Positions 1-64,000 of a stretch of 64,000 nucleotides of DNA are shown here, piece after piece (positions within the stretch are counted from its first letter, which is position 1; the number at the start of each line of letters is the position of its first letter). Below the pieces are notes generated by a model, which was not told the DNA's origin, made no database searches, and saw only the letters and a program-made list of their open reading frames with translations. The stretch is from Nitratireductor sp. XY-223 (GTDB taxonomy: Bacteria > Pseudomonadota > Alphaproteobacteria > Rhizobiales > Rhizobiaceae). The DNA lies in contig NZ_SPNT01000004.1 in assembly GCF_004959855.1 (NCBI RefSeq), positions 186,001 through 250,000 on the forward strand, given 5' to 3'. A program made the position numbers and the translations under genes.

Positions 1-462
1 TACGAAGGCGGGACGCACGTGCCGCTGATCGTCGCCGGCAAGGGCGTGACGCGACAGGGCAAACGGGAGGCGGCGCTGGTCAACTCGACCGATCTTTTCG
101 CGACCATCGCGCAGCTCGCCGGCATCGATGTGCCTGCCGCGCCCGACAGCCCCGAGGACAGCATCAGCTTCGCGCCGCTTCTGACCGAAAGCGGCGCCGG
201 CGGGCGGCGGTACGTTTACACGGAATTGTTCGGCGAGATGCCCGGCGCCAGGCGGAACAAAAGGCCGAGCCGCAACGGATGGGCGATCCGCGACGACCGC
301 TGGAAATACCTCCATCTCGATGAACAGGGCGATGCGTTCTACGACCTGGCAAGCGATCCGTTCGAACAGGACAATCTCCTGAACGGCGGGCTCAGCGGCG
401 AAGAAAAAGCGGCCTATGAGAGACTGAGAACGGCCGGCTACGAGCTGCGCGCGGGTTACTAG
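1..462 (+). CDS. Sulfatase family hydrolase, C-terminal part (5' end outside window)
   Basis: The reading frame is open from base 1 and ends at 462, leaving the last 153 residues. The first residues (YEGGTHVPLIVAGKGV) match the substrate-side segment of type I sulfatases and related alkaline-phosphatase-fold hydrolases, where EGGxxVP is conserved. The end (KYLHL..FYDLASDPFEQDNLL) is the usual C-terminal sulfatase strand in which the enzyme reports weight/turnover-type residues DPxExxNL. The catalytic formylglycine motif (C/SxPxR) lies upstream and cannot be seen, so it is unknown whether the protein cleaves sulfate esters or belongs to a phosphonate/phosphodiester branch. No signal peptide can be judged. 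Confidence 0.85.
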   Translation, partial: YEGGTHVPLIVAGKGVTRQGKREAALVNSTDLFATIAQLAGIDVPAAPDSPEDSISFAPLLTESGAGGRRYVYTELFGEMPGARRNKRPSRNGWAIRDDRWKYLHLDEQGDAFYDLASDPFEQDNLLNGGLSGEEKAAYERLRTAGYELRAGY

Positions 463-533
463 CCCGTACGGCCGCTTGGCGGCGTCCGGCAACCGGCCGC
501 CGCCGATTGTCCCGAAACACCACGGTGTCGACC

Positions 534-971
534 ATGGCCGAAAACATCGAAATTCAAATCGGAGACGAGGAAGACGCAAGGCAGATCGAAACCGCGCTGC
601 TTGCCGCCTTGCGGGGAGCGCAGCCGCAATCCGCCAATGCGCGCTTCGTGCTTTGCGCCCGGACGGGCGACGGCCGGCTTGTCGCCGGCGCGACCGTTGA
701 AACATCCTATGGCTGGGCCGCCGTCAAGACCCTTTGGGTCGCGGATGAATTCCGCCGCCGCGGAATTGCACACGCGCTGATGCGCAAAGCCGAGGAAAAG
801 GCGCTGGACCTCGGCTGCCACGGCGCCTGGCTGGACACGTCCAACCCGGATGCCAGGACGTTTTACGAGAAGCTGGGCTACACCGAATTCGGCTCTTTGG
901 CCAACGCGCACGGCCAGCACCCGGAAACCCACCGGCGCTGGTTCCTCAAGAAGGCGCTGACAGAAACATGA
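534..971 (+). CDS. GNAT family N-acetyltransferase
   Basis: A 145-residue protein with the GNAT fold. The acetyl-CoA pyrophosphate loop is visible as LWVADEFRRRGIAHALM (Q/RxxGxG/A type), followed by the C-terminal half WLDTSNPDARTFYEKLGYTEFG, which is the typical substrate-side helix and FYxxxGY strand. It presumably transfers an acetyl group from acetyl-CoA to an amine; the substrate cannot be inferred. The ATG at 534 is chosen over an in-frame TTG at 507 because the fold starts directly after it, although neither has a clear Shine-Dalgarno sequence. The gene runs convergently towards the HAD gene on the other strand. Confidence 0.85.
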   Translation: MAENIEIQIGDEEDARQIETALLAALRGAQPQSANARFVLCARTGDGRLVAGATVETSYGWAAVKTLWVADEFRRRGIAHALMRKAEEKALDLGCHGAWLDTSNPDARTFYEKLGYTEFGSLANAHGQHPETHRRWFLKKALTET

Positions 972-993
972 CGTTGTTCAGCCAAAGTCCGCG

Positions 994-1773
994 CTAGGAA
1001 CCGGTCAACGACTCTGCGGCTTGCAGAAGATCATCGAATTCCGCCGTCGGCTGGACATCAAGTCCCTCGGAGCAGCCCGGTTGCCACTTTCCCGTGCGGA
1101 CCAGGTAGCCCGAAAGGCCGGACTTGATTGCCGCCGCCACATCGAACTCCGCGTCGTCGCCGATCATGACGACATCCTTCGGTTCCAGTTTCATGTCGTC
1201 AACGGCAAGGTGAAAGAAATCCGGGGACGGCTTTCCCAGCACCGTCGCCTCCCGTCCCGATGCAAATTCCAGCGCGGCGACGAAGGCGCCGACATCGAGG
1301 CTGAGATTTCCGTCATCGTCGCGGAAATAACGGTTGCCGGCGAGCGCGATGAACGCGGCACCGGCCATGATGCGGCGGAAAGCCTCGTTGAGGCTGTCAT
1401 AGGAAAACCCCTCGCGGGCATCGGCCACGATAACTGCCGGCCGGCTTCCGGCCGGCAAGTCGCTGAAATCCTGCATCAGCGATGGCCGGACCAGAAAGTG
1501 TGGATCGAGCCCCTCGCGAACGATATGCGAGCGGGCCGCCTGGGAAGGCGTGAATATTTCATGGGGTTCGACGGGAATGCCCAGCCCTTCCAGCTTGGCG
1601 CGGATGGCACCCAGCGGCTGGCTCGTGGTGTTGGTCAGAAACCGTGTCGGTATCCCCGCCCGTTTCAAACGCAATATCGCTTCGCCCGAACCCGGAAGGA
1701 CGGCGCCGCCCTGATAGACAACACCGCCCAGATCGACCAGAACTCCCTTCGGCTTTGCCATGTTTGCGTCCAT
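994..1773 (-). CDS. HAD-superfamily hydrolase, NagD/LHPP-like (HAD-IIA)
   Basis: 259 residues with all HAD-IIA landmarks: motif I near residue 14 (VDLGGVVYQ), motif II LTNTTS, a motif III lysine in LGKPSPDFF, and motif IV MIGDDAEFDV. A large C2 cap lies between motifs II and III, as in NagD, LHPP and phosphoglycolate phosphatases. In motif I the second aspartate of DxD, the general acid/base, is glycine (D14-L-G16). The LHPP-like branch also departs from DxD here (DISG), so this is probably a member of that branch. A phosphatase role, possibly on phospho-histidine, phospho-lysine or pyrophosphate, is only an inference. A second ATG lies 4 codons downstream of the start used. Confidence 0.85.
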   Translation of the reverse strand: MDANMAKPKGVLVDLGGVVYQGGAVLPGSGEAILRLKRAGIPTRFLTNTTSQPLGAIRAKLEGLGIPVEPHEIFTPSQAARSHIVREGLDPHFLVRPSLMQDFSDLPAGSRPAVIVADAREGFSYDSLNEAFRRIMAGAAFIALAGNRYFRDDDGNLSLDVGAFVAALEFASGREATVLGKPSPDFFHLAVDDMKLEPKDVVMIGDDAEFDVAAAIKSGLSGYLVRTGKWQPGCSEGLDVQPTAEFDDLLQAAESLTGS

Positions 1774-1955
1774 CCCGCGCGATTTGTCACTCAGAGTATC
1801 GAATTCCGCCCCGCAAATTAATATCCCGCGGTGACCTTATGAACACACCCGCGGATAACCGTCATCCGATGCGATCGCGACATTGAACCTCAGCGTCCGT
1901 TTCGCCTATGCTGGCCCGACGGACGCTTGTGCGTCCGGCAGGGAGGGAGTTGCAG

Positions 1956-2486
1956 GTGATTTCGCGGTTTTTCAGACGGCGCGACCCGACCGCACGGCTA
2001 GCCGGCGAGTTGAAGGCCTATGCGCTGGCCGTGACACGCGATCCCGACGCCGCCGATGACCTGGTGCAGGAAACCCTCGCGCGCATGCTGGAGCGGCCGA
2101 AACTGCTGGAAGACGCTGTCATGGCAAAGCGCTACGCGTTCAGGACGCTGCACAATCTGTACATCGATAATTTGCGCAAACAGAAAGTCAGGCGGGAATA
2201 TTCCGCGGTCCAGGAACGTATATCCAGCGAAGCGGACGGAGCCGATTTCGACGCCGTCGATCGGCTGATCGTGCGCAACGCTTTCGAACTTCTATCGCCG
2301 GAGCATCGCGAAATCCTGTTTTTGATCGATGTGATGGGCTTCAAATACGCCGAGGCGGCGGAAACGCTCGGCATAGCAAATGGAACGGTCATGAGCAGGG
2401 TCAGCCGGGCAAGGGCGGAAATGATCAGGAAACTGCACGAATCCCCCGTGCGCCCGCTGAAACGGCGCGGAAAGAACGAGCATTGA
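1956..2486 (+). CDS. RNA polymerase sigma factor, ECF (sigma-70 family)
   Basis: About 176 residues with region 2 (AYALAVTRDPDAADDLVQETLARML) and region 4 (LSPEHREILFLIDVMGFKYAEAAETLGIANGTVMSRVSRAR), separated by a short linker: the architecture of extracytoplasmic-function sigma factors. The GTG at 1956 is preferred because GGGAGGGAG ends 6 bases before it; in-frame TTG codons at 1950 and 1908 would add residues not expected in the family. The stop codon overlaps the TTG start of the next gene by four bases, so sigma and anti-sigma factor are translationally coupled. The target regulon is not evident. Confidence 0.9.
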   Translation: MISRFFRRRDPTARLAGELKAYALAVTRDPDAADDLVQETLARMLERPKLLEDAVMAKRYAFRTLHNLYIDNLRKQKVRREYSAVQERISSEADGADFDAVDRLIVRNAFELLSPEHREILFLIDVMGFKYAEAAETLGIANGTVMSRVSRARAEMIRKLHESPVRPLKRRGKNEH

Positions 2487-3262
2487 GCAGATTGTCGGAA
2501 AAAGACTTCGAGATCCTCAACGCGCTCGCCGACGGCGAGCTTGACGAGGACACGGCACGTGAATGGCAGGCGCGCATCGACAGCCAGCCAAAGCTGCGCG
2601 CCGCTTACGACGACATCGTCTCGATCAAGCGGAAACTGGGGGGACTTGGCGCGGATAACCCGCAGCTTCCCGCCCTTGGAAGCCAGGGCGATTCCGGCGC
2701 GGGCCGCTGGGCCATAGCGGCCTCGATCGCCGCCGTTCTGCTTGCCGGGGCCGTGGTCTTCTGGCCGGCAAGCGAGACCACCGGCCAGCCGCAATCGATC
2801 GCCGCCTGGCACGACCGGTTTTCCGGACAGGAATATGTCGTCGACCAGGGCGATCAGCCGCTTTTCGTTTCATTCGGCCAGATCGCGGATATACCGATAC
2901 CCGATTTGACCGCCTGGCGGCTTTATCTGGTCGACCATCAGGTCCTGGATCCCGGAACGCAGTCCGCTCAGGCGGTTCTCCACTATCGTGGCCTGCGCGG
3001 CTGCCGGCTGACCATCCGTTACGGTGCGTCGGTGCAGCCGGTCGCCGCCGACCCGGCGCCCCCCGAGGGCAGCAACTTCCGCCACTGGCTCGCCGGGAGT
3101 TCCGACATCAGCATCATCGCCAGCGGGATGGACGCGGGCCGTTTCCAGTCGATTGCCGAATATGTCGAACTGCTGACCAGGGCCGCGGCCGACCCGAGCG
3201 GGAAGATGCAGATGGCCGAGGCCAGCGGCTACCTGAACGCGCCGCCCTGCGCACAGGCTTAA
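2483..3262 (+). CDS. Membrane-bound anti-sigma factor
   Basis: 259 residues. The N-terminal 50 residues (LNALADGELDEDTAREWQARI..) resemble the cytoplasmic anti-sigma domain found in RsiW/ChrR-like and DUF-type anti-sigma proteins. One transmembrane helix follows at about residues 73-92 (IAASIAAVLLAGAVVFW), and the remaining ~165 residues would lie in the periplasm. It begins at a TTG that overlaps the sigma-factor stop codon, typical of a coupled sigma/anti-sigma pair. It probably holds the ECF factor at the membrane until a periplasmic signal arrives. No HxxxCxxC zinc motif is present, so a redox-zinc mechanism is unlikely. Confidence 0.85.
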   Translation: MSRLSEKDFEILNALADGELDEDTAREWQARIDSQPKLRAAYDDIVSIKRKLGGLGADNPQLPALGSQGDSGAGRWAIAASIAAVLLAGAVVFWPASETTGQPQSIAAWHDRFSGQEYVVDQGDQPLFVSFGQIADIPIPDLTAWRLYLVDHQVLDPGTQSAQAVLHYRGLRGCRLTIRYGASVQPVAADPAPPEGSNFRHWLAGSSDISIIASGMDAGRFQSIAEYVELLTRAAADPSGKMQMAEASGYLNAPPCAQA

Positions 3263-3271
3263 CGGCTGCGT

Positions 3272-3604
3272 TCAATTTGTGGGAAAATTGGGCCGGTCGA
3301 CACCGTAGTTCTTTGCAAGGTAGTCGACGACGAGCGTGTAGTCCGGCTCCTCGATCTCCTCCATTTCCTGCTCATCCACCATCCATTCGAGCATTTCGAC
3401 CCATCCGTCTCGCGTGATTCCCTGTTGGGCGACAATGCGTTCTGAGTGGCAGGCGGTGCAGTAGATGAAGGTCTCCTCGACGCCGGCATCGTCCACGAGG
3501 ATGCCGTACTCATAGTCGTCATCGCCCGCCGATCCCGCCGGGGAAACGCCGGCCGATGCGGCAAGGAATGCGGCGCAGAGCAAGTGTCTGAAGACACGGA
3601 TCAT
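3272..3604 (-). CDS. Small periplasmic c-type cytochrome, probable electron acceptor of the sulfite dehydrogenase
   Basis: 110 residues from the ATG at 3604: a signal peptide (VFRHLLCAAFLAASAGVSPAGSA) and one haem-binding CxxCH site (YCTACHSE). A conserved-looking GITRDGWVEMLEWM segment follows, of the kind seen in SorB/SorU-like and other monohaem cytochromes that end with an acidic helix. It lies about 80 bases downstream of the molybdenum sulfite dehydrogenase on the same strand. This is the arrangement of SorA-SorB and rhizobial SorT-SorU pairs, in which the cytochrome passes sulfite electrons to the respiratory chain. The axial methionine cannot be assigned with certainty; several Met residues follow the haem site. 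Confidence 0.85.
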   Translation of the reverse strand: MIRVFRHLLCAAFLAASAGVSPAGSAGDDDYEYGILVDDAGVEETFIYCTACHSERIVAQQGITRDGWVEMLEWMVDEQEMEEIEEPDYTLVVDYLAKNYGVDRPNFPTN

Positions 3605-3682
3605 GGTGTTCTCCAAGGAATTCACCCGTGCGTGGCAGATAAATCCGCCACGCACGCGCGGTCAATGTCGGTGAAAAATCGG

Positions 3683-4978
3683 TCAGCTCACGGTCAGCGC
3701 AATGCGGTGCATCGTGTTGTTGAGATAACCCTTCGGGTTCCAGGCCAGCGCGAAGGGCTGCTGCTCGCCGGAATCGTCCGTCGCGCGCGCCCAGACCTCG
3801 TAGTAGCCGGCCTGCGGGAAGGCCACCGTCGTGCGCCAGTTCTGCCAGGCGCCTTCATTGACCGGATCGTCGAGATCGGCCTGCTGCCAGCTCGCGCCGA
3901 AATCAATGGAGACGTCGAGCCGCGTGACCTTGCGGTCGCCCGACCAGGCATGGCCGCGTATCTCGGCCTTCATCCCGGAGGCCGTGCCGGTCTGCGGTGC
4001 GGTAATGAGCGATTTCACCGGCATGCGTTCGATGATCTCGAAGTCTTCCTTCTCGACCTTCTCGCCGGGGGCCACCGGCCGGTTGGGGACGCGGTAGGAG
4101 GTGCCGGTCATTTTCGGACCGTCATGGACGATGTCGCGCAGGTAAATGCGCTTCAGCCACTTGTGCGAGACGGAGCCCGGCCAGCCGGGCACCACCAGCC
4201 GCAGCGGCGCGCCGTTGTTCGGATGGATCGGGGCGCCGTTCTGCGCCCAGGCGATAAGCACATTGTCGGTCATCGCCTTTTCGATCGTCATGCCGCGCGA
4301 AATCGGCAGCTTGTCCGGGTTGCCGGACAGGTGGCTGTCGGCGCCCACATGGGCGGTGTAGACGACATTGTCCTTGACGCCGGCGGCGTTCAAGACGTCC
4401 TTCAGCCGCACGCCCGTCCAGTCGGAGCAGCCGACTGCGCCCAGCGTCCACTGGTTGCCCTTGGCGGGCGGATCGAAAGCGGCACGGCCGTTGCCGCCGC
4501 ATTCGATGGTCAGCGCCATGGTGTGGTTCTCGAACTTCTCGCCAAGTTCAGCAATCGTCAGGGTCATCGGGTTGTCGACCAGCCCGTCGACGGTCAGTGT
4601 CCAGGTGTCCGCATCGACGTCCTCCGGCGGATGGCCGTTGTTGCGGATGAAGTGGCGCGCCGTCGGCGTGATCGGATCGTCAAGCAGGTGCGGCGGCGTC
4701 TCGGCATTGATCGGCCGGTCGTTAAGAAGCGTCAGCCCGTCCTTGCCGGTCAGCACGTCCTCGTTCGCGAAGGCCGCCGGGATGAAGCCGGCCGGCATGT
4801 TGCGGTGGAACGGGATTGCCGTCCCGATCATCGCGCCCATGGTCGCAAGGCCCGCACCTTTCAGGAAACCGCGCCTGTCTGAGTTCGTCTTCCTGCCGAA
4901 AAATGCGGCGTCGGCCCCCTCGGGATCCTGTTCAAAGAAATCATAAAGGCCCCTCGGCCCGTCCGTACGATCGGTCAT
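3683..4978 (-). CDS. Molybdopterin-dependent sulfite dehydrogenase (sulfite oxidase family, SorT/SorA/SoxC-like)
   Basis: 431 residues from the ATG at 4978, which has a strong AGGAGGAG upstream. A twin-arginine signal (SDRRGFLKGAGLATMG) begins near residue 30, predicting Tat export with the Mo cofactor already bound. The Mo-ligating cysteine is in ALTIECGGNGR. The C-terminal third (AEIRGHAWSGDRKVTRLDVSIDFGASW) is the dimerisation domain of the sulfite oxidase family. The enzyme would oxidise sulfite (or a protein-bound sulfane in SoxC) in the periplasm. No sox genes are nearby and a small cytochrome c is directly downstream, which favours a stand-alone sulfite dehydrogenase over SoxCD. Confidence 0.9.
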   Translation of the reverse strand: MTDRTDGPRGLYDFFEQDPEGADAAFFGRKTNSDRRGFLKGAGLATMGAMIGTAIPFHRNMPAGFIPAAFANEDVLTGKDGLTLLNDRPINAETPPHLLDDPITPTARHFIRNNGHPPEDVDADTWTLTVDGLVDNPMTLTIAELGEKFENHTMALTIECGGNGRAAFDPPAKGNQWTLGAVGCSDWTGVRLKDVLNAAGVKDNVVYTAHVGADSHLSGNPDKLPISRGMTIEKAMTDNVLIAWAQNGAPIHPNNGAPLRLVVPGWPGSVSHKWLKRIYLRDIVHDGPKMTGTSYRVPNRPVAPGEKVEKEDFEIIERMPVKSLITAPQTGTASGMKAEIRGHAWSGDRKVTRLDVSIDFGASWQQADLDDPVNEGAWQNWRTTVAFPQAGYYEVWARATDDSGEQQPFALAWNPKGYLNNTMHRIALTVS

Positions 4979-5139
4979 GCGTATCTCCTCCTCTGCGATC
5001 GAATGTCGCATTGGGTAAAGGACGTGCGTGCCGCCGGGATTATTCCTGCGGGCGGGCAAAAATTTTTCGGCACTGGCCGATCGGACGCCGGCCGGGCGGC
5101 GCACACGGGCCCGGGCGACACGGTACTAAGGCGTTCGAT

Positions 5140-6342
5140 TCACACGGCGATCGCCAGTGCCAGCACCTCGGCGCCGCGGATCAGATCGTCGGTGTCCGTG
5201 TCCTCCGAAAAATTGTGGCTGATGCCGCCGATCGACGGCACGAACAGCATCGCCGCGGGCATCAGCCGGGCGACATTGGCGGCATCGTGCAGTGCGCCGG
5301 AGGGCATGACCCGCCAGTTGTCCGGCGCCGTTTCCGCCGCAGCGCTCTCCAGTCGGGCGCGCAGGCCGTCGTCCATCCCGGTCGGCGGCACGGCGACATG
5401 GTTCGACAGATCGAGGTGCAGGGTACGTTCGGCGCAGACCCGCTCGGCGGTTCCGCGGACGATTTCCTCCATGCGGTCGAGCCGATCCTTGTCGCCATCG
5501 CGCCACTGGACCGTGAAGTCGGCCTGCCCGGGCACGATGGAGGACGCGTTGGGCTGCAGCGCGACGTGGCCGATGGTCCAGACGGTCGCGGGCGTGACGA
5601 TCTCCGCGAAAGCCCGGTTGATCGCGTCGGCAAAGGCGACGAGGCCCTGGAAGGCGTCGCGGCGCGCCGCCATGGGCGTCGTTCCGGCGTGGTTCTGGTG
5701 GCCGGTGAAGCGGATCTGCAGGCTGCGGATGCCGACAATGACGTCGACGACGCCGATCGATTCCCCGGCTTCGTCCAGCACCGGCCCCTGTTCGATATGC
5801 GTTTCGATGAAGCCGGTGAACCGGTCGGGCCGCACGAAATCGGCCGCGCAAAGACCGGCCATCGCCGCCCTGGCCTCGGCGAAGGTCCGGCCCTCAAGGT
5901 CGGTCAGCCGGTCGGCCTCGTCGAGCGGCAGCGCCCCGCTCCAGACGCGGCTGCCGGTCAGCGCGCCGAAGCGGCCCTCCTCGTCCTGGAAGGAAACGAC
6001 GGCAACCGGCGGCCCGCCGGCCTCGGCGGAAGCCCGCGATACCTCAAGCGCGGCGATCACCCCGTAGGCGCCGTCAAGCCAGCCGCCTTCCGGCTGGCTG
6101 TCGCTGTGGGAGCCCGAGAGCATGCAGGGCGTGTCCGCAGCCGGCAGGCCGAAAAGATTACCGACGGGATCGAAGACCGGCTCCAGCCCGGCTTCCGCCA
6201 TGCGCCCGGCAAGCCATTGCCTGGCGGCGATATCGGCTTTTGAATAGGCCGGCCGCACGACGCCGGTTTCCCTGGCGCCGAAGGAACGCAAATGCTGAAG
6301 ATCGCCCAGCAGGCGGTCTGGTTTGATGGGAATAGACGGCAT
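5140..6342 (-). CDS. Zn-dependent amidohydrolase, M20 family (N-carbamoyl-L-amino acid / allantoate / ureidoglycolate amidohydrolase-like)
   Basis: 400 residues from the ATG at 6342 (AGGAG upstream). The hydantoinase/carbamoylase branch of peptidase family M20 is shown by the metal-binding motif [19 protein letters not shown], the bridging acidic residues in FQDEEGRFG and the lid-domain start [16 protein letters not shown]-terminal residues [30 protein letters not shown] complete the metal site. Members hydrolyse N-carbamoyl amino acids, allantoate or ureidoglycolate to release ammonia and CO2. No purine- or hydantoin-pathway gene is adjacent, so the natural substrate remains open. Nothing unusual is seen in the motifs. 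Confidence 0.9.
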
Positions 6343-6615
6343 GATGCTCCTGCACTGTGACAAACGGCAGGGCGCAGTCTGGTGCAGTCCGGTATGTTTG
6401 TCGAACAATTGTTAGGGCCCGTTCAGGAATTAACTGAAACGTCACGCCGGCCGCCGCTTCAATTGACAGCGCATTTGGCGGCCCGCTACAGTTTTTGCGG
6501 GCAGGATTGTCCACCCGGGGCGAGCGCGTTGAGTTTCATGTCGAACGGGCGGCAAAAGTCAGACGGATCGCGGTCGATAACCCGGCCCATTTTGCGAAGA
6601 CCGAGGAGTGCTTTA

Positions 6616-7173
6616 ATGCGATTTCGTTTCCTGACTGTATTGTCTGTCGTCTGCCTGGGCGCGTTCGGCACCGGCGCGCTGGCGCAGGACGCCTCCTCGG
6701 ACGAGCAGCCCGATTTCATCATCAAGGTGCCGGTGAAATTTGACAATCTGCACAAGGACATCACCGGTTCCTACGTGCATTGCGAGGCCTTTTCGCCCGA
6801 TTACACCTATGGCGGCGACCAGGCGACGCCGGCGCGCGCTTCTTCGGGCGATCTCGGCACCGACGATTTCGACGGCATTGTCGAGATGGCGCTTTCCGTG
6901 CGCGACTACTGGGACCCGGACGATACGACGGAAATCGTCTGCGAGATGTCCTTTAACGTGCAGACGGACCGCGGTGTCGAGCGTATCGATTCCGAGCTTT
7001 ACGGGCCGACGACGGCCTTCGGCCGAGACCGCAGCGCCTGCCGCCACGAGGTCGAATGGCTGCGCGCCGCCTGCACGGAAAAGGACAGCGAGGCGCTCGG
7101 CCTCATCCGCCACAAGTTGAACGAGCCGGCGGCGGGCGAGGCCACTGATACGACCGCCGCAACATCGGAATGA
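6616..7173 (+). CDS. Exported protein of unknown function, partner of the repeat protein
   Basis: 185 residues from the ATG at 6616, preceded by GAGGAG. A clear Sec signal peptide (FRFLTVLSVVCLGAFGTGALAQ) occupies about residues 1-24 and ends in ALA-Q. The mature protein has four cysteines (YVHCEAF, VCEMSF, SACRHE, RAACTE), which could form two disulfide bonds in the periplasm. I recognise no family. Its last codon overlaps the start of the large repeat protein (ATGA), so the two are co-translated and probably act together outside the cytoplasm. Confidence 0.8.
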   Translation: MRFRFLTVLSVVCLGAFGTGALAQDASSDEQPDFIIKVPVKFDNLHKDITGSYVHCEAFSPDYTYGGDQATPARASSGDLGTDDFDGIVEMALSVRDYWDPDDTTEIVCEMSFNVQTDRGVERIDSELYGPTTAFGRDRSACRHEVEWLRAACTEKDSEALGLIRHKLNEPAAGEATDTTAATSE

Positions 7174-9434
7174 AACGCCGGCACGCGCTTGCCGTTCTTG
7201 TCCTTGCGCTGACATTCGCCGCACCCGCGGCGGCGCAGGAGGAAGACACCTGCGCGGGCCTTGGCGACCTTTCCGGTCTCTACACGACCTCCGACGGCAG
7301 CGTCGAGGCCGACTGGACCTTCCTGAGCTCCGGCGAGACGCCGCAGGCGGGCGATCCGTTCCAGGCCGAGCACACCTATCTTCCGGGCGTCGAGCGGCTG
7401 GGGCCCGGCCCGCACTACCTGCTCTTCGGACGTATGGGCGAGGGCTGCCGCTCGATCAGCGGCACCTGGCGGGCGCTCTTCGCGCCCTCCGGCACCGGCC
7501 GGATGATGAGCGGCGCCTTCACCGCCTCGGTGGCGCCCGGCGCGATCACCATCGTCAGCGCCGAGGACGACGCGGACCAGCCGGTCGGCTGGCTCGGCCT
7601 AAACTACCAGATCGACGGAAACGGGGAACCCGTGCCGGTCACCCTGCAGCAGCGGCTCGCCTTCAACGGCACGACGGTAACGACGCGGGATGTCACCGTG
7701 GCAGCTCAACTCTCCTTCGGCGGCGAACGGCCCGCGACCGGCACCGTTGAACTCGGCGAAAGACTCGCCTTCACCGGGCACCAGCCGCAAAGCCGTACGA
7801 TCGAGTGGGGCGAAACGCTCGCCTTCCATGGCCTGGGCGACGGCACGCGCACGGTGGAACTCACCGCGACGCTGGAACACCACGGCAAGCCCACCGGAAC
7901 GCGCACGCTGGACCTTGCGGACGCGCTCGCCTTTTCCGGCAAGGAAAGCGCGCAACGCGTTGTGGCGCTTGCAGAAAGCCTCTCCTTCAGCGGCAAGCCG
8001 TACGCCGTGCGCCGCATCGAACTTGCCGAGACGCTGGCCTTTCCCGGGCAGCCCCTGCGCACCCGCACGATCGCACTCGAAGAGGCCCTCGCCTTTTCCG
8101 GCAAGCCGCATGCGGTGCGGCGCCTGACGCTCACGGACGCCCTGGCGTTCCAGGGCGAAGCGCGCGCGCCGCGCGGGCTGGACCTCGGCGCCCTCAGCTT
8201 CAGCGGCACGCCGCCCGTCACGCGGCGCATCGATTTTAACGAGGCTCTCGAACTGCACGGGCTGATGCCCGCCGGACGGCGCGTGACGCTGTCGCGCCGG
8301 CTTACCTTCCACGCCGACCGGGACGGCACGCGGCCGATTTCCCTCGGCGAACGCCTCGCCTTTTCCGGCCCGCGCCCGGTGAGCCGCGCGGTCGCGATGC
8401 CGTCGCCGCTTTCCTTCCACGGCGACACGGTGCGCATGCGGGAGGTTTCCCTGCCCGGCGCGCTGCATTTCTCCGGCAAGCAGGCGCGGGCGCGCATGGT
8501 GCTGACGGACGGCACGCTCGAATTCCACGGCATGACCGGGCCGATCGAAGTCTCGATCGTCATGGAGAACCTCGACCCGGTGGGGGCCGGTCCCTGCGGG
8601 CTGATGCTCGACACAGGTCTGCGCACGCTCGATATCGAGGAGAGCCTGCCGGAGACACCCGACGGCATCACGCCGGACTATATCGAAAAGCTGCGCGCCG
8701 CCTTCGGGCCCTATCACAGCTATATCGCCGACACGCTCGACAGGCAGGCGGCCTGCATGGAGGAGCGGCTGGAGGGCTTTCGCGAGATCGCCGCCGACGC
8801 GGCGCATGAGAGCTGGCTGAAGGCGCCGGCCCTCAATGCCGAGACCTTCTACACCAACCAGATCCGCGCGACGCGCAATGCGGCGCTTTATTTGCGCCAG
8901 ATCGCCTGGGAGCTGGACGGTATCGCGCGGATCCTCAACGACGAGGAAAGCTTCCACCTGTTCGACAGCGGTATAGACGCGCCGGAAGCCGCCAATTTCG
9001 GCCTGGTGACGAAGGGGGCGGATGCGCCTGTGCCCAGCGGCGGAGACATCATGAAGGCGAAAGACTTCGAGCTGATGCTCAAGCATGCGCCGGAAACGGC
9101 CGAGGCGCTGATCGCCCAGCGCAACCAATATCTGCACCGCAAGCTCACGCAGAGGCTCGCTTATCTGGAGGGGCTGCTGCCGCGCACGATCGGGGGCCTT
9201 GCTGACTGGACGCAGGTCGAAGGCTATGTGACCCGCGAGTTCATGCCGCGCATTGCCGGCGAGATCGCCGCCGGCACCGGCGGGGACGCGGCTTCCTATG
9301 CGCGGGAATTCTCCGAGCTTGCCCAGGTGACCGGCAACCGCATCAGCGGCGGCGAATTTTCCGACTTCATGGGCGGCAAGGTGCGCGACGGCGATTTCGA
9401 CCCGTGGCCGGACGCGAAGATCCTTCTTCCGTGA
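7170..9434 (+). CDS. Large exported protein with 17 tandem 18-residue repeats, unknown function
   Basis: 754 residues starting at an ATG that overlaps the previous stop. Residues 1-23 are a Sec signal peptide (VLVLALTFAAPAAAQ). An N-terminal region of about 130 residues, with Cys pairs, is followed at residues 157-461 by 17 consecutive copies of an 18-residue unit, one copy being a residue short. The consensus is roughly [VIL]xLxExLAFSGxxxxxR[TR]. Alternating hydrophobic positions and an invariant-like FxG turn suggest stacked short beta strands, such as a solenoid or hairpin array. The last ~290 residues look mainly helical (IEKLRAAFGPYHSYIADTL..). I recognise no family. A surface or periplasmic structural or binding role is inference. 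Confidence 0.85.
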   Translation: MKRRHALAVLVLALTFAAPAAAQEEDTCAGLGDLSGLYTTSDGSVEADWTFLSSGETPQAGDPFQAEHTYLPGVERLGPGPHYLLFGRMGEGCRSISGTWRALFAPSGTGRMMSGAFTASVAPGAITIVSAEDDADQPVGWLGLNYQIDGNGEPVPVTLQQRLAFNGTTVTTRDVTVAAQLSFGGERPATGTVELGERLAFTGHQPQSRTIEWGETLAFHGLGDGTRTVELTATLEHHGKPTGTRTLDLADALAFSGKESAQRVVALAESLSFSGKPYAVRRIELAETLAFPGQPLRTRTIALEEALAFSGKPHAVRRLTLTDALAFQGEARAPRGLDLGALSFSGTPPVTRRIDFNEALELHGLMPAGRRVTLSRRLTFHADRDGTRPISLGERLAFSGPRPVSRAVAMPSPLSFHGDTVRMREVSLPGALHFSGKQARARMVLTDGTLEFHGMTGPIEVSIVMENLDPVGAGPCGLMLDTGLRTLDIEESLPETPDGITPDYIEKLRAAFGPYHSYIADTLDRQAACMEERLEGFREIAADAAHESWLKAPALNAETFYTNQIRATRNAALYLRQIAWELDGIARILNDEESFHLFDSGIDAPEAANFGLVTKGADAPVPSGGDIMKAKDFELMLKHAPETAEALIAQRNQYLHRKLTQRLAYLEGLLPRTIGGLADWTQVEGYVTREFMPRIAGEIAAGTGGDAASYAREFSELAQVTGNRISGGEFSDFMGGKVRDGDFDPWPDAKILLP
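7638..8552 (+). repeat. Tandem 54-bp coding repeat (17 copies) inside the exported repeat protein
   Basis: Reading in frame from 7638, the translated sequence falls into 17 units of 18 residues without spacers; the tenth unit has 17. Bases are less conserved than residues, so the units are old duplications kept by selection on the protein rather than recent slippage. Units near the middle (RRIELAETLAF.., RTIALEEALAFSG..) are closest to one another. Confidence 0.9.
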
Positions 9435-9562
9435 CCAGCCGTCAGCGCACGGCGCGGGCAAGCGCCCTTTAGCGGATGGGGTTACGGTGGCGGCAACCTC
9501 GAACTCGTTTGACTGCCGGTGCCGCAGGATCAGTCGGAAACGATCGCGGTCATCGAACCGGG

Positions 9563-10951
9563 TTAGGATCCGGCGGCAGTCACGATTGTTTTGATATTGG
9601 TGAATTCGCGCGCGCCGTGTACGCCCAGCTCCCGACCGTAACCGGATAGTTTTATTCCGCCAAAAGGCAGACGCGGGTCCGATGCGACCATTGCGTTTAT
9701 AAATGTCTGGCCGGATTCGATTTCATCGGCACAGCGTTGTTGCTCCACCGGATCGTTCGTCCAAACACTGCTGCCCAGCCCGTAGGGTGTGTCATTGGCG
9801 AGCTTCATCGCGTGTTCGAAACTGTCTGCTCTGAACAGCGCGGCTGCCGGACCGAACATCTCCACGTCGTTTGAAGCAGCGTCTCGTGGAATGTCTGAAA
9901 GAACCGTTGCCGAATAGAAATACCCGTCACCACCGCTCGGACGGCCACCCGTCAGTAGCCGCGCGCCGGCGCTTTTGGATTGTTCAATCTGGAGGCGTAG
10001 TGTTTCAAGACCTTGGGCGGTGGCCAGCGGGCCAAGTTCGGTCGAACCTTGCATTGGATCGCCCACGGTGAGTGCTTCCATTGCGGCCACAAACCCGGCT
10101 TCAAACTTGTCATAAACATCCCGATGCACGATGAAGCGCTTCGCGCATACACAGGACTGGCCATTGTTGGTGATCCGGGCCGCAACGCCGGTTGCGATAG
10201 CCTTTTCGAGATCGGCGCTTGGCAGCACGATGAACGGATCGTTGCCGCCGAGTTCAAGAACGCATTTTTTCAATGCGCCTCCGGCAGTCCGGGCAACCGC
10301 CGCCCCTGCCGCTTCGCTGCCGGTCAGCGTGACGGCGGCAATTCGTTTGTCGCGTATAATGTTTGCGATCCTGGCGGATCCGATTGCAAGATTCTGAAAC
10401 ACGCCAGGCTGAAGGCCGGCCTGCTGCGTGACTGCCTCAATCGCCCGCGCGCATTGCGGCACATTGGAGGCATGTTTCAACAGCATGGTATTTCCCGCCA
10501 TTATCGCCGGCGCAAGGCACCTGAACACCTGCCACAGCGGGAAGTTCCAGGGCATGATAGCCAAAATAGTGCCAAGCGGCAGGTACCGGATGCGGGCAGC
10601 CGGAGGCGACGCGACAATGTCATCCGACAGCAGCGCTTCTCCGGCGTCGGCAAAGTAGCGGCACGCCAGCGCGCATTTTTGAACCTCCGCGACGGCCTGA
10701 TTGATGGGTTTCCCCATCTCCAGGGTCATCAGGTTCGCAAGAGCCTTTTGATCCCTGTCCAGAATGCCGGCTATCATGTGTAACACCGCCCGCCGTTCTT
10801 CGAAGGTGGACCGCTTCCAGCCCATGGAGGCAATTTCAGCGGAACAAAGCGCCTTCTCGATGGCATCGGGCGTAAGTTCCTCAAATGCGGCAAGCTCCGT
10901 GCCGTCGGTTGGATTAATGCTCTTTAAGACCACTGTACTTGTCCAATACAA
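9563..10951 (-). CDS. NAD(P)-dependent aldehyde dehydrogenase (succinate-semialdehyde dehydrogenase-like)
   Basis: 462 residues with the complete ALDH fold: the general-base glutamate in [10 protein letters not shown], the nucleophilic cysteine in [12 protein letters not shown], and the C-terminal motif [21 protein letters not shown]. The sequence is closest in style to the short succinate-semialdehyde dehydrogenases that begin with a SINPTDG strand. It is the last gene of the leftward liv-type transporter group and starts 36 bases after livF. It probably oxidises an aldehyde formed from the imported compound to the acid. The start is uncertain: the TTG at 10951 has no clear ribosome site, but any later start would cut into the first strand. 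Confidence 0.9.
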
Positions 10952-10987
10952 ATGAGAGTAATACTGAAATGCGGTCGCCGCGGCCGT

Positions 10988-11686
10988 CTAAACTGCGAGA
11001 TATTTCTGTTTCAATTCGGAGTTCTGTTCCAATTCGTCGATCGTGCCATGGAATCTGATCCGGCCGTCGTCGATCAGATAGGCCCGATCGGAAAGCCTGC
11101 AGGCAAAGCTCGAATTCTGCTCCACCAGAAGAATGGATATCCCCTCGTCGCGGACGGTCCGGATTACATCGCCGACGGTCGTGACAATCACCGGGGCCAG
11201 CCCTTCGGATGGCTCGTCCAAAAGGATCAGCGAAGGATTGCCCATAAGCGCCCGGCCGATGGTCAGCATCTGCTGTTCACCGCCGCTCAGTTGATGACCG
11301 AGATTGTGACGCCGCTCGTTGAGGCGGGGAAACAGTTCATAAACGCGCTTGATTGACCAGGGACCGTTGCGGCGCTCCCGGATGGCGCCGATCTCCAGGT
11401 TCTCGTGAACCGTGAGGCGCGAGAATATCCGACGATCCTCCGGCACGAATGCGATGCCCTTGCGGCAAATGTTGTTTGGCTTTTCTCCCTGGAGCGGCTT
11501 GCCCTCGAATGAGACGGTGCCGCTGCGCGGCGGCGTCAGGCCCATTATGGAGCGCAGACTGGTCGTCTTGCCAGCGCCGTTGCGGCCAAGGAGGCTGACA
11601 ACCTCGCCTTGGCCGACTGTCAGCGCAACATCAAACAGGATATGGCTTTGACCATAATAGGTATTAAGTTTTTCGACGTTCAGCAT
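10988..11686 (-). CDS. Branched-chain-amino-acid-type ABC transporter ATPase, LivF-like
   Basis: 232 residues with Walker A GRNGAGKTT, the ABC signature LSGGEQQMLTIGRAL and Walker B LILLDEPSEGLAP; the phrase EPSEGLAP is typical of LivF rather than LivG. The ATG at 11686 shares its A with the livG stop (TGATG), indicating coupled translation; a GTG one codon upstream is also possible. Together with LivG it would energise uptake through the LivH/LivM pair. In this locus the cargo is probably an amide or related compound rather than a branched-chain amino acid, because the divergent gene encodes an aliphatic amidase. Confidence 0.93.
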   Translation of the reverse strand: MLNVEKLNTYYGQSHILFDVALTVGQGEVVSLLGRNGAGKTTSLRSIMGLTPPRSGTVSFEGKPLQGEKPNNICRKGIAFVPEDRRIFSRLTVHENLEIGAIRERRNGPWSIKRVYELFPRLNERRHNLGHQLSGGEQQMLTIGRALMGNPSLILLDEPSEGLAPVIVTTVGDVIRTVRDEGISILLVEQNSSFACRLSDRAYLIDDGRIRFHGTIDELEQNSELKQKYLAV

Positions 11687-12429
11687 CACGCTTCCTCGCC
11701 CAGATAGGCAACCTGCACGGTTCTATTTCCCTTGATTTCCTCAGGGGTTCCCTCGGCGATGATGCTGCCCTGGTGCAGGACGCTGATATTATCGGCAATT
11801 GAAAAGACAATGCCCATGTCGTGTTCGGTGAACAGCACGGTCGCGCTCTGCGCCACGCGGCGGATCAACGCCACGGTGCTTGCGGTTTCCTCGACCGACA
11901 TTCCGGCCGTCGGTTCGTCGAGAAGGATCAGACGCGGATTGAGCGCCAGGGTCAGCCCCAACTCCAGGTTTCGGCGCTCACCATGGCTCAGCGCGCTCAC
12001 CGGCAGACCTGCTTTGGCGCCAAGTTCGACACGGTCGAGAATTTCACGCGCCTCGGCGGCCTCCGTTTCAAAGGAGAGCAGTGACGCAAACAAATTCGTG
12101 GTTTTGCCTCTGCCGGCAAGCACGCCGACCAAGATGTTTTCGAACACCGAAAGGCGCGGGAATATATTGGTGATCTGGAACGACCGCCCGATACCCCGTC
12201 TCACGAGGGCATGGGCGGGCACACCCGTTACGTCCGCGCCTTCAAATATGACCTTGCCGCCAGTCGGCGCCAGTTTGCCGGTGATAAGATTGAACAGTGT
12301 CGTCTTGCCGGCGCCGTTGGGCCCAATAATGGCGCGTACCTCGCCGGCTTCAAGCGACAGACTCACATCGCTGACGGCGTTGAGTGCGCCGAACCGTCGG
12401 CTGAGCTTGCGTGTTTCCAGGATGGTCAT
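11686..12429 (-). CDS. Branched-chain-amino-acid-type ABC transporter ATPase, LivG-like
   Basis: 247 residues with Walker A IGPNGAGKTTLFNLITG, signature ALSHGERRNLELGLTL and Walker B LILLDEPTAGMSVEE. The LSHGE form of the signature and the AGMS sequence mark the LivG subfamily, as in urea and short-chain amide transporters. The start codon overlaps the end of the LivM gene by four bases, and the stop overlaps the livF start, so the four transporter genes form one tight unit. Confidence 0.93.
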   Translation of the reverse strand: MTILETRKLSRRFGALNAVSDVSLSLEAGEVRAIIGPNGAGKTTLFNLITGKLAPTGGKVIFEGADVTGVPAHALVRRGIGRSFQITNIFPRLSVFENILVGVLAGRGKTTNLFASLLSFETEAAEAREILDRVELGAKAGLPVSALSHGERRNLELGLTLALNPRLILLDEPTAGMSVEETASTVALIRRVAQSATVLFTEHDMGIVFSIADNISVLHQGSIIAEGTPEEIKGNRTVQVAYLGEEA

Positions 12430-13445
12430 TTACTCGCCCCCTTGAAGATTTCGCTGAGGCGGGCGGTAATGAACCCGACAATGCCGCCGGGTGCGAACAG
12501 GACGCACAGGATCAGGATGCTACCGACAATGATTTTCCAATACTCCGTGTAGTTCAGCACCGTGTCGCGCAGGAAAATCAGAACGGTGGCCCCGACCGCC
12601 GGTCCCAAGAAGGAATGGATGCCGCCGAGGATCGTCATCAACACCGTTTCGCCCGACTTCGTCCAGTAAAGGAGTTCCGGCGAAATGAAGCCCTGGAACG
12701 GTGCAAACAAGCCACCGGCGAGGCCGCCAAAGGCGGCGGAAATGATGAAGGCGGCGAGCTTGTAGCGGTAGACCGGCAGGCCGAGAAATTCCACGCGCTC
12801 TGGATTTTCGCGGATCGCCTTCAAAATCGCGCCGAATGGCGAATTGAGGATGCGCCACATCAGGTAGGCGGCGAGTGCCACGATCACAAGCGTGAAATAG
12901 TAGTAGCCGACGAAACCGTCTATGCTGATCTCGGTAAGACCGAACAGGCTGATGTCGGGGCGCGGAATGCCGATCAGTCCATCGTCGCCGCCTGTCACGC
13001 TGTCCCAATAGAACGCGATGGTGTAGAACGCTTGGGAAAAGGCCAGCGTAATCATGGCGAAGTAAAGACCCGAAAGGCGAATGCAGAATACGCCGATCGC
13101 CAGTGCGACGATGCCTGCCGATAGCACGCTGGCAGTCAGACCAGCCCAGATCGAGGGGTAAACATGCTGCATTGCAAGTGTGCTCGCATAGGCGCCAATT
13201 CCCAGAAAGGCGGCATGGCCGAGCGACACGAGGCCGGTATAGCCGATCAGTATGTTGAGGCTGAGCGCTAGCAGCGAAATGATGATGATTTCCGTAAATA
13301 GCTGCAGATTGTAGAGATTGCCGTCAAGCAGCGGATATGCGATTGCCGCCGCGAAGCCCGCCAGGGTCAGTGTCTTGCCGTTGACCAGGCTGGTGGCGAT
13401 CGGGCGCGACCCGTACGACACGGCAGCGTCAGACAGTTTTTTCAC
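12426..13445 (-). CDS. Branched-chain-amino-acid-type ABC transporter permease, LivM-like
   Basis: 339 residues, strongly hydrophobic, with about eight to ten membrane segments and the LivM family core (ILIGYTGLVSLGHAAFLGIGAYAST, ENPERVEFLGLPVYRYKLAAFIISAAFGGLAGGL). The EAA-like loop that contacts the ATPases is the AIRENPERVEFLG segment. It starts at a GTG that overlaps the end of livH by 17 bases. It forms the heterodimeric membrane channel with LivH. Confidence 0.92.
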   Translation of the reverse strand: MKKLSDAAVSYGSRPIATSLVNGKTLTLAGFAAAIAYPLLDGNLYNLQLFTEIIIISLLALSLNILIGYTGLVSLGHAAFLGIGAYASTLAMQHVYPSIWAGLTASVLSAGIVALAIGVFCIRLSGLYFAMITLAFSQAFYTIAFYWDSVTGGDDGLIGIPRPDISLFGLTEISIDGFVGYYYFTLVIVALAAYLMWRILNSPFGAILKAIRENPERVEFLGLPVYRYKLAAFIISAAFGGLAGGLFAPFQGFISPELLYWTKSGETVLMTILGGIHSFLGPAVGATVLIFLRDTVLNYTEYWKIIVGSILILCVLFAPGGIVGFITARLSEIFKGASK

Positions 13446-14307
13446 CGAATAGCCCCCTTGGTTTGACGATCAGAACCGCGAGAAGGACGAGATAGATAAA
13501 GATCATCGCGAAGTTGGGCAGTGCCAGAATGCCGAATGCCTTTATCTGGCCGATCAGCAGCGCGCCGATTATGGCGCCGCCCAGGCTGCCCATGCCGCCG
13601 ATGACGACGACGATGAAAGACTCGATGAAAATCTCCAGCCCCATACCCGGCACGATGCTGCGAATTGGCGCGACGAGAAGGCCGGCAAGCCCTGCAAGCG
13701 CTGCGCTCAAGGCAAAGACGCCGGTGAAGACCAGATTGACATTGACGCCGAGCGCGCCGAGCATTTCGGTGTCGGTCGAGGCGGCACGGATCAATTTGCC
13801 GAAGGGAGTGCGGTAGAGAAGATACCACAGCAGCGCGCAGACGACCGGCCCGACGACGATGATGAAAATGAAATGCAGCGGAAAGCCGTAATTGCCGATG
13901 GACACGGCCCCGCTCAACAGTTCCGGCACCGGTACGGTCTTGAAATCCCGACCCCATATCAACAGTGCGAGATCATCAAAGACCATCGCCAGGCCGAAGG
14001 TCAAAAGCAGCGTGTAAAGACGTTCGCGGTGGTAGAGGGGCCGCAACAGGCATATCTCCACCACCGCGGCAACCAGCGCGAGCGCAAGGGGAATTGTGAT
14101 CAGGCCGACCCAAAACCACATCCCGCCCAGCCCCCACTGGCCGAGGGAGAACATCATGAAGGCTCCAAGCATGTAGAAGCCGCCATGGGCGAAGTTGAGG
14201 ATGCCGAGAACACCGAGCAACAGAGTCAGCCCCGATGCAATCAGTATCAGGATCATGGCGATTGCCAGGCCGTTCAGGAACTGGGCTGCGACAAAGGCAA
14301 TATCCAT
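13429..14307 (-). CDS. Branched-chain-amino-acid-type ABC transporter permease, LivH-like
   Basis: 292 residues from the ATG at 14307 (GGAG upstream); an upstream in-frame GTG at 14322 would add five residues. The LivH landmarks are ASGLTLLLGVLGILNFAHGGFYMLGAF at the start, the cytoplasmic loop AASTDTEMLGALGVNVN that docks on the ATPases, and VIGGMGSLGGAIIGALLIG near the end. Encoded directly downstream of the binding protein and directly upstream of livM. Confidence 0.93.
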   Translation of the reverse strand: MDIAFVAAQFLNGLAIAMILILIASGLTLLLGVLGILNFAHGGFYMLGAFMMFSLGQWGLGGMWFWVGLITIPLALALVAAVVEICLLRPLYHRERLYTLLLTFGLAMVFDDLALLIWGRDFKTVPVPELLSGAVSIGNYGFPLHFIFIIVVGPVVCALLWYLLYRTPFGKLIRAASTDTEMLGALGVNVNLVFTGVFALSAALAGLAGLLVAPIRSIVPGMGLEIFIESFIVVVIGGMGSLGGAIIGALLIGQIKAFGILALPNFAMIFIYLVLLAVLIVKPRGLFGEKTV

Positions 14308-14331
14308 TGCAGTGTGCTCCACGCTAACTGA

Positions 14332-15540
14332 TCAGTTGCGGCAACCCTGGCCGGAATCCTCATCCGGGTGCGCCGCCTGGATCGGCGAAATCACCTGAAT
14401 GTCGCTCAATACCGGGAACGGATAGGCATCGTCGTGACTCACCTTTCCCCAAAAAGCGGACTGCAATCCCTGGTGGTCGCTGGGGCGCATGATAATCCAG
14501 CCTTCCGGGGCGTTATAGGCAAGTCCGCCGAGCGCATTGATGGCGAGGTCCTTATCCGGCTCGCCGGCGCGCCGGATCGCCTCAGCCATCACATGCACAG
14601 CCGCATAGGCTTCGCCGGCCGCCATGTCGGGATAGACGTCGTAGGTAGCCTTAAAAGCCTGGACGAAATCACGGTTCATTTGTGTGTCCGGGTAGTTATG
14701 CAGATAGCGCGAACTGGCCCAATGGCCGAACGGGGCATCGTCACCAAGCGCTTTCAGGACCACATGGTTGCCGCCGAAATCGGTGAAAATCGTAACCTGC
14801 TCATTGAGCCCGAAGGCCTTGGCCTGTTTCAGAAACTTGACGACATCGGCACCGAACAGGCCGATGTAGAGCGCGTCCGGGTCGGCGCGGGCGATGTTGC
14901 TGATGTAAGGCGAATAGTCTTCCTCACCAAGTTTCGGCCATGCCTGCTCGGCAACCTCTGCATCCGGCATCAGCCTTTTCAGATTGTCGGTGAACTGATT
15001 GACCACCGAGCGCCCGTAGGAAAAATCGGACGATATGGTCGCCCATTTCTTCAAACCTTCCCGTTGCGCGACAACGGCGCCGGAACGCGACGTTTGTTGC
15101 GCGCTTGATCCGACGCGCCATGTGTAGCGGCTGCAGTTGACCGTGTTGATTTCTTCTGTTGCCGCCCAAGGGATATGCGGCGTCTTGAGCCGTTGCGCCT
15201 CATTCAGAACGGCGATCGCCGCACCACCGTGCAACGGGCCGAATAGGGCGAATACATCGTCCTGCAGCACCAGCCGGCGCGCCACTCGCACAGCCGTGTC
15301 CGGATTGGTTTCATCATCGCGGATGACCGCTTCCAGCTTGTGCCCCAGAATGCCGCCCTGCTCATTGATCTGATCGACGGCGAGGTTTACGCCCTGCGAG
15401 GTGCGTTCACCGACGATTGCATAGAGCCCGGTCAGCGGGGCAAGGACGCCGAATTTGATCGTATCTTCAGCCAGCGCGGGCTGAGCTGTTACAATGGTCG
15501 CCACCAGACCGGCGGCGAGTGTGCTGTTGAATGATTTCAT
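14332..15540 (-). CDS. ABC transporter periplasmic substrate-binding protein (LivJ/LivK, Peripla_BP_6 type; amide/urea-type)
   Basis: 402 residues from the ATG at 15540, with GGAGGA six bases upstream. A signal peptide (STLAAGLVATIVTAQPALA) is followed by a type I periplasmic binding fold (IKFGVLAPLTGLYAIVGERTSQG, AVDQINEQGGILG). The length and the WAATEEINTVNC region are closer to binding proteins of amide and urea systems than to the true branched-chain amino acid LivJ. The protein ends with a Cys-containing tail. Together with LivHMGF and the divergent amidase it would capture an amide, or an amide precursor, in the periplasm. Confidence 0.9.
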   Translation of the reverse strand: MKSFNSTLAAGLVATIVTAQPALAEDTIKFGVLAPLTGLYAIVGERTSQGVNLAVDQINEQGGILGHKLEAVIRDDETNPDTAVRVARRLVLQDDVFALFGPLHGGAAIAVLNEAQRLKTPHIPWAATEEINTVNCSRYTWRVGSSAQQTSRSGAVVAQREGLKKWATISSDFSYGRSVVNQFTDNLKRLMPDAEVAEQAWPKLGEEDYSPYISNIARADPDALYIGLFGADVVKFLKQAKAFGLNEQVTIFTDFGGNHVVLKALGDDAPFGHWASSRYLHNYPDTQMNRDFVQAFKATYDVYPDMAAGEAYAAVHVMAEAIRRAGEPDKDLAINALGGLAYNAPEGWIIMRPSDHQGLQSAFWGKVSHDDAYPFPVLSDIQVISPIQAAHPDEDSGQGCRN

Positions 15541-15624
15541 GCCATTTCCTCCCAGGCATTGTTGAACCACATGTGCCGCGCGCCTCTTTCTTGATTGAGA
15601 GGTCGGCGTCTTGTTTTTGCGCTC

Positions 15625-15930
15625 CTAAACCACGTCGACGGCGCTCAGGACGCACACGCTGATCGGCTCGTCCAGGTGCTTGAGTATCGTTGCCCGATAT
15701 TGCTTGTAGTGATCGGATTCCCGATGCGCTTCCAATGCCGGGCCGTCAACGTATTTCTCAAATAGGTGGAACGCGACGTGACCCACATTTGTCTGTTCGT
15801 AGAGATCATAAACCAGGTTGCCCGGCTCGTCGCGTGTTGGCCGGACCATGCCCCTCAGTATCTGTTCGACGGTTTTTTCCGTACCTTTTTTGGGCCTGAA
15901 CGAGGCAAAAACCATGACGGGTTCTGACAC
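15625..15930 (-). CDS. Antibiotic biosynthesis monooxygenase (ABM) domain protein, YgiN-like
   Basis: 101 residues forming one ferredoxin-like ABM domain (MVFASFRPKKGTEKTVEQIL, DEPGNLVYDLYEQTNV, FHLFEKYVDGPALEAHRESDHYKQY). The family includes quinol monooxygenase YgiN and small haem- or cofactor-free oxygenases, as well as non-catalytic stress proteins. The GTG at 15930 is chosen because GGAGGA lies seven bases before it; a TTG at 15945 would place the start inside that ribosome site. It is the first gene of the leftward amide-transport group. A role in oxidising the imported compound is possible but unproven. Confidence 0.85.
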   Translation of the reverse strand: MSEPVMVFASFRPKKGTEKTVEQILRGMVRPTRDEPGNLVYDLYEQTNVGHVAFHLFEKYVDGPALEAHRESDHYKQYRATILKHLDEPISVCVLSAVDVV

Positions 15931-15958
15931 TTTGACTTCCTCCAATCAGTTTGGGTCT

Positions 15959-15980
15959 AGACAAGCATTGTTACATGTCT
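15959..15980. promoter_or_regulatory. Inverted repeat over the -10 region, possible GntR operator (left)
   Basis: AGACA (15959-15963) and TGTCT (15976-15980) form perfect 5-base arms 12 bases apart, spanning the predicted -10 box of the leftward promoter. The GntR/UTRA gene two positions away in the rightward arm is the obvious candidate protein. Binding is inferred from position only. Confidence 0.45.
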
Positions 15981-15997
15981 TAACTTGTATCTGTCAA
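15968..15997 (-). promoter_or_regulatory. Predicted sigma-70-type promoter for the leftward ABM-liv-ALDH operon
   Basis: On the minus strand a perfect -35 box TTGACA (15997-15992) is followed after 18 bases by TAACAA (15973-15968). This places transcription start near 15960, about 30 bases before the ABM gene start. Two inverted repeats overlap the promoter. Confidence 0.6.
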
Positions 15998-16009
15998 TAT
16001 GTGACAAGT
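15983..16009. promoter_or_regulatory. Inverted repeat ACTTGT-N15-ACAAGT, possible GntR operator (right)
   Basis: Perfect 6-base arms at 15983-15988 and 16004-16009, placed over the -35 box of the leftward promoter and just upstream of the amidase ribosome site. A protein bound here could control both directions at once. Confidence 0.45.
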
Positions 16010-16027
16010 TTGCAAGAGGGAATCACG

Positions 16028-17038
16028 ATGCCAGCCATTAATCCAACCCCGCATGCCATGAGTGTTGTCATGGTGCAGTTTTCACCGGATTCGGCCAATG
16101 ACGCAGAAGGGGTGAAGCGCAACATTCAAACCATCTCCGACTACGTCGACCGAGCCTGTTCGGGATTCCCGGGTGTCGATCTGATCGTTTTTCCAGAATA
16201 CTCGACACATGGTTTCGGTTTCGACCCTTACGGGACGCATCTGCAGCTGGCCACCACCATCCCGGGCCCTGAAACCGAGGCCTTCGGCAAGATCGCCCGC
16301 GAAAAGGGCGTCTGGCTTTGCGTTTCCATCGTTGAAAGGGCGGAGGACCCAAACAAGAAGGCGTACAACGCCATGGTCATCATCGATTCCGAAGGCCGAG
16401 TAGCGTTGAAATATCGCAAGATGATGCCCTGGTGCCCGAAAGAACCCTGGACACCTGGTGAAACGATGGAGGTTTGCGAAGGACCGAAAGGATCGGTGAT
16501 CGCGATCACCCTGTGTTCGGATTTCGATTATCCGGAAGTCTCGAGGGAAGCAGCCTGGAAAGGCGCGAACGTCATCTTGCGGCCGTCAAAATATATGTAT
16601 CCATGGGACCATATCTGGAACATCACCAACCAGGCGAGAGCATTTGAGAACCAGGCTTATGTCGTCGCGGTCAACCACACGGGACAGGACAATTCCTATT
16701 CCTATTTCGGTCGCTCCATGGCCGTCGATTTCGACGGCAACATCATATGTGAAATGGGCGACACTGAAGGCATGACAAAAGTCGATCTTTATCCAATGCT
16801 TGCCGAAGCGGCGCGCGATGACCGTGCGTCAAACAACTATCTCTACCAGCTCAAACATCGCGGATATACCGGTGTTCCGCCCCATGGCCTGACGGACAAT
16901 CCGTTCACTGTCTACAGTGACTGGGATGCTATCCCCGAACGCTGGAACCGTGGCCCCAGCGAGGAGGAGGAAAAAGTTTCGGCCGTCGGCCGCGGCAGTC
17001 TCGCAAGAGCGGCCGCAAAACTGGATGCAGCAGAATAG
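16028..17038 (+). CDS. Aliphatic amidase / formamidase (nitrilase superfamily)
   Basis: 336 residues from the ATG at 16028 (AGAGGGA upstream). The nitrilase-superfamily triad is intact: Glu57 in VFPEYST, Lys131 in KYRKMMPWCP and Cys163 in TLCSDFDYPE. Spacing is nearly identical to that of the AmiE amidase of Pseudomonas (59/134/166). The KYRKxxPWCPxExWxPG segment, the YMYP motif and the C-terminal LKHRGYTG region place it in the AmiE/AmiF group, which hydrolyses short aliphatic amides or formamide to the acid plus ammonia. It diverges from the liv-type transporter, a layout known for amide-uptake systems. The C-terminus is shorter than AmiE, so the substrate may differ. Confidence 0.88.
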   Translation: MPAINPTPHAMSVVMVQFSPDSANDAEGVKRNIQTISDYVDRACSGFPGVDLIVFPEYSTHGFGFDPYGTHLQLATTIPGPETEAFGKIAREKGVWLCVSIVERAEDPNKKAYNAMVIIDSEGRVALKYRKMMPWCPKEPWTPGETMEVCEGPKGSVIAITLCSDFDYPEVSREAAWKGANVILRPSKYMYPWDHIWNITNQARAFENQAYVVAVNHTGQDNSYSYFGRSMAVDFDGNIICEMGDTEGMTKVDLYPMLAEAARDDRASNNYLYQLKHRGYTGVPPHGLTDNPFTVYSDWDAIPERWNRGPSEEEEKVSAVGRGSLARAAAKLDAAE

Positions 17039-17138
17039 GCAAATCGTCGTCGGCGGAGAGGGATCCGAACCTTCTTCGCCGTTGATGGCCGTTCAGAACG
17101 TTTGTATGTGTTGCGCAGACCAAGGAGAAGAATTCTAC

Positions 17139-17951
17139 ATGTCCAACGGGTCGGCCCGGTTTAGCCGCAATTCAAGCGTGCCCCTGCATGCACAACTGAC
17201 GGAAATACTCATGTCCCGCATAGAGTCGGGCGAGCTGGGCGAGGGAAAGTTTCCGAGCGAGAATGCCCTGGTGCGGGAGTACGATGTCAGCCGCGTCACG
17301 GTTCGCCAGGCGCTGTCGAATCTCGAAGAGCGCGGTTTGGTATACCGGCGTCAAGGGCTGGGAACTTTCGTCAAGGGACCGCAGATAAGCCAACAGCTCA
17401 ACCGGGGCGCCAGGACCATCGTCGAGGCGATGCGCGCACACGGGCTGGAACCGGAAGTGCAGGTCTTGGGGCTGGAGCAGGTCGATGCTCCGGCCTTCGT
17501 CGCCGATGCGCTCGGGACCGGTCCCCAGCCGGTCACGCTGTTGCGCCGCGTCTATCTCCACGAGGGGATGCCGATTGCCCTGGTCGAACTTTACCTTCCC
17601 CTGGCGATGACCGGTGTCGGTGAGGTACTGCCGCGGCGCGACCACCTGACCGAGACGACCTATTCGGTTTTCGAAAACGAAATGAACATCCGGATCAAGG
17701 AGGCCCGGCACGTCATCCACGCCGCGGTTCTCGACCAGCCGACGGCGGATATCCTGGAAATGGAAGACGGCTCGACCTGTCTGGTTCTCGACCGCACCAC
17801 CTACTCCGACAGCGGCAACGTCCTTGAGCTGATCCGATATTACTACAGCACCGACCGCTTCCAGTTCGAAATCACCCTGCCGCGCGACGCCGAGGATCTG
17901 GCGATCCGGGTATCGCAGCGTTGGCGTTCCACACCGGGCACCGAGGCCTGA
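17139..17951 (+). CDS. GntR family transcriptional regulator with UTRA domain (HutC subfamily)
   Basis: 270 residues from the ATG at 17139 (AAGGAGAA upstream). An N-terminal winged helix (LHAQLTEILMSRIESGEL..FPSENALVREYDVSRVTVRQALSNLEERGLVYRRQGLGTFV) is followed from about residue 100 by a UTRA ligand domain (PVTLLRRVYLHEGMPIALVELYLP, LVLDRTTYSDSGNVLE). HutC-type regulators usually repress catabolic genes until a pathway compound binds the UTRA domain. It lies between the amidase and the SDR and probably controls both arms of the locus through the dyads at 15959-16009. Confidence 0.92.
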   Translation: MSNGSARFSRNSSVPLHAQLTEILMSRIESGELGEGKFPSENALVREYDVSRVTVRQALSNLEERGLVYRRQGLGTFVKGPQISQQLNRGARTIVEAMRAHGLEPEVQVLGLEQVDAPAFVADALGTGPQPVTLLRRVYLHEGMPIALVELYLPLAMTGVGEVLPRRDHLTETTYSVFENEMNIRIKEARHVIHAAVLDQPTADILEMEDGSTCLVLDRTTYSDSGNVLELIRYYYSTDRFQFEITLPRDAEDLAIRVSQRWRSTPGTEA

Positions 17952-17975
17952 CTTCGCGACAAAAGGAATTTGCCC

Positions 17976-18779
17976 ATGGACCTCTTGATCAATGACAAGG
18001 TTGCCATTGTCACCGGCGCCAGCGCCGGCATCGGCCTGGCTGTCGCCCGTGAACTGGCCGCGGCGGGCGTCAAGCTTGTGCTGACAGCGCGCGGTGAGGA
18101 ACGCCTTTCTCAGGCAGTTGGTTCGATCCAGCAGCAAGGCGGCCGTGTGATAGGCGTGCCGCTCGATGTGACACAGGCGGATGCCGGCGATCAATTGGTG
18201 CGTGCGGCTTCGGAGAAATTCGGCGGAGCCGATATTGTGGTCAACAATGCCGGCCGGGCACATCCGGGTGGCCTCTTGGACAATGGCGACGAGGAATGGC
18301 GCAAGATGGAGGATATCAAGCTCCATGCCATGATCCGCCTGAACCGTGCCGCCATTCCGGTCATGACGGAACGCGGCTGGGGGCGCATCGTCAACATGTC
18401 GTCAATCGGCGGCATATTTCCAAACCCGAAGCTTCTGATCTCGCATGTTCTCAGCGCCGCCATCAACAATCTGACACGCGGCCTGGCGCGGGAAGTTGCC
18501 AACCGCAATATCCTGGTCAATGCGGTCGCAATCGGAGCCGTGCGGACCGAGAACTGGGAGGACAACATGATACCGAAAGCGCGCCAGACACGGCCCGACC
18601 TTGCCGGTCTTTCCGATGAAGAACTGATCGCCCGGCTCGGCGCTGAGGACACACCTGTCGGGCGCTTTGGCAGGCCGGAGGAAATCGCGGCTATCGCCGC
18701 CTTTCTTGCCTCCGACCGCAATGGATTCGTCACCGGCTGCACGGTCGAGGCGTCGGGCGGCGCCGAACGCTTCTTCTGA
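17976..18779 (+). CDS. SDR family oxidoreductase, atypical active site
   Basis: 267 residues from the ATG at 17976, 24 bases after the GntR gene. The Rossmann motif TGASAGIG, the structural NNAG and the catalytic-serine strand IVNMSSIGG are present, as is the C-terminal FLASDRNGFVTGCTVEASGG. Where the active-site YxxxK is expected the sequence reads ISHVLSAA, so both the tyrosine and the lysine are missing. A known SDR branch has a similar SNxxR/SHxxS replacement, so this may be a regular member of that branch rather than a damaged gene. A NAD(P)-dependent role in the amide pathway is inferred from position. Confidence 0.85.
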   Translation: MDLLINDKVAIVTGASAGIGLAVARELAAAGVKLVLTARGEERLSQAVGSIQQQGGRVIGVPLDVTQADAGDQLVRAASEKFGGADIVVNNAGRAHPGGLLDNGDEEWRKMEDIKLHAMIRLNRAAIPVMTERGWGRIVNMSSIGGIFPNPKLLISHVLSAAINNLTRGLAREVANRNILVNAVAIGAVRTENWEDNMIPKARQTRPDLAGLSDEELIARLGAEDTPVGRFGRPEEIAAIAAFLASDRNGFVTGCTVEASGGAERFF

Positions 18780-18825
18780 TAGCTGAGAATCGGTTCAGCA
18801 GCGGGGAACGCGGGCAGCCCCGCAT

Positions 18826-19986
18826 TCAGCGCGCGGCGCGGGCGAGCGCCTGTTCGAGATCGTGGATCAGGTCGTCCGCATCCTCGATGCCGATGGAAAG
18901 CCGCAGCAGCCTTTCATGCACCGGAAAGCCCTCGCCCGAGACCGTCTTGCGGTGTTCGATCAGACTTTCGACACCGCCGAGCGACGTTGCCGGATAAAAC
19001 ACCTCGCAGAACCGGGCGACGTCGATCGCCGTCTGCTCGCTGCCCTTGACGATGAGCGACAGCATGGCGCCGATCTGGCCGCCCGTCTGGCGGCTGGCGA
19101 CCTCGTGCCCGGGATGGGAGGGAAGGCCCGGATAAAGCACCGCGTCCAGATGTTCGTGGCCGTCGAAATGCCGGGCAATGGCAGCTGCGTTTTTTGATGC
19201 CCTTTCAACCCGCAGGAAGAGCGTGCGCATGCCGCGGATCAAAAGCCAGGCATCGAAGGACTGCAGCACCGTGCCCTGCAGCTTGCGGATCTCGGCGATC
19301 TGTTCGAAACCCGCATCGGCCTCGCGCACCGACAAGGCGCCGGCGGTGACGTCCGAATGGCCGTTCAGGAACTTGGTGGCCGAATGGAAGGAGATGTCGG
19401 CGCCGAAATCCAGCGCGCGAGTCATCGAGGGCGGGGTCGCCGTGCAGTCGGTGATCAGCCGCGCGCCGGCATCGCGGGCGATCTTTGCCGCGGCGGCGAT
19501 GTCGGTGACCTCCCAGTTGGGATTGTTCGGCGTTTCCACCCAGACGAGCGCCGTCTCGCCCGGCCGCACGGCGGCGGCAAGCTCCTCGAGATTGCCGGCC
19601 GTATAGGGACTGAGCGTCAACCGGCCCTTTGCCTCGTAGCCGAGGAGCTGCTGGCGCACGCCGTGATACATGACCTCGGGCGCCACCACATGGGCGCCCG
19701 GAGCCAGGCTTTCGATGACCGCCGTGCAGGCCGACATGCCGGAGGAAAACAAGAGCGTGTCGCCGGCGCCCTCCAGCTCGGCGAGGATGCTTTCAGCCTG
19801 CTGCGTCGTCTGGCTGCCGTCGCGCCGGTACCAGTAGGGCTTGCGGGTCGAATAATTGTGGTCGCGCGCATAGGTCGCCGTCGGCTGGATGGCCGGGATC
19901 ACGGCGCCGGTCTCCTCCTCCACATAGTGCAGCGCCTGCGCCGTGCGGGTCTGAACGGAGGGTTTGCGGTTGCGGCCGTCGGTCAT
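18826..19986 (-). CDS. PLP-dependent trans-sulfuration enzyme family protein (cystathionine gamma-synthase/lyase-like)
   Basis: 386 residues of the Cys/Met-metabolism PLP family. Visible are the cofactor-phosphate segment LFSSGMSACTAVIESL, the pyridine-ring aspartate in ARLITDCTATPP, the Schiff-base lysine in SFHSATKFLNGHSDVTAG, and the C-terminal SLGGVESLIEHRK and RLSIGIEDADDLIHDLEQAL. The family covers cystathionine gamma-synthase, cystathionine beta- and gamma-lyases, methionine gamma-lyase and O-acetylhomoserine sulfhydrylase. The precise reaction cannot be read off, and no methionine genes adjoin it. It is convergent with the SDR gene, 46 bases away. Confidence 0.9.
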   Translation of the reverse strand: MTDGRNRKPSVQTRTAQALHYVEEETGAVIPAIQPTATYARDHNYSTRKPYWYRRDGSQTTQQAESILAELEGAGDTLLFSSGMSACTAVIESLAPGAHVVAPEVMYHGVRQQLLGYEAKGRLTLSPYTAGNLEELAAAVRPGETALVWVETPNNPNWEVTDIAAAAKIARDAGARLITDCTATPPSMTRALDFGADISFHSATKFLNGHSDVTAGALSVREADAGFEQIAEIRKLQGTVLQSFDAWLLIRGMRTLFLRVERASKNAAAIARHFDGHEHLDAVLYPGLPSHPGHEVASRQTGGQIGAMLSLIVKGSEQTAIDVARFCEVFYPATSLGGVESLIEHRKTVSGEGFPVHERLLRLSIGIEDADDLIHDLEQALARAAR

Positions 19987-20167
19987 GGTCTATCCCGTTT
20001 TGAATGAAGCGGCCCGGGCGCGCCGGACGGGCCGCACCATGGCACGCCCGCCGGCGCGATGAAAGAGGCGACGGGCCCGATCACCCGGGCGCAATTCACA
20101 ACCCGGCCTTGCGTTCGACACGATCGCTGGTAAGCATCTTGGCGAAAAGACCGGGAGGCGCATCGCC

Positions 20168-21157
20168 ATGAAACTGAGACGGGTCCGCACGGCCGACGGG
20201 CCGAGGATCGAGGCCGAGAACAACGGGCACTGGGTGCGCCTTGCCGACATCATGCGGCTCGCCACCATCGCCGAGGCCTCGGAGGTGACGGGCGATCCGG
20301 CGTCCGACATGATCGCCGCGCTGCAGCTCGGCGAAAAGGGCTGGGCGGCGCTCGCCGCCGAGATCGAGAGCCACGGCCGCCCGGCGCGCGAGGACGGCCA
20401 CGTGACCCTGCCCTTCCAGCCGGCCTCGTTCCGCGATTTCATGCTCTACGAGGAACACGTCATCAACGCGACGCGCGGCTATGTGAAGCGCTTCATGCCC
20501 GGCGCCTACCGCACGGCGAGCCTTGTTGAAAAGATCACCGGCAAGCCGTTCAGGAAGTTCCGCCCCAAGCCGCTCTGGTACAAGCAGCCGATCTACTATT
20601 TCGGCAACCACATGAACTTCCTCACCGACGGCGACGAGATCGCCTGGCCCGCCTATACCAAGGCGCTGGACTACGAGCTGGAGATCGGCGCGGTGCTCGC
20701 CCAGCCGCTGAAGGACGCGAGCCCCAAGGAGGCGGAAGCGGCGATCGGCGGCTTCGTCGTCCTCAACGATGTCAGCGCCCGCGACGTGCAGGGGGCCGAG
20801 ATGGGCTCCGGCTTCGGGCCGCAAAAGGCCAAGCATTTCATCAACGCCATCGCGACGACCGTCGTCACCGCCGACGAGGTGCTGCCGCATATCGATCAGC
20901 TCTCCGGCACGGTCGCGATCAACGAGAGGCCCGTCGCCAGCTGCAGCTCGGCCGGGGCGCGCTATTCGCTCAGTGAGTGCTTCGCCATCGCCGCGAAGGG
21001 CGAACAGCTCCACCCCGGCGAGTTTATCGGCTCGGGCACGCTGCCGGGCGGCAGCGGCATGGAAAACGGCCACTGGCTGCAGCCGGGCGATGCGCTGACG
21101 CTGACGATCGACCGCATCGGAACCCTCACCAACACCATCGCAGGAGCGCCCGCATGA
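20168..21157 (+). CDS. Fumarylacetoacetate hydrolase (FAH) family protein
   Basis: 329 residues; GGGAGG lies upstream of the ATG. The FAH fold's metal-binding acidic residues appear in ALDYELEIGAVL and VVLNDVSARDVQ, and the C-terminal motif GSGTLPGGSGMENGHWLQPGD matches the GTPxG-like catalytic loop of the family. Members cleave or hydrate 2-keto or 1,3-diketo acids (fumarylpyruvate, 2-keto-4-pentenoate, 2,4-diketo-3-deoxy sugar acids). The stop overlaps the ATG of the cyclase-family gene, so the two form an operon, probably for part of an aromatic or sugar-acid degradation route. The N-terminal ~110 residues resemble the extra domain of long FAH proteins. Confidence 0.88.
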   Translation: MKLRRVRTADGPRIEAENNGHWVRLADIMRLATIAEASEVTGDPASDMIAALQLGEKGWAALAAEIESHGRPAREDGHVTLPFQPASFRDFMLYEEHVINATRGYVKRFMPGAYRTASLVEKITGKPFRKFRPKPLWYKQPIYYFGNHMNFLTDGDEIAWPAYTKALDYELEIGAVLAQPLKDASPKEAEAAIGGFVVLNDVSARDVQGAEMGSGFGPQKAKHFINAIATTVVTADEVLPHIDQLSGTVAINERPVASCSSAGARYSLSECFAIAAKGEQLHPGEFIGSGTLPGGSGMENGHWLQPGDALTLTIDRIGTLTNTIAGAPA

Positions 21158-21915
21158 AGGTTGTCGACCTTTCGAAGCCGATCAAGTTCAACCCGGCGGA
21201 CCCGTCCTTCATGCGCGTGAAAATCAAGCACAAGCCGCATCGCGTCGGCCGGCTGCTGGTGCGCATCCTCGGCCTGCCGTTCAAGCTGATGCCGAAGGAT
21301 TTCGTCGGCTGGGCGGACGATACGATCACCAGGATGGGCGTGCACAGCACCACGCATATCGACGCGCCCTGGCACTATGGCGCAACGAGCGCCGGCAAGC
21401 CCGCGCAGACCATCGAGGCGATCCCGCTGGATCAATGCATCGGCCCCGGCATCGTCCTCGACATGACCCACAAGAAGGACGGCGAGATGATCCTGCCCGC
21501 CGACCTTGACGCGGCGCTGGATAAGAACGGCGGCGAAATCGGCCCCGGCACGATCGTCCTCATCCGCACCGGCCGCGACGAATTCATCGGAACGAAAGAG
21601 TACTGGAAGCGCGGCACCGGCATGGGCGCCGAGGCGACCAACTGGCTCCTGGACAAGGGCGTGACGGTCTGCGGCATCGACCAGTGGGGCTGGGACCTTC
21701 CCTTCCATTACCAGATCGCCACCTCCAGGAAAGAGAACCGCGACGACCTCTTCTGGGAAGGGCATAGAGTGGGCCAGCAGCGCCCCTACTGGCACATGGA
21801 GCAGCTCGTGAACCTCGGCGCGCTGCCCGCGAACGGGTTTAAGGTTTGCGTTTTTCCGTTGAAATTGGTGGGGGCGAGCGCGGCGCCGGCGCGGGTGGTG
21901 GCGCTGGTGGAGTGA
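21154..21915 (+). CDS. Cyclase family protein (kynurenine formamidase-like metal hydrolase)
   Basis: 253 residues from the ATG overlapping the FAH stop (ATGA). The family metal motif HxxTHxDxPxH is present as HSTTHIDAPWHYG, and the later His/Glu residues in GIDQWGWDLPFHYQ and WHMEQLVNLGALP complete the usual site. Related enzymes are KynB formamidase, isatin hydrolase and several lactone- or cyclic-amide-opening hydrolases. With the FAH enzyme it may open a ring compound. The last ~15 residues are Ala/Val rich with no known meaning. Confidence 0.87.
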   Translation: MKVVDLSKPIKFNPADPSFMRVKIKHKPHRVGRLLVRILGLPFKLMPKDFVGWADDTITRMGVHSTTHIDAPWHYGATSAGKPAQTIEAIPLDQCIGPGIVLDMTHKKDGEMILPADLDAALDKNGGEIGPGTIVLIRTGRDEFIGTKEYWKRGTGMGAEATNWLLDKGVTVCGIDQWGWDLPFHYQIATSRKENRDDLFWEGHRVGQQRPYWHMEQLVNLGALPANGFKVCVFPLKLVGASAAPARVVALVE

Positions 21916-21987
21916 GGGGGGAGGTGAGCAAAGTTCAAGTAAGTTGCATTGCGGATATTCGTTACTAACTAGCGATAAGGGGGTGTT

Positions 21988-22035
21988 ATGACGAGTAAGA
22001 ATTTGGTATCACTTTCAACTATAAGTTTTGCTTGA
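21988..22035 (+). other. Possible 15-codon leader peptide before the defence cassette
   Basis: An ATG at 21988 has AGGGGG eight bases upstream and an open frame of 15 codons ending at 22035, about 90 bases before the methyltransferase. It could be a translated leader or chance; there is no homology evidence. Confidence 0.2.
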
Positions 22036-22128
22036 CGTCCTTTTGTATGACGCGGTTCATCCACGTGTTCGCGCTCAGGAGCCTCCATTGCACCCAGACA
22101 AAAGAATTTCGTGCATCGAGACGCGGAC

Positions 22129-23433
22129 ATGAAGTTCATTGATCTATTCGCGGGATTGGGTGGTTTTCATCAGGCGCTGTCTAGTAGAGGCGCTGAGTGC
22201 GTTTTTGCCTCCGAAGTCAATTCGACACTTGCTAATTTATACGAAGAGAATTTCGGTCTTCGTCCCGCTGGCGATATCCGCGACGTTGACCCTGCGGCTA
22301 TTCCGAATCACGACATACTTTGCGCTGGCTTTCCGTGTCAGCCCTTCTCTAAGGCAGGTGATCAAAAGGGGCTTGAATGCCCGCAATGGGGCAACCTGTT
22401 CGACTATGTCGTTGCGATCCTTAGACTGAAGCAGCCGCGCTATTTCATCATAGAAAATGTCCCCAACTTGATCCGTCATAGCGGTGGCGAAACATGGTCT
22501 TTCATCTGCGAACAGCTCCGAGAGGCCGGATACGACATTAGCTTCGAACGCTTATCGCCGCATATGTTTGGTATCCCCCAGAAACGAGAACGGGCCTTTA
22601 TCATTGGTGACCGCGAGGGGTTGAATGACTTCATTTGGCCGCTTCCGGACAGCGTGCCAAAAACCTCTATCCGATCCGTCCTCGACGATAGTCCACCGAA
22701 CGCACACATTCTAAATGGCGATCATCTCCGCTATCTGGAGACTTGGCAGGAGTTTGTCGCAGCGTTTCCCGCCAACCAGCATCTGCCGTCATTTCCTATT
22801 TGGGCGATGGAGTTTGGCGCGGATTACCCACTAGACGGCAAAACACCCCATGCACGCGGTTACAGGGGGCTGGAAGAACATATGGGAGCCTTCGGCGTGC
22901 CGCTGGCGGGTTTGTCGCCGGATCAAGTCGAAGCCGCACTCCCTAACTATGCACGCACCAAGCTCAAAGAGTTTCCCGACTGGAAGATCGACTTCATCGA
23001 GAAAAACCGAGCCTTTTATGCGGAGCATCGCGGACTGATCGACCCATGGATCGGCAGGATCAAAGACTTTCCACCAAGTTTCCAGAAGCTTGAATGGAAC
23101 TGCAAAGGTGCCGAGCGCAACGTTTGGAAACATATCATCCAGTTCCGGGCGAGCGGTATCCGGATTAAGAAGGAAGACACAGCCCCTTCTCTAATCGCCA
23201 TGACCACAAGTCAGGTGCCGATCATCGCATGGAAAAAGCGTTATATGACGCCACGCGAATGCAGTCGTCTGCAAAGCATGGGCACACTCCAAAATCTCCC
23301 CAATACCAAGAACGGAGCGTATAAGGCCTTTGGAAATGCTGTGAATGTGGATGTCGTGCGCACGATCTACGATGCTCTGGTTGGAGCCAACGCTGTGGAG
23401 CACGCGGCAGGAGCAACCGTGGCTGCAGAATAA
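22129..23433 (+). CDS. DNA (cytosine-5)-methyltransferase
   Basis: 434 residues from the ATG at 22129; a GTG six codons upstream is possible. The C5-methylase motifs are in order: motif I DLFAGLGGF (residues 5-13), motif IV with catalytic Cys70 in GFPCQPFSKAG, motif VI ENV in FIIENVPN, motif VIII QKRERAF, and motifs IX-X near the end with FGNAVNVDVV. The target-recognition domain is the ~150-residue stretch before motif IX. It methylates the C5 of cytosine in host DNA, presumably to mark self against the three downstream effector proteins. The recognition site cannot be deduced. The stop codon overlaps the ATG of the next gene (TAATG). Confidence 0.93.
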   Translation: MKFIDLFAGLGGFHQALSSRGAECVFASEVNSTLANLYEENFGLRPAGDIRDVDPAAIPNHDILCAGFPCQPFSKAGDQKGLECPQWGNLFDYVVAILRLKQPRYFIIENVPNLIRHSGGETWSFICEQLREAGYDISFERLSPHMFGIPQKRERAFIIGDREGLNDFIWPLPDSVPKTSIRSVLDDSPPNAHILNGDHLRYLETWQEFVAAFPANQHLPSFPIWAMEFGADYPLDGKTPHARGYRGLEEHMGAFGVPLAGLSPDQVEAALPNYARTKLKEFPDWKIDFIEKNRAFYAEHRGLIDPWIGRIKDFPPSFQKLEWNCKGAERNVWKHIIQFRASGIRIKKEDTAPSLIAMTTSQVPIIAWKKRYMTPRECSRLQSMGTLQNLPNTKNGAYKAFGNAVNVDVVRTIYDALVGANAVEHAAGATVAAE

Positions 23434-25007
23434 TGGCACAACTCAACTCCGTGAACATTCGCCCTGGGGTCAATGTCCTCTCCGTTCTGCCTCATCTGAA
23501 CTACAAAGCGTGGTATGCACTGGCTGAGTTCGTCGATAACGCTATCCAGAGCAGCCTTGACAGGCAGCGCGAACTCACAGCCGCTTCAGGAGGCCACTAT
23601 CAACTTCATGTCGATATCCGTTTCTTGCAGCAGGAGAACTGCATAACGATCCGCGACAATGCGGCTGGCATCGCCGAGTCCGACTATCAGCGCGCGTTCC
23701 GCCCCGCTGAAATCCCGCCCGACGCTTCGGGCTTATCCGAGTTTGGCATGGGGATGAAAAGCGCCGCATGCTGGTTTGCGCCGAATTGGGCGGTGCGCAC
23801 CACATCGCTCGGTGAGAACATTGAACGGACTGTGATTTTCAATATCGATGCTATCGTCGAAGACAGCATCGAGGAATTGCACGTCATCTCAACTCAGGTT
23901 TCCGCCTACAAGCACTACACAGAAATCCGCCTCGACAATATCCGGCGCTTTCCACGTGGCAAAACAGTTCAGAAGATCAGGGATCATCTATCTAGCATTT
24001 ATCGGGCCTTTATCCGCGAAAACACCATGGTGTTAAGTGTTGATGGTGAGCCGCTACGTTATTTGGAACCGAATATTCTGAACGCGCCCAGCTATCGCGA
24101 TCCCGATGGCCCGGCGATCAACTGGAAGAAAGACATTGAGATTGACTTGGGGGATGGCAAAGCTGCGAGCGGTTTTGTGGCGATCCGCGATCCGGCCAAT
24201 ACACGTCTTGCGGGCTTGGCACTGTTTCGGCGCAAGCGCCTCATCATGGGCAGCTTCGATGAGACCTACCGTCCAGAAGATATTTTCGGACGGACAAATA
24301 GCTTTGCTTCTCAGCGCCTTTTTGGCGAAATCCATCTGAAGGGATTTCACGTCAGCCACACCAAAGATGGTATCAAATGGGAGGAGGCCGAAGAAACCTT
24401 CCTAGAAAAACTCCGTGCAGAATTGTCAGGCGAGGACTTTCCGCTTCTTCAACAAGTACGGGAGTATCGCAGCAAAAGAGATGTTAAATCGACGCGTCCA
24501 AGTGCTGCCGCCGCCCTGCGGTCTATGGCTGAACAACTGAATGATCAAACCTTGTCCTCTCCGACGCAATGTACGGATAATCAACCGCCAGAGCCGCCAA
24601 CACCAGATTTATCGCCTGCGGCGTCTCCGCAGCTACCCGATCTCCCCGAAAGCGAGCAAGAACATGCTCAGTTTCGAATGCGCTTTCGTGGCGAAGACTG
24701 GATCGTCGACATCGAGTTATCCTACACGGATAACGGAGCCGAATGGCTAGACATCAGCAATCGTCCTGCCTTCACTGATCCTGAGCCGCGCCAGATTACA
24801 ATCCGCATTGCTATGCTCCATCCTTACATGGCGCAGTTTCCAACGCTGGACTCGGAAAGCTTTGCGGCAGTGCTGAACATCGCCGCTGCCGTGGCGCTCG
24901 CAGAAGTCGCAGCCAGTGAACTGGGTGATCATCACCCCTCCACAATCCGCCGTTTCACGAACGAAATTCTAAAAAATCAAATGTCAAAGCGAATTTCTGA
25001 TGCCTAA
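23433..25007 (+). CDS. GHKL-type ATPase, MORC/MutL-like
   Basis: 524 residues. The Bergerat ATP-binding fold is seen in the N-box AEFVDNAIQS (31-40), G1 IRDNAAGI (73-80) and G2 GLSEFGMGMKSAA (100-112). A MutL/MORC-style transducer domain follows with conserved FRRKRLIMG around residue 268. From about residue 360 there is a low-complexity Pro/Ser linker (NQPPEPPTPDLSPAASPQLPD), then a C-terminal alpha/beta region of unknown type. In this family ATP-driven dimerisation forms a DNA clamp. Here it probably works with the Z1 and nuclease proteins to sense or restrain invading DNA. It starts one base before the methylase stop ends. Confidence 0.85.
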   Translation: MAQLNSVNIRPGVNVLSVLPHLNYKAWYALAEFVDNAIQSSLDRQRELTAASGGHYQLHVDIRFLQQENCITIRDNAAGIAESDYQRAFRPAEIPPDASGLSEFGMGMKSAACWFAPNWAVRTTSLGENIERTVIFNIDAIVEDSIEELHVISTQVSAYKHYTEIRLDNIRRFPRGKTVQKIRDHLSSIYRAFIRENTMVLSVDGEPLRYLEPNILNAPSYRDPDGPAINWKKDIEIDLGDGKAASGFVAIRDPANTRLAGLALFRRKRLIMGSFDETYRPEDIFGRTNSFASQRLFGEIHLKGFHVSHTKDGIKWEEAEETFLEKLRAELSGEDFPLLQQVREYRSKRDVKSTRPSAAAALRSMAEQLNDQTLSSPTQCTDNQPPEPPTPDLSPAASPQLPDLPESEQEHAQFRMRFRGEDWIVDIELSYTDNGAEWLDISNRPAFTDPEPRQITIRIAMLHPYMAQFPTLDSESFAAVLNIAAAVALAEVAASELGDHHPSTIRRFTNEILKNQMSKRISDA

Positions 25008-27201
25008 TGATCCGACCTCCATCACGGTCTCTGCGGAAAATTCCCGCGAAAGCGGCTCTTGGTCTCCGCTTCAGGGAACTGCGTTCACCGACCTCCTGAA
25101 TGCGAACGAAGCTTTGTCCGATGAAGAAAAGGAGAGGCTCGTTCAGGAAACCATGTTGATCATGAGCGAATGCGTCGCCCCGAATCGGATGGACACAACT
25201 AATACAGGCCTCGTAATCGGCTATGTGCAAAGCGGTAAGACGCTGTCCTTTACAAGCTTGTCTGCGCTCGCACGTGACAATCAGTACCGCCTCGTCATCT
25301 TGCTGGCAGGAACAACTAATAACCTTGTCGAGCAGAGCTTTGATAGACTCAAGGGCGATCTCAGGGTTGCTAGCGCCCGAGAATGGAATCTGTTTACAAC
25401 CCAGCGAAAGGGGTTCCTGCAAAGCGAAGTCGAGCGGGTCAACACTGAGCTTGCCCGCTGGAGACGCGGCAGCCCACGTGCACGCACAATCCTGATCGTC
25501 TCCATGAAGCAGCACCAGCATCTTGATCATTTGGCAAGGCTCCTCGCAGAATCCGACTTTTCCGACGTACCGACCTTGATCATCGACGATGAGGGTGATC
25601 AGGCAGGCATTAACACCAAGGCCAAGCAGAACGACGAAAGCACGACCTATACGCGGATCAATGCTCTCCGCTCGCTTTTCCCGCAGCATAGCTACATCCT
25701 CTACACGGCCACGCCGCAAGCGCCTCTCTTAATCAGCCGTATCGACGCGCTCTCGCCGGACTTCGGGCGCGTGCTCACACCGGGAACGCATTATGTCGGC
25801 GGGCAAGAATTCTTCGTGGAGGGGCCGGACAAATACGTCAAACTGATCCCAATCAGTGATGTGCCGGATAAGGAAGAACCACCGGTCGAACCGCCGGAAA
25901 GTTTGCGAGCTGCGCTACGGGATTTCTTCATCGGCGTTGCCATTGGTTTGCTGGAGGACGAGTTCCAGAAAGGGCGCAACCGCTCCATGATGATACATCC
26001 CGCTGTCGCAAAGGACGAACATCTCATGTTCAAGCGCTGGGCGGAACAGATCAAGAAACACTGGGCAAGCATCCTGCAAAACACCACCCATCCCAATCAT
26101 GCGGAACTGCTCGATCAGTTCCGCGCTTCGGCGGACGGGCTGCTCGCAACCTACGAAACCGACCTCAGCTTTGATGATATCTCCCCCATTTTGTTTGAGG
26201 CCATGGAGGAAACGGCCGTAGAAGAGCTAAACACCCGCGAGAAAAACCGGATCACGCCTGTTGATTGGGCAGGCGAGTATAGCTGGATATTGGTAGGCGG
26301 CATTGGCCTTGATCGTGGATTCACGGTTGAAGGTCTCACGGTCAGCTACATGCCGCGGACCACAGGGGTCGGCAACGCAGATAACATTCAGCAAAGGGCA
26401 CGATTCTTCGGATACAAGAAACGCTATCTCGGCCTCTGCCGTATTTATCTTACCAGCGCTAATATCGACGCTTTTACTGGCTATGTAACGCATGAGGAAT
26501 CCATTCGCGGGTCGATCCGCCACCATCTGGATCAAGGTAAGACGCTCAAAGAATGGCGCAGATCATATCCGCTCGATCAGAGTTTAAAACCAACGCGATC
26601 ATCAGTCATCCTGCTTGAGATGTACCAATCCAAGGGGATTGGCGGCTGGATCACTCCCGACCACCCCTTCGATGACAGTGAAACGGTCGCTGACAATCGC
26701 GCGACAGCGCAGCGCATCCTCCAGGATTTTGATCTAGCGCCCTACGGCGAAGAGGGGTGGAGCGAAGAACAAATCGTCCCAAAATTTAGCAACAGGCTGT
26801 CTCTGGCTGAAATCATACCGCTGATCGGACAATTCCGGTATCGCTGGCCGGACGACAATCTGCAACATGGCGCGCTGATGCTCAGTCTCGAGCGCATGAT
26901 CGCCGATGATCCGTCCATGTTGTGCAGCTACTACGCTCTTTCTGGACCGTGGTCAGGCGTCAATTACAAACGATCCTTGACGGACAAGGTGCCGCCAAAA
27001 GTCCGGCAACTCTTTCAAGGCTCGAACGCCAAAACCAATTACCCCGGGGCGCGGGCACTGATCTCGGAAGAGACTGTTACTTTCCAACTCCATCGCTACG
27101 ATATCCAGACGGCGGATAAGAAACGTACTATGAAGGACGTGCCGATCCTTGCCGTTCATATCCCCGATCCTTTGATGGAGCGTGTATGGATCGAACGGTA
27201 G
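25000..27201 (+). CDS. Z1-domain protein, superfamily-II helicase-like ATPase
   Basis: 733 residues. Walker A is GYVQSGKT (74-81), Walker B IIDDEGD (194-200), motif III YTATPQAPL, and a C-terminal RecA-like lobe carries the Z1 signature (GGIGLDRGFTVEGLTVSYMPR...NIQQRARFFGYK). This signature holds a QxxRxxG arginine-finger motif analogous to SF2 motif VI. Z1 proteins occur almost only in defence cassettes with GHKL ATPases and DUF4420 nucleases, where they are thought to translocate on DNA. The start overlaps the preceding gene by eight bases and the DUF4420 gene begins six bases after the stop. Confidence 0.9.
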   Translation: MPNDPTSITVSAENSRESGSWSPLQGTAFTDLLNANEALSDEEKERLVQETMLIMSECVAPNRMDTTNTGLVIGYVQSGKTLSFTSLSALARDNQYRLVILLAGTTNNLVEQSFDRLKGDLRVASAREWNLFTTQRKGFLQSEVERVNTELARWRRGSPRARTILIVSMKQHQHLDHLARLLAESDFSDVPTLIIDDEGDQAGINTKAKQNDESTTYTRINALRSLFPQHSYILYTATPQAPLLISRIDALSPDFGRVLTPGTHYVGGQEFFVEGPDKYVKLIPISDVPDKEEPPVEPPESLRAALRDFFIGVAIGLLEDEFQKGRNRSMMIHPAVAKDEHLMFKRWAEQIKKHWASILQNTTHPNHAELLDQFRASADGLLATYETDLSFDDISPILFEAMEETAVEELNTREKNRITPVDWAGEYSWILVGGIGLDRGFTVEGLTVSYMPRTTGVGNADNIQQRARFFGYKKRYLGLCRIYLTSANIDAFTGYVTHEESIRGSIRHHLDQGKTLKEWRRSYPLDQSLKPTRSSVILLEMYQSKGIGGWITPDHPFDDSETVADNRATAQRILQDFDLAPYGEEGWSEEQIVPKFSNRLSLAEIIPLIGQFRYRWPDDNLQHGALMLSLERMIADDPSMLCSYYALSGPWSGVNYKRSLTDKVPPKVRQLFQGSNAKTNYPGARALISEETVTFQLHRYDIQTADKKRTMKDVPILAVHIPDPLMERVWIER

Positions 27202-27207
27202 CAGCGC

Positions 27208-28158
27208 ATGTTGTTTGATCTCTACGCCAATCTCTCGGAAACTATACCCAGCGATGACTCGGCGCTCTTTGGTGCATCTTTACCGTTGCAGCCGTCCTAT
27301 TGGCTAGCCATAGATAACAAGAGATATCCGGCGCTTTTGCTGCCTTCCCAAGACGACGATTTCCGCCCTGACATTGCACTCCGGTCCGTGGAAGCTTTGT
27401 TCTCACGGCAGTGCGCAATCGAAACAAACTCGGACTCGCGGCATAGTGGATGCTATTCGCTCATTCGATTGAAAGAGAATGATCCAGCGATCGTGCGATT
27501 GTTTCTCAAAATTCTTGAAGAACAATATTGCACATCTACCTCGCCAGAATCCAATGCTGAGATTGCAGCACGTATTCAGCGAGTTGCGGCGCTTTTCAGT
27601 CGTCTCGATGACAATACACGTGACCTGGTCGGTCTTTGGGGCGAACTTCATGTGATCGCTAGCAGTGCCGATATCACCGCTGCAGTTCGGTGTTGGAGCA
27701 CGAGGAAGAGCGCCAAGTTTGATTTCATCTCTGGCAAATTTGTTCTCGATGTGAAGACCACAACAAAGCCTGTGCCGCAGCACCGTTTTTCCATCGAACA
27801 ACTGCGGCCAACAGGGGCGTTCGATATCTACATCGCGTCCCTCTGCGTTATTGAAGTTCAGGGTGGGCAGACTGTTGGCAGTCTCATGGACAACATTGCA
27901 ACTCGAATCACTGATCAAGAATTGCGCAGCGGCTTTCTCACTCAATGTCTCTCAAAGGGTGGACGCGATCTCTACCAAAGCGATCTAGCCCTTCAAACCT
28001 ACCCCAATAACGCGCGGCCTACCGTGTTTCGGGCTGCAGACATTCCTGTCCCGACGGTATATTCTGGCGACCCGATAGAAAAAATTCGCTTTGACGTTGA
28101 CCTGTCCGACCTGCCGTCTTTGTCAGATCAGGAACGTACAGCGCTCATAATTTTTTAA
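27208..28158 (+). CDS. PD-(D/E)xK-fold nuclease, DUF4420 family
   Basis: 316 residues. The nuclease core is visible as Glu146 in GLWGELHVI, Asp172 in KFDFISGKF and Asp181-x-Lys183 in VLDVKTTTK, matching the E...D...DxK pattern of PD-(D/E)xK enzymes and of DUF4420. A C-terminal ~120 residues with no recognised motif may bind DNA or the Z1 partner. It is the last gene of the cassette and the probable effector that cuts unmodified DNA; the residues needed for catalysis all appear intact. Confidence 0.87.
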   Translation: MLFDLYANLSETIPSDDSALFGASLPLQPSYWLAIDNKRYPALLLPSQDDDFRPDIALRSVEALFSRQCAIETNSDSRHSGCYSLIRLKENDPAIVRLFLKILEEQYCTSTSPESNAEIAARIQRVAALFSRLDDNTRDLVGLWGELHVIASSADITAAVRCWSTRKSAKFDFISGKFVLDVKTTTKPVPQHRFSIEQLRPTGAFDIYIASLCVIEVQGGQTVGSLMDNIATRITDQELRSGFLTQCLSKGGRDLYQSDLALQTYPNNARPTVFRAADIPVPTVYSGDPIEKIRFDVDLSDLPSLSDQERTALIIF

Positions 28159-28419
28159 GGCAGAGGCAGGTCCGTAATTCATGGTGGACAAGGTTTCTAA
28201 TTGGTGCATTTTTGAGCGCTTGGAAGCGTGTTTCGAGATGTAGGCTGTAGGCATGCGTGCCCCGTTAACGCCATGATCAAAGCTGGCCGGAACAACGGGC
28301 AAGCGGAATTTTCTAGGCCTGCGCAGCGCGATAAACGATCCAGGTGTGGAATAATTCACGGTTTCCTCTGCAAACCCCGTGCTACCCTCCCCTCTCCACG
28401 CTAACCCCCGGAGGCGCCC

Positions 28420-29646
28420 ATGGCCGGCAGACGCATCGTGATCCTGTGCGACGGAACGTCCAACGAGATCGAGTCGGACAGGACGAATGTGCTCAGGCTC
28501 TACGGGGCGCTGGAGAAGGACGACGCGCAGCTGGTCTTCTACGATCCCGGCGTCGGCACCTTCGGGGCGGCGAATGCGTGGTCCTACACCTGGCGCAAGG
28601 CGCACGAGGTCTTCGGGCTCGCCACCGGCTGGGGGCTCGACCACAATGTCAAGGAGGCCTACCGGTTCCTCGCCGAGACGTATGACGAAGGCGCCAAGGC
28701 CTCGACGCGCGGGGGCAAGAAGACGCCGGCCCGGCCGGCGGACGAGATCTTCATCTTCGGCTTCTCGCGCGGCGCCTATACGGCGCGGGTGCTCGCCGGC
28801 TTCATCCACGCGGTCGGGCTGATTAGGCCGATCAACCTCAACCTCCTCGACTATGCCTATGCGGCCTACAAATCGGTGAGCGACAGGACCGAGAACGACG
28901 ACCGCGACGAGCGCGACCCGACGCTCAACCCCTTCGCCGAGGTGCGGCTCTTCGCGCGCATCCTGCAGCCGCGGCGCCCGGCGATCCGCTGCCTCGGGCT
29001 CTTCGACACGGTCGGCTCGGTGATCGAGCGCGGGCGCGGGCTGCCGCGGCTGAAGACCCACGCCTTCACCAAGACCAACAGAAGCGTCGAGGCGGTGCGC
29101 CATGCCGTCGCCATCGACGAGGTGCGCACCATGTTCCGGCCGCAGCTCTGGCCGGCGGGCGGCGAATACTGGGGCGGGCCGTTCAAGACGTCGAAGGTCA
29201 AGAAGCAGGACGTCAAGGAAGTGTGGTTCTCGGGCGTCCATGGCGATGTCGGCGGCGGCTATCCGGAAGCCGCGTCAAAGCTCGCCAAAATCCCGCTCGA
29301 CTGGATGATCAACGAGACCAGGGCGCTGGGGCTGAAATACAGGCCCGAGACGGTGAAGGATATCGTGCTCGGCAAGAACACGCAGAAGGACTACGTGAAG
29401 CCCGACCCGCTGGCCAAGCCGAACCAGTCCATGAACGCGGTCTGGAAGCTGCTGGAATATGTGCCGCGGCGGGTCTCGCCGTTCAAGCCGACCAAGCGGC
29501 CCGATTTCATGGGCTGGTACCTGCCGCAATCGGAACGGCGGATCATCCCCGATGGCGCTTCGATCCACAGCTCGGTCTTCAAGCGGCGCGGCAAGCCGAG
29601 CGACTACGACCAGCCGAACATTCCGGACGACCACGAGAAGGTCTAG
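28420..29646 (+). CDS. DUF2235 domain alpha/beta hydrolase
   Basis: 408 residues starting MAGRRIVILCDGTSNE, the characteristic N-terminus of DUF2235 proteins (DGTxN). The nucleophile elbow is FGFSRGAYTARVLAG (GxSxG), and the catalytic acid is probably in LGLFDTVGS. Another family motif is WFSGVHGDVGGGYPE, holding the histidine. The family contains Tle1-like phospholipases of type VI secretion and many uncharacterised cytosolic hydrolases. No T6SS genes or immunity gene are near, so a toxin role is unsupported. The GGAGG ribosome site sits 7 bases before the start. A 260-base gap without coding evidence separates it from the defence cassette. Confidence 0.87.
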   Translation: MAGRRIVILCDGTSNEIESDRTNVLRLYGALEKDDAQLVFYDPGVGTFGAANAWSYTWRKAHEVFGLATGWGLDHNVKEAYRFLAETYDEGAKASTRGGKKTPARPADEIFIFGFSRGAYTARVLAGFIHAVGLIRPINLNLLDYAYAAYKSVSDRTENDDRDERDPTLNPFAEVRLFARILQPRRPAIRCLGLFDTVGSVIERGRGLPRLKTHAFTKTNRSVEAVRHAVAIDEVRTMFRPQLWPAGGEYWGGPFKTSKVKKQDVKEVWFSGVHGDVGGGYPEAASKLAKIPLDWMINETRALGLKYRPETVKDIVLGKNTQKDYVKPDPLAKPNQSMNAVWKLLEYVPRRVSPFKPTKRPDFMGWYLPQSERRIIPDGASIHSSVFKRRGKPSDYDQPNIPDDHEKV

Positions 29647-29653
29647 AGCGGGC

Positions 29654-30058
29654 CTATTCCTGCGCTGCCGCGTAGTCTTCGTCCGATACCTGTTCCAGCC
29701 AGGTGACGTTGGAGCCGTCCAGCGCCTCGTGGATGGCGATATGGGCCATGGCGTTGCCGGCGGTGGCGCCGTGCCAGTGCTTCTCGCCGGGCGGGATCCA
29801 GACGGTGTCGCCCGGCAGGATCCTGACCGCCGCCTCGCCCTCCTTCTGGACAAGGCCCGCGCCGGAGACGACATAGAGCGTCTGGCCGAGCGGATGGGTG
29901 TGCCAGGCGGTGCGTGCCCCCGGCGCGAAACGCACCCGCAGCGCCGCCACCCGCGCCGGCGCGGCCGCCGAGACGATCGGGTCCGTCGTCACGTCGCCGG
30001 TGAAATAGTCTGCGCTGCCGCTGCCGCTCGGGCGGCTGCCCGCCTTGAAAATGTCCAT
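29654..30058 (-). CDS. Cupin-domain protein
   Basis: 134 residues from the ATG at 30058. The two cupin motifs are clear: ARTAWHTHPLGQTLYVVSG (metal-binding His, His and a Gln) and ILPGDTVWIPPGEKHWHGA. The family binds Fe, Mn or Zn in a small beta barrel; this subgroup resembles carboxymuconolactone-decarboxylase-associated and quercetinase-like cupins of unknown substrate. The stop is eight bases from the stop of the convergent DUF2235 gene. Confidence 0.88.
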   Translation of the reverse strand: MDIFKAGSRPSGSGSADYFTGDVTTDPIVSAAAPARVAALRVRFAPGARTAWHTHPLGQTLYVVSGAGLVQKEGEAAVRILPGDTVWIPPGEKHWHGATAGNAMAHIAIHEALDGSNVTWLEQVSDEDYAAAQE

Positions 30059-30118
30059 GTGAGCCTCGGTTTTTCCCTGACAGTGACGCAAGCCTACACA
30101 ATCTAGCTCGGAATTGCC

Positions 30119-30676
30119 CTACCCGCCCTTGCCGGCGCGGAAGATGAAGGGCAGGAGAAGGATCAGCGCCAGCGACAGCCACACGAGGATGAGCTTGGCG
30201 CTGGTGGCGGTGCTGGCGACACGGATCATGAAGGCGCTGACCTCGTCCGGCGCGGTCTCGAAGCGGGCGAGCTGGCGCAGGTGAATGGTGTTTTCCGTCC
30301 AGTCGGCGATCACGGCGAAGAGCACCGGCGCCAGGAAAGCGGCGCTGTAGGAACCGGCGCCGACGGTAAAGAGCATCACCAGCATCAAAAACGCCAGCGC
30401 GCCGCCGTAAAGCAGCGGAAAGACAAGGTCGAGCCTGAGCGACGCGCGCTCGGCTTGCAAGCCGCCTTGGGTGCCCGCAATCACCTGCCACACGGCCTTC
30501 GCCTCATCGGCGCCATAGGGGGCAAGGCGCATGTTGAGCGCCTCCTTGCCTGCCTGGCGCAGCGCCGTGTCGACCACCCGGTGGCCGGAGGCCGTGGACA
30601 TAAGGTAGACACCGCCGGCGAAGATCGCCGCCCAGAAACAGAGCGCCAGAACAGCCAGTCCGAAATTGTGGAACAT
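30119..30676 (-). CDS. Integral membrane protein of unknown function, coupled to PPK2
   Basis: 185 residues from the ATG at 30676, preceded by GAGGAGGAGG. Four membrane segments are visible: residues ~5-28 (FGLAVLALCFWAAIFAGGVYLM), ~85-108, ~112-125 and ~155-180. A polar loop with conserved-looking DWTENTIHLRQL lies between segments 3 and 4. I recognise no family. The ATG shares a base with the TAA of the polyphosphate kinase gene, so both are made together; a link to phosphate or nucleotide handling at the membrane is inferred from this alone. Confidence 0.75.
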   Translation of the reverse strand: MFHNFGLAVLALCFWAAIFAGGVYLMSTASGHRVVDTALRQAGKEALNMRLAPYGADEAKAVWQVIAGTQGGLQAERASLRLDLVFPLLYGGALAFLMLVMLFTVGAGSYSAAFLAPVLFAVIADWTENTIHLRQLARFETAPDEVSAFMIRVASTATSAKLILVWLSLALILLLPFIFRAGKGG

Positions 30677-31509
30677 TACCCCTCCTCCTCGGCCTTGTGG
30701 TATTTCTCGCGGATCGCGTCGATATCGACGCTCGGCGCCGGCGCCTTCAGGTCCATCGCGCGCATGGTTTCCAGGATGATCTTCGAGGCGGCGAGGTTGC
30801 GGAACCATTTGTGGTTCGACGGCAGCACGTACCAGCGTGCTTGCTTGGTCGAGCAGTTCGACAGCATCGCCTCGTAGGCCGCGACATAATCGTCCCAGAG
30901 CTCCCGCTCCGAATAGTCGGATTCGGAGATCTTCCAGCGGCGGGCCGGATCATCGAGGCGCTTCTTGAAGCGCGCGAGCTGTTCCTCCTTCGAGATGTAA
31001 AGGAAGAACTTGACGATCGTGACGCCGGCCTTCGTCAGGCCCTCTTCAAACGCGTTGATCGCGGCGTAGCGCATCTCCCAGACGTGTTTCGGCACCAGCT
31101 TGTGGACGCGCACGACGAGCACATCCTCGTAGTGCGAGCGGTTGAAGACGCCGACCTGGCCGAGGCCGGGCACCTTCTTGTGGATGCGCCATAAGAAATC
31201 ATGGGCAAGCTCCTCGTGCGAGGGCTGCTTGAAGCCGGTGACGGCGGTGCCCTGCGGGTTCATCGCCCGGATGACATGCCAGCACACACCGTCCTTGCCG
31301 GCGGCGTCGATGCCCTGCAGCACGATAAGCAGCGCGTGTTTCTTCTCAGCGTACAAGAGCTCCTGAAGCCCGGTGATCTCGGCGAGCGTCTCGCCGAGCT
31401 CGGGCATTGCCTTTTCGTGGCTCTCGTGACGACCGTGGAAACCGGGATCGATATCGGCGAGTTTCACTTTGCTGCCGGGCTTGATCATCAGTTCTTCACG
31501 ATAGTCCAT
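30676..31509 (-). CDS. Polyphosphate kinase 2 family protein (PPK2)
   Basis: 277 residues, single-domain PPK2. The Walker A motif is LQGIDAAGKDG, the lid region FNRSHYEDVLVVRVH holds the family arginine/histidine residues, and Walker B lies in KFFLYISKEEQLARF. WYVLPSNHKWFRNLA is the typical C-terminal motif. PPK2 enzymes transfer phosphate between polyphosphate and nucleoside mono- or diphosphates. The sequence style matches the polyphosphate:nucleotide phosphotransferase subgroup; whether AMP or ADP is the acceptor cannot be told. It is followed by a coupled membrane-protein gene and preceded by a tandem palindromic repeat. Confidence 0.9.
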   Translation of the reverse strand: MDYREELMIKPGSKVKLADIDPGFHGRHESHEKAMPELGETLAEITGLQELLYAEKKHALLIVLQGIDAAGKDGVCWHVIRAMNPQGTAVTGFKQPSHEELAHDFLWRIHKKVPGLGQVGVFNRSHYEDVLVVRVHKLVPKHVWEMRYAAINAFEEGLTKAGVTIVKFFLYISKEEQLARFKKRLDDPARRWKISESDYSERELWDDYVAAYEAMLSNCSTKQARWYVLPSNHKWFRNLAASKIILETMRAMDLKAPAPSVDIDAIREKYHKAEEEG

Positions 31510-31515
31510 CGCTCA

Positions 31516-31570
31516 TTTCCTTTTGCCGCTCGATTTGTCCGAAAACCGGTTTCCACTTTTCGGATCTCGC
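31516..31570. repeat. Palindromic intergenic repeat, copy 1 (rhizobial type)
   Basis: A 55-base unit containing the inverted arms TCCGAAAA (31538-31545) and TTTTCGGA (31557-31564). The core CCGAAAACCGGTTTCCAC resembles a palindrome dispersed between genes in many Hyphomicrobiales. It lies between the proton-ATPase and PPK2 genes. Confidence 0.75.
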
Positions 31571-31572
31571 TC

Positions 31573-31627
31573 TTTTCCTTTGCCGCTCGATTTATCCGAA
31601 AACCGGTTCCCACTTTTCGGATCTCGC
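31573..31627. repeat. Palindromic intergenic repeat, copy 2 (rhizobial type)
   Basis: A second copy 57 bases downstream, identical to the first except for a few bases, with arms at 31595-31602 and 31614-31621. It ends four bases before the stop codon of the proton ATPase, so the pair may act as that transcript's 3' hairpins. Confidence 0.75.
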
Positions 31628-31630
31628 GGA

Positions 31631-34228
31631 CTACCGACCGTGCAGATGGCCGTGCTGGTGCAGCGGCGTGTTGACGATCTCGGCGAGCCGCGCCCGGCGG
31701 TCGAGCCGGTTGTCGATCAGCCGCTCCATGCCGACGCGCACCACGCCGAGCACGATGAGCCAGGCGATGAGATAGACCCAGACCCAGAAAATCACCGTCC
31801 ATGAGATCTGCGGCACGATCCATCCGAAGCCGCACATCAGCACCGCAAGCGCCTGGGTGCAGATGATAGCAATGGCGAGCTGGCGCGACGGGAACGGCGG
31901 TTCGAAAAACCAGCGGTGTGTGCGGGTGACGAGCAGCAGCAGATGACCGCCGGCGACGAGCTGCAGGAACATCACCGTCTGCAGGTGCTCCTTGCTCGAA
32001 ATGCCAAACCACGCGGAGGCCCCGGCATGGTCGAGCACGGCAAAGCCGATCAAAAGCAGGCCGAAGGACTGGACGATGGAGCCGAAGCCGAGCACCGCCG
32101 AGACGGACAGAAGCCGCGGCATACGCCACCTTATCGGGTTCTGCGACACTGCCGTGTTGTCATAGGCGATGGTCATGATCGGCACGTCGTCGAGCAGCGA
32201 CATGATGACGATCATGATCGCCGTCAGCGGCTGGAAGCCCAAAAAGATGGTCGACAGCACCACAAGGAACATGATGTCCATGGTCAGCGCCACGCGGTAG
32301 ATCGTGTAGGAGGTGATGCGCCCGAAGATGCGCCGCGCCTCGTCGATGGCATTGTCGATCACCGAAAGGCCCGGCGCCGTCAGGATCAGCGCCGCCGCGC
32401 CGCGCGCAGCATCGGTGGCGCCGGAGACGGCAGTGCCGCAATCGGCCTGTTTGAGGGCCGGCGCGTCGTTGACCCCGTCTCCCGTCATCGCCACCAGGTG
32501 GCCGCGCTGCTGCAGCGCCTTGACGATGGCGTATTTGTGCTCCGGGAAGACGCGGGCGAAACCGTCGGCCTTCTCGATGGAATCGGCGATCTTGCCGGGC
32601 ACATGGTCCGGGTCCATGTCTTTCGGAAAGGCATCGGCGGCCGGAATGATGTTGGTGCCGAGGCCGAGCTGGCGGGCCGTCTCGCGGGCGATCGCCGTGT
32701 CGTCGCCGGTCACCATCTTCACCGAGACACCCTTGGCACGGACCTTTTCGATCGTGGCTTCCGAATCGTCGCGCGGCGGATCGAACATAGGCAGGATGCC
32801 GAGCAGCTTCCAGCTCTTGCCGCCGTCCTCAGAGCGGGCAACGCCGAGCGCCCGGTAGCCGCGCTTGCCGAGATCGGCGACGGATTGCTCGACCTTGTCT
32901 GTGATGTCCTTCGGCGGCTTTGCCAGGTCGACGATCGCCTGTGGCGCGCCCTTGGCGACGCTCAGCGCCGCGCCCTTCTCGTCGGTCGCCTCGGCCATGG
33001 TGCGCTTCGAGACCGGGTCGAAGGGCGTGAACTTCGTGACGTGATAGGCATCGCGCGCCACCGGGTTCTTCAGCGCCTCCAGCACGGCGGTGTCGATGAC
33101 GTCGGCATTCTGACGTTCCGAGGCGATCGCGGCGGCGAGCACCACGTCCTGCGGATCGGTCGCCTCCAGGAGGATCGGATCGCCGAGCGAGAGCTGGTTC
33201 TTCGTGAGCGTTCCGGTCTTGTCGGAGCACAGGATGTCGACGCCGGCCATTTCCTCGATCGAGGCGAGCCGCGAGACGATGGCCTTTTCCTTCGACAACG
33301 CCAGCGCGCCGAGCGCCATAGTGATCGAAAAGACGGCGGGCATCGCCACCGGGATCGAGGCGACAAGCAGGATCAGCACGAACTGCAGGATGTCGAGCGC
33401 GTCGGCAAGGCCCCAGTTCTCGGCAACGACGATGTCGCGCCAGACCTGCACGGCGACCATGATCAGCGCCAGGACGACGGCGACGGCGATCAGGAAATTG
33501 CCGATCTGGAACATCGCCCGCTGGGCATGGCTGACGGCGCCGGCGCCGGCGACGAGCTTGGCGGTGCGGCCGAAGAAGGTGTTGGCGCCGGTGGCGATCA
33601 CCACCGCGTCCATCTCGCCCTGCTTGACGACGGAGCCGGAATAGGCCTCGTCGCCCGGCTTCTTGGCGACCGGCAGCGATTCGCCCGTCAGCGCCGCCTG
33701 GTCGATGGAGGCGTAGTCGCCGGAGACCAGCCTGAGATCCGCCGGCACGATCTCGCCGAGGCGGATCCGGACGATGTCGCCGGGCACCAGCGTCGCAGCG
33801 TCGATGGTCTTCAGCGCGCCGTCGCGCAGGGCCGTCGCATGCGGGGCGAGGCTCTTCTTCAGCGCCGCCAGCGCGTTGGACGCCTTCATGTCCTGCCACA
33901 GTTCGAGGCTCGCATTGAAGACGAGCAAGCCGAATATGATGATGAAATCGTCCCAGCGGCCGAGGAAGGCGGAGACCAGCGCCGCCGCCTCGATCATGAA
34001 GGCGATGGGGCCGGTGAAGTATTTGAGGATCTTGTGCGCCAGGCTGATATGTTTTTCCGGCAGCGCGTTGGGCCCGTACCGGTGGAGGCGCTTTTGAGCA
34101 TCGGCTTCCGTGAGACCCTTTTCGGGATCAACCTGGAGCTGTTTGAGGACGCCGTCGACGGGCATCGATTCCAGGTCTTTGCTGTCCTGCTCGCTCACTG
34201 CCGGCTTGCCACTCTCGTTCATACGCAT
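31631..34228 (-). CDS. Plasma-membrane proton-efflux P-type ATPase (P3A)
   Basis: 865 residues from ATG 34228; an ATG two codons later is equally possible. Landmarks in order: actuator motif LTGESLPVAKK, membrane M4 LLVASIPVAMPAVFSIT, phosphorylation site CSDKTGTLTKNQLSL, the KGAPQAI nucleotide site and the hinge MTGDGVNDAPALKQADCGTAVSGATDAA. About ten membrane helices are present. M4 carries PVAMP instead of the PEGLP of calcium pumps, which fits the P3 proton-pump group (Pma1-like). It would expel protons at the cost of ATP, useful in acid conditions. Downstream on the same strand is PPK2, which regenerates nucleotides. Confidence 0.92.
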   Translation of the reverse strand: MRMNESGKPAVSEQDSKDLESMPVDGVLKQLQVDPEKGLTEADAQKRLHRYGPNALPEKHISLAHKILKYFTGPIAFMIEAAALVSAFLGRWDDFIIIFGLLVFNASLELWQDMKASNALAALKKSLAPHATALRDGALKTIDAATLVPGDIVRIRLGEIVPADLRLVSGDYASIDQAALTGESLPVAKKPGDEAYSGSVVKQGEMDAVVIATGANTFFGRTAKLVAGAGAVSHAQRAMFQIGNFLIAVAVVLALIMVAVQVWRDIVVAENWGLADALDILQFVLILLVASIPVAMPAVFSITMALGALALSKEKAIVSRLASIEEMAGVDILCSDKTGTLTKNQLSLGDPILLEATDPQDVVLAAAIASERQNADVIDTAVLEALKNPVARDAYHVTKFTPFDPVSKRTMAEATDEKGAALSVAKGAPQAIVDLAKPPKDITDKVEQSVADLGKRGYRALGVARSEDGGKSWKLLGILPMFDPPRDDSEATIEKVRAKGVSVKMVTGDDTAIARETARQLGLGTNIIPAADAFPKDMDPDHVPGKIADSIEKADGFARVFPEHKYAIVKALQQRGHLVAMTGDGVNDAPALKQADCGTAVSGATDAARGAAALILTAPGLSVIDNAIDEARRIFGRITSYTIYRVALTMDIMFLVVLSTIFLGFQPLTAIMIVIMSLLDDVPIMTIAYDNTAVSQNPIRWRMPRLLSVSAVLGFGSIVQSFGLLLIGFAVLDHAGASAWFGISSKEHLQTVMFLQLVAGGHLLLLVTRTHRWFFEPPFPSRQLAIAIICTQALAVLMCGFGWIVPQISWTVIFWVWVYLIAWLIVLGVVRVGMERLIDNRLDRRARLAEIVNTPLHQHGHLHGR

Positions 34229-34355
34229 ACCCCGAGTTGCCCCACCCACTTGAGTATGGACAATCTGGAGTGGAAATGAAGCCGGAAAAGGAAGGAATTG
34301 TGGTCTTGCCGACCGGCGCCCTATATCGTTGGGTTGGCAAAACGGAGTGGAAACG

Positions 34356-35549
34356 ATGCCCGGACCGCTAGACGGCTTCAAGATCATAGACCTGACCTCG
34401 ATGATATCGGGGCCGCTGGCGACACGCACCCTGGCCGACCAGGGGGCCGATGTCATCAAGGTCGAGGCACCCTCAGGCGATCATGCCCGCCACGTGGCGA
34501 CGCGGCGCGGCGGCTTTTCCGCCTCGTTCCTCAACAACAACCGCAACAAGCGTTCCGTCGTCCTCAACCTCAAGCACCCGGAGGGCCTTTCCGCGCTCAA
34601 GCGGCTGGCCGCCGATGCGGACGTGATCATCCAGAATTTCCGGCCGGGCGTCGCCGAGCGCATCGGTGTCGGCGAGGCGGCGATCCGCGCCGCCAGTCCC
34701 GAAATCGTCTACGTGTCGATCGCCGGCTTCGGCTTCGACGGCCCATACGCCGCAAAACCGGTGTTCGATCCGCTGATCCAAGCGGTCTCCGGGCTGACGA
34801 CGGTTCAGGCGGGCTCGGACGAGGCGCGGCCGCGGCTGGTGCGCACCATCCTGCCCGACAAGGTGACCGGCATCCAGGCGAGCCAGGCGATCACCGCCGC
34901 GCTGCTTGCCCGCGAGCGCACCGGTAAGGGCCAGCATGTACGGCTTTCCATGCTCGACACCGTCGTCTCGTTCCTGTGGAGCTCGGACATGGGGCGCCAT
35001 ACCTTCGTCGGCGAGGAAGGCGACAAGGAAAACGCGCAGTCCTTCATCGATCTCATCTACGAGACGACGGACGGCTATATCAGCGTCGCGGTGATGCAGG
35101 ACAAGGAGTGGCAGGCCTTCGCGCGCGCTGCCGAGCGGCCTGATATCCTGGAGGACGAGCGCTTCCGGACCGCCGAGGGCCGCGAGCGCTTCAAGAACGA
35201 GCGGCTCGAACTCATCCAGTCGATCCTGAAGGACCGCGGCACGGCCGAATGGCTGGAGCGGCTGGAGGCCGAGGACGTGCCCTGCGCACCGGTGCTGACC
35301 CGCGAGGAGGTGATCCGCCACCCGCAGATCCGCGCCAACGACATCGTCGAGGAGCTCGACCATCCGCAAGCGGGCCGGCTGCGCCAAACCCGCAACCCGG
35401 CGCGCTTTTCAGGAACGCCGGCGGCGCACCGCATGGGCGCGCCGGTGCTGGGCGGCCAGACCCGCGAGGTGCTTGCCGAGCACGGTTTTACGGGCGACGA
35501 AATCGCGGCGTTGGAAGCGAGCGGCGCAGCGGCGCAGGCAAAGCGCTGA
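34356..35549 (+). CDS. CaiB/BaiF family CoA transferase
   Basis: 397 residues from ATG 34356. The type III CoA-transferase signature is present: LDGFKIIDLTSMISGPLATRTLADQGADVIKVE at the start, LNLKHPEGLSALKRLAADADVIIQNFRPG, and the HVRLSMLDTVVSFLWSSDM region. The catalytic aspartate is expected in the LxLKxPEG..AD segment region of the family and appears conserved. It moves CoA between carboxylic acids; the acids cannot be named. It diverges from the proton ATPase and is not in an obvious pathway operon. Confidence 0.9.
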   Translation: MPGPLDGFKIIDLTSMISGPLATRTLADQGADVIKVEAPSGDHARHVATRRGGFSASFLNNNRNKRSVVLNLKHPEGLSALKRLAADADVIIQNFRPGVAERIGVGEAAIRAASPEIVYVSIAGFGFDGPYAAKPVFDPLIQAVSGLTTVQAGSDEARPRLVRTILPDKVTGIQASQAITAALLARERTGKGQHVRLSMLDTVVSFLWSSDMGRHTFVGEEGDKENAQSFIDLIYETTDGYISVAVMQDKEWQAFARAAERPDILEDERFRTAEGRERFKNERLELIQSILKDRGTAEWLERLEAEDVPCAPVLTREEVIRHPQIRANDIVEELDHPQAGRLRQTRNPARFSGTPAAHRMGAPVLGGQTREVLAEHGFTGDEIAALEASGAAAQAKR

Positions 35550-35634
35550 AACCGGCGCCAGATCTTAGCAATATCGATCAAGCGGAATTGGGCGAAAGCG
35601 GCGATATTCGGCGCGTGAACGTCGAAGGGAGACT

Positions 35635-36468
35635 TTGTTGAGCCTCGCCGAGCGCCTCGCCTGGCAGATCGAAAGGCAGCTCCACGATCCGCTGTCGATC
35701 GGCCTCTTGTCCGAACGCTGCGCCGCGAGCCCTTATCATATGGCCCGCGTGTTCCGGTCGGTCACCGGTCTTTCGCCGATGACCTACGTACGGGCGCGGC
35801 GGCTTACGGAAGCGGCAAAGCGGCTGGCAAACGGAAAGGACGACATCCTGACTGTCGCACTTGATGCGCAGTTCAGCTCCCACGAGGCGTTCACCCGGGC
35901 CTTCGCCGCCTATTTCGGCGTGCTGCCGCGCAGCGTCCGAAGGGCCCGGTCAACCGCGGACCTTGAACTGATGGAGCCTTTGAAAATGAAAAAAGACCTG
36001 ATTGTGGACGTCGCCAAACCGGAGATCAGGGAGCGCGACGGCTTCCGGGTCATCGGCATGAGCAAGCAAGCCAGCGTCGAAACCACCAGCACCATACCGC
36101 CACTGTGGCAGGCCTTTGCTGCACGCCACACGGAACTGGGCGACGCGATTCACAATCCATCCTACGGTGTGAGCTGGAACGGCGATGAACATGGAAATTT
36201 CAAATATATGGCCGGGCATGAGGCAGGACCTGACATTGCCGTGCCTGACGGCATGGAGGAAATGCTGATCCCCAAGGCCCGCTATGCCGTCTTCACCCAT
36301 GACGGCCATATCTCGGACATCCCGAAAACGATCTACACGATCTGGAACAAGGCGTTGCCCGATGAGGGGCTTGAGCCTGCGGAAACGCCGGATTTCGAGC
36401 TTTATGACCAGCGCTTTGATGCGGCGACCGGGCGCGGCACCGTTGAAATCTGGATTCCGGTTCAATAA
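35635..36468 (+). CDS. AraC family regulator with GyrI-like effector domain
   Basis: 277 residues starting at tandem TTG codons (35635 or 35638) with GAAGGGA upstream. Two helix-turn-helices occupy the first ~105 residues (DPLSIGLLSERCAASPYHMARVFRSVTGLSPMTYVRARRL.., FSSHEAFTRAFAAYFGVLP). From ~120 a GyrI-like/SHV-type small-molecule domain follows (PEIRERDGFRVIGMSKQAS...WIPVQ), the same order as Rob and related regulators. Such proteins sense hydrophobic compounds. The next gene, an alpha/beta-fold protein, may be its target. Confidence 0.9.
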   Translation: MLSLAERLAWQIERQLHDPLSIGLLSERCAASPYHMARVFRSVTGLSPMTYVRARRLTEAAKRLANGKDDILTVALDAQFSSHEAFTRAFAAYFGVLPRSVRRARSTADLELMEPLKMKKDLIVDVAKPEIRERDGFRVIGMSKQASVETTSTIPPLWQAFAARHTELGDAIHNPSYGVSWNGDEHGNFKYMAGHEAGPDIAVPDGMEEMLIPKARYAVFTHDGHISDIPKTIYTIWNKALPDEGLEPAETPDFELYDQRFDAATGRGTVEIWIPVQ

Positions 36469-36538
36469 CCGGTGACCGATGCCGAAAAATCCTCCATTGT
36501 GATGGCAAGACACTGTAATCATCAGCGGAGGCAGCGCC

Positions 36539-37315
36539 ATGGCAAAAGACGTCGTCCTGATCCACGGGGCCTTTGCCGGCCCCTGGTGCATGGAAAATTA
36601 CCGCCGGTTCCTTGAAGAACGCGGCTGGACCTGCCACGCGCCGGCGCTGCGCTTCCATGACGGCGATCCGAAGGCGGAGCCCGATCCCGCCTTCGCGGAT
36701 ACCAGCATCCTTGACTACGCGAAGGACATCGCGGCGTTCGTCAAGACGCTCGACAGCCCGCCGGTCATCATCGCCCACGCGGTCAGCGCCATCGTCGCCC
36801 AGCAGGTGGCCGCGCAAGGCCTTGCCAGCGGGCTGGTGCTGATCAACCCCAACGCCACCTGGGGCATGCTGCCCGAGACCGACGACGAACGGGCGGTGGC
36901 GCGCGCCTTCATGGAACAGGGCCCGTTCTGGAAGGCGCCGGTGCGCGTCGATTTCGACCTCATCGCCCCGTTTGCCTGGAACCGGCTGGACGAAAAGACC
37001 CAGCACGAGACCTTCGAGAAGCTCGGGCCCGAATCCGGCCGGGTGATGTTCGAGATGTTCTTCTGGATGTTCGACGACCACCGGGCCGTCGCGGTCGACT
37101 TCGACCGTGTCACCTGCCCTGTCCTGGTCCTCTGCGGCGCGGAGGACCGGGCGGTGCGCCCGGCCGTCGGCAGGCAGATCGCCGAACGATACGGCTCAAA
37201 GGGCACTTACCATCTCGCCGAGAACCACGCGCATTTCCTGTTCATGGAGCCCGGCTGGGAGGATGTGGCGGCGGTCGCCGCCGGGTGGATGGAAGCATGC
37301 GTCGGTGCGGCATAG
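36539..37315 (+). CDS. Alpha/beta-hydrolase-fold protein lacking the nucleophile serine
   Basis: 258 residues. The fold is clear from the oxyanion segment VVLIHGAFAGPWC, the GLVLINPNATWG strand, the acid in VLVLCGAEDRAVRPAVG and the histidine in ENHAHFLFMEPGWE. The nucleophile elbow, usually GHSxGG, reads AHAVSA with alanine at position 81 instead of Ser/Cys/Asp. Unless Ser83 takes over, the canonical triad cannot form. It may be a ligand-binding or non-hydrolytic member, as in cofactor-free dioxygenases or hydroxynitrile-lyase-like proteins. It lies 70 bases after the AraC/GyrI gene on the same strand. Confidence 0.85.
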   Translation: MAKDVVLIHGAFAGPWCMENYRRFLEERGWTCHAPALRFHDGDPKAEPDPAFADTSILDYAKDIAAFVKTLDSPPVIIAHAVSAIVAQQVAAQGLASGLVLINPNATWGMLPETDDERAVARAFMEQGPFWKAPVRVDFDLIAPFAWNRLDEKTQHETFEKLGPESGRVMFEMFFWMFDDHRAVAVDFDRVTCPVLVLCGAEDRAVRPAVGRQIAERYGSKGTYHLAENHAHFLFMEPGWEDVAAVAAGWMEACVGAA

Positions 37316-37363
37316 CCGGACTCGCGTCGCTCTCTTCACTGTCCCTGAAGGTGACCACAGCCC

Positions 37364-38941
37364 TTAGGCCGAGTTCGCAGCGTTCATGCTGACGCGCGAT
37401 ACAGGAAAATCAGGCACAAACCGTAACTGATCTTTGAAGAACTTGAGTCTTGCGTCGCTCATGCCAGCGCCGACTCCATTTTTCGCGGCTATCGACACTT
37501 CGTATCTGTCTTGATAGGAAATTCCGCCCTTGCCCGCTTCGTCGAACCCGGGCAACCGCATGGTCCAGGCGACACCGGCCTCTTTCATCTCCGCGGAAGG
37601 CTTCAGCCAGCGTTCGCCATCCACGCCTTTCGGGCGTTTTGTCGGACCGGAGTATCCGGGATCATTGTTTGTGGTGCCGTCTCCCAGATTGTAGCCGGCC
37701 TTGACATAGTCGCGCCAATCCAGCCCGCCCTTTTCATGTATCCAGTCGCCGTTCATTACGATATCCAGGCTCTTCCAGCAACGCGTGAAGCGATTGTCTT
37801 CGCCCTCGCGCGGATCCTCTTCGCATTCGTTACGTCTCATCCAGTTCTTCCCGAACAACCGCCTGGTCCCTTTTTTGAGTTTGACTGCGTTGTTGAAATG
37901 TTTCAGGCGCCCCAGCGCCCTCTTCCGGAAGAGGCGCTCGCCGTGTTTGAAAAACCAGGAATTGTTGAAGACGTAGAAATCGCCTTCGTTTGCCTGCCTG
38001 CCCCCGAGTTTAAATCCAGATCCGCCTGTGCGTCCGCCGGCGGTTGCGGGCTTTTCCAGCCAGTGGTGGTTGTCGTAGATGTAGAACCAGCCGGCCCTTT
38101 GAAGCTCGAAGGAGTACGGGGCGTAGCAGTCGTCAAAGGTGTTGCTGCGCACCACCCAGTTCCAGGCGTGATCCTCCGGCTCGATGCAATTGTCGCGTAT
38201 GCGCGCGAAACGGTTGTTTTCGATCAGAACGTTGGAGGCCGAACGGCGGCCGTTGTTGAAGCGCGCCGCCGAGCGGTCCTCATCATCCGGCAGGTCGTCC
38301 ACACTGTTGAAGAAATGGATGCCATTGAACGCGTCTTCGATGTCGCAATCGCGGATCGTCACGTTGCCGGCAATGTTCCATGCGCGAAAAAAGTCGCCGT
38401 CAAACTGTCTTTGATCGCCTTCGACCACGCCACCGACAGTGGAGTTCTCGTAAGAGCCGTGGACCTGGCGCCATTCGATCCTGTCCCAAAGATCGCGCCA
38501 TCCCGTCTGTTTGAAACTGCAGCGCTCAATCCAGATATCGCGTGTGTCGACACCGTTGGCTCCGATCGCGACCGTACAGGGACCGAAATCGCAATCCAGC
38601 ACGACGATGTTCTGGCAATTGTCGAGGTTGAGGGCAGCCGGCCAGCAGTCCTTGAATTTCAGACCTTTCAGAACGACGAACTGGCAGCCCGACAGGGTAA
38701 GAGCGGCCTGGTCCGAGATCTGGCCGACACTCGGATAGAAACCGTTTTCCTGCCTCAGATACGCGATCCTATTGGCGCCTTCGTCAGGGCGTGTCCCGAA
38801 CGTATTCACGCTGATCTTGGACTTGCATGTGATGACGATCGGGCGATCATACGTGCCGCGCAGATTAGAGCGAACAATCGGCCGGGTCGGATCGTCTTTC
38901 AGAACTTCAGTTTCATAGTGCTTTGACTTCGAACCGGCCAT
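37364..38941 (-). CDS. Right-handed parallel beta-helix protein, cytoplasmic-looking, unknown function
   Basis: 525 residues from ATG 38941, preceded by GGGGGAGAGG. Short repeated strands with a ladder of Cys, Asn and hydrophobic residues (GCQFVVLKGLKFKDC, NCQNIVVLDCDFGPC, NVTIRDCDIEDAFNGIHFF, NVLIENNRFARI) indicate a parallel beta-helix like pectate lyases and polysaccharide-modifying enzymes. No signal peptide or Tat motif is present at the start, which is unusual for the fold. The C-terminal ~150 residues are rich in Trp, Lys and Gly and do not look helical. A polysaccharide-binding or lyase role is plausible but unproven; intact catalytic Asp/Lys sets could not be assigned. Confidence 0.8.
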   Translation of the reverse strand: MAGSKSKHYETEVLKDDPTRPIVRSNLRGTYDRPIVITCKSKISVNTFGTRPDEGANRIAYLRQENGFYPSVGQISDQAALTLSGCQFVVLKGLKFKDCWPAALNLDNCQNIVVLDCDFGPCTVAIGANGVDTRDIWIERCSFKQTGWRDLWDRIEWRQVHGSYENSTVGGVVEGDQRQFDGDFFRAWNIAGNVTIRDCDIEDAFNGIHFFNSVDDLPDDEDRSAARFNNGRRSASNVLIENNRFARIRDNCIEPEDHAWNWVVRSNTFDDCYAPYSFELQRAGWFYIYDNHHWLEKPATAGGRTGGSGFKLGGRQANEGDFYVFNNSWFFKHGERLFRKRALGRLKHFNNAVKLKKGTRRLFGKNWMRRNECEEDPREGEDNRFTRCWKSLDIVMNGDWIHEKGGLDWRDYVKAGYNLGDGTTNNDPGYSGPTKRPKGVDGERWLKPSAEMKEAGVAWTMRLPGFDEAGKGGISYQDRYEVSIAAKNGVGAGMSDARLKFFKDQLRFVPDFPVSRVSMNAANSA

Positions 38942-39059
38942 GCCTCTCCCCCAAAATATCTGAAACAGGGTCAGTCTATTCGGCTGAGGCGTCTCGACTG
39001 TAGGTTTTCTCACCAACTTGTATGCAACCGCTGCAGGCGCGACAACGTTTGTCCGTTGG

Positions 39060-39515
39060 TTAAGCAAGCGATGCGGCAAGGTTCTGCAATGCTGCCGCGT
39101 AGCCATCGCGGTGCCCTTGCAGTGCGTCCTCACCGGCAAAGGACGTTACTTGATCGGTGAGGCGCAGCAGCGAGCCGCCGTTTTCCGCACCGGCTATATC
39201 GAATGTGATCAGCGCCACGGTGAGAAGCTGCTCACCGTCCCACAGCTCCTCCGAAAACGAGATCACCGAGGGCGGTTCGACCAGGTGATAGGCAACACGC
39301 ATTTCCCAGTTCAGCGGACCGCCCGCGGGGCCGCAACGCGCGGTCTCGCTGCCGCCGGTGCGCAGGTCGCTTTGAAGGATCCTGATCTCCACATCCGCAT
39401 TGGGCGCCGACCAGCGTTCGCGGGCGCGCGGGTCGGCAAAGGCCGCAAACAGCCTGTCCGGCGCGGCCGCGAAGGACCGCTCGATTGCAATCGTTTCATG
39501 GACCGACCGCATCAT
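39060..39515 (-). CDS. SRPBCC / AHSA1-like protein (second of operon)
   Basis: 151 residues; the START/Bet v1-like domain begins with VHETIAIERSFAAAPDRLFAAFADPRARERWSAP and ends with VTSFAGEDALQGHRDGYAAALQNL, the typical pattern of AHSA1-type proteins. It overlaps the preceding SRPBCC gene by four bases and is the third gene under the ArsR regulator. These domains bind hydrophobic ligands or act as chaperone-like stress proteins; the role here is unknown. Confidence 0.87.
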   Translation of the reverse strand: MMRSVHETIAIERSFAAAPDRLFAAFADPRARERWSAPNADVEIRILQSDLRTGGSETARCGPAGGPLNWEMRVAYHLVEPPSVISFSEELWDGEQLLTVALITFDIAGAENGGSLLRLTDQVTSFAGEDALQGHRDGYAAALQNLAASLA

Positions 39516-39973
39516 CCGTCCACTTCCTTCTCCAGCCGGTCGAGCATGACGCCCCAGCCGTTCTCATGGGCGGAGCGCATGCTCTCGCCCGTCATGAATG
39601 CCGCCTGCTCGCAGCAAACGAGCCGCGTTCCTGTTCCTTCCGGGTGGAACTCGATGGTCGACTGCATGCAGGAAAACGCGGCGCCGTTCGAAATGACGCG
39701 CACCGATGTGACAATACTGCCGGCCGGAACGATGTCGATGTATCTGGTGTCGAAGCTCACGATCACCGCGCCGTCCTTCATCAGGTGGCTTTTCTCGTAA
39801 CCGCCGGTGCGAAAATCGAAACCCTCGTAATCCATCTCCATTCCGTCGGGTGTCGGCTCCCAGCGCCGGCGCGCATCGCTGTCTTCCCAGGCGGCGAAAA
39901 CGCGCTCGGGCGCGGCCTTGAAAACCCGCTCTATCCTGATGGTTTCATGGACGATTTCCGGTTTTCCCGTCAT
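39512..39973 (-). CDS. SRPBCC / AHSA1-like protein (first of operon)
   Basis: 153 residues from ATG 39973 with GAGGGAG upstream. Its start (IVHETIRIERVFKAAPERVFAAWEDSDARRRWEPT) and end (SMRSAHENGWGVMLDRLEKEV) match the AHSA1 family and are clearly related to the downstream SRPBCC gene, so the two arose by duplication. ArsR-SRPBCC gene pairs are common in alphaproteobacteria and the regulator is usually autogenous. Confidence 0.88.
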   Translation of the reverse strand: MTGKPEIVHETIRIERVFKAAPERVFAAWEDSDARRRWEPTPDGMEMDYEGFDFRTGGYEKSHLMKDGAVIVSFDTRYIDIVPAGSIVTSVRVISNGAAFSCMQSTIEFHPEGTGTRLVCCEQAAFMTGESMRSAHENGWGVMLDRLEKEVDG

Positions 39974-39996
39974 GCTTTTCTCCCTCAAGTGTTGCT

Positions 39997-40329
39997 TTAA
40001 TTCTGCTGTTCGTTGTCGAGATAGTTTTCCAGGGCATCGAGCCGCGCCTCCCAGACGGAACGGCGGTCGCGCAGCCACGCTTCGGCCGCCTCCAGCGCGT
40101 TTGCGCGCAAGTGGCAGGTGCGCACGCGGCCGGTCTTTTCTGTGGTGATGATTGCGCCGTCCTCCAGCACGCGCAGGTGCTGCATGAATGACGGCAGCGC
40201 CATCTTGAACGGTTTCGCCAGCTCGCCCACCGTTGCCGGCCCGCCTGCAAGGCGCTCGACCACGGCACGCCGGGTCGGATCGGCGAGCGCATGGAAAAAC
40301 GTATCGATCCGGGTTTGATTGTTAGGCAT
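39997..40329 (-). CDS. ArsR/SmtB family winged-helix repressor
   Basis: 110 residues from ATG 40329: the ArsR core is FFHALADPTRRAVVERLAGGPATVGELAKPFKMALPSFMQHLRVLEDGAIITTEKTGRVRTCHL. No metal-binding CVC motif is seen, so it is probably not a metal sensor; ArsR proteins paired with SRPBCC genes form such a non-metal group. The start codon lies inside the perfect dyad GTTAGG-CATAAA-CCTAAC, and a second dyad of the same TTAG-N8-CTAA form lies 49 bases upstream. Both are likely operators for self-repression. Confidence 0.9.
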   Translation of the reverse strand: MPNNQTRIDTFFHALADPTRRAVVERLAGGPATVGELAKPFKMALPSFMQHLRVLEDGAIITTEKTGRVRTCHLRANALEAAEAWLRDRRSVWEARLDALENYLDNEQQN

Positions 40330-40338
40330 AAACCTAAC
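40321..40338. promoter_or_regulatory. Predicted ArsR operator 1 (dyad over the start codon)
   Basis: GTTAGG-N6-CCTAAC, a perfect 6-base dyad containing TTAG-N8-CTAA and covering the arsR start codon at 40329. It matches the core of the dyad at 40370-40389. Confidence 0.6.
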
Positions 40339-40369
40339 TATAAGGACGCCTTCGCCGGTCGTCAATATC

Positions 40370-40389
40370 ACTTAGGTAAAAAACTAAGT
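40370..40389. promoter_or_regulatory. Predicted ArsR operator 2
   Basis: ACTTAG-N8-CTAAGT, a perfect 6-base dyad with the same TTAG-N8-CTAA core as the dyad at 40321. It lies between the repressor gene and the divergent acetyltransferase gene and could also affect the latter. Confidence 0.6.
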
Positions 40390-40464
40390 AATTCGAAGGC
40401 GAACTCCCGGGAGATTTATCGGCAAAGGTCCTGTATAGGGACCCTCACCCCAAGGAGGACCGTC

Positions 40465-40950
40465 ATGATCGCGCTTTTACCCATCGACATTTCCCACCGC
40501 GAGACGATTGCCGGCTGGCTGCACGATACCCGTGTGTCGAAATGGTGGGGCGATCCGTCGGGGCGGCTGGAGCAGTTCGACGAGACAGGACCGGACAATC
40601 ACGCGCTGATCGCCCGCGGAGGCACGCCCATCGGATATGTGCGCTGGGAAATGGTCGATCCGGATGCGCTGGCTTCGGTCGGGCTGAATGAGATCCCGCC
40701 GCGATCGATCGACATCGACATCTTCATCGGCGCGACGGACGCGGCCGGACGCGGCGCCGGGCCGGAGGCCCTCGAGCTGCTTTTCGCCCGCCTGGTTGAG
40801 ACCACCGACGCGCCCCTTGCCGGCCTTTGCACCTCCGTGGAAAACACCCGCGCCCACAGCGCATTTCGCAAGGCGGGTTGCGAAAGGCTGACGGATTTCG
40901 ACGATCCGACCTACGGGCCATGCCACGTCTTTGTGCGCTATCTCAGGTAG
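40465..40950 (+). CDS. GNAT family N-acetyltransferase (AAC(6')/RimJ-like)
   Basis: 161 residues from ATG 40465, with AAGGAGGAC upstream. The sequence ISHRETIAGWLHDTRVSKWWG, the CoA loop TDAAGRGAGPEALELLFARL and TSVENTRAHSAFRKAGCE match the AAC(6')-Ib/RimJ-like branch that acetylates aminoglycosides, protein N-termini or other amines. Without known active-site data the substrate is open; nearby genes give no clue. The end overlaps the stop region of the convergent isochorismatase gene by eight bases. Confidence 0.88.
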   Translation: MIALLPIDISHRETIAGWLHDTRVSKWWGDPSGRLEQFDETGPDNHALIARGGTPIGYVRWEMVDPDALASVGLNEIPPRSIDIDIFIGATDAAGRGAGPEALELLFARLVETTDAPLAGLCTSVENTRAHSAFRKAGCERLTDFDDPTYGPCHVFVRYLR

Positions 40951-41632
40951 AGCGGCCCGGATCCCGGGCTTCAAGGAGCCGCGCAACCTCGTCGGTGGTC
41001 ATGACGTCGGCGAAATAGAGCGCCAGGTTGATCAGGGTCGCCATGTGCTCCTCGTCGCTGCGGGTGCCGTTGGCGTCGGACACGAAGATGCTGTTGTAGT
41101 TGCGTTGCATCGCATCGCGCGTCGTCGCCTCGCAGCAGACGTTGGAAAGCGTGCCGGTGACGATCAGCGTGTCGCGCCCGGCTGCCTGTAGCTTCTCGTG
41201 CAGGCCCGACGAATTCGCAAACGCGCTGTGGCGGGTTTTCGTCAGGCGCAGATCGGACGCATCGACCTCGAGGGATTCATGAATTTCAAACCCGAACGTG
41301 CCCTCGGCAGTCAGTTCGATAATTCGCTTGCGCGTCGCCGGTGCGGCGAGGTTACGGCTCCAGGAGCGCCACGCATCGCTCGCGGTGTGCTGGGTCCAGA
41401 CAACCATGGCCCCGGCGTCGCGGCAAAGACGCGCCAGGCGGTTGATGTTCGGCACGATCCCTTCAAGGCCCGGAATTTCCGTCGGCGCATAGCCGGGCAC
41501 GAGAAACACGTTCTGCATGTCGAGGACCAGGAGCGCGGTGCGCGCCGGGTCGATCTCCTCGAAGAGATGCAAGCGGCCGCGGCGGGCAATGATCCGGTCC
41601 ACATATTGCTTCGGAATTTCGGTCGGATGCAT
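40943..41632 (-). CDS. Cysteine hydrolase, isochorismatase-like
   Basis: 229 residues from ATG 41632. The triad of the family is visible: Asp in ALLVLDMQNVF, Lys in RLTKTRHSAF and Cys in TGTLSNVCCEATTRDA. The family includes isochorismatase, N-carbamoylsarcosine amidase, nicotinamidase and biuret hydrolase. The N-terminal HLFEEIDPARTAL and long loop are typical of the N-carbamoylsarcosine/biuret-like group, so an amide or carbamoyl substrate is likely but not proven. Confidence 0.9.
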   Translation of the reverse strand: MHPTEIPKQYVDRIIARRGRLHLFEEIDPARTALLVLDMQNVFLVPGYAPTEIPGLEGIVPNINRLARLCRDAGAMVVWTQHTASDAWRSWSRNLAAPATRKRIIELTAEGTFGFEIHESLEVDASDLRLTKTRHSAFANSSGLHEKLQAAGRDTLIVTGTLSNVCCEATTRDAMQRNYNSIFVSDANGTRSDEEHMATLINLALYFADVMTTDEVARLLEARDPGRST

Positions 41633-41723
41633 GTATTGTCCATTTCTGTGCTGCCGCTCCAATGGTGCCACGGCAACGGGGCAGAATTTTTACGACGGCA
41701 GCAGCACACCGGGAGAGCGCTGG

Positions 41724-41906
41724 ATGAAAGACGACGGAAAAACGAGGATCATCGGTTATCACCATTTTCGCAAGCTGCCGACCGCCCGGCACGGGCTCGC
41801 GATCGCCGTCCTTTTCGTCGTCCTGATCCTGATCGCCGTTTTCCTTCAGCAGGCCGGCTTCTGGCCGGAGAGCTGGAATTCAAGCTTTGACGGGACCGGC
41901 GAATAG
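41724..41906 (+). CDS. Small single-pass membrane protein, unknown
   Basis: 60 residues from ATG 41724 with GGGAGAG upstream. One transmembrane helix (HGLAIAVLFVVLILIAVFLQQAGFW) occupies most of the second half; the first ~20 residues are charged and probably cytoplasmic. No family recognised. Short genes of this type are often real in rhizobia, but only the ribosome site and the helix support it. Confidence 0.55.
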   Translation: MKDDGKTRIIGYHHFRKLPTARHGLAIAVLFVVLILIAVFLQQAGFWPESWNSSFDGTGE

Positions 41907-41926
41907 GAGTTCAGCCGAAAACCGTT

Positions 41927-42148
41927 CTAGTTGCTACGCTTGTCGTTCCGCTTTGGTAGGCGCGCACGTGCCGGCTTGACATATCTAATATAGAATTCGC
42001 ATATCAAAACATAACTTATATAAATTGTAGACAAAAATACTACGAATGAAAATTCGTAAATATATGCAATAATAACACAAACTACTCCAATGCTTATTTT
42101 TGCCCAAAACGGGAGATTATCAATATATAACGCTAATTTTGTTTTCAA
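41927..42148 (-). CDS. Small AT-rich membrane protein, unknown
   Basis: 73 residues starting at a TTG with GAGGTGGG upstream. Two hydrophobic segments follow (WAKISIGVVCVIIAYIYEFSFVVFL and IYISYVLICEFYI), then a basic tail (RARLPKRNDKR). Its bases are far richer in A and T than the surrounding genes, suggesting recent acquisition. No family recognised. Confidence 0.5.
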   Translation of the reverse strand: MKTKLALYIDNLPFWAKISIGVVCVIIAYIYEFSFVVFLSTIYISYVLICEFYIRYVKPARARLPKRNDKRSN

Positions 42149-42348
42149 AATTCGCCCACCTCAATCGACTCATTCAACCTGAATATAATATTCCGCGTAC
42201 GAAATGCCACAATATCTCCGTGATTTCTCACGGCGCCACCTCAACCCAGCCCCATCATTTTCGCATGGCAGACACCGCGATTGCGGGCTGTTGCCGCCAC
42301 AATTGATCCCCATTTCAGTTTGGAACAAATCGAGAAAGGAGAAAGACA

Positions 42349-42495
42349 ATGTCTGTGCTCGATAGATATAATTCATGGCGCAAGCACAACCGTGCAGCCA
42401 ACACGCTGCGGACGCTTTCCGACCGCGCGCTGGCCGATATCGGTGCGAGCCGCAACCAGATCGACGACTATGTCAGCCGCAAGCTCGGCGAATAA
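42349..42495 (+). CDS. DUF1127 small protein
   Basis: 48 residues from the ATG at 42349, preceded by AAAGGAG. The sequence (YNSWRKHNRAANTLRTLSDRALADIG..RNQID) is a typical DUF1127 motif: Trp-containing, arginine-rich and ending in a short helix. The family is widespread in alphaproteobacteria; some members bind RNA and link phosphate or stress responses to metabolism. A hairpin terminator with a T run follows at 42522-42550, so the gene is probably a short, strongly expressed monocistronic transcript. Confidence 0.88.
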   Translation: MSVLDRYNSWRKHNRAANTLRTLSDRALADIGASRNQIDDYVSRKLGE

Positions 42496-42521
42496 GGATC
42501 GTCGCTATACGAATTGAATCG

Positions 42522-42550
42522 GGGTGCTGAATGCTTTCGGCGCCCTTTTT
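42522..42550 (+). terminator. Rho-independent terminator after the DUF1127 gene
   Basis: A 10-bp stem (GGGTGCTGAA with TTCGGCGCCC, including two G-T pairs) with loop TGCT is followed by TTTTT. It ends 27-55 bases after the DUF1127 stop. Confidence 0.75.
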
Positions 42551-42611
42551 CGTGTCAATTCGCGCGGCGCTGCGCTAGATTTCGCCAACCTGTCCTGACT
42601 CGGAGTGTCCG

Positions 42612-43082
42612 ATGCGCCGCCTGATCTTTCTGCTTGTCTCGCACGGGGCCGCGCTGGCGGTCGGCTTCGCGCTCGGGATTTACTTCCTGCCCATCCTGAC
42701 CGCGCCGCCGGCGCCCGACGCTGCGGTTCTGGAGGAAACGGCACAAGCCGCACAATATTCGGCCGAATTCAACCGCGAGCTGCGCGGCAGCGATTTCCTG
42801 CACTGGGGCGAAGGCACCGTCAGCCTGACGCCTCAAAAAATCGTCCACGAGGGGCGCCTCGCGCCCGGCCCCGACTATAAGCTCTACCTCGTCAAGGAAT
42901 TCGTCGAGCACGAGGACGACTTCTTGCCGCTCAAGGACGCCTCGCCGCGCATCGGTGACATCAAGACGTTCGAGGGCTTCCTCGTCGATGTGCCAGAGGA
43001 CATCGACATCAATGAATACAACACCGTGCTGGTGTGGTGCGAGACTTTCGGCGAGTTCATCACGGCGGCGAAATACAGGTGA
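42612..43082 (+). CDS. DM13-domain membrane-anchored protein
   Basis: 156 residues. Residues 1-30 are a signal anchor (IFLLVSHGAALAVGFALGIYF). A DM13 domain follows (RGSDFLHWGEGTVSLTPQKIVHEGRLAPGPDYKLYLVKEFVEHEDDFL...NTVLVWCETFGEFITAAKYR), with its conserved cysteine in VWCE. DM13 domains are thought to act in electron transfer or redox sensing at the cell surface. The start has CGGAG upstream. The next gene encodes a multi-pass membrane protein about 30 bases downstream. Confidence 0.85.
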   Translation: MRRLIFLLVSHGAALAVGFALGIYFLPILTAPPAPDAAVLEETAQAAQYSAEFNRELRGSDFLHWGEGTVSLTPQKIVHEGRLAPGPDYKLYLVKEFVEHEDDFLPLKDASPRIGDIKTFEGFLVDVPEDIDINEYNTVLVWCETFGEFITAAKYR

Positions 43083-43113
43083 GCGGCTGCAGCCCATTGC
43101 CAGGGGGAACCAC

Positions 43114-43773
43114 ATGAAACCGTCGCGCGTTCTGCTGATTACCATTTTGGTGACAGCGGCATTTTATACCTACAGCTTCATTGCACTGGGCAGTGGGTTC
43201 CCGACCATCGAATCGACCGGCCAGGAAGTTGTCGACTGGTTCTCGAACAATGGCGGCAAGGCAAAGACCTACGCCTGGACAGCGGCGTTCTTTTCAATGG
43301 GTCTCGCCATTTTCGCCGGACAGGTGGCGGCGGTGCTGCCGAAGCCGCACCGCTACATCTTTTTCTCCGGAGTTCTCGGCTTTGCCATCACGGCGCAGGT
43401 CCAGGCATGGATCTGGGCGGGTCTGGCATTTCATCCGCAGGGCCTCGACCCGGCTACAGCCCGCACCATCTTTGACGTAGCCGCCTTCTGGGGGCCGCTG
43501 GTCAATGGCTCGACAATGACGATGGCCCTGCCCTTCGCTGCGTTGGGGCTCGGCGCGAGCCCGCTTGTCCCGCGCTGGCTGATGTGGCTCAGCGTGATCT
43601 TTTTTGCCGAACAGGCGATCGAGACGGTCACCGTATTCGGCGAGAGCGGCTTCATTGCGCCGGGCGGCACCATGAATGTCTATCTCGGCGGCGCACTGGG
43701 CTTTCTGTGGACCGGCGGCGTTGTCCGCTGGGCAATGCAACGGATGGACAGTGCGACCCTGCCGAAACACTGA
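43114..43773 (+). CDS. Multi-pass membrane protein, unknown
   Basis: 219 residues from ATG 43114, with AGGGGG upstream. About six membrane segments are seen, for example RVLLITILVTAAFYTYSFIAL, WTAAFFSMGLAIFAGQVAAVL and NGSTMTMALPFAALGLGASPL. No family is recognised with confidence. It lies just after the DM13 gene and ends 17 bases before the convergent reductase gene, so a link to DM13 is possible only from position. Confidence 0.7.
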   Translation: MKPSRVLLITILVTAAFYTYSFIALGSGFPTIESTGQEVVDWFSNNGGKAKTYAWTAAFFSMGLAIFAGQVAAVLPKPHRYIFFSGVLGFAITAQVQAWIWAGLAFHPQGLDPATARTIFDVAAFWGPLVNGSTMTMALPFAALGLGASPLVPRWLMWLSVIFFAEQAIETVTVFGESGFIAPGGTMNVYLGGALGFLWTGGVVRWAMQRMDSATLPKH

Positions 43774-43790
43774 CGTGTCGCCTCGCGAGC

Positions 43791-45419
43791 TTAACTCTCC
43801 TTGCCGGCTTCCTGCAGGTAAGACCAGACGCGGCTGATCACCACGGAGCCGTCGCCGACCGCCGAGGCGACGCGCTTGACCGAGCCGGCGCGGACGTCGC
43901 CGACGGCAAAGATCCCGGGATGGGAGGTTCCGTAGGCTGAAGCGGCGCCGACATCGGGGCCCGTCTTCACGAAACCCTTGTCGTCGAGTTCGACGCAGCC
44001 CGACAGCCAGGCGGTATTGGGCGCCGCGCCGACCATGACGAAGACGGCCGGCGTTTCGAGCCGCCAGTCCTTGCCGCTGCCCCTGTCGTGGATTGTCACG
44101 CATTCCAGGGTGCCGTCCCCCTGGCAGGCCGCGAGCTGCGATTGCGTGTGCAGCGTGATGGCGGGATCGTTCTCGAGCCGGTTACGCAGATAGTCGGACA
44201 TCGAGCTTGCCAGCGACGTGCCGCGAATGAGCACATGGACATGGTGTGCCGATCGGCTGAGGAACATCGCCGCCTGGCCGGCGGAGTTGCCGCCGCCGAT
44301 CACCACGACATCGCAGTCCTTGCAGTAGCGCGCCTCCAGATCGGTCGCGGCGTAGTAGATCCCTGCGCCCTCGAAATCCTCGTAGCCATCGATGGCAAGC
44401 TTGCGGTACTGCACGCCGGTTGCGACGACGATCGAGCGGGCACGGACCGCCTCGCCGTCTTCCAGGGTTACGCGAAATTCGCCCTTGTCCTCCGCAAGGC
44501 TCATGGCGCGGCGCGGAACAGCAAAGCGCGTTCCGAACTTGACCGCCTGCACCTCGCCGCGCCAGCACAGATCGGCGCCGGAGATGCCGGTGGGAAAGCC
44601 CATGTAGTTCTCGATCCGGCTTGAGGAGCCGGCCTGGCCGCCGATGGCGAGATCCTCGATCACCAGCGCCTTCATGCCCTCAGCGCCGGCATAGACGCCG
44701 GCGGCAATGCCGGCGGGGCCGCCGCCGACGATCAGCACGTCATAGATGCGCTCCGCCGACAGTGTGGCATCGAGCCCGAAATAGGCGGCAACCGCACGGG
44801 GCGTCGGGTTGGCGAGCGCGGTGGACGGCCCGAGGATGACCGCCGGGTGCGCCGGATCCAGATCGCACTTTGCAGCGATATCGGCCGCCTCGGGCGATCC
44901 GAGCGCCACCTGGCGGGCGGGAATGCGGTTGCGGTTGGCGAAATCGGCGATCCTGCGAATGTCACGGTCGGCCTCGCCGCCGAGCAGCGTCATGCCGAGC
45001 AGGTTGTTCTCGATCATGTAGCGGCGGCGAGCCGCAAAGACCGTGATGACAAGGTCGCCGAGTTCCGGGTCCCTGGACATCAGGTCGAGCATCTTCAGGC
45101 GTGGCACGCTGATGAGGCGGGCATCGGTGGCGGCGATGATGTCGACCTGCGCGCCGCCGCCGGAGAGGAAATCAATCTCGCCGATGAACTCGCCCGGCCC
45201 CATCGTGCCGAAGGGAAACGGGCGATTGGTGACCGGGTTGATCACATCGATCGTTCCCGCCTTGATATAGTGGAAATAGTCCTGCGGGCCGCCGACCTCG
45301 AAGATCTTCTCACCGGCCCCGTATGCGACCTCCTCGCCGATCTTTTCGATGGCCCGGACCTGCCGGGGCGAGAGCTTCTGGCGCGCCAGCGCGGCAAGAT
45401 CGTCGGCAAGGCTTTCCAT
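43791..45419 (-). CDS. cNMP-binding domain fused to thioredoxin-reductase-like FAD oxidoreductase
   Basis: 542 residues from ATG 45419. Residues ~20-130 form a cyclic-nucleotide-binding/CRP-like domain (GEKIFEVGGPQDYFHYIKAG.., GPGEFIGEIDFLSG); residues ~135-210 are a linker domain. The rest is a TrxR-type flavoprotein with IVGGGPAGIAAGVYA (FAD), VVVIGGGNSAGQAAMFLS (NADPH) and GIFAVGDVRAGSVKRV (FAD closure). The CxxC redox site of real thioredoxin reductases is missing, so electrons must go elsewhere. The cNMP-like domain may sense redox or nucleotide state; the electron partner is unknown. Confidence 0.88.
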   Translation of the reverse strand: MESLADDLAALARQKLSPRQVRAIEKIGEEVAYGAGEKIFEVGGPQDYFHYIKAGTIDVINPVTNRPFPFGTMGPGEFIGEIDFLSGGGAQVDIIAATDARLISVPRLKMLDLMSRDPELGDLVITVFAARRRYMIENNLLGMTLLGGEADRDIRRIADFANRNRIPARQVALGSPEAADIAAKCDLDPAHPAVILGPSTALANPTPRAVAAYFGLDATLSAERIYDVLIVGGGPAGIAAGVYAGAEGMKALVIEDLAIGGQAGSSSRIENYMGFPTGISGADLCWRGEVQAVKFGTRFAVPRRAMSLAEDKGEFRVTLEDGEAVRARSIVVATGVQYRKLAIDGYEDFEGAGIYYAATDLEARYCKDCDVVVIGGGNSAGQAAMFLSRSAHHVHVLIRGTSLASSMSDYLRNRLENDPAITLHTQSQLAACQGDGTLECVTIHDRGSGKDWRLETPAVFVMVGAAPNTAWLSGCVELDDKGFVKTGPDVGAASAYGTSHPGIFAVGDVRAGSVKRVASAVGDGSVVISRVWSYLQEAGKES

Positions 45420-45648
45420 TCGGACCTCTCCCTCGGGGATTTGCCCTCGAAGATAGGGCCTCACGCGGATGGCGCAATGAAAAAGGCGATGAATTGAGGA
45501 ACGCCGGCCAAGGCGCGCGCAACGGAGCCGCTACCAGCGCAGCGTGTGCATTGCGGCGGCAACGGACAATATTCCAGTAAATTTAGCCGGCGAAATTGCG
45601 TGAGGTGCCTGTATCGCGAACACGAATTGCGCTAAGGCCGACCTCGCA

Positions 45649-46545
45649 ATGGACAAAACCGTGGACACGAGAACGCCGGCGACGACAAAGGCCGTTGCGC
45701 TGATGGTGGGCGCCAGCCTGCTGGTCGCGGCGACGTCGCTGATCGCCAAGCGGCTCGGCATTGAATCCGGCGCCGGCGCGGGTCTCAATCCGTTCCAGGT
45801 CAGCGCCGGGCGATTTGTCTTCGCGCTGCTCGCGCTCGGCGCATTCCTCTCTGCCGCGCCGGCATCCCGCCCCTCGCTCAAGGGCGCCCGCTGGTCGTGG
45901 CACCTGATGCGCTCGCTTTGCGGCTGGCTGGGGGTGACCTGCATGTTCGCGGCCGTCGCCCGCATGCCGGTGGCCGAGGCGACCGCGATCAGCTTCCTCA
46001 ACCCGCTCGTCACCATGGGCCTTGCCGTCTTGATCCTGGGCGAGCGCATCACGGTTCGCAAATACGTGGCCGCCGGCCTGGCGATTGCCGGCGCCCTGCT
46101 GATCCTGAGGCCCGGCACCGACGCTTTCCAGATGGCCGGCATCCTGGCACTGGCCGCGGCCCTGTTCATGGGGTTCGAAGCGATCTTCATCAAGCGCCTG
46201 AGCGATACCGAGCCGGCATTAAGGGTACTATTGATCAACAATAGCCTGGGCGCTTGCGTGTCGGTCATCGCAGCCAGTTTCGTTTGGAGCGTGCCTTCGG
46301 CCGAACAATGGGTGCTGCTCGTCGCGCTCGGCGTCGTCATGGTGTGCGCCCAATCGCTTTTCATCCAATCCATGAAGCGCGGCGAGGCCAGTGTCGTCAT
46401 GCCCGCCTTCTATACGGTGCTTGTCTTCGCCGCGTTTTATGACTTTGTCCTTTACGGTGTCCTGCCGTCCTATGCGGCCGTAATCGGCGCGGCGCTGATC
46501 GTCGCCGGTGCCCTGGCGCTCGCGGTGCGCCGATCCAGGGGATAG
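45649..46545 (+). CDS. EamA/DMT family transporter
   Basis: 298 residues with ten hydrophobic segments in two related halves, the standard EamA duplication (AVALMVGASLLVAATSLIAKRLG; VTMGLAVLILGERITVRKYVAAGLAIAGALLILRPG; LPSYAAVIGAALIVAGALALAVRR). The GExI-type loop between helices 4 and 5 is typical. Cargo is not predictable from sequence: amino acids, nucleotide bases or drugs are known for the family. About 230 bases of upstream sequence without a gene separate it from the divergent reductase fusion. Confidence 0.9.
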   Translation: MDKTVDTRTPATTKAVALMVGASLLVAATSLIAKRLGIESGAGAGLNPFQVSAGRFVFALLALGAFLSAAPASRPSLKGARWSWHLMRSLCGWLGVTCMFAAVARMPVAEATAISFLNPLVTMGLAVLILGERITVRKYVAAGLAIAGALLILRPGTDAFQMAGILALAAALFMGFEAIFIKRLSDTEPALRVLLINNSLGACVSVIAASFVWSVPSAEQWVLLVALGVVMVCAQSLFIQSMKRGEASVVMPAFYTVLVFAAFYDFVLYGVLPSYAAVIGAALIVAGALALAVRRSRG

Positions 46546-46673
46546 TTCGATGCGGCGGTCATCGCGGATGTTGCGCCCGGAATTGGCCTGAATAAGGGCT
46601 TACATAATCCGGCACGGTGATTCAGAATGCACCTGAACAATCCGAAAGGCTGGCCCGGAACAACGGAGCAAAC

Positions 46674-47684
46674 ATGATCGAGCGACTGACATCAAGGGCG
46701 ATGGCCGGGATCACCGCGGCGGTGCTTGCCGTAGGCATGACGGTCGGCGCGGCTGTTGCCTCCGACATTCCCGATACGCCGGAACCGGGTCCCATCCGCA
46801 TGGGCCTGGAGCCCTGGCTCGGCTACGGCCAGTGGCATATCGCCGAAAAGCAGGGTCTCTTCGGCAAGGTCGGGCTTGACGATGTCGTGCTGGTGAATTT
46901 CACCACCGATGCCGAAATCAACGGGGCACTCGCCGCCGGCGAACTGGACGCGGCCAATGTCGCGACCCATACGGCGATGGAGTTCGTCGCCGCCGGACTG
47001 GACGTGCATATCGTCGCGCTTCTGGATGTGTCGACCATGGCCGACGCCATCATCGCACAGCCGCCGATCGCCCTCGTCACGGATCTCGACGGCAAGCGCG
47101 TCGCCTATGAGCCCGGTTCGACGAGCGAGATACTCCTGCAATACGCGCTCGCACAAAACGGGCTTTCCATCGGCTACATCACGCCTGTGCCGCTGGAGGC
47201 TGCGGAGGCGGGCAAGGCGCTCGTGGAGGCGAAGGTTCAGGCGGCCGTCACCTACGAGCCCTACCTTTCCGTCGCCCGTAGCGAGGACAACCAATTGGAG
47301 ACGGTCTTCACCGCCGGCGCGGAGCCGGGCCTGATCTCGGACGTGCTCGTGGTGCGCGCGGATTTCGCCGCCTCGCGCCCGGGCGCGATCGTCGCGCTTT
47401 TGAAATCCTGGCAGGCGGCGCTCGATTTCTACGAGGCCGACGTGCCGCGCGGGCGGGCGATCATCGCCGGCGCCGTCGGCGCCGATCCGCAGGTTCTCAA
47501 GACCGCCTTCGACGGCGTCGTCTACTATTCGCTTGAACAGAACCGCAAGGTTCTCACCGGCACGTTCCTCACCGAGATCATCCCCGATATCGAGGACGCC
47601 GCGGTCGGCGCCGGGCTGCTCGACGGGCCGGTGGACATGAGCAAGGCCGTCGACGGGCGGTTTGTAGATGAAGCGGTGAAGTGA
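46674..47684 (+). CDS. ABC transporter substrate-binding protein, NMT1/NitT-TauT type (orphan)
   Basis: 336 residues from ATG 46674. A signal peptide (MAGITAAVLAVGMTVGAAVAS) is followed by a type II periplasmic binding fold of the NMT1/SsuA group (IRMGLEPWLGYGQWHIAEKQGLFGKVG, INGALAAGELDAANVATHTAMEFVAAG, KVQAAVTYEPYLSVAR). Such proteins bind sulfonates, nitrate, taurine or pyrimidine precursors. No permease or ATPase gene is next to it, so it must share a transporter elsewhere or have a sensory role. Confidence 0.9.
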   Translation: MIERLTSRAMAGITAAVLAVGMTVGAAVASDIPDTPEPGPIRMGLEPWLGYGQWHIAEKQGLFGKVGLDDVVLVNFTTDAEINGALAAGELDAANVATHTAMEFVAAGLDVHIVALLDVSTMADAIIAQPPIALVTDLDGKRVAYEPGSTSEILLQYALAQNGLSIGYITPVPLEAAEAGKALVEAKVQAAVTYEPYLSVARSEDNQLETVFTAGAEPGLISDVLVVRADFAASRPGAIVALLKSWQAALDFYEADVPRGRAIIAGAVGADPQVLKTAFDGVVYYSLEQNRKVLTGTFLTEIIPDIEDAAVGAGLLDGPVDMSKAVDGRFVDEAVK

Positions 47685-47719
47685 CCGCCGCCGGCGCATT
47701 GAGGTCTCGATACAGACTG

Positions 47720-47742
47720 CCGTCCGAGAACAGACGGATTTT
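47720..47742 (+). terminator. Weak possible terminator after the orphan binding protein
   Basis: Arms CCGTC and GACGG separated by eight bases are followed by ATTTTATT. The stem is short, so this is only suggestive. Confidence 0.3.
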
Positions 47743-47806
47743 ATTGTTCAACATCAATCGCTAAGATGTGCCGGCAACGTGAAATTCCGGATTGAGCGCG
47801 CGGGCC

Positions 47807-48547
47807 ATGTACGACCCAAAGGGAAACGGCAAAGACAGATCGGTTGAAAACGTTCAGTTTCTCGAAGCCGAACCGCCTGAACATCTGCGCGGCATTGTCC
47901 ATCGGTTTCTGGAGCTGCGCACGCTTTCTCCATTGTCGGACGACTATCGCTTCCACGCCCTGCCGGACGCGTGCACCTATGTCGTATTCGATCAACGCGA
48001 TCCGGGCGTCACAGGGGTTACCAGGCTGCGGGCTTCCTCCGAGGAGCTCAATCTGGGCACGTCCTTCCACTTTCTCAACATCCGGCTTTTGCCGGGTGTG
48101 TGGCAGGGCGGCCGTGACGAGACGTCTTATGGCCTCATACATGACGCCTACACCGGCAGCCTGCCGCTGATCGCCCTCAACCGGTCGCTGGCGGGGAAGG
48201 ATTTTGCGGCAAAGCAGTCGGCATTGTCCGAATTCATCGAAAGCCTGGTCGAAAGCGGGCGGGTTGTCGCCAACAGGGTCACGGAAAGGATTTTTCAGCA
48301 CCTCGACGACATTCACTCGGTCGCCGACATGGCGGCAGTGTCCGATTTGTCGCCGCGCCAACTGCAACGGGTCCTGAAGAAAACGACGGGCTTTTCCCCG
48401 CATGACTTCCTCAAGGTGCTTCGCCTGCAGCAGTCGTTGAACGGCGAGCCTTCCCTCGCCTACGCCGACCAGTCCCACTTTATCCATTCGTTCCGCAAGG
48501 CGACGGGCTATACGCCCGGAAAGTACGCCAGGAAGTTCGATGTCTGA
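47807..48547 (+). CDS. AraC family transcriptional regulator (N-terminal DUF6597-like domain)
   Basis: 246 residues from ATG 47807; a TTG at 47792 is an alternative. The first ~150 residues (EPPEHLRGIVHRFLELRTL..HALPDACTYVVFDQRD) match the sensor domain found in short AraC proteins with HTH at the end. The DNA-binding part is NRVTERIFQHLDDIHSVADMAAVSDLSPRQLQRVLKKTTGFSPHDFLKVLRLQQSL..YADQSHFIHSFRKATGYTPGKY. It probably regulates the VOC gene 70 bases downstream. Confidence 0.88.
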   Translation: MYDPKGNGKDRSVENVQFLEAEPPEHLRGIVHRFLELRTLSPLSDDYRFHALPDACTYVVFDQRDPGVTGVTRLRASSEELNLGTSFHFLNIRLLPGVWQGGRDETSYGLIHDAYTGSLPLIALNRSLAGKDFAAKQSALSEFIESLVESGRVVANRVTERIFQHLDDIHSVADMAAVSDLSPRQLQRVLKKTTGFSPHDFLKVLRLQQSLNGEPSLAYADQSHFIHSFRKATGYTPGKYARKFDV

Positions 48548-48616
48548 TATCTACAATACAGACCGGTAGCGGCTTGGTAGCCGATGGGCATATGCGACAA
48601 CGAACAGGAGTTGGTT

Positions 48617-48997
48617 ATGTCCAAAATGAACGCCGTTGGATGGTTTGATATCTACGTAAACGACCTTGATCGGGCGGTTTCCTTCTATCAGGCCGTGCTC
48701 GGCTGCACACTTGAGCCAATCGGCGATCCGACGGGCGAAAGCCGGATGATGAGCTTTCCCGCAGACATGAGCGCCTACGGCGCAGGCGGCGCATTGACGA
48801 AATCGGACCATGCCTCTCCCGGAACCGGCGGGACCGTCGTCTATTTCTCGTCGGACGACTGCGCGCTCGAGGAATCGCGCGTCGCGGCGGCCGGGGGAAA
48901 CGTGGTCCGGCCGAAATTCTCGATCGGCAAATTCGGCTGGGTGACGCTGTGCCAGGACACCGAGGGCAACATGTTCGGCATCAGCTCCATGGCCTAG
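48617..48997 (+). CDS. VOC (glyoxalase/bleomycin-resistance-like) family protein
   Basis: 126 residues from ATG 48617, AGGAG upstream. The betaalphabetabetabeta pattern of the vicinal-oxygen-chelate fold is seen in WFDIYVNDLDRAVSFYQAVLGCTLEP and ...VTLCQDTEGNMFGISSM. The usual metal His in the first strand is Asp (WFDIY), so it may be a non-metal binder. It follows the AraC gene on the same strand and is probably its target. Confidence 0.88.
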   Translation: MSKMNAVGWFDIYVNDLDRAVSFYQAVLGCTLEPIGDPTGESRMMSFPADMSAYGAGGALTKSDHASPGTGGTVVYFSSDDCALEESRVAAAGGNVVRPKFSIGKFGWVTLCQDTEGNMFGISSMA

Positions 48998-49052
48998 CGG
49001 TGGTTCGCCGGGCACACAGCGCGACTTTGCCGCTGCCTTCAAGGTAATTGAC

Positions 49053-50033
49053 CTATCGCACAGCGGGGATCGAGTTATCGGCGACGTCCAACGCGGCCGC
49101 AGCAATCTCGCCATAGGCGGCGATGTGGTTCTCGCGGCGCATCGTCAGGATTCTTCGGCACAGTGTCGCCAATTCAGCGGGAATCTGGCCAAGTTCTCCC
49201 TGGCGGGTAACAAGCCAGATCGTTCTGGACAGCGATACGTGGGGGAACCGATGGATACTCAGGTCCTGCGGCTGGAGCTGGGACTCGAACAGGCACAGCG
49301 GTGTCATGATGGCCCAGCCCCGGCCGGCGCGGACCAGTTCGCCGATCGACCAGGAGCTGTCGAACTCCGCCCGGCGTGGAATGTCGATGCGCAGGCGGCG
49401 AAGATGCTGGTCGATCTTCGGGCCCATGACGGTATGGGTGTTGTAGCGCAGTAGCGGCAGCTCCTCAGACAGCTTCTCCAGGTCATCCGGCCCCTTTTCC
49501 ATCGTCGGCGGAGCAACGATCAGATGGGTTTCGGTTGCCAACGGGTGCCGCTCGAGACCGGACACGCCCTCCAGCGCGTCCGCGGTCATGACCACGTCGA
49601 CCTCCTGGTTCAAAAGGGCCTCGTTCTGGTCGAAGCTCAACCCGGTCCGCAGCGAGAACCGGTCTTGCCACATTCCGACGTGCGACCGTTCGAACAGTTC
49701 GGGAAGCAATGTGCCGGCGAGCGAGTTGATAACCGCAATGCGCAGGTCCGGAATACGGCTGCTGCCGAGCGCGCGGACCGTCCCCCAGGTTTCGTTTGCA
49801 ATACTGAGGAGGTGGTTGGCCCTTGCCTGCAGGACCAATCCCGCCGCGGTCAGCCTGAACGGCCGCACGCTGCGATCGAACAGGGCCGTGTCCAGCATGT
49901 TTTCGACCTGCTTGATCTGCTGCGAGATTGCGGCCTGCGAGATTCCGAGCTTGGCGGCCGCCCTGGACATGCTGCCGGTTTCGGAGGCCGCGATGAAGAT
50001 CTCCATAAAGCGTAAAGTGATCGGGTGTCTCAA
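49053..50033 (-). CDS. LysR family transcriptional regulator
   Basis: 326 residues if started at the TTG at 50033; an upstream TTG at 50090 would add 19 residues that LysR proteins usually lack. The HTH is FMEIFIAASETGSMSRAAAKLGISQAAISQQIKQVENMLDTALFDRS, followed by a LysR substrate domain (IPDLRIAVINSLAGTLLPELF.., VDVVMTADALEGVSGLERHPL). It diverges from the binding protein/ABC/dehydrogenase operon. A 17-base perfect palindrome at 50099-50115, containing a T-N11-A LysR box, lies between them, so it very likely controls that operon and itself. Confidence 0.9.
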   Translation of the reverse strand: MRHPITLRFMEIFIAASETGSMSRAAAKLGISQAAISQQIKQVENMLDTALFDRSVRPFRLTAAGLVLQARANHLLSIANETWGTVRALGSSRIPDLRIAVINSLAGTLLPELFERSHVGMWQDRFSLRTGLSFDQNEALLNQEVDVVMTADALEGVSGLERHPLATETHLIVAPPTMEKGPDDLEKLSEELPLLRYNTHTVMGPKIDQHLRRLRIDIPRRAEFDSSWSIGELVRAGRGWAIMTPLCLFESQLQPQDLSIHRFPHVSLSRTIWLVTRQGELGQIPAELATLCRRILTMRRENHIAAYGEIAAAALDVADNSIPAVR

Positions 50034-50098
50034 TGAAGCAATCCCGGTTTCGGCGTTGTCGGTTCGGCACCGATGCCTCGTGTGCTGCAATTACACAC

Positions 50099-50115
50099 TA
50101 TAAGTACATCTTATA
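50099..50115. promoter_or_regulatory. Predicted LysR operator (T-N11-A box in a perfect palindrome)
   Basis: TATAAG-TACAT-CTTATA is a perfect 17-base dyad containing TAAGTACATCTTA, the classic T-N11-A form. It lies 66 bases upstream of the preferred LysR start and ~140 bases upstream of the binding-protein gene it should control. Confidence 0.6.
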
Positions 50116-50255
50116 CTTTCATAAAGACCAGATTTCTCGACGGTCGCTATACTCTCTGCGTTTTGGGTTTAAGCGGTTGTCAGTCGGAACACTGGGCCTG
50201 GACACCAGACCGGCCTGTGGGCGCGAGTGTTTCGGCTGGCAACAGGGAGAACGGT

Positions 50256-51080
50256 ATGTCGAAATGGTTTGCAACAATCTGTACGGTGTTTCTTTGCCTC
50301 GTAGCGGGTGCGGGTGCATCTTTGGCAGACACCTACGAGGCCATCAAGAAACGGGGAAAGATCGTTGTTGGTGTGAAGGCGGATTACCGCCCTTGGGGAT
50401 ACCGTGATCCATCAGGGGAACTGGTGGGTCTTGAGATCGATATGGCCAAGGATCTGGCGGACACGCTGGCTGTGGATCTGGAACTGGTCCCGGTGGTCGG
50501 TTCCAATCGCATGGAGTTCCTCAACCAAGAGAAAATCGACATCATCATCGCCACAATGGGCGACAACATGAAACGGCGCAAAGTCGTCACCATGATCGAG
50601 CCCAATTATTATGCCGGCGGCACAAACATCATCGCCTCGAAAGCGGCCGGATTTGAGAACTGGACCGACCTGAAGAACCAGAAGATCTGCGGCATCCAGG
50701 GTGCTTATTACAATCGCCGCGTGCTGCAGCTCTACAAAATAGATCTCGTGGCCTTCAAGGGTGTGCCCGAGGCGGTCAATGCGCTGCAACAGGGCTCCTG
50801 TGTCGGTTTCGTCTATGACAACACCTGGATCGAAAAAACCCTTGCGGAAGGCGGCGAATGGGAAGCATACGAGATGCCCTTTGAAACCGAAGATCCCTCG
50901 GTCTGGGCCATCGGTGTGCGTCATGAGGATGCCGATTCGCCCTTTGGGCTCATGGTGAAGGGCAAGGTGGCCGACTGGCATCGCACCGGCTGGCTGCTCG
51001 AACACGAACAGAAATGGGGCATCAAGCGGAGCCCGTTTCTCGTGGAAATGAACGAAGCGCTGAAAACCCGCGCAAAGTAG
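50256..51080 (+). CDS. ABC transporter substrate-binding protein, polar amino acid type (family 3)
   Basis: 274 residues from ATG 50256, CAGGGAGA upstream. Signal peptide FATICTVFLCLVAGAGASLA, then a family-3 binding fold (AIKKRGKIVVGVKADYRPWGYRDPSGELVGLEIDMAKDLADTL.., GFVYDNTWIEKTLAEGGEWEAYEMPFETEDPSVWAIGVRHED). It is the first gene of the six-protein unit with two permeases, an ATPase and a two-domain demethylating enzyme. The ligand is therefore probably a small amine such as dimethylglycine, sarcosine or a betaine-derived compound. Confidence 0.9.
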   Translation: MSKWFATICTVFLCLVAGAGASLADTYEAIKKRGKIVVGVKADYRPWGYRDPSGELVGLEIDMAKDLADTLAVDLELVPVVGSNRMEFLNQEKIDIIIATMGDNMKRRKVVTMIEPNYYAGGTNIIASKAAGFENWTDLKNQKICGIQGAYYNRRVLQLYKIDLVAFKGVPEAVNALQQGSCVGFVYDNTWIEKTLAEGGEWEAYEMPFETEDPSVWAIGVRHEDADSPFGLMVKGKVADWHRTGWLLEHEQKWGIKRSPFLVEMNEALKTRAK

Positions 51081-51290
51081 CAGCGGTGCGTAGTTTGCAG
51101 GCGTTTGCAGGTTAAACAGATCGGGTGGGCGGTCAAAAAATTTCGCCCCCGGCCAACCGCCCGGTTCTGTGGACAGCGGGTCTCCCATCGACCCGTTGTC
51201 CTTAATTTCCGATTAGATCCGGGAGCAGCCACGACAAATCTGTCCGGATCCGCATGATGACAATTCCGGGCCGTCGTTTTGGGAGTGATC

Positions 51291-52037
51291 ATGGAGGCGA
51301 TCTGGTCTTGGTTCGAGTGGCTGTATGAGGCCCACGGCGTCAATCTCTCGATCTTCTACGATTCCCTCGATCGCGATCGGTTCTTCTTCGGGCTGCTGAC
51401 CACGATCAGGCTTTCGCTGATCTGTATTGTCGCCAGTGTCGTGATCGGAGTTGTCGGCGCGTGGCTGCAGACCTCGCGTTTCAAGTGGACCTCCAGGCTC
51501 GTTCAGGGATACATCCAGTTCTTCCGCAACACGCCGCCGCTCGTGCAACTGTATTTCTTCTTCTTCGCGATTGGTGGCGTGTTGCCCAAGGTGCCCGATG
51601 CCTCTGGCCACATGGTGCCGCCCATTGGCAATTTCACCTGGGCTGCCATATCGCTGTCGTTCTTCGCCGGTGCCTTCAATGTCGAGATTTTCCGCGCCGG
51701 CATCGAGGCGGTTCCGAAATCGACCAGTGAGGCGGCCGAAGCGCTCGGCTATACGCGCCTCCAGTCTTACATCTATATCATCCTGCCGCTGGCCTTCCGC
51801 GTGTGCCTTCCCTCCCTCAACAACAACCTTGTAAATCTCGTGAAGACCACGACGCTTGCCTATGTCATCGCGGTTCCGGAACTGCTGTACGTTTCCAGCC
51901 AGATATGGTCGGATCAGTTCAATGTCCGCGAAATGATGAATGTGCTGTTGTTCACCTATGTCGGCCTTGTGGCGGTGCTCGTGTTCATGATGCACCGCTG
52001 GGAAAAAACGCTGAAAATCCCGGGTTACGGCCGATGA
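51291..52037 (+). CDS. ABC transporter permease, polar amino acid type (HisM/GlnP-like), first
   Basis: 248 residues from ATG 51291. Five membrane segments, the GYIQFFRNTPPLVQLYFFFF segment and the EAA loop (IEAVPKSTSEAAEALGYTRLQSYIYIILPLA) place it in the HisMQ permease family. The stop overlaps the ATG of the second permease by four bases. Together they form the membrane channel fed by the binding protein upstream. Confidence 0.92.
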   Translation: MEAIWSWFEWLYEAHGVNLSIFYDSLDRDRFFFGLLTTIRLSLICIVASVVIGVVGAWLQTSRFKWTSRLVQGYIQFFRNTPPLVQLYFFFFAIGGVLPKVPDASGHMVPPIGNFTWAAISLSFFAGAFNVEIFRAGIEAVPKSTSEAAEALGYTRLQSYIYIILPLAFRVCLPSLNNNLVNLVKTTTLAYVIAVPELLYVSSQIWSDQFNVREMMNVLLFTYVGLVAVLVFMMHRWEKTLKIPGYGR

Positions 52038-52897
52038 GCGGCGCGCGGAAACACCGGTCTGTCGGCGGCACGGGCAATCTTGCTGTCCTGAAACCCTTCA
52101 GCCTGCACAATGCGGCGCCGTCCGCATGGCGGCTGCAGCCGGGGCACGGCTATATGCTCTTTGCAGCTCTGGTCCTGTTTGTGCTGGTCGGAGAGGTTCA
52201 GGCGGCACCGGCAAGGCCATCGATCATCGCCACCATGTGGAAGTGGACCCCTTTTCTTCTTCAGGGGTTTGCCTTCAACATCCTGATCAGTTTCGTATCG
52301 ATCATCATCGGCACCATGGCCGGTGCGGCGCTGGGACTCGGGCAGATTTCAGTTTCCCGACCGATACGCGCGGTCTCGTGGACGGTAACGCAGTTTTTCC
52401 GCAACGCCCCGTGGCTGGTGCTGCTCTTTTATTGCATCTTCCTGATCCCCTTCGAGTTCGAGCTTTTCGGCGTGACCATTCCGTTCCCCGCCTGGATCAA
52501 GGCGGTTATCGGTCTGTCGCTGCCGGTCATGGCGAATTTCTCTGAAATCGTGCGCGGCGCGGTCCAGTCCATTCCGGACGGCCAGTGGGAGGCGGCTGAA
52601 AGCCTTGCCTATACGCGCCGTCAGACGCTGTGGCTGATTGTTTTGCCGCAATGTATCAAGCGGATGCTGCCGCCCTGGATGAATCTTTATGCCGTTCTCA
52701 CCATGGCAACCCCGCTTGTGTCCATCGTTGGCGTAGGGGAAGGGATGACAACCACCGGAGAAATCCTGGCCGCCGAGAACCGCAGCGATCTTCTCATCCC
52801 GTTTTATATGTATCTGTTGTGCCTGTTTTTTATCTACTGCTACCCGATTGCGCGCTGGACCATCAGCCTGGAGCGCAAGTTTGCCGTCAAGATCTAG
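52034..52897 (+). CDS. ABC transporter permease, polar amino acid type, second
   Basis: 287 residues from the ATG overlapping the first permease stop. The EAA motif is SIPDGQWEAAESLAYTRRQTLWLIVLPQCIKRMLP and the membrane core is TQFFRNAPWLVLLFYCIFLIPFEFELFG. It is longer than its partner at the N-terminus (a ~45-residue hydrophilic lead). It should form a heterodimer with the first permease. The two share only family-level similarity, as expected for a hetero-permease. Confidence 0.9.
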   Translation: MSGARKHRSVGGTGNLAVLKPFSLHNAAPSAWRLQPGHGYMLFAALVLFVLVGEVQAAPARPSIIATMWKWTPFLLQGFAFNILISFVSIIIGTMAGAALGLGQISVSRPIRAVSWTVTQFFRNAPWLVLLFYCIFLIPFEFELFGVTIPFPAWIKAVIGLSLPVMANFSEIVRGAVQSIPDGQWEAAESLAYTRRQTLWLIVLPQCIKRMLPPWMNLYAVLTMATPLVSIVGVGEGMTTTGEILAAENRSDLLIPFYMYLLCLFFIYCYPIARWTISLERKFAVKI

Positions 52898-52910
52898 GGG
52901 AGATCCGATT

Positions 52911-53666
52911 ATGGCTGAGAGCGACTGGACTCCGGATCAGCCCATGGTCAGCGCGAAAGACGTTCACAAATCCTTCGGTGCCCTGGAGGTGCTCAAGGGC
53001 ATCTCGCTGGACGTCATGAAAGGTGAGTGCATCTGCATCATCGGGCCGTCCGGCTCCGGCAAGTCCACCTTCATTCGCTGCATCAACGCGCTCAACCCGA
53101 TCAATTCGGGCTCCATTCTTGTCGAAGGCCAGGAGGTGAACGACCCGCAGTTGGACAAGCTGGAACTGCGCAAGAAGGTTGGCATGGTCTTCCAGCAATA
53201 CAACCTGTTTCCGCACAAGACCGCGCTTCAGAACATCATGATGGCGCCGATCAAGGTGCTGAAAGAGGACCGGGACGAGGTGGAGCAGCGCGCCCGGCAC
53301 CTCGTCAAGAAGGTACGGCTTGACGGCAAGGAAGACAGCTATCCCGGCGAGCTTTCGGGCGGACAGCAGCAGCGCGTAGCGATAGCCCGGTCGCTGGCCA
53401 TGCGCCCGGATGTCATGCTGTTCGACGAGGTCACCGCCGCGCTCGATCCCGAAACCGTCAAGGAAGTTTTGTTGACGATCCGCGAACTCGCCGAAGAAGG
53501 CATGACCTGCATCCTGGTCACCCATGAAATGGGCTTTGCCCGCGAAGTCGCCAATCACGTCTATTTCACGGATCGCGGCGTTATCGTCGAACACGGCCCG
53601 CCGAAAACCTTCTTTACCGAAGCCGAGGATCCAAGGACGAGGGAGTTCCTCAGCCAGATTCTGTGA
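52911..53666 (+). CDS. ABC transporter ATP-binding protein, polar amino acid type (GlnQ/HisP-like)
   Basis: 251 residues from ATG 52911, AGGGGAG upstream. Walker A IIGPSGSGKSTFIRC, Q-loop VFQQYNLFPHKTALQNI, signature ELSGGQQQRVAIARSLA, Walker B VMLFDEVTAALDP and H-loop VTHEMG. The Walker B continues DEVTAALDP instead of the usual DEPTSALDP; the catalytic Asp and Glu are kept. It powers the upstream permeases. Confidence 0.93.
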   Translation: MAESDWTPDQPMVSAKDVHKSFGALEVLKGISLDVMKGECICIIGPSGSGKSTFIRCINALNPINSGSILVEGQEVNDPQLDKLELRKKVGMVFQQYNLFPHKTALQNIMMAPIKVLKEDRDEVEQRARHLVKKVRLDGKEDSYPGELSGGQQQRVAIARSLAMRPDVMLFDEVTAALDPETVKEVLLTIRELAEEGMTCILVTHEMGFAREVANHVYFTDRGVIVEHGPPKTFFTEAEDPRTREFLSQIL

Positions 53667-53706
53667 GGCCGGTTCAAGGCCCTACCTGAGCAGGAGGCAG
53701 ACAAAA

Positions 53707-56130
53707 ATGGAAAGCCACAGTCGCGTCGTGGTTATCGGCGGCGGCGTTGTCGGATGCAGCGTCCTTTATCATCTGACAAAGGCGGGGTGGCGTGACGTCA
53801 TGCTGCTTGAACGCGATGTCCTGACTTGCGGTTCCACCTGGCACGCGGCAGGCGGTATGCACACGCTCAACCTCGATCCGAATATCGCTCGGCTTCAGAG
53901 CTACACGATCGATCTTTACAGGGAGATCGAGCAGTTTTCCGGCGAGGACTGCGGCATTCATCTGACCGGCGGCCTGATGCTTGCAGACAACGCCGAGCGC
54001 CTTGACTGGCTCAAAACGGCCCATGCACGAGGGCGCGGCCTCGAACTGAACACTCAAATCCTGTCCGCCGAGGAAGCGGCCGGTCTGTTTCCGATGATGG
54101 ATCCGGCGCATTTCGTTGGCGCACTGTTCAGTCCTCTCGAGGGGCATGTCGACCCGTCCGGCGTCACCCGCGCCTATGCCAAGGCTGCGCGTATCAACGG
54201 CGCGATCGTCCAGGAAAAGACAATGGTGAAGGACCTTGTGCAACGTACAGACGGCACTTGGGACGTCGTCACCGACAATGGAACGGTCCATGCCGAACAT
54301 GTCGTCAATGCCGGCGGTTTGTGGGCGCGCGAGGTGGGCCGGATGGTCGGCCTCGAACTGCCGGTCCTGGCCATGGAACACCACTACCTGATCACAGAGG
54401 ACATGCCGGAGGTCAGGGAGATCAACGCCGAAACGGGAAAGGAAGTCCTCCATGTGATCGATTTCGGCGGCGAAATCTATATGCGCCAGGAGCGCGGCGG
54501 CATGCTCATGGGCACTTACGAGAAGGCTGCGGTTCCGTGGGCGCCGAAGCAGACGCCCTGGGACTTTGCCGCAGAACTGCTTCCGCCGGATATCGACCGT
54601 CTGCTGCCGTCGCTCGAAATCGGGTTTTCGCATTTCCCGGCCTTCAACAAGGCGGGCATTCGGGAAATCATCAACGGGCCATTCACATTCGCACCGGACG
54701 GCAATCCACTCGTTGGGCCGGTTCAAGATTTGTCTAATTTCTGGTGCGCCTGCGGTGTCATGGCCGGTTTTTCGCAAGGTGGAGGCGTGGGTCTCGCGCT
54801 TTCCAACTGGATGGTTGAAAACGACCCGGGCTTTGACATCTGGGCCATGGATGTTGCCCGCTACGGGGATTTCGCGACGCTCGCGTTTACGAATGAAAAA
54901 GTCAGGGAAAACTATTCCAAACGATTCTCCATTGCATACCCGAATGAGCAACGCCCCGCTGCGCGACCCCTGCGAACGACACCGATCTACGACCGGCTCG
55001 ATGCGCACAACGCGGTTTGGGGCGCGGCCTACGGGCTGGAAACGGCCCAGTGGTTCCAGCAGCCGGGCAAGCCGCCGGTGGAAGACCTGACATTTGGACG
55101 TTCGAACGCCCACGACAGAATTGCGGATGAATGCGCAGCGGTACGAAACACAGCCGGCCTGATCGAAATATCCGCGTTTGCGAAATACGAGATTGCCGGA
55201 CGCGATGCGGAAACGTGGCTATCGTATATGCTGGCAAACCGGCTGCCGGCGGTCGGGCGGTTGACGCTGTCGCCGATGCTCAACCATCATGGCAAACTCA
55301 TCGGCGACTTCACTGTCGGTGCGCTTGACGAAAACCGCTATTGTGTCTTTGGAGCCGGTGTCGCAGAAAACTATCACATGCGCTGGTTCCGGGAACACCT
55401 GCCCGAGAAGGGAGTCGAACTCCGCGCGCTTGGCCTGGATTTGGTTGGCGTTTCTGTCGCGGGTCCAAATGCGCGGCGGATCCTGGAACATGTTGTTGAC
55501 GAGGATATCTCGCCCTCAAAATTCCGGTTTCTCGACCTTCGCCGCTGCGATATCGGCATGATTCCCGCACTCGTCGGGCGCATCAGTTTTACCGGAGACC
55601 TCGGGTTCGAGATCTGGGTCAAACCGGAATATCAAAGGGCATTGTTCGATCTGCTGATGAAAGCCGGTGCGGAGCATGGAATGCGGCTGGTCGGCACACG
55701 GGCGCTCAACGCTCTGCGCCTTGAAAAGAGCTTTGGGTCCTGGGCGACCGAATACCGGCCTGTCCATGGTCCGATTGAGGCCGGGCTCGGACGCTTTGTT
55801 TGTTTTGAAAAAGGCGATTTCATCGGACGTGCGGCCGCTGAAAGGGAACAACGCGGCAATGAACCGCGCAGACTCGCAACGTTTGCGGTCGATACGGCAG
55901 ATGCCGACGCGGCGGGGGATGAACCGATCAGGAGCAATGGGAAAATTGTCGGCGCGGTCACGTCCGGTGGCTATGCCCACTATTCGCAAACATCCGTCGC
56001 AATGGGTTACATCGAAGCCGAGGCCGCTGCAGCCGAAATGTTCGAGGTGGAGATTTTGGGCGACTGGCGCCCTGCGCGTCTCTTGCACAAGCCTCTGTTC
56101 GATCCCGAGGGCAGCCGCATGCGCGGCTGA
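53707..56130 (+). CDS. FAD-dependent dimethylglycine/sarcosine dehydrogenase-like protein with GcvT domain
   Basis: 807 residues from ATG 53707. The N-terminal ~390 residues are a DAO-type FAD domain (VVVIGGGVVGCSVLYHLTKAGWRDVMLLERD, and the CGSTWHAAGG loop near the flavin). Residues ~420-807 are a GcvT-like folate-binding aminomethyltransferase domain (GLIEISAFAKYEIAGRDAETWLSYMLANRLPAVG.., VGRISFTGDLGFEIWVKPEYQ). This two-domain layout is that of dimethylglycine and sarcosine dehydrogenases, which oxidise N-methyl groups and hand the C1 unit to tetrahydrofolate. It is the last gene of the ABC operon, 40 bases after the ATPase, giving import and demethylation in one unit. Confidence 0.88.
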   Translation: MESHSRVVVIGGGVVGCSVLYHLTKAGWRDVMLLERDVLTCGSTWHAAGGMHTLNLDPNIARLQSYTIDLYREIEQFSGEDCGIHLTGGLMLADNAERLDWLKTAHARGRGLELNTQILSAEEAAGLFPMMDPAHFVGALFSPLEGHVDPSGVTRAYAKAARINGAIVQEKTMVKDLVQRTDGTWDVVTDNGTVHAEHVVNAGGLWAREVGRMVGLELPVLAMEHHYLITEDMPEVREINAETGKEVLHVIDFGGEIYMRQERGGMLMGTYEKAAVPWAPKQTPWDFAAELLPPDIDRLLPSLEIGFSHFPAFNKAGIREIINGPFTFAPDGNPLVGPVQDLSNFWCACGVMAGFSQGGGVGLALSNWMVENDPGFDIWAMDVARYGDFATLAFTNEKVRENYSKRFSIAYPNEQRPAARPLRTTPIYDRLDAHNAVWGAAYGLETAQWFQQPGKPPVEDLTFGRSNAHDRIADECAAVRNTAGLIEISAFAKYEIAGRDAETWLSYMLANRLPAVGRLTLSPMLNHHGKLIGDFTVGALDENRYCVFGAGVAENYHMRWFREHLPEKGVELRALGLDLVGVSVAGPNARRILEHVVDEDISPSKFRFLDLRRCDIGMIPALVGRISFTGDLGFEIWVKPEYQRALFDLLMKAGAEHGMRLVGTRALNALRLEKSFGSWATEYRPVHGPIEAGLGRFVCFEKGDFIGRAAAEREQRGNEPRRLATFAVDTADADAAGDEPIRSNGKIVGAVTSGGYAHYSQTSVAMGYIEAEAAAAEMFEVEILGDWRPARLLHKPLFDPEGSRMRG

Positions 56131-56153
56131 AAGGCGCAGTCGCCGCCGCACTC

Positions 56154-56651
56154 TCAATCAGCCTCCGGTACAGCCGTCGCGTCCGCCCTGCACCTGCGGA
56201 ATTCGCCATAGGTGCGCACCAGCGATACGGCGAGTCTTTCGAGCGTCTGTTGCGAGATGTCGAGCTGGCCCTGCGTGATCTTGTCGAGATCGTCGGCGAT
56301 GCGCGCGAGATCGTCGCGCACCGAGCGGATTTCGTCCTTCGTCTCTTTGTCGAGCAGCGATTGCGGATCGTGGAGCACGCCAGCGACCTGCTGCTCCAGG
56401 CGCTCGAACTCGGCATAGGCGCCGTCGATCTGGGCGAACAGGCGTTTCGCGTCCTCGTCGATCTCGTGCAGCACGCCGGTTTTGACCTCCGCCATGGTGT
56501 CGTCGACCAGTGCGCGGGTGGAGTTCACCAGGGTCAGTCCGGCGACCGTGGCGATAACCGCCAGTAGCAGCGTCGCGTTGAGGAGTGGCCGCAGGACGGT
56601 CCACGCCGCCGCGGCACCGCGCTTGAGGCGCTCTTGCCAGGTCCGGTTCAT
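56154..56651 (-). CDS. Single-pass membrane protein with coiled coil, unknown
   Basis: 165 residues. One transmembrane helix near residues 20-44 (VLRPLLNATLLLAVIATVAGLTL) is followed by a long acidic, heptad-rich stretch (MAEVKTGVLHEIDEDAKRLFAQIDGAYAEFERLEQQVAG.. SVRDDLARIADDLDKITQ) that should form a coiled coil outside or inside the cell. No family recognised. It starts three bases after the stop of the membrane protein upstream and is co-transcribed with it. Confidence 0.7.
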   Translation of the reverse strand: MNRTWQERLKRGAAAAWTVLRPLLNATLLLAVIATVAGLTLVNSTRALVDDTMAEVKTGVLHEIDEDAKRLFAQIDGAYAEFERLEQQVAGVLHDPQSLLDKETKDEIRSVRDDLARIADDLDKITQGQLDISQQTLERLAVSLVRTYGEFRRCRADATAVPEAD

Positions 56652-56654
56652 CGT

Positions 56655-57242
56655 TTAGCCCTCGACGGCCGCCGCCGGGCGGCAGTTTTCCGGCACGTTG
56701 CTGCCCGAGACCTTGAAGTCGTAGCAGGTCAGGAAACGCGGATGGTGGGCGCCGATCTCGTAGCCGGCAAGCGCGATGAGGCCGGTGATCGCGAAGACGC
56801 CGATGCGCAAACGCGGATGTGTCAGCCGGTCGATGTCGGGCACGGCGACCAGGATGAGAACATAGAGAAGATAGGGCAAGGTGACCGCGATAATCGCCAT
56901 GTTGAGGCCCCATACGAGCCAGTCGCCCTGCTCGGAGGTGGCGAGATCCGTTCCCTGAAGGGCGGTCATCACCATCAGGACGCTCGGCAGGATGAGCACG
57001 AAGCGGCCGCGCCAGGACATGAACTTGGGCAAGGCGTCGATCGGCGGCACGAAAAGGCTGGCAACGAGCGCCACGGTGGAGGCGACCCAGACATAAAACA
57101 GGTGTTCGAAGAACACTGTGCCGAAGACGCCGTACCAGAAGGCGATGCCGAAGACGCCGGTCGAAAGGACGATGGCCGAAAGGACGAAGGCGCGTGCCTC
57201 TTCCGGCCTGACTTTGGCCTGTGATCCGATTACTGCTTCCAT
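56655..57242 (-). CDS. Multi-pass membrane protein, unknown
   Basis: 195 residues with five hydrophobic segments (for example AFVLSAIVLSTGVFGIAFWYG, LFYVWVASTVALVASLFV, GLNMAIIAVTLPYLLYVLILVAV, IGVFAITGLIALAGYEIG) and a C-terminal cysteine-bearing tail (LTCYDFKVSGSNVPENCRPA). I recognise no family. It and the coiled-coil gene that follows form a two-gene unit. Confidence 0.7.
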   Translation of the reverse strand: MEAVIGSQAKVRPEEARAFVLSAIVLSTGVFGIAFWYGVFGTVFFEHLFYVWVASTVALVASLFVPPIDALPKFMSWRGRFVLILPSVLMVMTALQGTDLATSEQGDWLVWGLNMAIIAVTLPYLLYVLILVAVPDIDRLTHPRLRIGVFAITGLIALAGYEIGAHHPRFLTCYDFKVSGSNVPENCRPAAAVEG

Positions 57243-57317
57243 TTCATGACCCCTTTTTTGCGCGTTGCGCTTTGTCGGGAATCACAATGCCGGCCGGGCG
57301 GCGTTATCGGGAGTTAA

Positions 57318-58934
57318 TCACGGTGAATCGGGCGGATCAAACACAAGGATAAGGCCAGCCTTGCGCCAGCCCTCCAGCATTTTTTTCTGCAGGTCATCCG
57401 GCAGGTGCCACAGGGCGAAGTTCCACTGAATGAACCCGGCATAGTGGGGCATGTCTTCCAGGATTTTCTCTGACAGCAATATTGTTTCGGCATCCCGGCC
57501 CAATTGGCCGAGGATCATCAGCTCGAACAGGCCCTGGCGGTCCCACAGGCTGTCGCCCATCAGCCTTGTCTCGGTCAGGGCGGCTTCGTAATTGTCGCGA
57601 CGATAGTGATCAAGCACCAGTGCGGCGCGGTACCAGCCGGGCGGGCTGGGACTGAGGTCGATGGCCCTTTCTAGCAGTGCGAGGCCTTTTTCCCAGTCGC
57701 CCGAAAGGGCCTTGCAGGTGCCGAGATCGGCGAGCATGTCGGGGTAGTTGGGATTGAGCCGCAGCGCCTTTTCGGCCGCCGCCTCGAAGAGATCGAACTC
57801 GCCGCGGTGAAACCGCGTCAGGAACAGTGCGTAGTGACCGGTGGCGTTGGCCGGATCGAGGTCCGCCGCCTTCTGCGCGGCGTCAAGCGCCCGCTCCAGC
57901 GCGGGGCGGCCCGGCTTCAGGTTGAAGCCCGCACGCGCCTCGTCGCCATAGACGATGCCGAGCATTGCCCAGGCGCCGGCGTAGTCCGGATCGATGGCGA
58001 CGGCCCGCTCCAGCAGCCCGACCACACGCTTGTGGTCTTCGGCGGTGGGCGCGCGCCAGTATTCCGATGCCAGCAACCGGCATTCATAGGCATCGAGTGC
58101 CCGGGTCCCGGCCCGGCGCCGCGCGCCGACGCGGTGGATGACGCCGAAAGGCTCGCCGATCTCGGCAGCGATCTGCGCGGCGATCTCCTGCTGGATGTCG
58201 AACAGGCTCTCGGCGCTCATCTCGCGGTCATAGGCATCGCTTGCCAGTTGCGCGCCGCTTGCCGCCTCGACCAGCCGGGCGGTGATGCGCAACTGATCGT
58301 TCCAGCGCCGCACGCTGCCTTCGAGTAGAAAGCCGACGCCGAGATCGTCTGCGAGTTCGCGCGGGTCGACCGGCCGGTTCTTGTAGCGGAAGGTCGCGTG
58401 GCGGGAGACGACCCGGATCTCGCGGAAGCGCGACAGCGCGTCGATGATCTCCTCGGTGAAGCCGTCGGCGAGAAACTCCTGTCCGGGATCGCCGGAGAGG
58501 TTATTGAAGGGCATGACGGCGACCGAGGTGCGGCGGCTCCGGTCGGGATCATCGCCGGGTGCCGACGCCTCGCCGCCGGTCTGCGGATCGAGCGCCAGCT
58601 CGAAGACGGGCACGTAGGAGCCCTTGGGAATAACGATACGCAGCGGATCGTCCCTGCCCTCGCCGGCATAGAACAGATCGAGCCGGGTGCGCAGCTTGCC
58701 GGCCTGCACGCGCACGATCGTGTCGATGGACGGGTCGAAATCCTCCGGCTTGTCGAAGACGTCGAGCCCGATGGCATAGCCCTTGAGACCGTCCTTGTTG
58801 CCGTCAAGCGCCTGGCGCACGACATAGTCGAGGAAGCGGGCAAGCCGTGTCGTCTCACTGAACTGACTGCTCGTCAGTATCCGTTCAAGCTGCTTTTCGA
58901 CAATGCCGCGCTCGATCGGCGCCGTAGCTGTCAT
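57318..58934 (-). CDS. TPR-repeat regulatory protein with N-terminal winged-helix-like and adenylate-cyclase-like region
   Basis: 538 residues from ATG 58934, with GAAGGG about ten bases upstream; a GTG nine codons upstream is possible. The start (VEKQLERILTSSQFSETTRLARFLDYVVRQALDGNKDGLKGYAIGLDVFDKPEDFDPSIDTIVRVQAGKLRTRLDLFYAGEG) is typical of proteins annotated as CadC-like or adenylate-cyclase-like regulators. A TolB-like N-domain (SVAVMPFNNLSGDPGQEFLADGFTEEIIDALSRF) follows. From about residue 280 there are several tetratricopeptide repeats. No catalytic cyclase domain is seen. The family's function is poorly known; a signalling or DNA-binding role is likely. Confidence 0.82.
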   Translation of the reverse strand: MTATAPIERGIVEKQLERILTSSQFSETTRLARFLDYVVRQALDGNKDGLKGYAIGLDVFDKPEDFDPSIDTIVRVQAGKLRTRLDLFYAGEGRDDPLRIVIPKGSYVPVFELALDPQTGGEASAPGDDPDRSRRTSVAVMPFNNLSGDPGQEFLADGFTEEIIDALSRFREIRVVSRHATFRYKNRPVDPRELADDLGVGFLLEGSVRRWNDQLRITARLVEAASGAQLASDAYDREMSAESLFDIQQEIAAQIAAEIGEPFGVIHRVGARRRAGTRALDAYECRLLASEYWRAPTAEDHKRVVGLLERAVAIDPDYAGAWAMLGIVYGDEARAGFNLKPGRPALERALDAAQKAADLDPANATGHYALFLTRFHRGEFDLFEAAAEKALRLNPNYPDMLADLGTCKALSGDWEKGLALLERAIDLSPSPPGWYRAALVLDHYRRDNYEAALTETRLMGDSLWDRQGLFELMILGQLGRDAETILLSEKILEDMPHYAGFIQWNFALWHLPDDLQKKMLEGWRKAGLILVFDPPDSP

Positions 58935-59037
58935 ATCCGGGTGCCCTTCACCGTGACTCACTGATCTCGCCGGCCGGGTTGTGCGAGGTTCGGCCCATCG
59001 CAGTCAATCGATGAAATCCAACCAAAAGGAGCCCGTT

Positions 59038-59349
59038 ATGGCAACCGCACCCAACTTTATCGAACAGGCCAAGATGCACCTCGACCGTGTCGGCGACGAA
59101 CTTTCCGAAGTGGAAAAGAAACTCGCCACAGCCAGCGACAACGCCGACAACTGGACCGCCGAACAGGCCGAGAAGCTGAAGGCAGACTGGAACAAGGCCC
59201 GCGAGGAAATGGACACGATTGCCAAGCGCATCGAATCCGAGGGCGAGGACGCCGTCAATGACGCCAAGGCCAAGGCCGAGCGGCACTGGGACGCGCTGAA
59301 GTCCGCCGTCAAGACCTATCGCGACCACGTCGAGCGCGCCATTTCCTGA
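59038..59349 (+). CDS. Small helical coiled-coil protein, unknown
   Basis: 103 residues from ATG 59038 (AAAAGGAG upstream). The whole protein is charged and helical with heptads (DRVGDELSEVEKKLATASD, EQAEKLKADWNKAREEMDTIAKRIESEGEDAVNDAKAKAERHWDALKSA), resembling LEA-like or apolipoprotein-like stress proteins. It diverges from the TPR regulator and is followed by a strong terminator, so it is probably monocistronic and may be abundant. Confidence 0.75.
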   Translation: MATAPNFIEQAKMHLDRVGDELSEVEKKLATASDNADNWTAEQAEKLKADWNKAREEMDTIAKRIESEGEDAVNDAKAKAERHWDALKSAVKTYRDHVERAIS

Positions 59350-59366
59350 TCCGTCGACCAGGCTTG

Positions 59367-59408
59367 CGCCGGCTGCCTCTTGCAAGGGGCGGCCGGCGTT
59401 TTGTTTTT
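59367..59408 (+). terminator. Rho-independent terminator after the coiled-coil gene
   Basis: An 11-bp stem (CGCCGGCTGCC with GGCGGCCGGCG, one G-T pair) with a 10-base loop is followed by TTTTGTTTTT, 18-60 bases after the stop codon. Confidence 0.85.
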
Positions 59409-59522
59409 GGCTAACAGCTATTGCTTCCCATTCAGTGCCCAGGGGCGGTGCATCCGGTTTGATCCCGGTCAACGAAACAATGCGCGTTTTCCGTTATCTG
59501 ATCGTTCATGCCGAGGAGCTCT

Positions 59523-60287
59523 ATGCCCATGAACACTGACAGGACAGGCCGGGTCGTATGGCACGACCTCTTTTCCCCGAGCGGTCCGCTCTCGATGTCC
59601 TTTTACGGGCGCGTCGCCGGCTGGAACTACGTGACGGAACACGCGAAAGACTTTGCCTGGGGCGGCGGAGAGAGGGACTTTGTCCTTGCCCTCTTCGAAG
59701 ACGAGGCGGGTGCCGGGATCACCGAAACGCCGAAAGGCCTACGGGACGGTTGGATCGCCTATGTCGAAGTGGCCGATGTGGATGCCACCGCGGCACTGGC
59801 CGGGGAACTGGGAGGGGCGATCGTGCGGCCGCCGTTCGACGTTCCGGGAGTGGGCCGCAATTGCCTGTTGCGCGATCCGCTCGGGGCGCCTGTCGGCATC
59901 TCGATGTCACGCCACGGATTTCCGGTGCCGGAAAAGCAGTTCGGCCAAGAGATCTACCTGTCAGCGGGGGCGTCCTTTCCCGGCAGGTTCTACGACAGAC
60001 TGTTCGGCTGGGAGGAATTGCCGCGCGACGATGGCTACGCCGGCGCTGTCCGAGGACCGTCGGGCGACAGGGTTGCGCTGATTCTCGGTGGAGGCGCTGC
60101 GCCCGGTTCCAACAGCACCTGGCTGCCCTGCATCAGGACCGGTTCGCTTGAAGCCTCGGTCGGCAAGGCAAAGGCATCCGGCGGTGTCGTTGTCAGCGGC
60201 GCGGAAGACAATTCGAGCCCGGCATCGCTTGCCTTGCTGCGTGACCCGAATGGCGCCCTCCTTTCCCTAATCGGCTCCCGCAGCTAG
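59523..60287 (+). CDS. Two-domain VOC family protein
   Basis: 254 residues from ATG 59523, which has GAGGAG five bases upstream; an ATG at 59508 is less likely. Two VOC modules are present: residues ~10-125 (GRVVWHDLFSPSGPLSMSFYGRVAGWNY...VPGVGRNCLLRDPLGAPVGISM) and ~135-250 (GQEIYLSAGASFPGRFYDRLFGWEELP...LLRDPNGALLSLIG). This layout is found in CFP32-like two-domain glyoxalase/dioxygenase homologues. The substrate is unknown; no regulator adjoins it. Confidence 0.87.
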   Translation: MPMNTDRTGRVVWHDLFSPSGPLSMSFYGRVAGWNYVTEHAKDFAWGGGERDFVLALFEDEAGAGITETPKGLRDGWIAYVEVADVDATAALAGELGGAIVRPPFDVPGVGRNCLLRDPLGAPVGISMSRHGFPVPEKQFGQEIYLSAGASFPGRFYDRLFGWEELPRDDGYAGAVRGPSGDRVALILGGGAAPGSNSTWLPCIRTGSLEASVGKAKASGGVVVSGAEDNSSPASLALLRDPNGALLSLIGSRS

Positions 60288-60307
60288 CGGGAGCGAACGG
60301 GCGTTCA

Positions 60308-61114
60308 TCATTCCGTTGAACTGGCGGTTGCCCTCGCCATTCTCTCCCTCAATTCGGAATAGCGCCTGCGGCTGACCGGGACCGCGTCGCCGTTGCTCAT
60401 GGTGCATTTGTAGGCGCTTCCGCTGCGTACCACATCCGTCACATGGGCAAGGCTGACCCAGTGCGACCTGTGACACTGGAGCCCGTCCAGCTGCCCGAGC
60501 TTATCCACGCAATCACCGAACTGCTCGGTGAGCAGCGCGCTGCCCTTCGCGGTCACGATCTCGACATAGTGGTCCTGTGCGTGCATGCGGACGATGTCGT
60601 TTCCGAGCGCTGCGGGAACGCTGGCGATCAGGCTCTTGAGCGAAGGGGCGGCCGCGACCGTTTCAGGCTCTCGATCCGGCGTTTCGCGATAGAAAATCAG
60701 CGCCGCGGCAACCGCCACGGCCAGCGCGACGGGCGCAACGGCGACCACCTCGCTCAGATAGACCGCGACGGGGTTCATTGCCGACTGAAGCTCTTCGTCG
60801 GGCTTTCCGAACCCGTAATCGAGAAGAAGGGAAAGCGGCGCGAACAGAAACGGCACAAGCAGGACCGACAGCACCGTTGCCACGGTGTTGCCGGCGCCGA
60901 AAAACCGCAGGGTCTCGAGGATCGCCAGAAACAGCGCCGCGGCAAACAGGATGTGCGTCGACCACAATGCGAAGGCCACGAGGACCGGGAGACCTGCGGT
61001 GTGATCCGGTTCGAGCGCCAGCGCGAAGCCGCTGCCCAAAAGGGTCGCGATCAGCACCTTCTTCCAAAGGACGCGCCGGTGAAGGCCGGTCGGTGACATC
61101 TCATTCATCGCCAT
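60308..61114 (-). CDS. LytTR domain transcriptional regulator with membrane N-terminus
   Basis: 268 residues. The first ~150 residues contain four hydrophobic segments (VLIATLLGSGFALAL, LPVLVAFALWSTHILFAAALFLAI, TVATVLSVLLVPFLFAPL, VVAVAPVALAVAVAAALIFY). The C-terminal ~95 residues are a LytTR DNA-binding domain (IVRMHAQDHYVEIVTAKGSALLTEQFGDCVDKLGQLDGLQCHRSHWVSLAHVTDVV). Membrane LytTR regulators act without a separate histidine kinase and may sense the membrane state or a partner membrane protein. It is divergent from cytochrome b561. Confidence 0.9.
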   Translation of the reverse strand: MAMNEMSPTGLHRRVLWKKVLIATLLGSGFALALEPDHTAGLPVLVAFALWSTHILFAAALFLAILETLRFFGAGNTVATVLSVLLVPFLFAPLSLLLDYGFGKPDEELQSAMNPVAVYLSEVVAVAPVALAVAVAAALIFYRETPDREPETVAAAPSLKSLIASVPAALGNDIVRMHAQDHYVEIVTAKGSALLTEQFGDCVDKLGQLDGLQCHRSHWVSLAHVTDVVRSGSAYKCTMSNGDAVPVSRRRYSELRERMARATASSTE

Positions 61115-61276
61115 GGCAAGAACCTAGCAATTCCGCCGCAGACGGTCGAGAAACGACCGGTCGCGAAATTCAGCGACCGCCGACGCAGGAAAGCCACCGT
61201 TCGCACACTTTCCGTAGATGACGCATCGCGCCCGTGCCAGTGGGAGCGCCAATCATTCAATCGGACAGGTCTTACC

Positions 61277-61831
61277 ATGGAACGCTATGTCTTTTCGGCG
61301 CGGGTCTTGCACTGGCTCATGGCCGCCGGCTTCATCTTCATGTGGATTTGCGGCTACGCGATGACATCACTCGTTGCCGACGATTCACCCCTTGAGGAGT
61401 TCCTGTTCGGGCTTCACATATCCGTCGGTGTGACGCTGCTGATGCTGCTGGTCCTGCGGATCATCGTGCGCCTGCGCAACACGCCCCCGCCGCTGCCCGA
61501 GCATATGGCCGGGTGGGAAAAGACCGGCTCGCACCTCGGCCATTTCGGGCTCTACCTGCTGCCGGCGGCGGTCATCATGGTCGGCTGGGCGGAGACCGAT
61601 TTCGGCGGTCACGGGGTCAGATGGTTCGGCCTTTCCATGCCGAAACTGTTTCCGACCATGGAAACGCTCTGGGGGCTGAACCTGGAAGAAATCACCGCCT
61701 TCCTGCACGAGTGGGGCGCCTACGCCATGCTTGTCCTGGCGCTTGTCCATGTCGCCGCCGTTATCAAGCACAAGTGGCTCGACGGCCACGATGTGCTTCA
61801 GCGGATGGACTTCGGCCGCCGCGACGATTGA
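61277..61831 (+). CDS. Cytochrome b561 family protein
   Basis: 184 residues with four membrane helices and histidines placed as haem ligands (ARVLHWLMAAGFIFMW, FGLHISVGVTLLMLLVL, SHLGHFGLYLLPAAVIMVGW, LHEWGAYAMLVLALVHVAAVIKHKWL). Bacterial b561 proteins pass electrons across the inner membrane, for example to superoxide or quinone. The gene is 160 bases from the divergent LytTR regulator, which could control it. Confidence 0.9.
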   Translation: MERYVFSARVLHWLMAAGFIFMWICGYAMTSLVADDSPLEEFLFGLHISVGVTLLMLLVLRIIVRLRNTPPPLPEHMAGWEKTGSHLGHFGLYLLPAAVIMVGWAETDFGGHGVRWFGLSMPKLFPTMETLWGLNLEEITAFLHEWGAYAMLVLALVHVAAVIKHKWLDGHDVLQRMDFGRRDD

Positions 61832-61837
61832 GCCAAC

Positions 61838-62689
61838 CTATGTCGCGGGCAGGCCCCGGCCGGCCCACTCGGCGGGCGGAATGGGCGCTCCGACCTCGAA
61901 CTCGAAAGAGACGATCCGCGTTGCGTCCTCGTCGATCTCGCAGCGGAATCTCAGATTGTGCCAGCCTGTGATGGTGCGAAACGCCCCCCTTCGCACCTGC
62001 AAGACGGTTCCCTGGTTCAGCCGGTAGGCCGGAATGAGGTCCGGGCGGTGGGGTGGGACGGTGCCGTGGAGCCGGCGGCGCAGCTCCGTGGCGCAAAGCT
62101 CGCCGGCGCGGATCCCGCGCGGGCGGCCCGCGATCGCGGTTGTCGCAACCTCGCTCTCGCCGCCAGGCGACGAGACCGCCGTTTCGGCTGCCTCCTCCGG
62201 TTCCAGCGGTTCATCCTCCGTGTCCGGGGCCGCGGCCGGTTCGACGTCCGACGCCGCAAGCGCCTCGCCGGGCTGCTCCGGTTCAACCGGCTCCGGTAAA
62301 GGCAGATCGGACTGCAAAGCCTCTGCCGCCTGCCGGTCCTTAAGCGCATCGCCGTCTTCGGTTTCTTCTTCCGCGCGCGTATCTTCCTCGCCGAACTGGT
62401 AGACGGGGCGAAGGATCCGCAAGGGCTCCTCGATCGGCTCACCGGCCGCGGCCGTTTGCTGCTCCTCAGATTCCTCATCCGCCTCCGGCGCGGCGGTCTG
62501 CTGTTCCTCGTCTGGCGCGTCTTCGCCGGAAAGCACCAGCTGAACCTGGATCACGTCCGGCGGTTCGGCTTCCATGGTCAGGTCCGGCAGGCCGAAGACC
62601 AGCAGCGCCAGAAGGGCCGCGTGCAATGCAGCCGAGACGGCAGCACCGGGCGTGATCTTCTCCTTGAATCGCCTGAGGGTCTGAAGCAT
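61838..62689 (-). CDS. DUF930 domain protein with TonB-like N-terminus
   Basis: 283 residues. An N-terminal membrane anchor (AAVSAALHAALLALLVFGLPDL) resembles that of TonB. About 130 residues rich in Glu, Pro and Ala (residues ~50-185) form an acidic linker. The C-terminal ~85 residues (GELCATELRRRLHGTVPPHRPDLIPAYRLNQGTVLQVRRGAFRTITGWHNLRFRCEIDEDATRIVSFEFEVG) are the DUF930 domain with its two cysteines. DUF930 is common in rhizobia, usually anchored this way; a periplasmic role is expected but unknown. Confidence 0.88.
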   Translation of the reverse strand: MLQTLRRFKEKITPGAAVSAALHAALLALLVFGLPDLTMEAEPPDVIQVQLVLSGEDAPDEEQQTAAPEADEESEEQQTAAAGEPIEEPLRILRPVYQFGEEDTRAEEETEDGDALKDRQAAEALQSDLPLPEPVEPEQPGEALAASDVEPAAAPDTEDEPLEPEEAAETAVSSPGGESEVATTAIAGRPRGIRAGELCATELRRRLHGTVPPHRPDLIPAYRLNQGTVLQVRRGAFRTITGWHNLRFRCEIDEDATRIVSFEFEVGAPIPPAEWAGRGLPAT

Positions 62690-62821
62690 GGCCCACTCAA
62701 TATAATGCGGCGTTCCGGAAAGGAAACGCGGCGGGACGGGACGGGTTTACGGCGCAATTGCGGACCCGGTGGGGCAGTCATCGAAGTTGTATTCTTGCCG
62801 GCCGCATTCTAGCGTCTGTCC

Positions 62822-64000
62822 ATGAATTCATCGCTGGACGAATATCGCCGCAAGCGCGACTTCAAGCAGACGACGGAACCGAAGGGCGGCCAGTTTGCCG
62901 CCGAGGGCAACCGGTTCGTCATGCACAAGCACTCGGCGACGGCGGACCACTACGACCTGCGCCTTCAACTGGGCGATGTCCTCAAATGCTGGGCAGTGCC
63001 GAAGGGACCGTCGCTCAACCCGGACGACAAGCGTCTTGCGGTCGAGACCGAGGACCACCCGGTGGAATACGCCGATTTCGAGGGGGTGATCCCGCAAGGT
63101 CAGTACGGGGCCGGACCGATGATCATCTGGGACGAAGGCACCTGGGCGCCGATGGAGGATGCCGAGGCGAGCCTGAAGAAGGGCCAGTTCAAGTTCCGCC
63201 TGGTCGGCAGCAAGCTGCAGGGCGGCTGGATGCTGGCCCGCCTCAAGCCCCGCAAGGGCGAGCGGCAGCCCAACTGGCTGCTGTTCAAGGAGCGCGATAC
63301 CGCCGCATCGGCGTCCGGAGACATCCTGAAGGACCGGCCCGAAAGCGCGCGCTCGGGCCGGGTCATCGAGGATCTGGTGTCCGCGCCGCCGCCGGTTTCG
63401 ACGGGACCCATCCGGCCCGGCGCGCTCAAGGGTTCGGTCCGCTCGAAACTGCCGCGTATCATCGAACCGCAACTTGCAAGCAACGTCGACGAGCCGCCCC
63501 AGGGCGACAAATGGCTGCACGAGATCAAGTTCGACGGCTACCGGACCATCGCGGTCCTGGACAAGGGCGCGGCGAAGCTTCAGACCCGCGGCGGCCTCGA
63601 TTGGACACACCGCTACGGCGATCTCGGCGAGGCGGTGGCAAAGATCCCTTGCAAGTCGGCCATCCTCGACGGTGAGATCGTGGTTCTCGACGGCAAGGGC
63701 GTCAGCCGCTTCGCACTCCTGCAGGACGCCATCCGCGACGGCGCAAAGGGCGCTTTCGTCTATTTCGTCTTCGACCTGCTTTACCTCAACGGATGGGACC
63801 TTTCCCGCGTTCCGCTCGTCAAGCGCAAGGACCTCCTGTGGCGCCTGATCGGCCCGCTCGTCGACGGCCAGTCCGCGATCCAGTATTCGGACGGCGTCCG
63901 CGGCAACGGCACCGCCTTTTTCGAACGGGCCTCCGAACTCGACGTCGAGGGCGTTGTCTCCAAACGCGCTGACAGCGTCTACCGTTCCGGCCGAAGCCAT
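62822..64000 (+). CDS. ligD: DNA ligase D (LigD), N-terminal part, cut by window edge
   Basis: 393 codons open to the last base. Residues ~1-165 are the 3'-phosphoesterase domain (FVMHKHSATADHYDLRLQ, VIPQGQYGAGPMIIWDEG). From ~210 the ATP-dependent ligase domain follows, with nucleotidyl lysine motif I HEIKFDGYR, motif III-like AILDGEIVVLD, YFVFDLLYLNG and motif IV GVVSKRADS. The order PE-ligase, probably with a polymerase domain beyond the edge, is usual in rhizobial LigD for non-homologous end joining with Ku. No ku gene is inside the window. The upstream 130 bases lack a gene. Confidence 0.92.
   Translation, partial: MNSSLDEYRRKRDFKQTTEPKGGQFAAEGNRFVMHKHSATADHYDLRLQLGDVLKCWAVPKGPSLNPDDKRLAVETEDHPVEYADFEGVIPQGQYGAGPMIIWDEGTWAPMEDAEASLKKGQFKFRLVGSKLQGGWMLARLKPRKGERQPNWLLFKERDTAASASGDILKDRPESARSGRVIEDLVSAPPPVSTGPIRPGALKGSVRSKLPRIIEPQLASNVDEPPQGDKWLHEIKFDGYRTIAVLDKGAAKLQTRGGLDWTHRYGDLGEAVAKIPCKSAILDGEIVVLDGKGVSRFALLQDAIRDGAKGAFVYFVFDLLYLNGWDLSRVPLVKRKDLLWRLIGPLVDGQSAIQYSDGVRGNGTAFFERASELDVEGVVSKRADSVYRSGRSH

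Follow-up and report, generated by a model that had tools for sequence, protein, structure and literature searches.

A putatively exported alphaproteobacterial protein with an array of 17 eighteen-residue repeats, and a small acidic partner encoded alongside

Results

Two overlapping genes

The window (the whole stretch of 64,000 nucleotides analysed here, positions 186,001 to 250,000 of contig NZ_SPNT01000004.1) comes from Nitratireductor sp. XY-223, the source genome of which comprises 6.19 Mb in 59 contigs. It contains a gene for a repeat protein and, overlapping its start, a gene for a small protein that we refer to as the partner (Table 1). The repeat protein is putatively exported, judging by inspection from the look of its signal peptide, which ends at an AAA-QEE boundary. 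Orthologues of both genes were found in two further genomes. In all three orthologues the array is basic, with a pI of 10.2-10.9, as against 4.1-4.8 for the N- and C-terminal domains and 4.4-4.7 for the partner.

Table 1. Features of the locus, in window coordinates.
Feature	Position	Strand	Basis
Candidate sigma-70-like promoter match (TTGACA, 18, TACAGT), upstream of the two-gene unit	6463..6492	+	Consensus scan, 10/12 bases; candidate only
Partner gene, small acidic protein, putatively exported, 185 aa	6616..7173	+	Start from conserved ATG in alignment; export by inspection
ATGA overlap of partner stop codon and repeat-gene start codon	7170..7173	+	Sequence; 4-base overlap also in L003 and L004
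Repeat protein gene, 754 aa, ATG start	7170..9434	+	ORF scan and unit anchoring; orthologues L004 (77%) and L003 (53%)
Putative signal peptide, residues 1-23	7170..7238	+	Inspection (AAPAAA-Q)
N-terminal domain, residues 24-154, acidic (pI 4.1), two conserved Cys	7239..7631	+	Alignment; without family match
Array of 17 x 18 residues (unit 11 of 17 residues), residues 155-459, basic (pI 10.4)	7632..8546	+	
Trailing strand-like stretch EVSIVMENLDP after unit 17, residues 460-470	8547..8579	+	Inspection; kept in orthologues
C-terminal domain, residues 471-754, acidic, two Cys	8580..9431	+	Both Cys also in distant repeat-free homologue

The partner shares 93% and 84% identity with its two orthologues and is thus more conserved than the whole repeat protein (77% in L004 and 53% in L003), and its four Cys are conserved across all three. 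Its product had no match in Pfam, NCBIfam or PHROGs; three rows against PDB sequences, at E 0.6-1.4, were taken as chance. A carbamoylase-like gene (so named by inspection) on the opposite strand adjoins both genes in all three loci.

The repeat array

The array of 17 units in the 754-residue protein is real. An earlier note on this DNA, made from the sequence alone, had divided residues 157-461 into 17 units of 18 residues, one of them a residue short. Anchoring on LxFxG-like sites bore this out, successive units being 18 residues apart in 15 cases and 17 in one, and the same units run from residue 155 to 459 when counted from the Arg position, in which register unit 11 is the short one. The unit consensus is R-x-[VI]-x-L-x-x-x-L-x-F-x-G-x5. 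In the window protein, L-x-[FLHY]-x-[GA] recurs at 18-residue spacing up to 10 times in succession, and 2000 protein shuffles gave 3 as their maximum; such runs reached 7 in Hoeflea poritis and 16 in the other orthologue (G006), the breaks falling at degenerate units. At the DNA level, three LxFxG codon sets at 54-base spacing occurred seven times in the window, against none in 100 shuffles. Tandem Repeats Finder reported no repeat for the array, so the repeats have evidently diverged; the mean DNA identity among units 1-9 is 51%.

Over the 51 units of the three orthologues, L9 is present in 51, G13 in 48, F11 in 46 and R1 in 41. Hydrophobic residues occupy position 3 in 98% of these units, position 5 in 88%, position 9 in 100% and position 11 in 98%, and position 15 in 4%. 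When units are compared one to one, the three orthologues agree in their residue at L9 in 17 of 17 units, at F11 in 16, at G13 in 15 and at R1 in 10; the remaining positions are variable, each being identical in 1 to 5 of the 17.

Counting the copies in relatives, a check that the earlier note had proposed, gave 17 units in all three orthologues. Unit 11 is short in two of them and unit 4 in one, which makes 3 of 51 units and two events. Orthologous units are more alike (64%, 42% and 37% identical) than non-orthologous ones (31-33%), which makes it most likely that the array was passed down as one block and that its units are not being remade. The units nonetheless change faster than the flanking domains: between the window and H. 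poritis, dN/dS is about 0.47 for the array, as against 0.20 for the N-terminal domain and 0.16 for residues 460-754.

Searches for known families

The array had been described as of an unrecognised kind, and it remains so: Pfam, NCBIfam and PDB sequences brought up nothing for it that passed a curated cut-off or had an E-value under 0.05. More broadly, neither the whole protein nor its parts nor the derived profiles were confidently matched in Pfam, NCBIfam, PHROGs or PDB sequences. Pfam, including its models of RTX and other repeats, returned no family for the whole protein at E up to 1 and none for the array alone at E up to 10. Single members of the C-terminal domain alignment produced four Pfam rows, the best of them CXCL16 at E 0.05, and PDB sequences produced one row, EmrB at E 0.62; all were taken as chance. 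The part of the literature covered by our search held no description of the repeat.

Distribution among genomes

The repeat gene was found in three of eight genomes of the genus, the window's own included, one of them being the named record H. poritis. In all three carriers the array counts 17 units, and the gene of the putatively exported partner lies upstream with the same 4-base overlap. The genome searches amounted to 1993 look-ups in overlapping samples. The repeat protein was found in 3 of 101 relatives (the same three genomes), in 2 of 397 genomes of the order (the window's own and one chance match) and in 4 of 398 genomes of the phylum (the window's own, G621 and two weak matches), and a scan of genome contigs matched H. 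poritis alone. The unit profile matched 2 of 299 genomes, again the window's own and one by chance. Plasmid and phage records gave no match to the whole repeat protein at E 0.01, and plasmid matches at E 0.2-10 were taken as chance.

The match in G621, a genome of the same phylum, concerns the C-terminal domain alone (E 2.7e-25). There the domain, about 32% identical and with both Cys present, is part of an 890-residue protein (L013:5171-7843), which differs from ours in lacking the repeats and in having in their place what appears by inspection to be a long coiled-coil-like stretch. Four weak Pfam rows for this protein were taken as chance. A profile of the domain matched 1 of 74 genomes of the family of G621 (G621 itself) and 1 of 240 of the class (the window's own).

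Four other weak genome matches were put down to chance once their frames had been read: L006, a different short tandem repeat beside a CRISPR-like array; L009; L016, in flagellar genes; and L018, which was adenylate-cyclase-like. Further weak matches were L008 and L092 (in G003; E 0.003 over 42 residues).

A second array in another family of the order

A profile of the partner matched 5 of 81 relatives, namely the three repeat-gene carriers, G003 weakly (E 0.003) and G062 (E 2.4e-4); in a sample of the class it matched 2 of 385 genomes, the window's own and one by chance. G062 belongs to the same order but to another family, of which it was the sole genome searched, and its locus was reached via the partner profile and not via the repeat. 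The matching gene (L093:7443-7865) agreed with the partner in profile comparison at a probability of 92 and E 6e-7. Downstream of it on the same strand come two genes and then an LxFTG array (L093:9427-10398). The two intervening genes are related to each other (58%) and match the partner weakly (E 0.003 and 0.05); single weak Pfam or NCBIfam rows for two partner-side genes of this locus were taken as chance.

The second array has a signal-like start and 12 tandem units of 17 residues such as IVATAPALTFTG-LKPGA. Like the window's array it thus combines an exported-looking start, tandem units with V/I3, L9, F11 and G13, and a partner-like gene nearby, and its first unit, IIELSDSLTFTG, closely resembles the Hoeflea consensus. 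It differs in its 17-residue period, in its 12 more similar units (mean DNA identity 79%), in showing no match to the window's N- or C-terminal domain and in having, by inspection, a basic tail. With the Hoeflea unit matrix, unit 1 scored 19.6 bits, above the best of 2000 shuffles (17.2; mean 1.2), whereas units 2-12 scored 6.8-13.0 bits, under that best shuffle. The whole-protein profile matched the array at a probability of 63 and E 7e-5. In a three-unit profile comparison the real array outscored all 200 controls in which every column was permuted, but when the permutation spared the LxFxG columns, 9 of 200 controls scored equally well. Given these permutations and the low scores of units 2-12, kinship of the arrays beyond the motif rests mainly on unit 1 and on gene neighbourhood.

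The window and G062 arrays are probably one class, the neighbourhood, a single case, being the stronger half of the argument. We propose to define this class by LxF[ST]G units with a VPVKxxNL-type partner: tandem LxFxG units in a putatively exported protein occur in the window and at L093, and a partner-like gene upstream on the same strand occurs at the three orthologous loci and also, separated from the array by two genes, at L093. Since a partner-like gene and an LxFTG array lie close together in another family, repeat and partner may form one wider, unnamed two-part envelope system. The earlier note mentioned neither the overlapping partner gene nor the unchanging count of 17 units across orthologues, nor this second array near a partner-like gene.

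Several candidates around the second array were rejected. Pfam rows for WcbI (E 1.7e-4) and DUF2237 (E 2.8e-4) lie below the curated cut-offs, and no stretch passes alone; NCBIfam rows at E 0.39 and 0.84 were taken as chance. Plasmid matches to the array came from Burkholderia glumae and Hymenobacter, and in the stretches read (one of two matching plasmids for each) other repeats were present.

Discussion

A possible rod of beta-hairpins

Our preferred, though tentative, reading is that the two genes form an envelope operon, the product of which would be an exported rod of 17 stacked beta-hairpins held between acidic domains, serving as a spacer or scaffold that works with the partner. The overlapping genes would be translated jointly, and we infer that the partner contacts the repeat protein. 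Each 18-residue unit would be one hairpin in which residues 1-5 pair with 9-13 (V3 with F11, L5 with L9, R1 with G13), the turn falling at 6-8 and residues 14-18 serving as linker to the next hairpin. This reading of the unit draws on three observations: the hydrophobic positions 3/5 and 9/11 lie symmetrically around position 7; in a manual alignment the residue missing from the short units was placed between L5 and L9; and in the G062 array the 13-residue core is unchanged in length, with a linker of 4 residues in place of 5. The frequencies of turn-favouring residues count against it, such residues being hardly commoner at positions 6-8 (18-27%) than at 2 and 4 (20-22%). The earlier note had suggested a new beta-solenoid or stacked hairpin array; the second of these guesses fits both the hydrophobic pattern and the sites where length changes occur, and a solenoid-like stacking of the units would be a further step of the proposed model.

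Were the hairpins to stack via the V3/L5/L9/F11 face, the conserved Arg would form a basic charge line along the rod. A basic rod with acidic ends, and an acidic partner encoded alongside, suggests that the partner may dock on the rod by charge. The rod could then act as a fixed-length spacer or a binding scaffold, in the periplasm or at the cell surface, together with its small acidic partner. If two strands per unit stacked at 4.8 angstroms, 17 units would give a length of about 16 nm, a figure that is arithmetic on this assumption.

Alternative readings

The alternation at positions 3, 5, 7, 9, 11 and 13 is unbroken, so that a unit could instead be one continuous strand of about 11 residues (3-13) with a 7-residue turn, the whole forming an antiparallel meander or a beta-barrel; the viral LSFxG repeats described below, with hydrophobics at 5, 9, 11 and 15, look so. 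In such a strand position 7 would face the hydrophobic side, yet it is mostly polar or Gly/Ala (Glu being commonest, in 16 of 51 units), Pro stands at position 6 in 4 units and at position 8 in 6, and the missing residues, placed at 6-8, would flip a continuous strand; we therefore regard this arrangement as rather unlikely. Alternatively, three chains might combine into a fibre, for instance a triple beta-spiral shaft, the C-terminal domain serving as trimer handle. Such a fibre would share with the array the shortness of the repeats, their alternating hydrophobics, the conserved turn-like Gly, the constant number of units and the folded ends, but the array has no PDB sequence match and nothing points to oligomers, and we consider it quite unlikely. 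The raised dN/dS of the array and its hardly conserved outer positions could also mark a disordered or decaying spacer of little structure. That is the least probable of the readings considered, because dN/dS stays below 1, the copy number is constant, and L9, F11 and G13 persist across the orthologues in nearly all units, as given above.

The array might also be a bacterial branch of a viral repeat, working as a fibre-like virion repeat that the cell has adopted. Searching viral contigs with four LxFxG codon sets at 54-base spacing gave 58 stretches, of which 20 were dropped by eye as short-period, overlapping-frame or differently composed repeats (two of these, L039 and L045, do show an 18-residue period). 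The other 38 are ORFs (L087, for example) with an 18-residue repeat of about A-L-T-A-T-L-S-F-V-G-A-L-A-K-R-T-S-R; five were scanned against Pfam, with none above cut-off. Four stretches with 17-residue spacing were rejected, L097 and L098 being another kind of repeat and L099 and L100 having no ORF with four motifs. The viral repeats share with ours the 18-residue period and the LxFxG motif, and a profile comparison of the units reached a probability of 80 and E 2e-6, although motif and period had been preselected by the search pattern. With the three selected columns fixed, 14 of 100 permuted controls equalled this score, so that likeness is established and kinship is not. The viral units moreover differ in having K/R at 3 and 17, a hydrophobic residue at 15 and A/G at 7, and pattern-seeded searches at the protein level brought up no relative in the viral contigs. 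A viral origin thus seems to us very unlikely.

Significance and comparison with known systems

Returning to the stacked-hairpin rod, a wider claim can be built on it, though as a whole we hold it to be doubtful: that the arrays are beta-hairpin rods of a new class in the envelope of alphaproteobacteria, with LxF[ST]G units of 17-18 residues and an Arg line, and that the 17 hairpins could be a molecular ruler or bridge across the periplasm, with the acidic partner or the acidic ends docked on it. Repeat, partner and C-terminal domain were none of them confidently matched in Pfam, NCBIfam or PDB sequences as searched; two families of the order have partner and repeats close together, and the C-terminal domain turns up elsewhere as a module. 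Should the hairpin rod prove true, it would represent a small class of repeats, recognisable by a simple signature and constant in length, offering a tractable case of distance-setting in the envelope and possibly a scaffold for repeat-protein design.

Among known repeats, the left-handed beta-helix is marked by a hexapeptide motif, [LIV]-[GAED]-x2-[STAV]-x, in series. In contrast, our array is without a Pfam match to such repeats and has its hydrophobics at 3, 5, 9 and 11, with position 15 hydrophobic in 4% of units. Choline-binding repeats have sites lined by aromatic residues. The array of the window contains one Trp and one Tyr, and its signature is LxFxG with Arg; since no Pfam model matches, membership in the choline-binding family is not supported. 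In its proposed working principle, however, the array would resemble the choline-binding repeats of pneumococcal LytA, which are described as forming a beta-beta-solenoid of tandem hairpins, each with a short linker after it (PMC4471590).

Genomic neighbourhood of the repeat gene, and loci in G621 and G062

The repeat gene is separated from a PLP-enzyme-like gene by a block of about 9 kb, in which inspection points to an aldehyde dehydrogenase, a branched-chain-type ABC transporter, a nitrilase/amidase-like enzyme, a GntR-type regulator and a short-chain dehydrogenase; in Hoeflea poritis (L004), the gap between the corresponding ORFs is 7 bases. The C-terminal domain also occurs in G621, a distant genome of the same phylum, in a protein with an apparently coiled coil-like middle, whose ORF overlaps a lipoprotein-like ORF upstream; neither product had a Pfam match above a cut-off. 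The gene pair in G062, from another family of the same order, may represent an expansion of the partner domain.

Coordinates of features discussed
Location	Coordinates	Feature
Window	9563-18779	Intervening block
Window	18826-19986	PLP-enzyme-like gene
L013 (G621)	5171-7843	890-residue protein with the C-terminal domain
L093 (G062)	7986-9316	Two mutually related genes (58% identical) between partner-like gene and LxFTG array

LSFxG repeats on viral contigs

Repeats of 18 residues with the LSFxG motif, at times broken up by other stretches, were found in ORFs at viral-contig loci L034, L036-L038, L040-L044, L047, L049-L054, L056, L059-L064, L067, L069, L070, L072, L073, L075, L077, L079-L081 and L083-L087, some of them seemingly near-duplicates. 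The L087 ORF carries 41 LxFxG motifs. None of five such ORFs scanned against Pfam gave a match above cut-off; among four scanned against PHROGs, only that of L084 had a clear match, outside its repeats, to a virion structural family.
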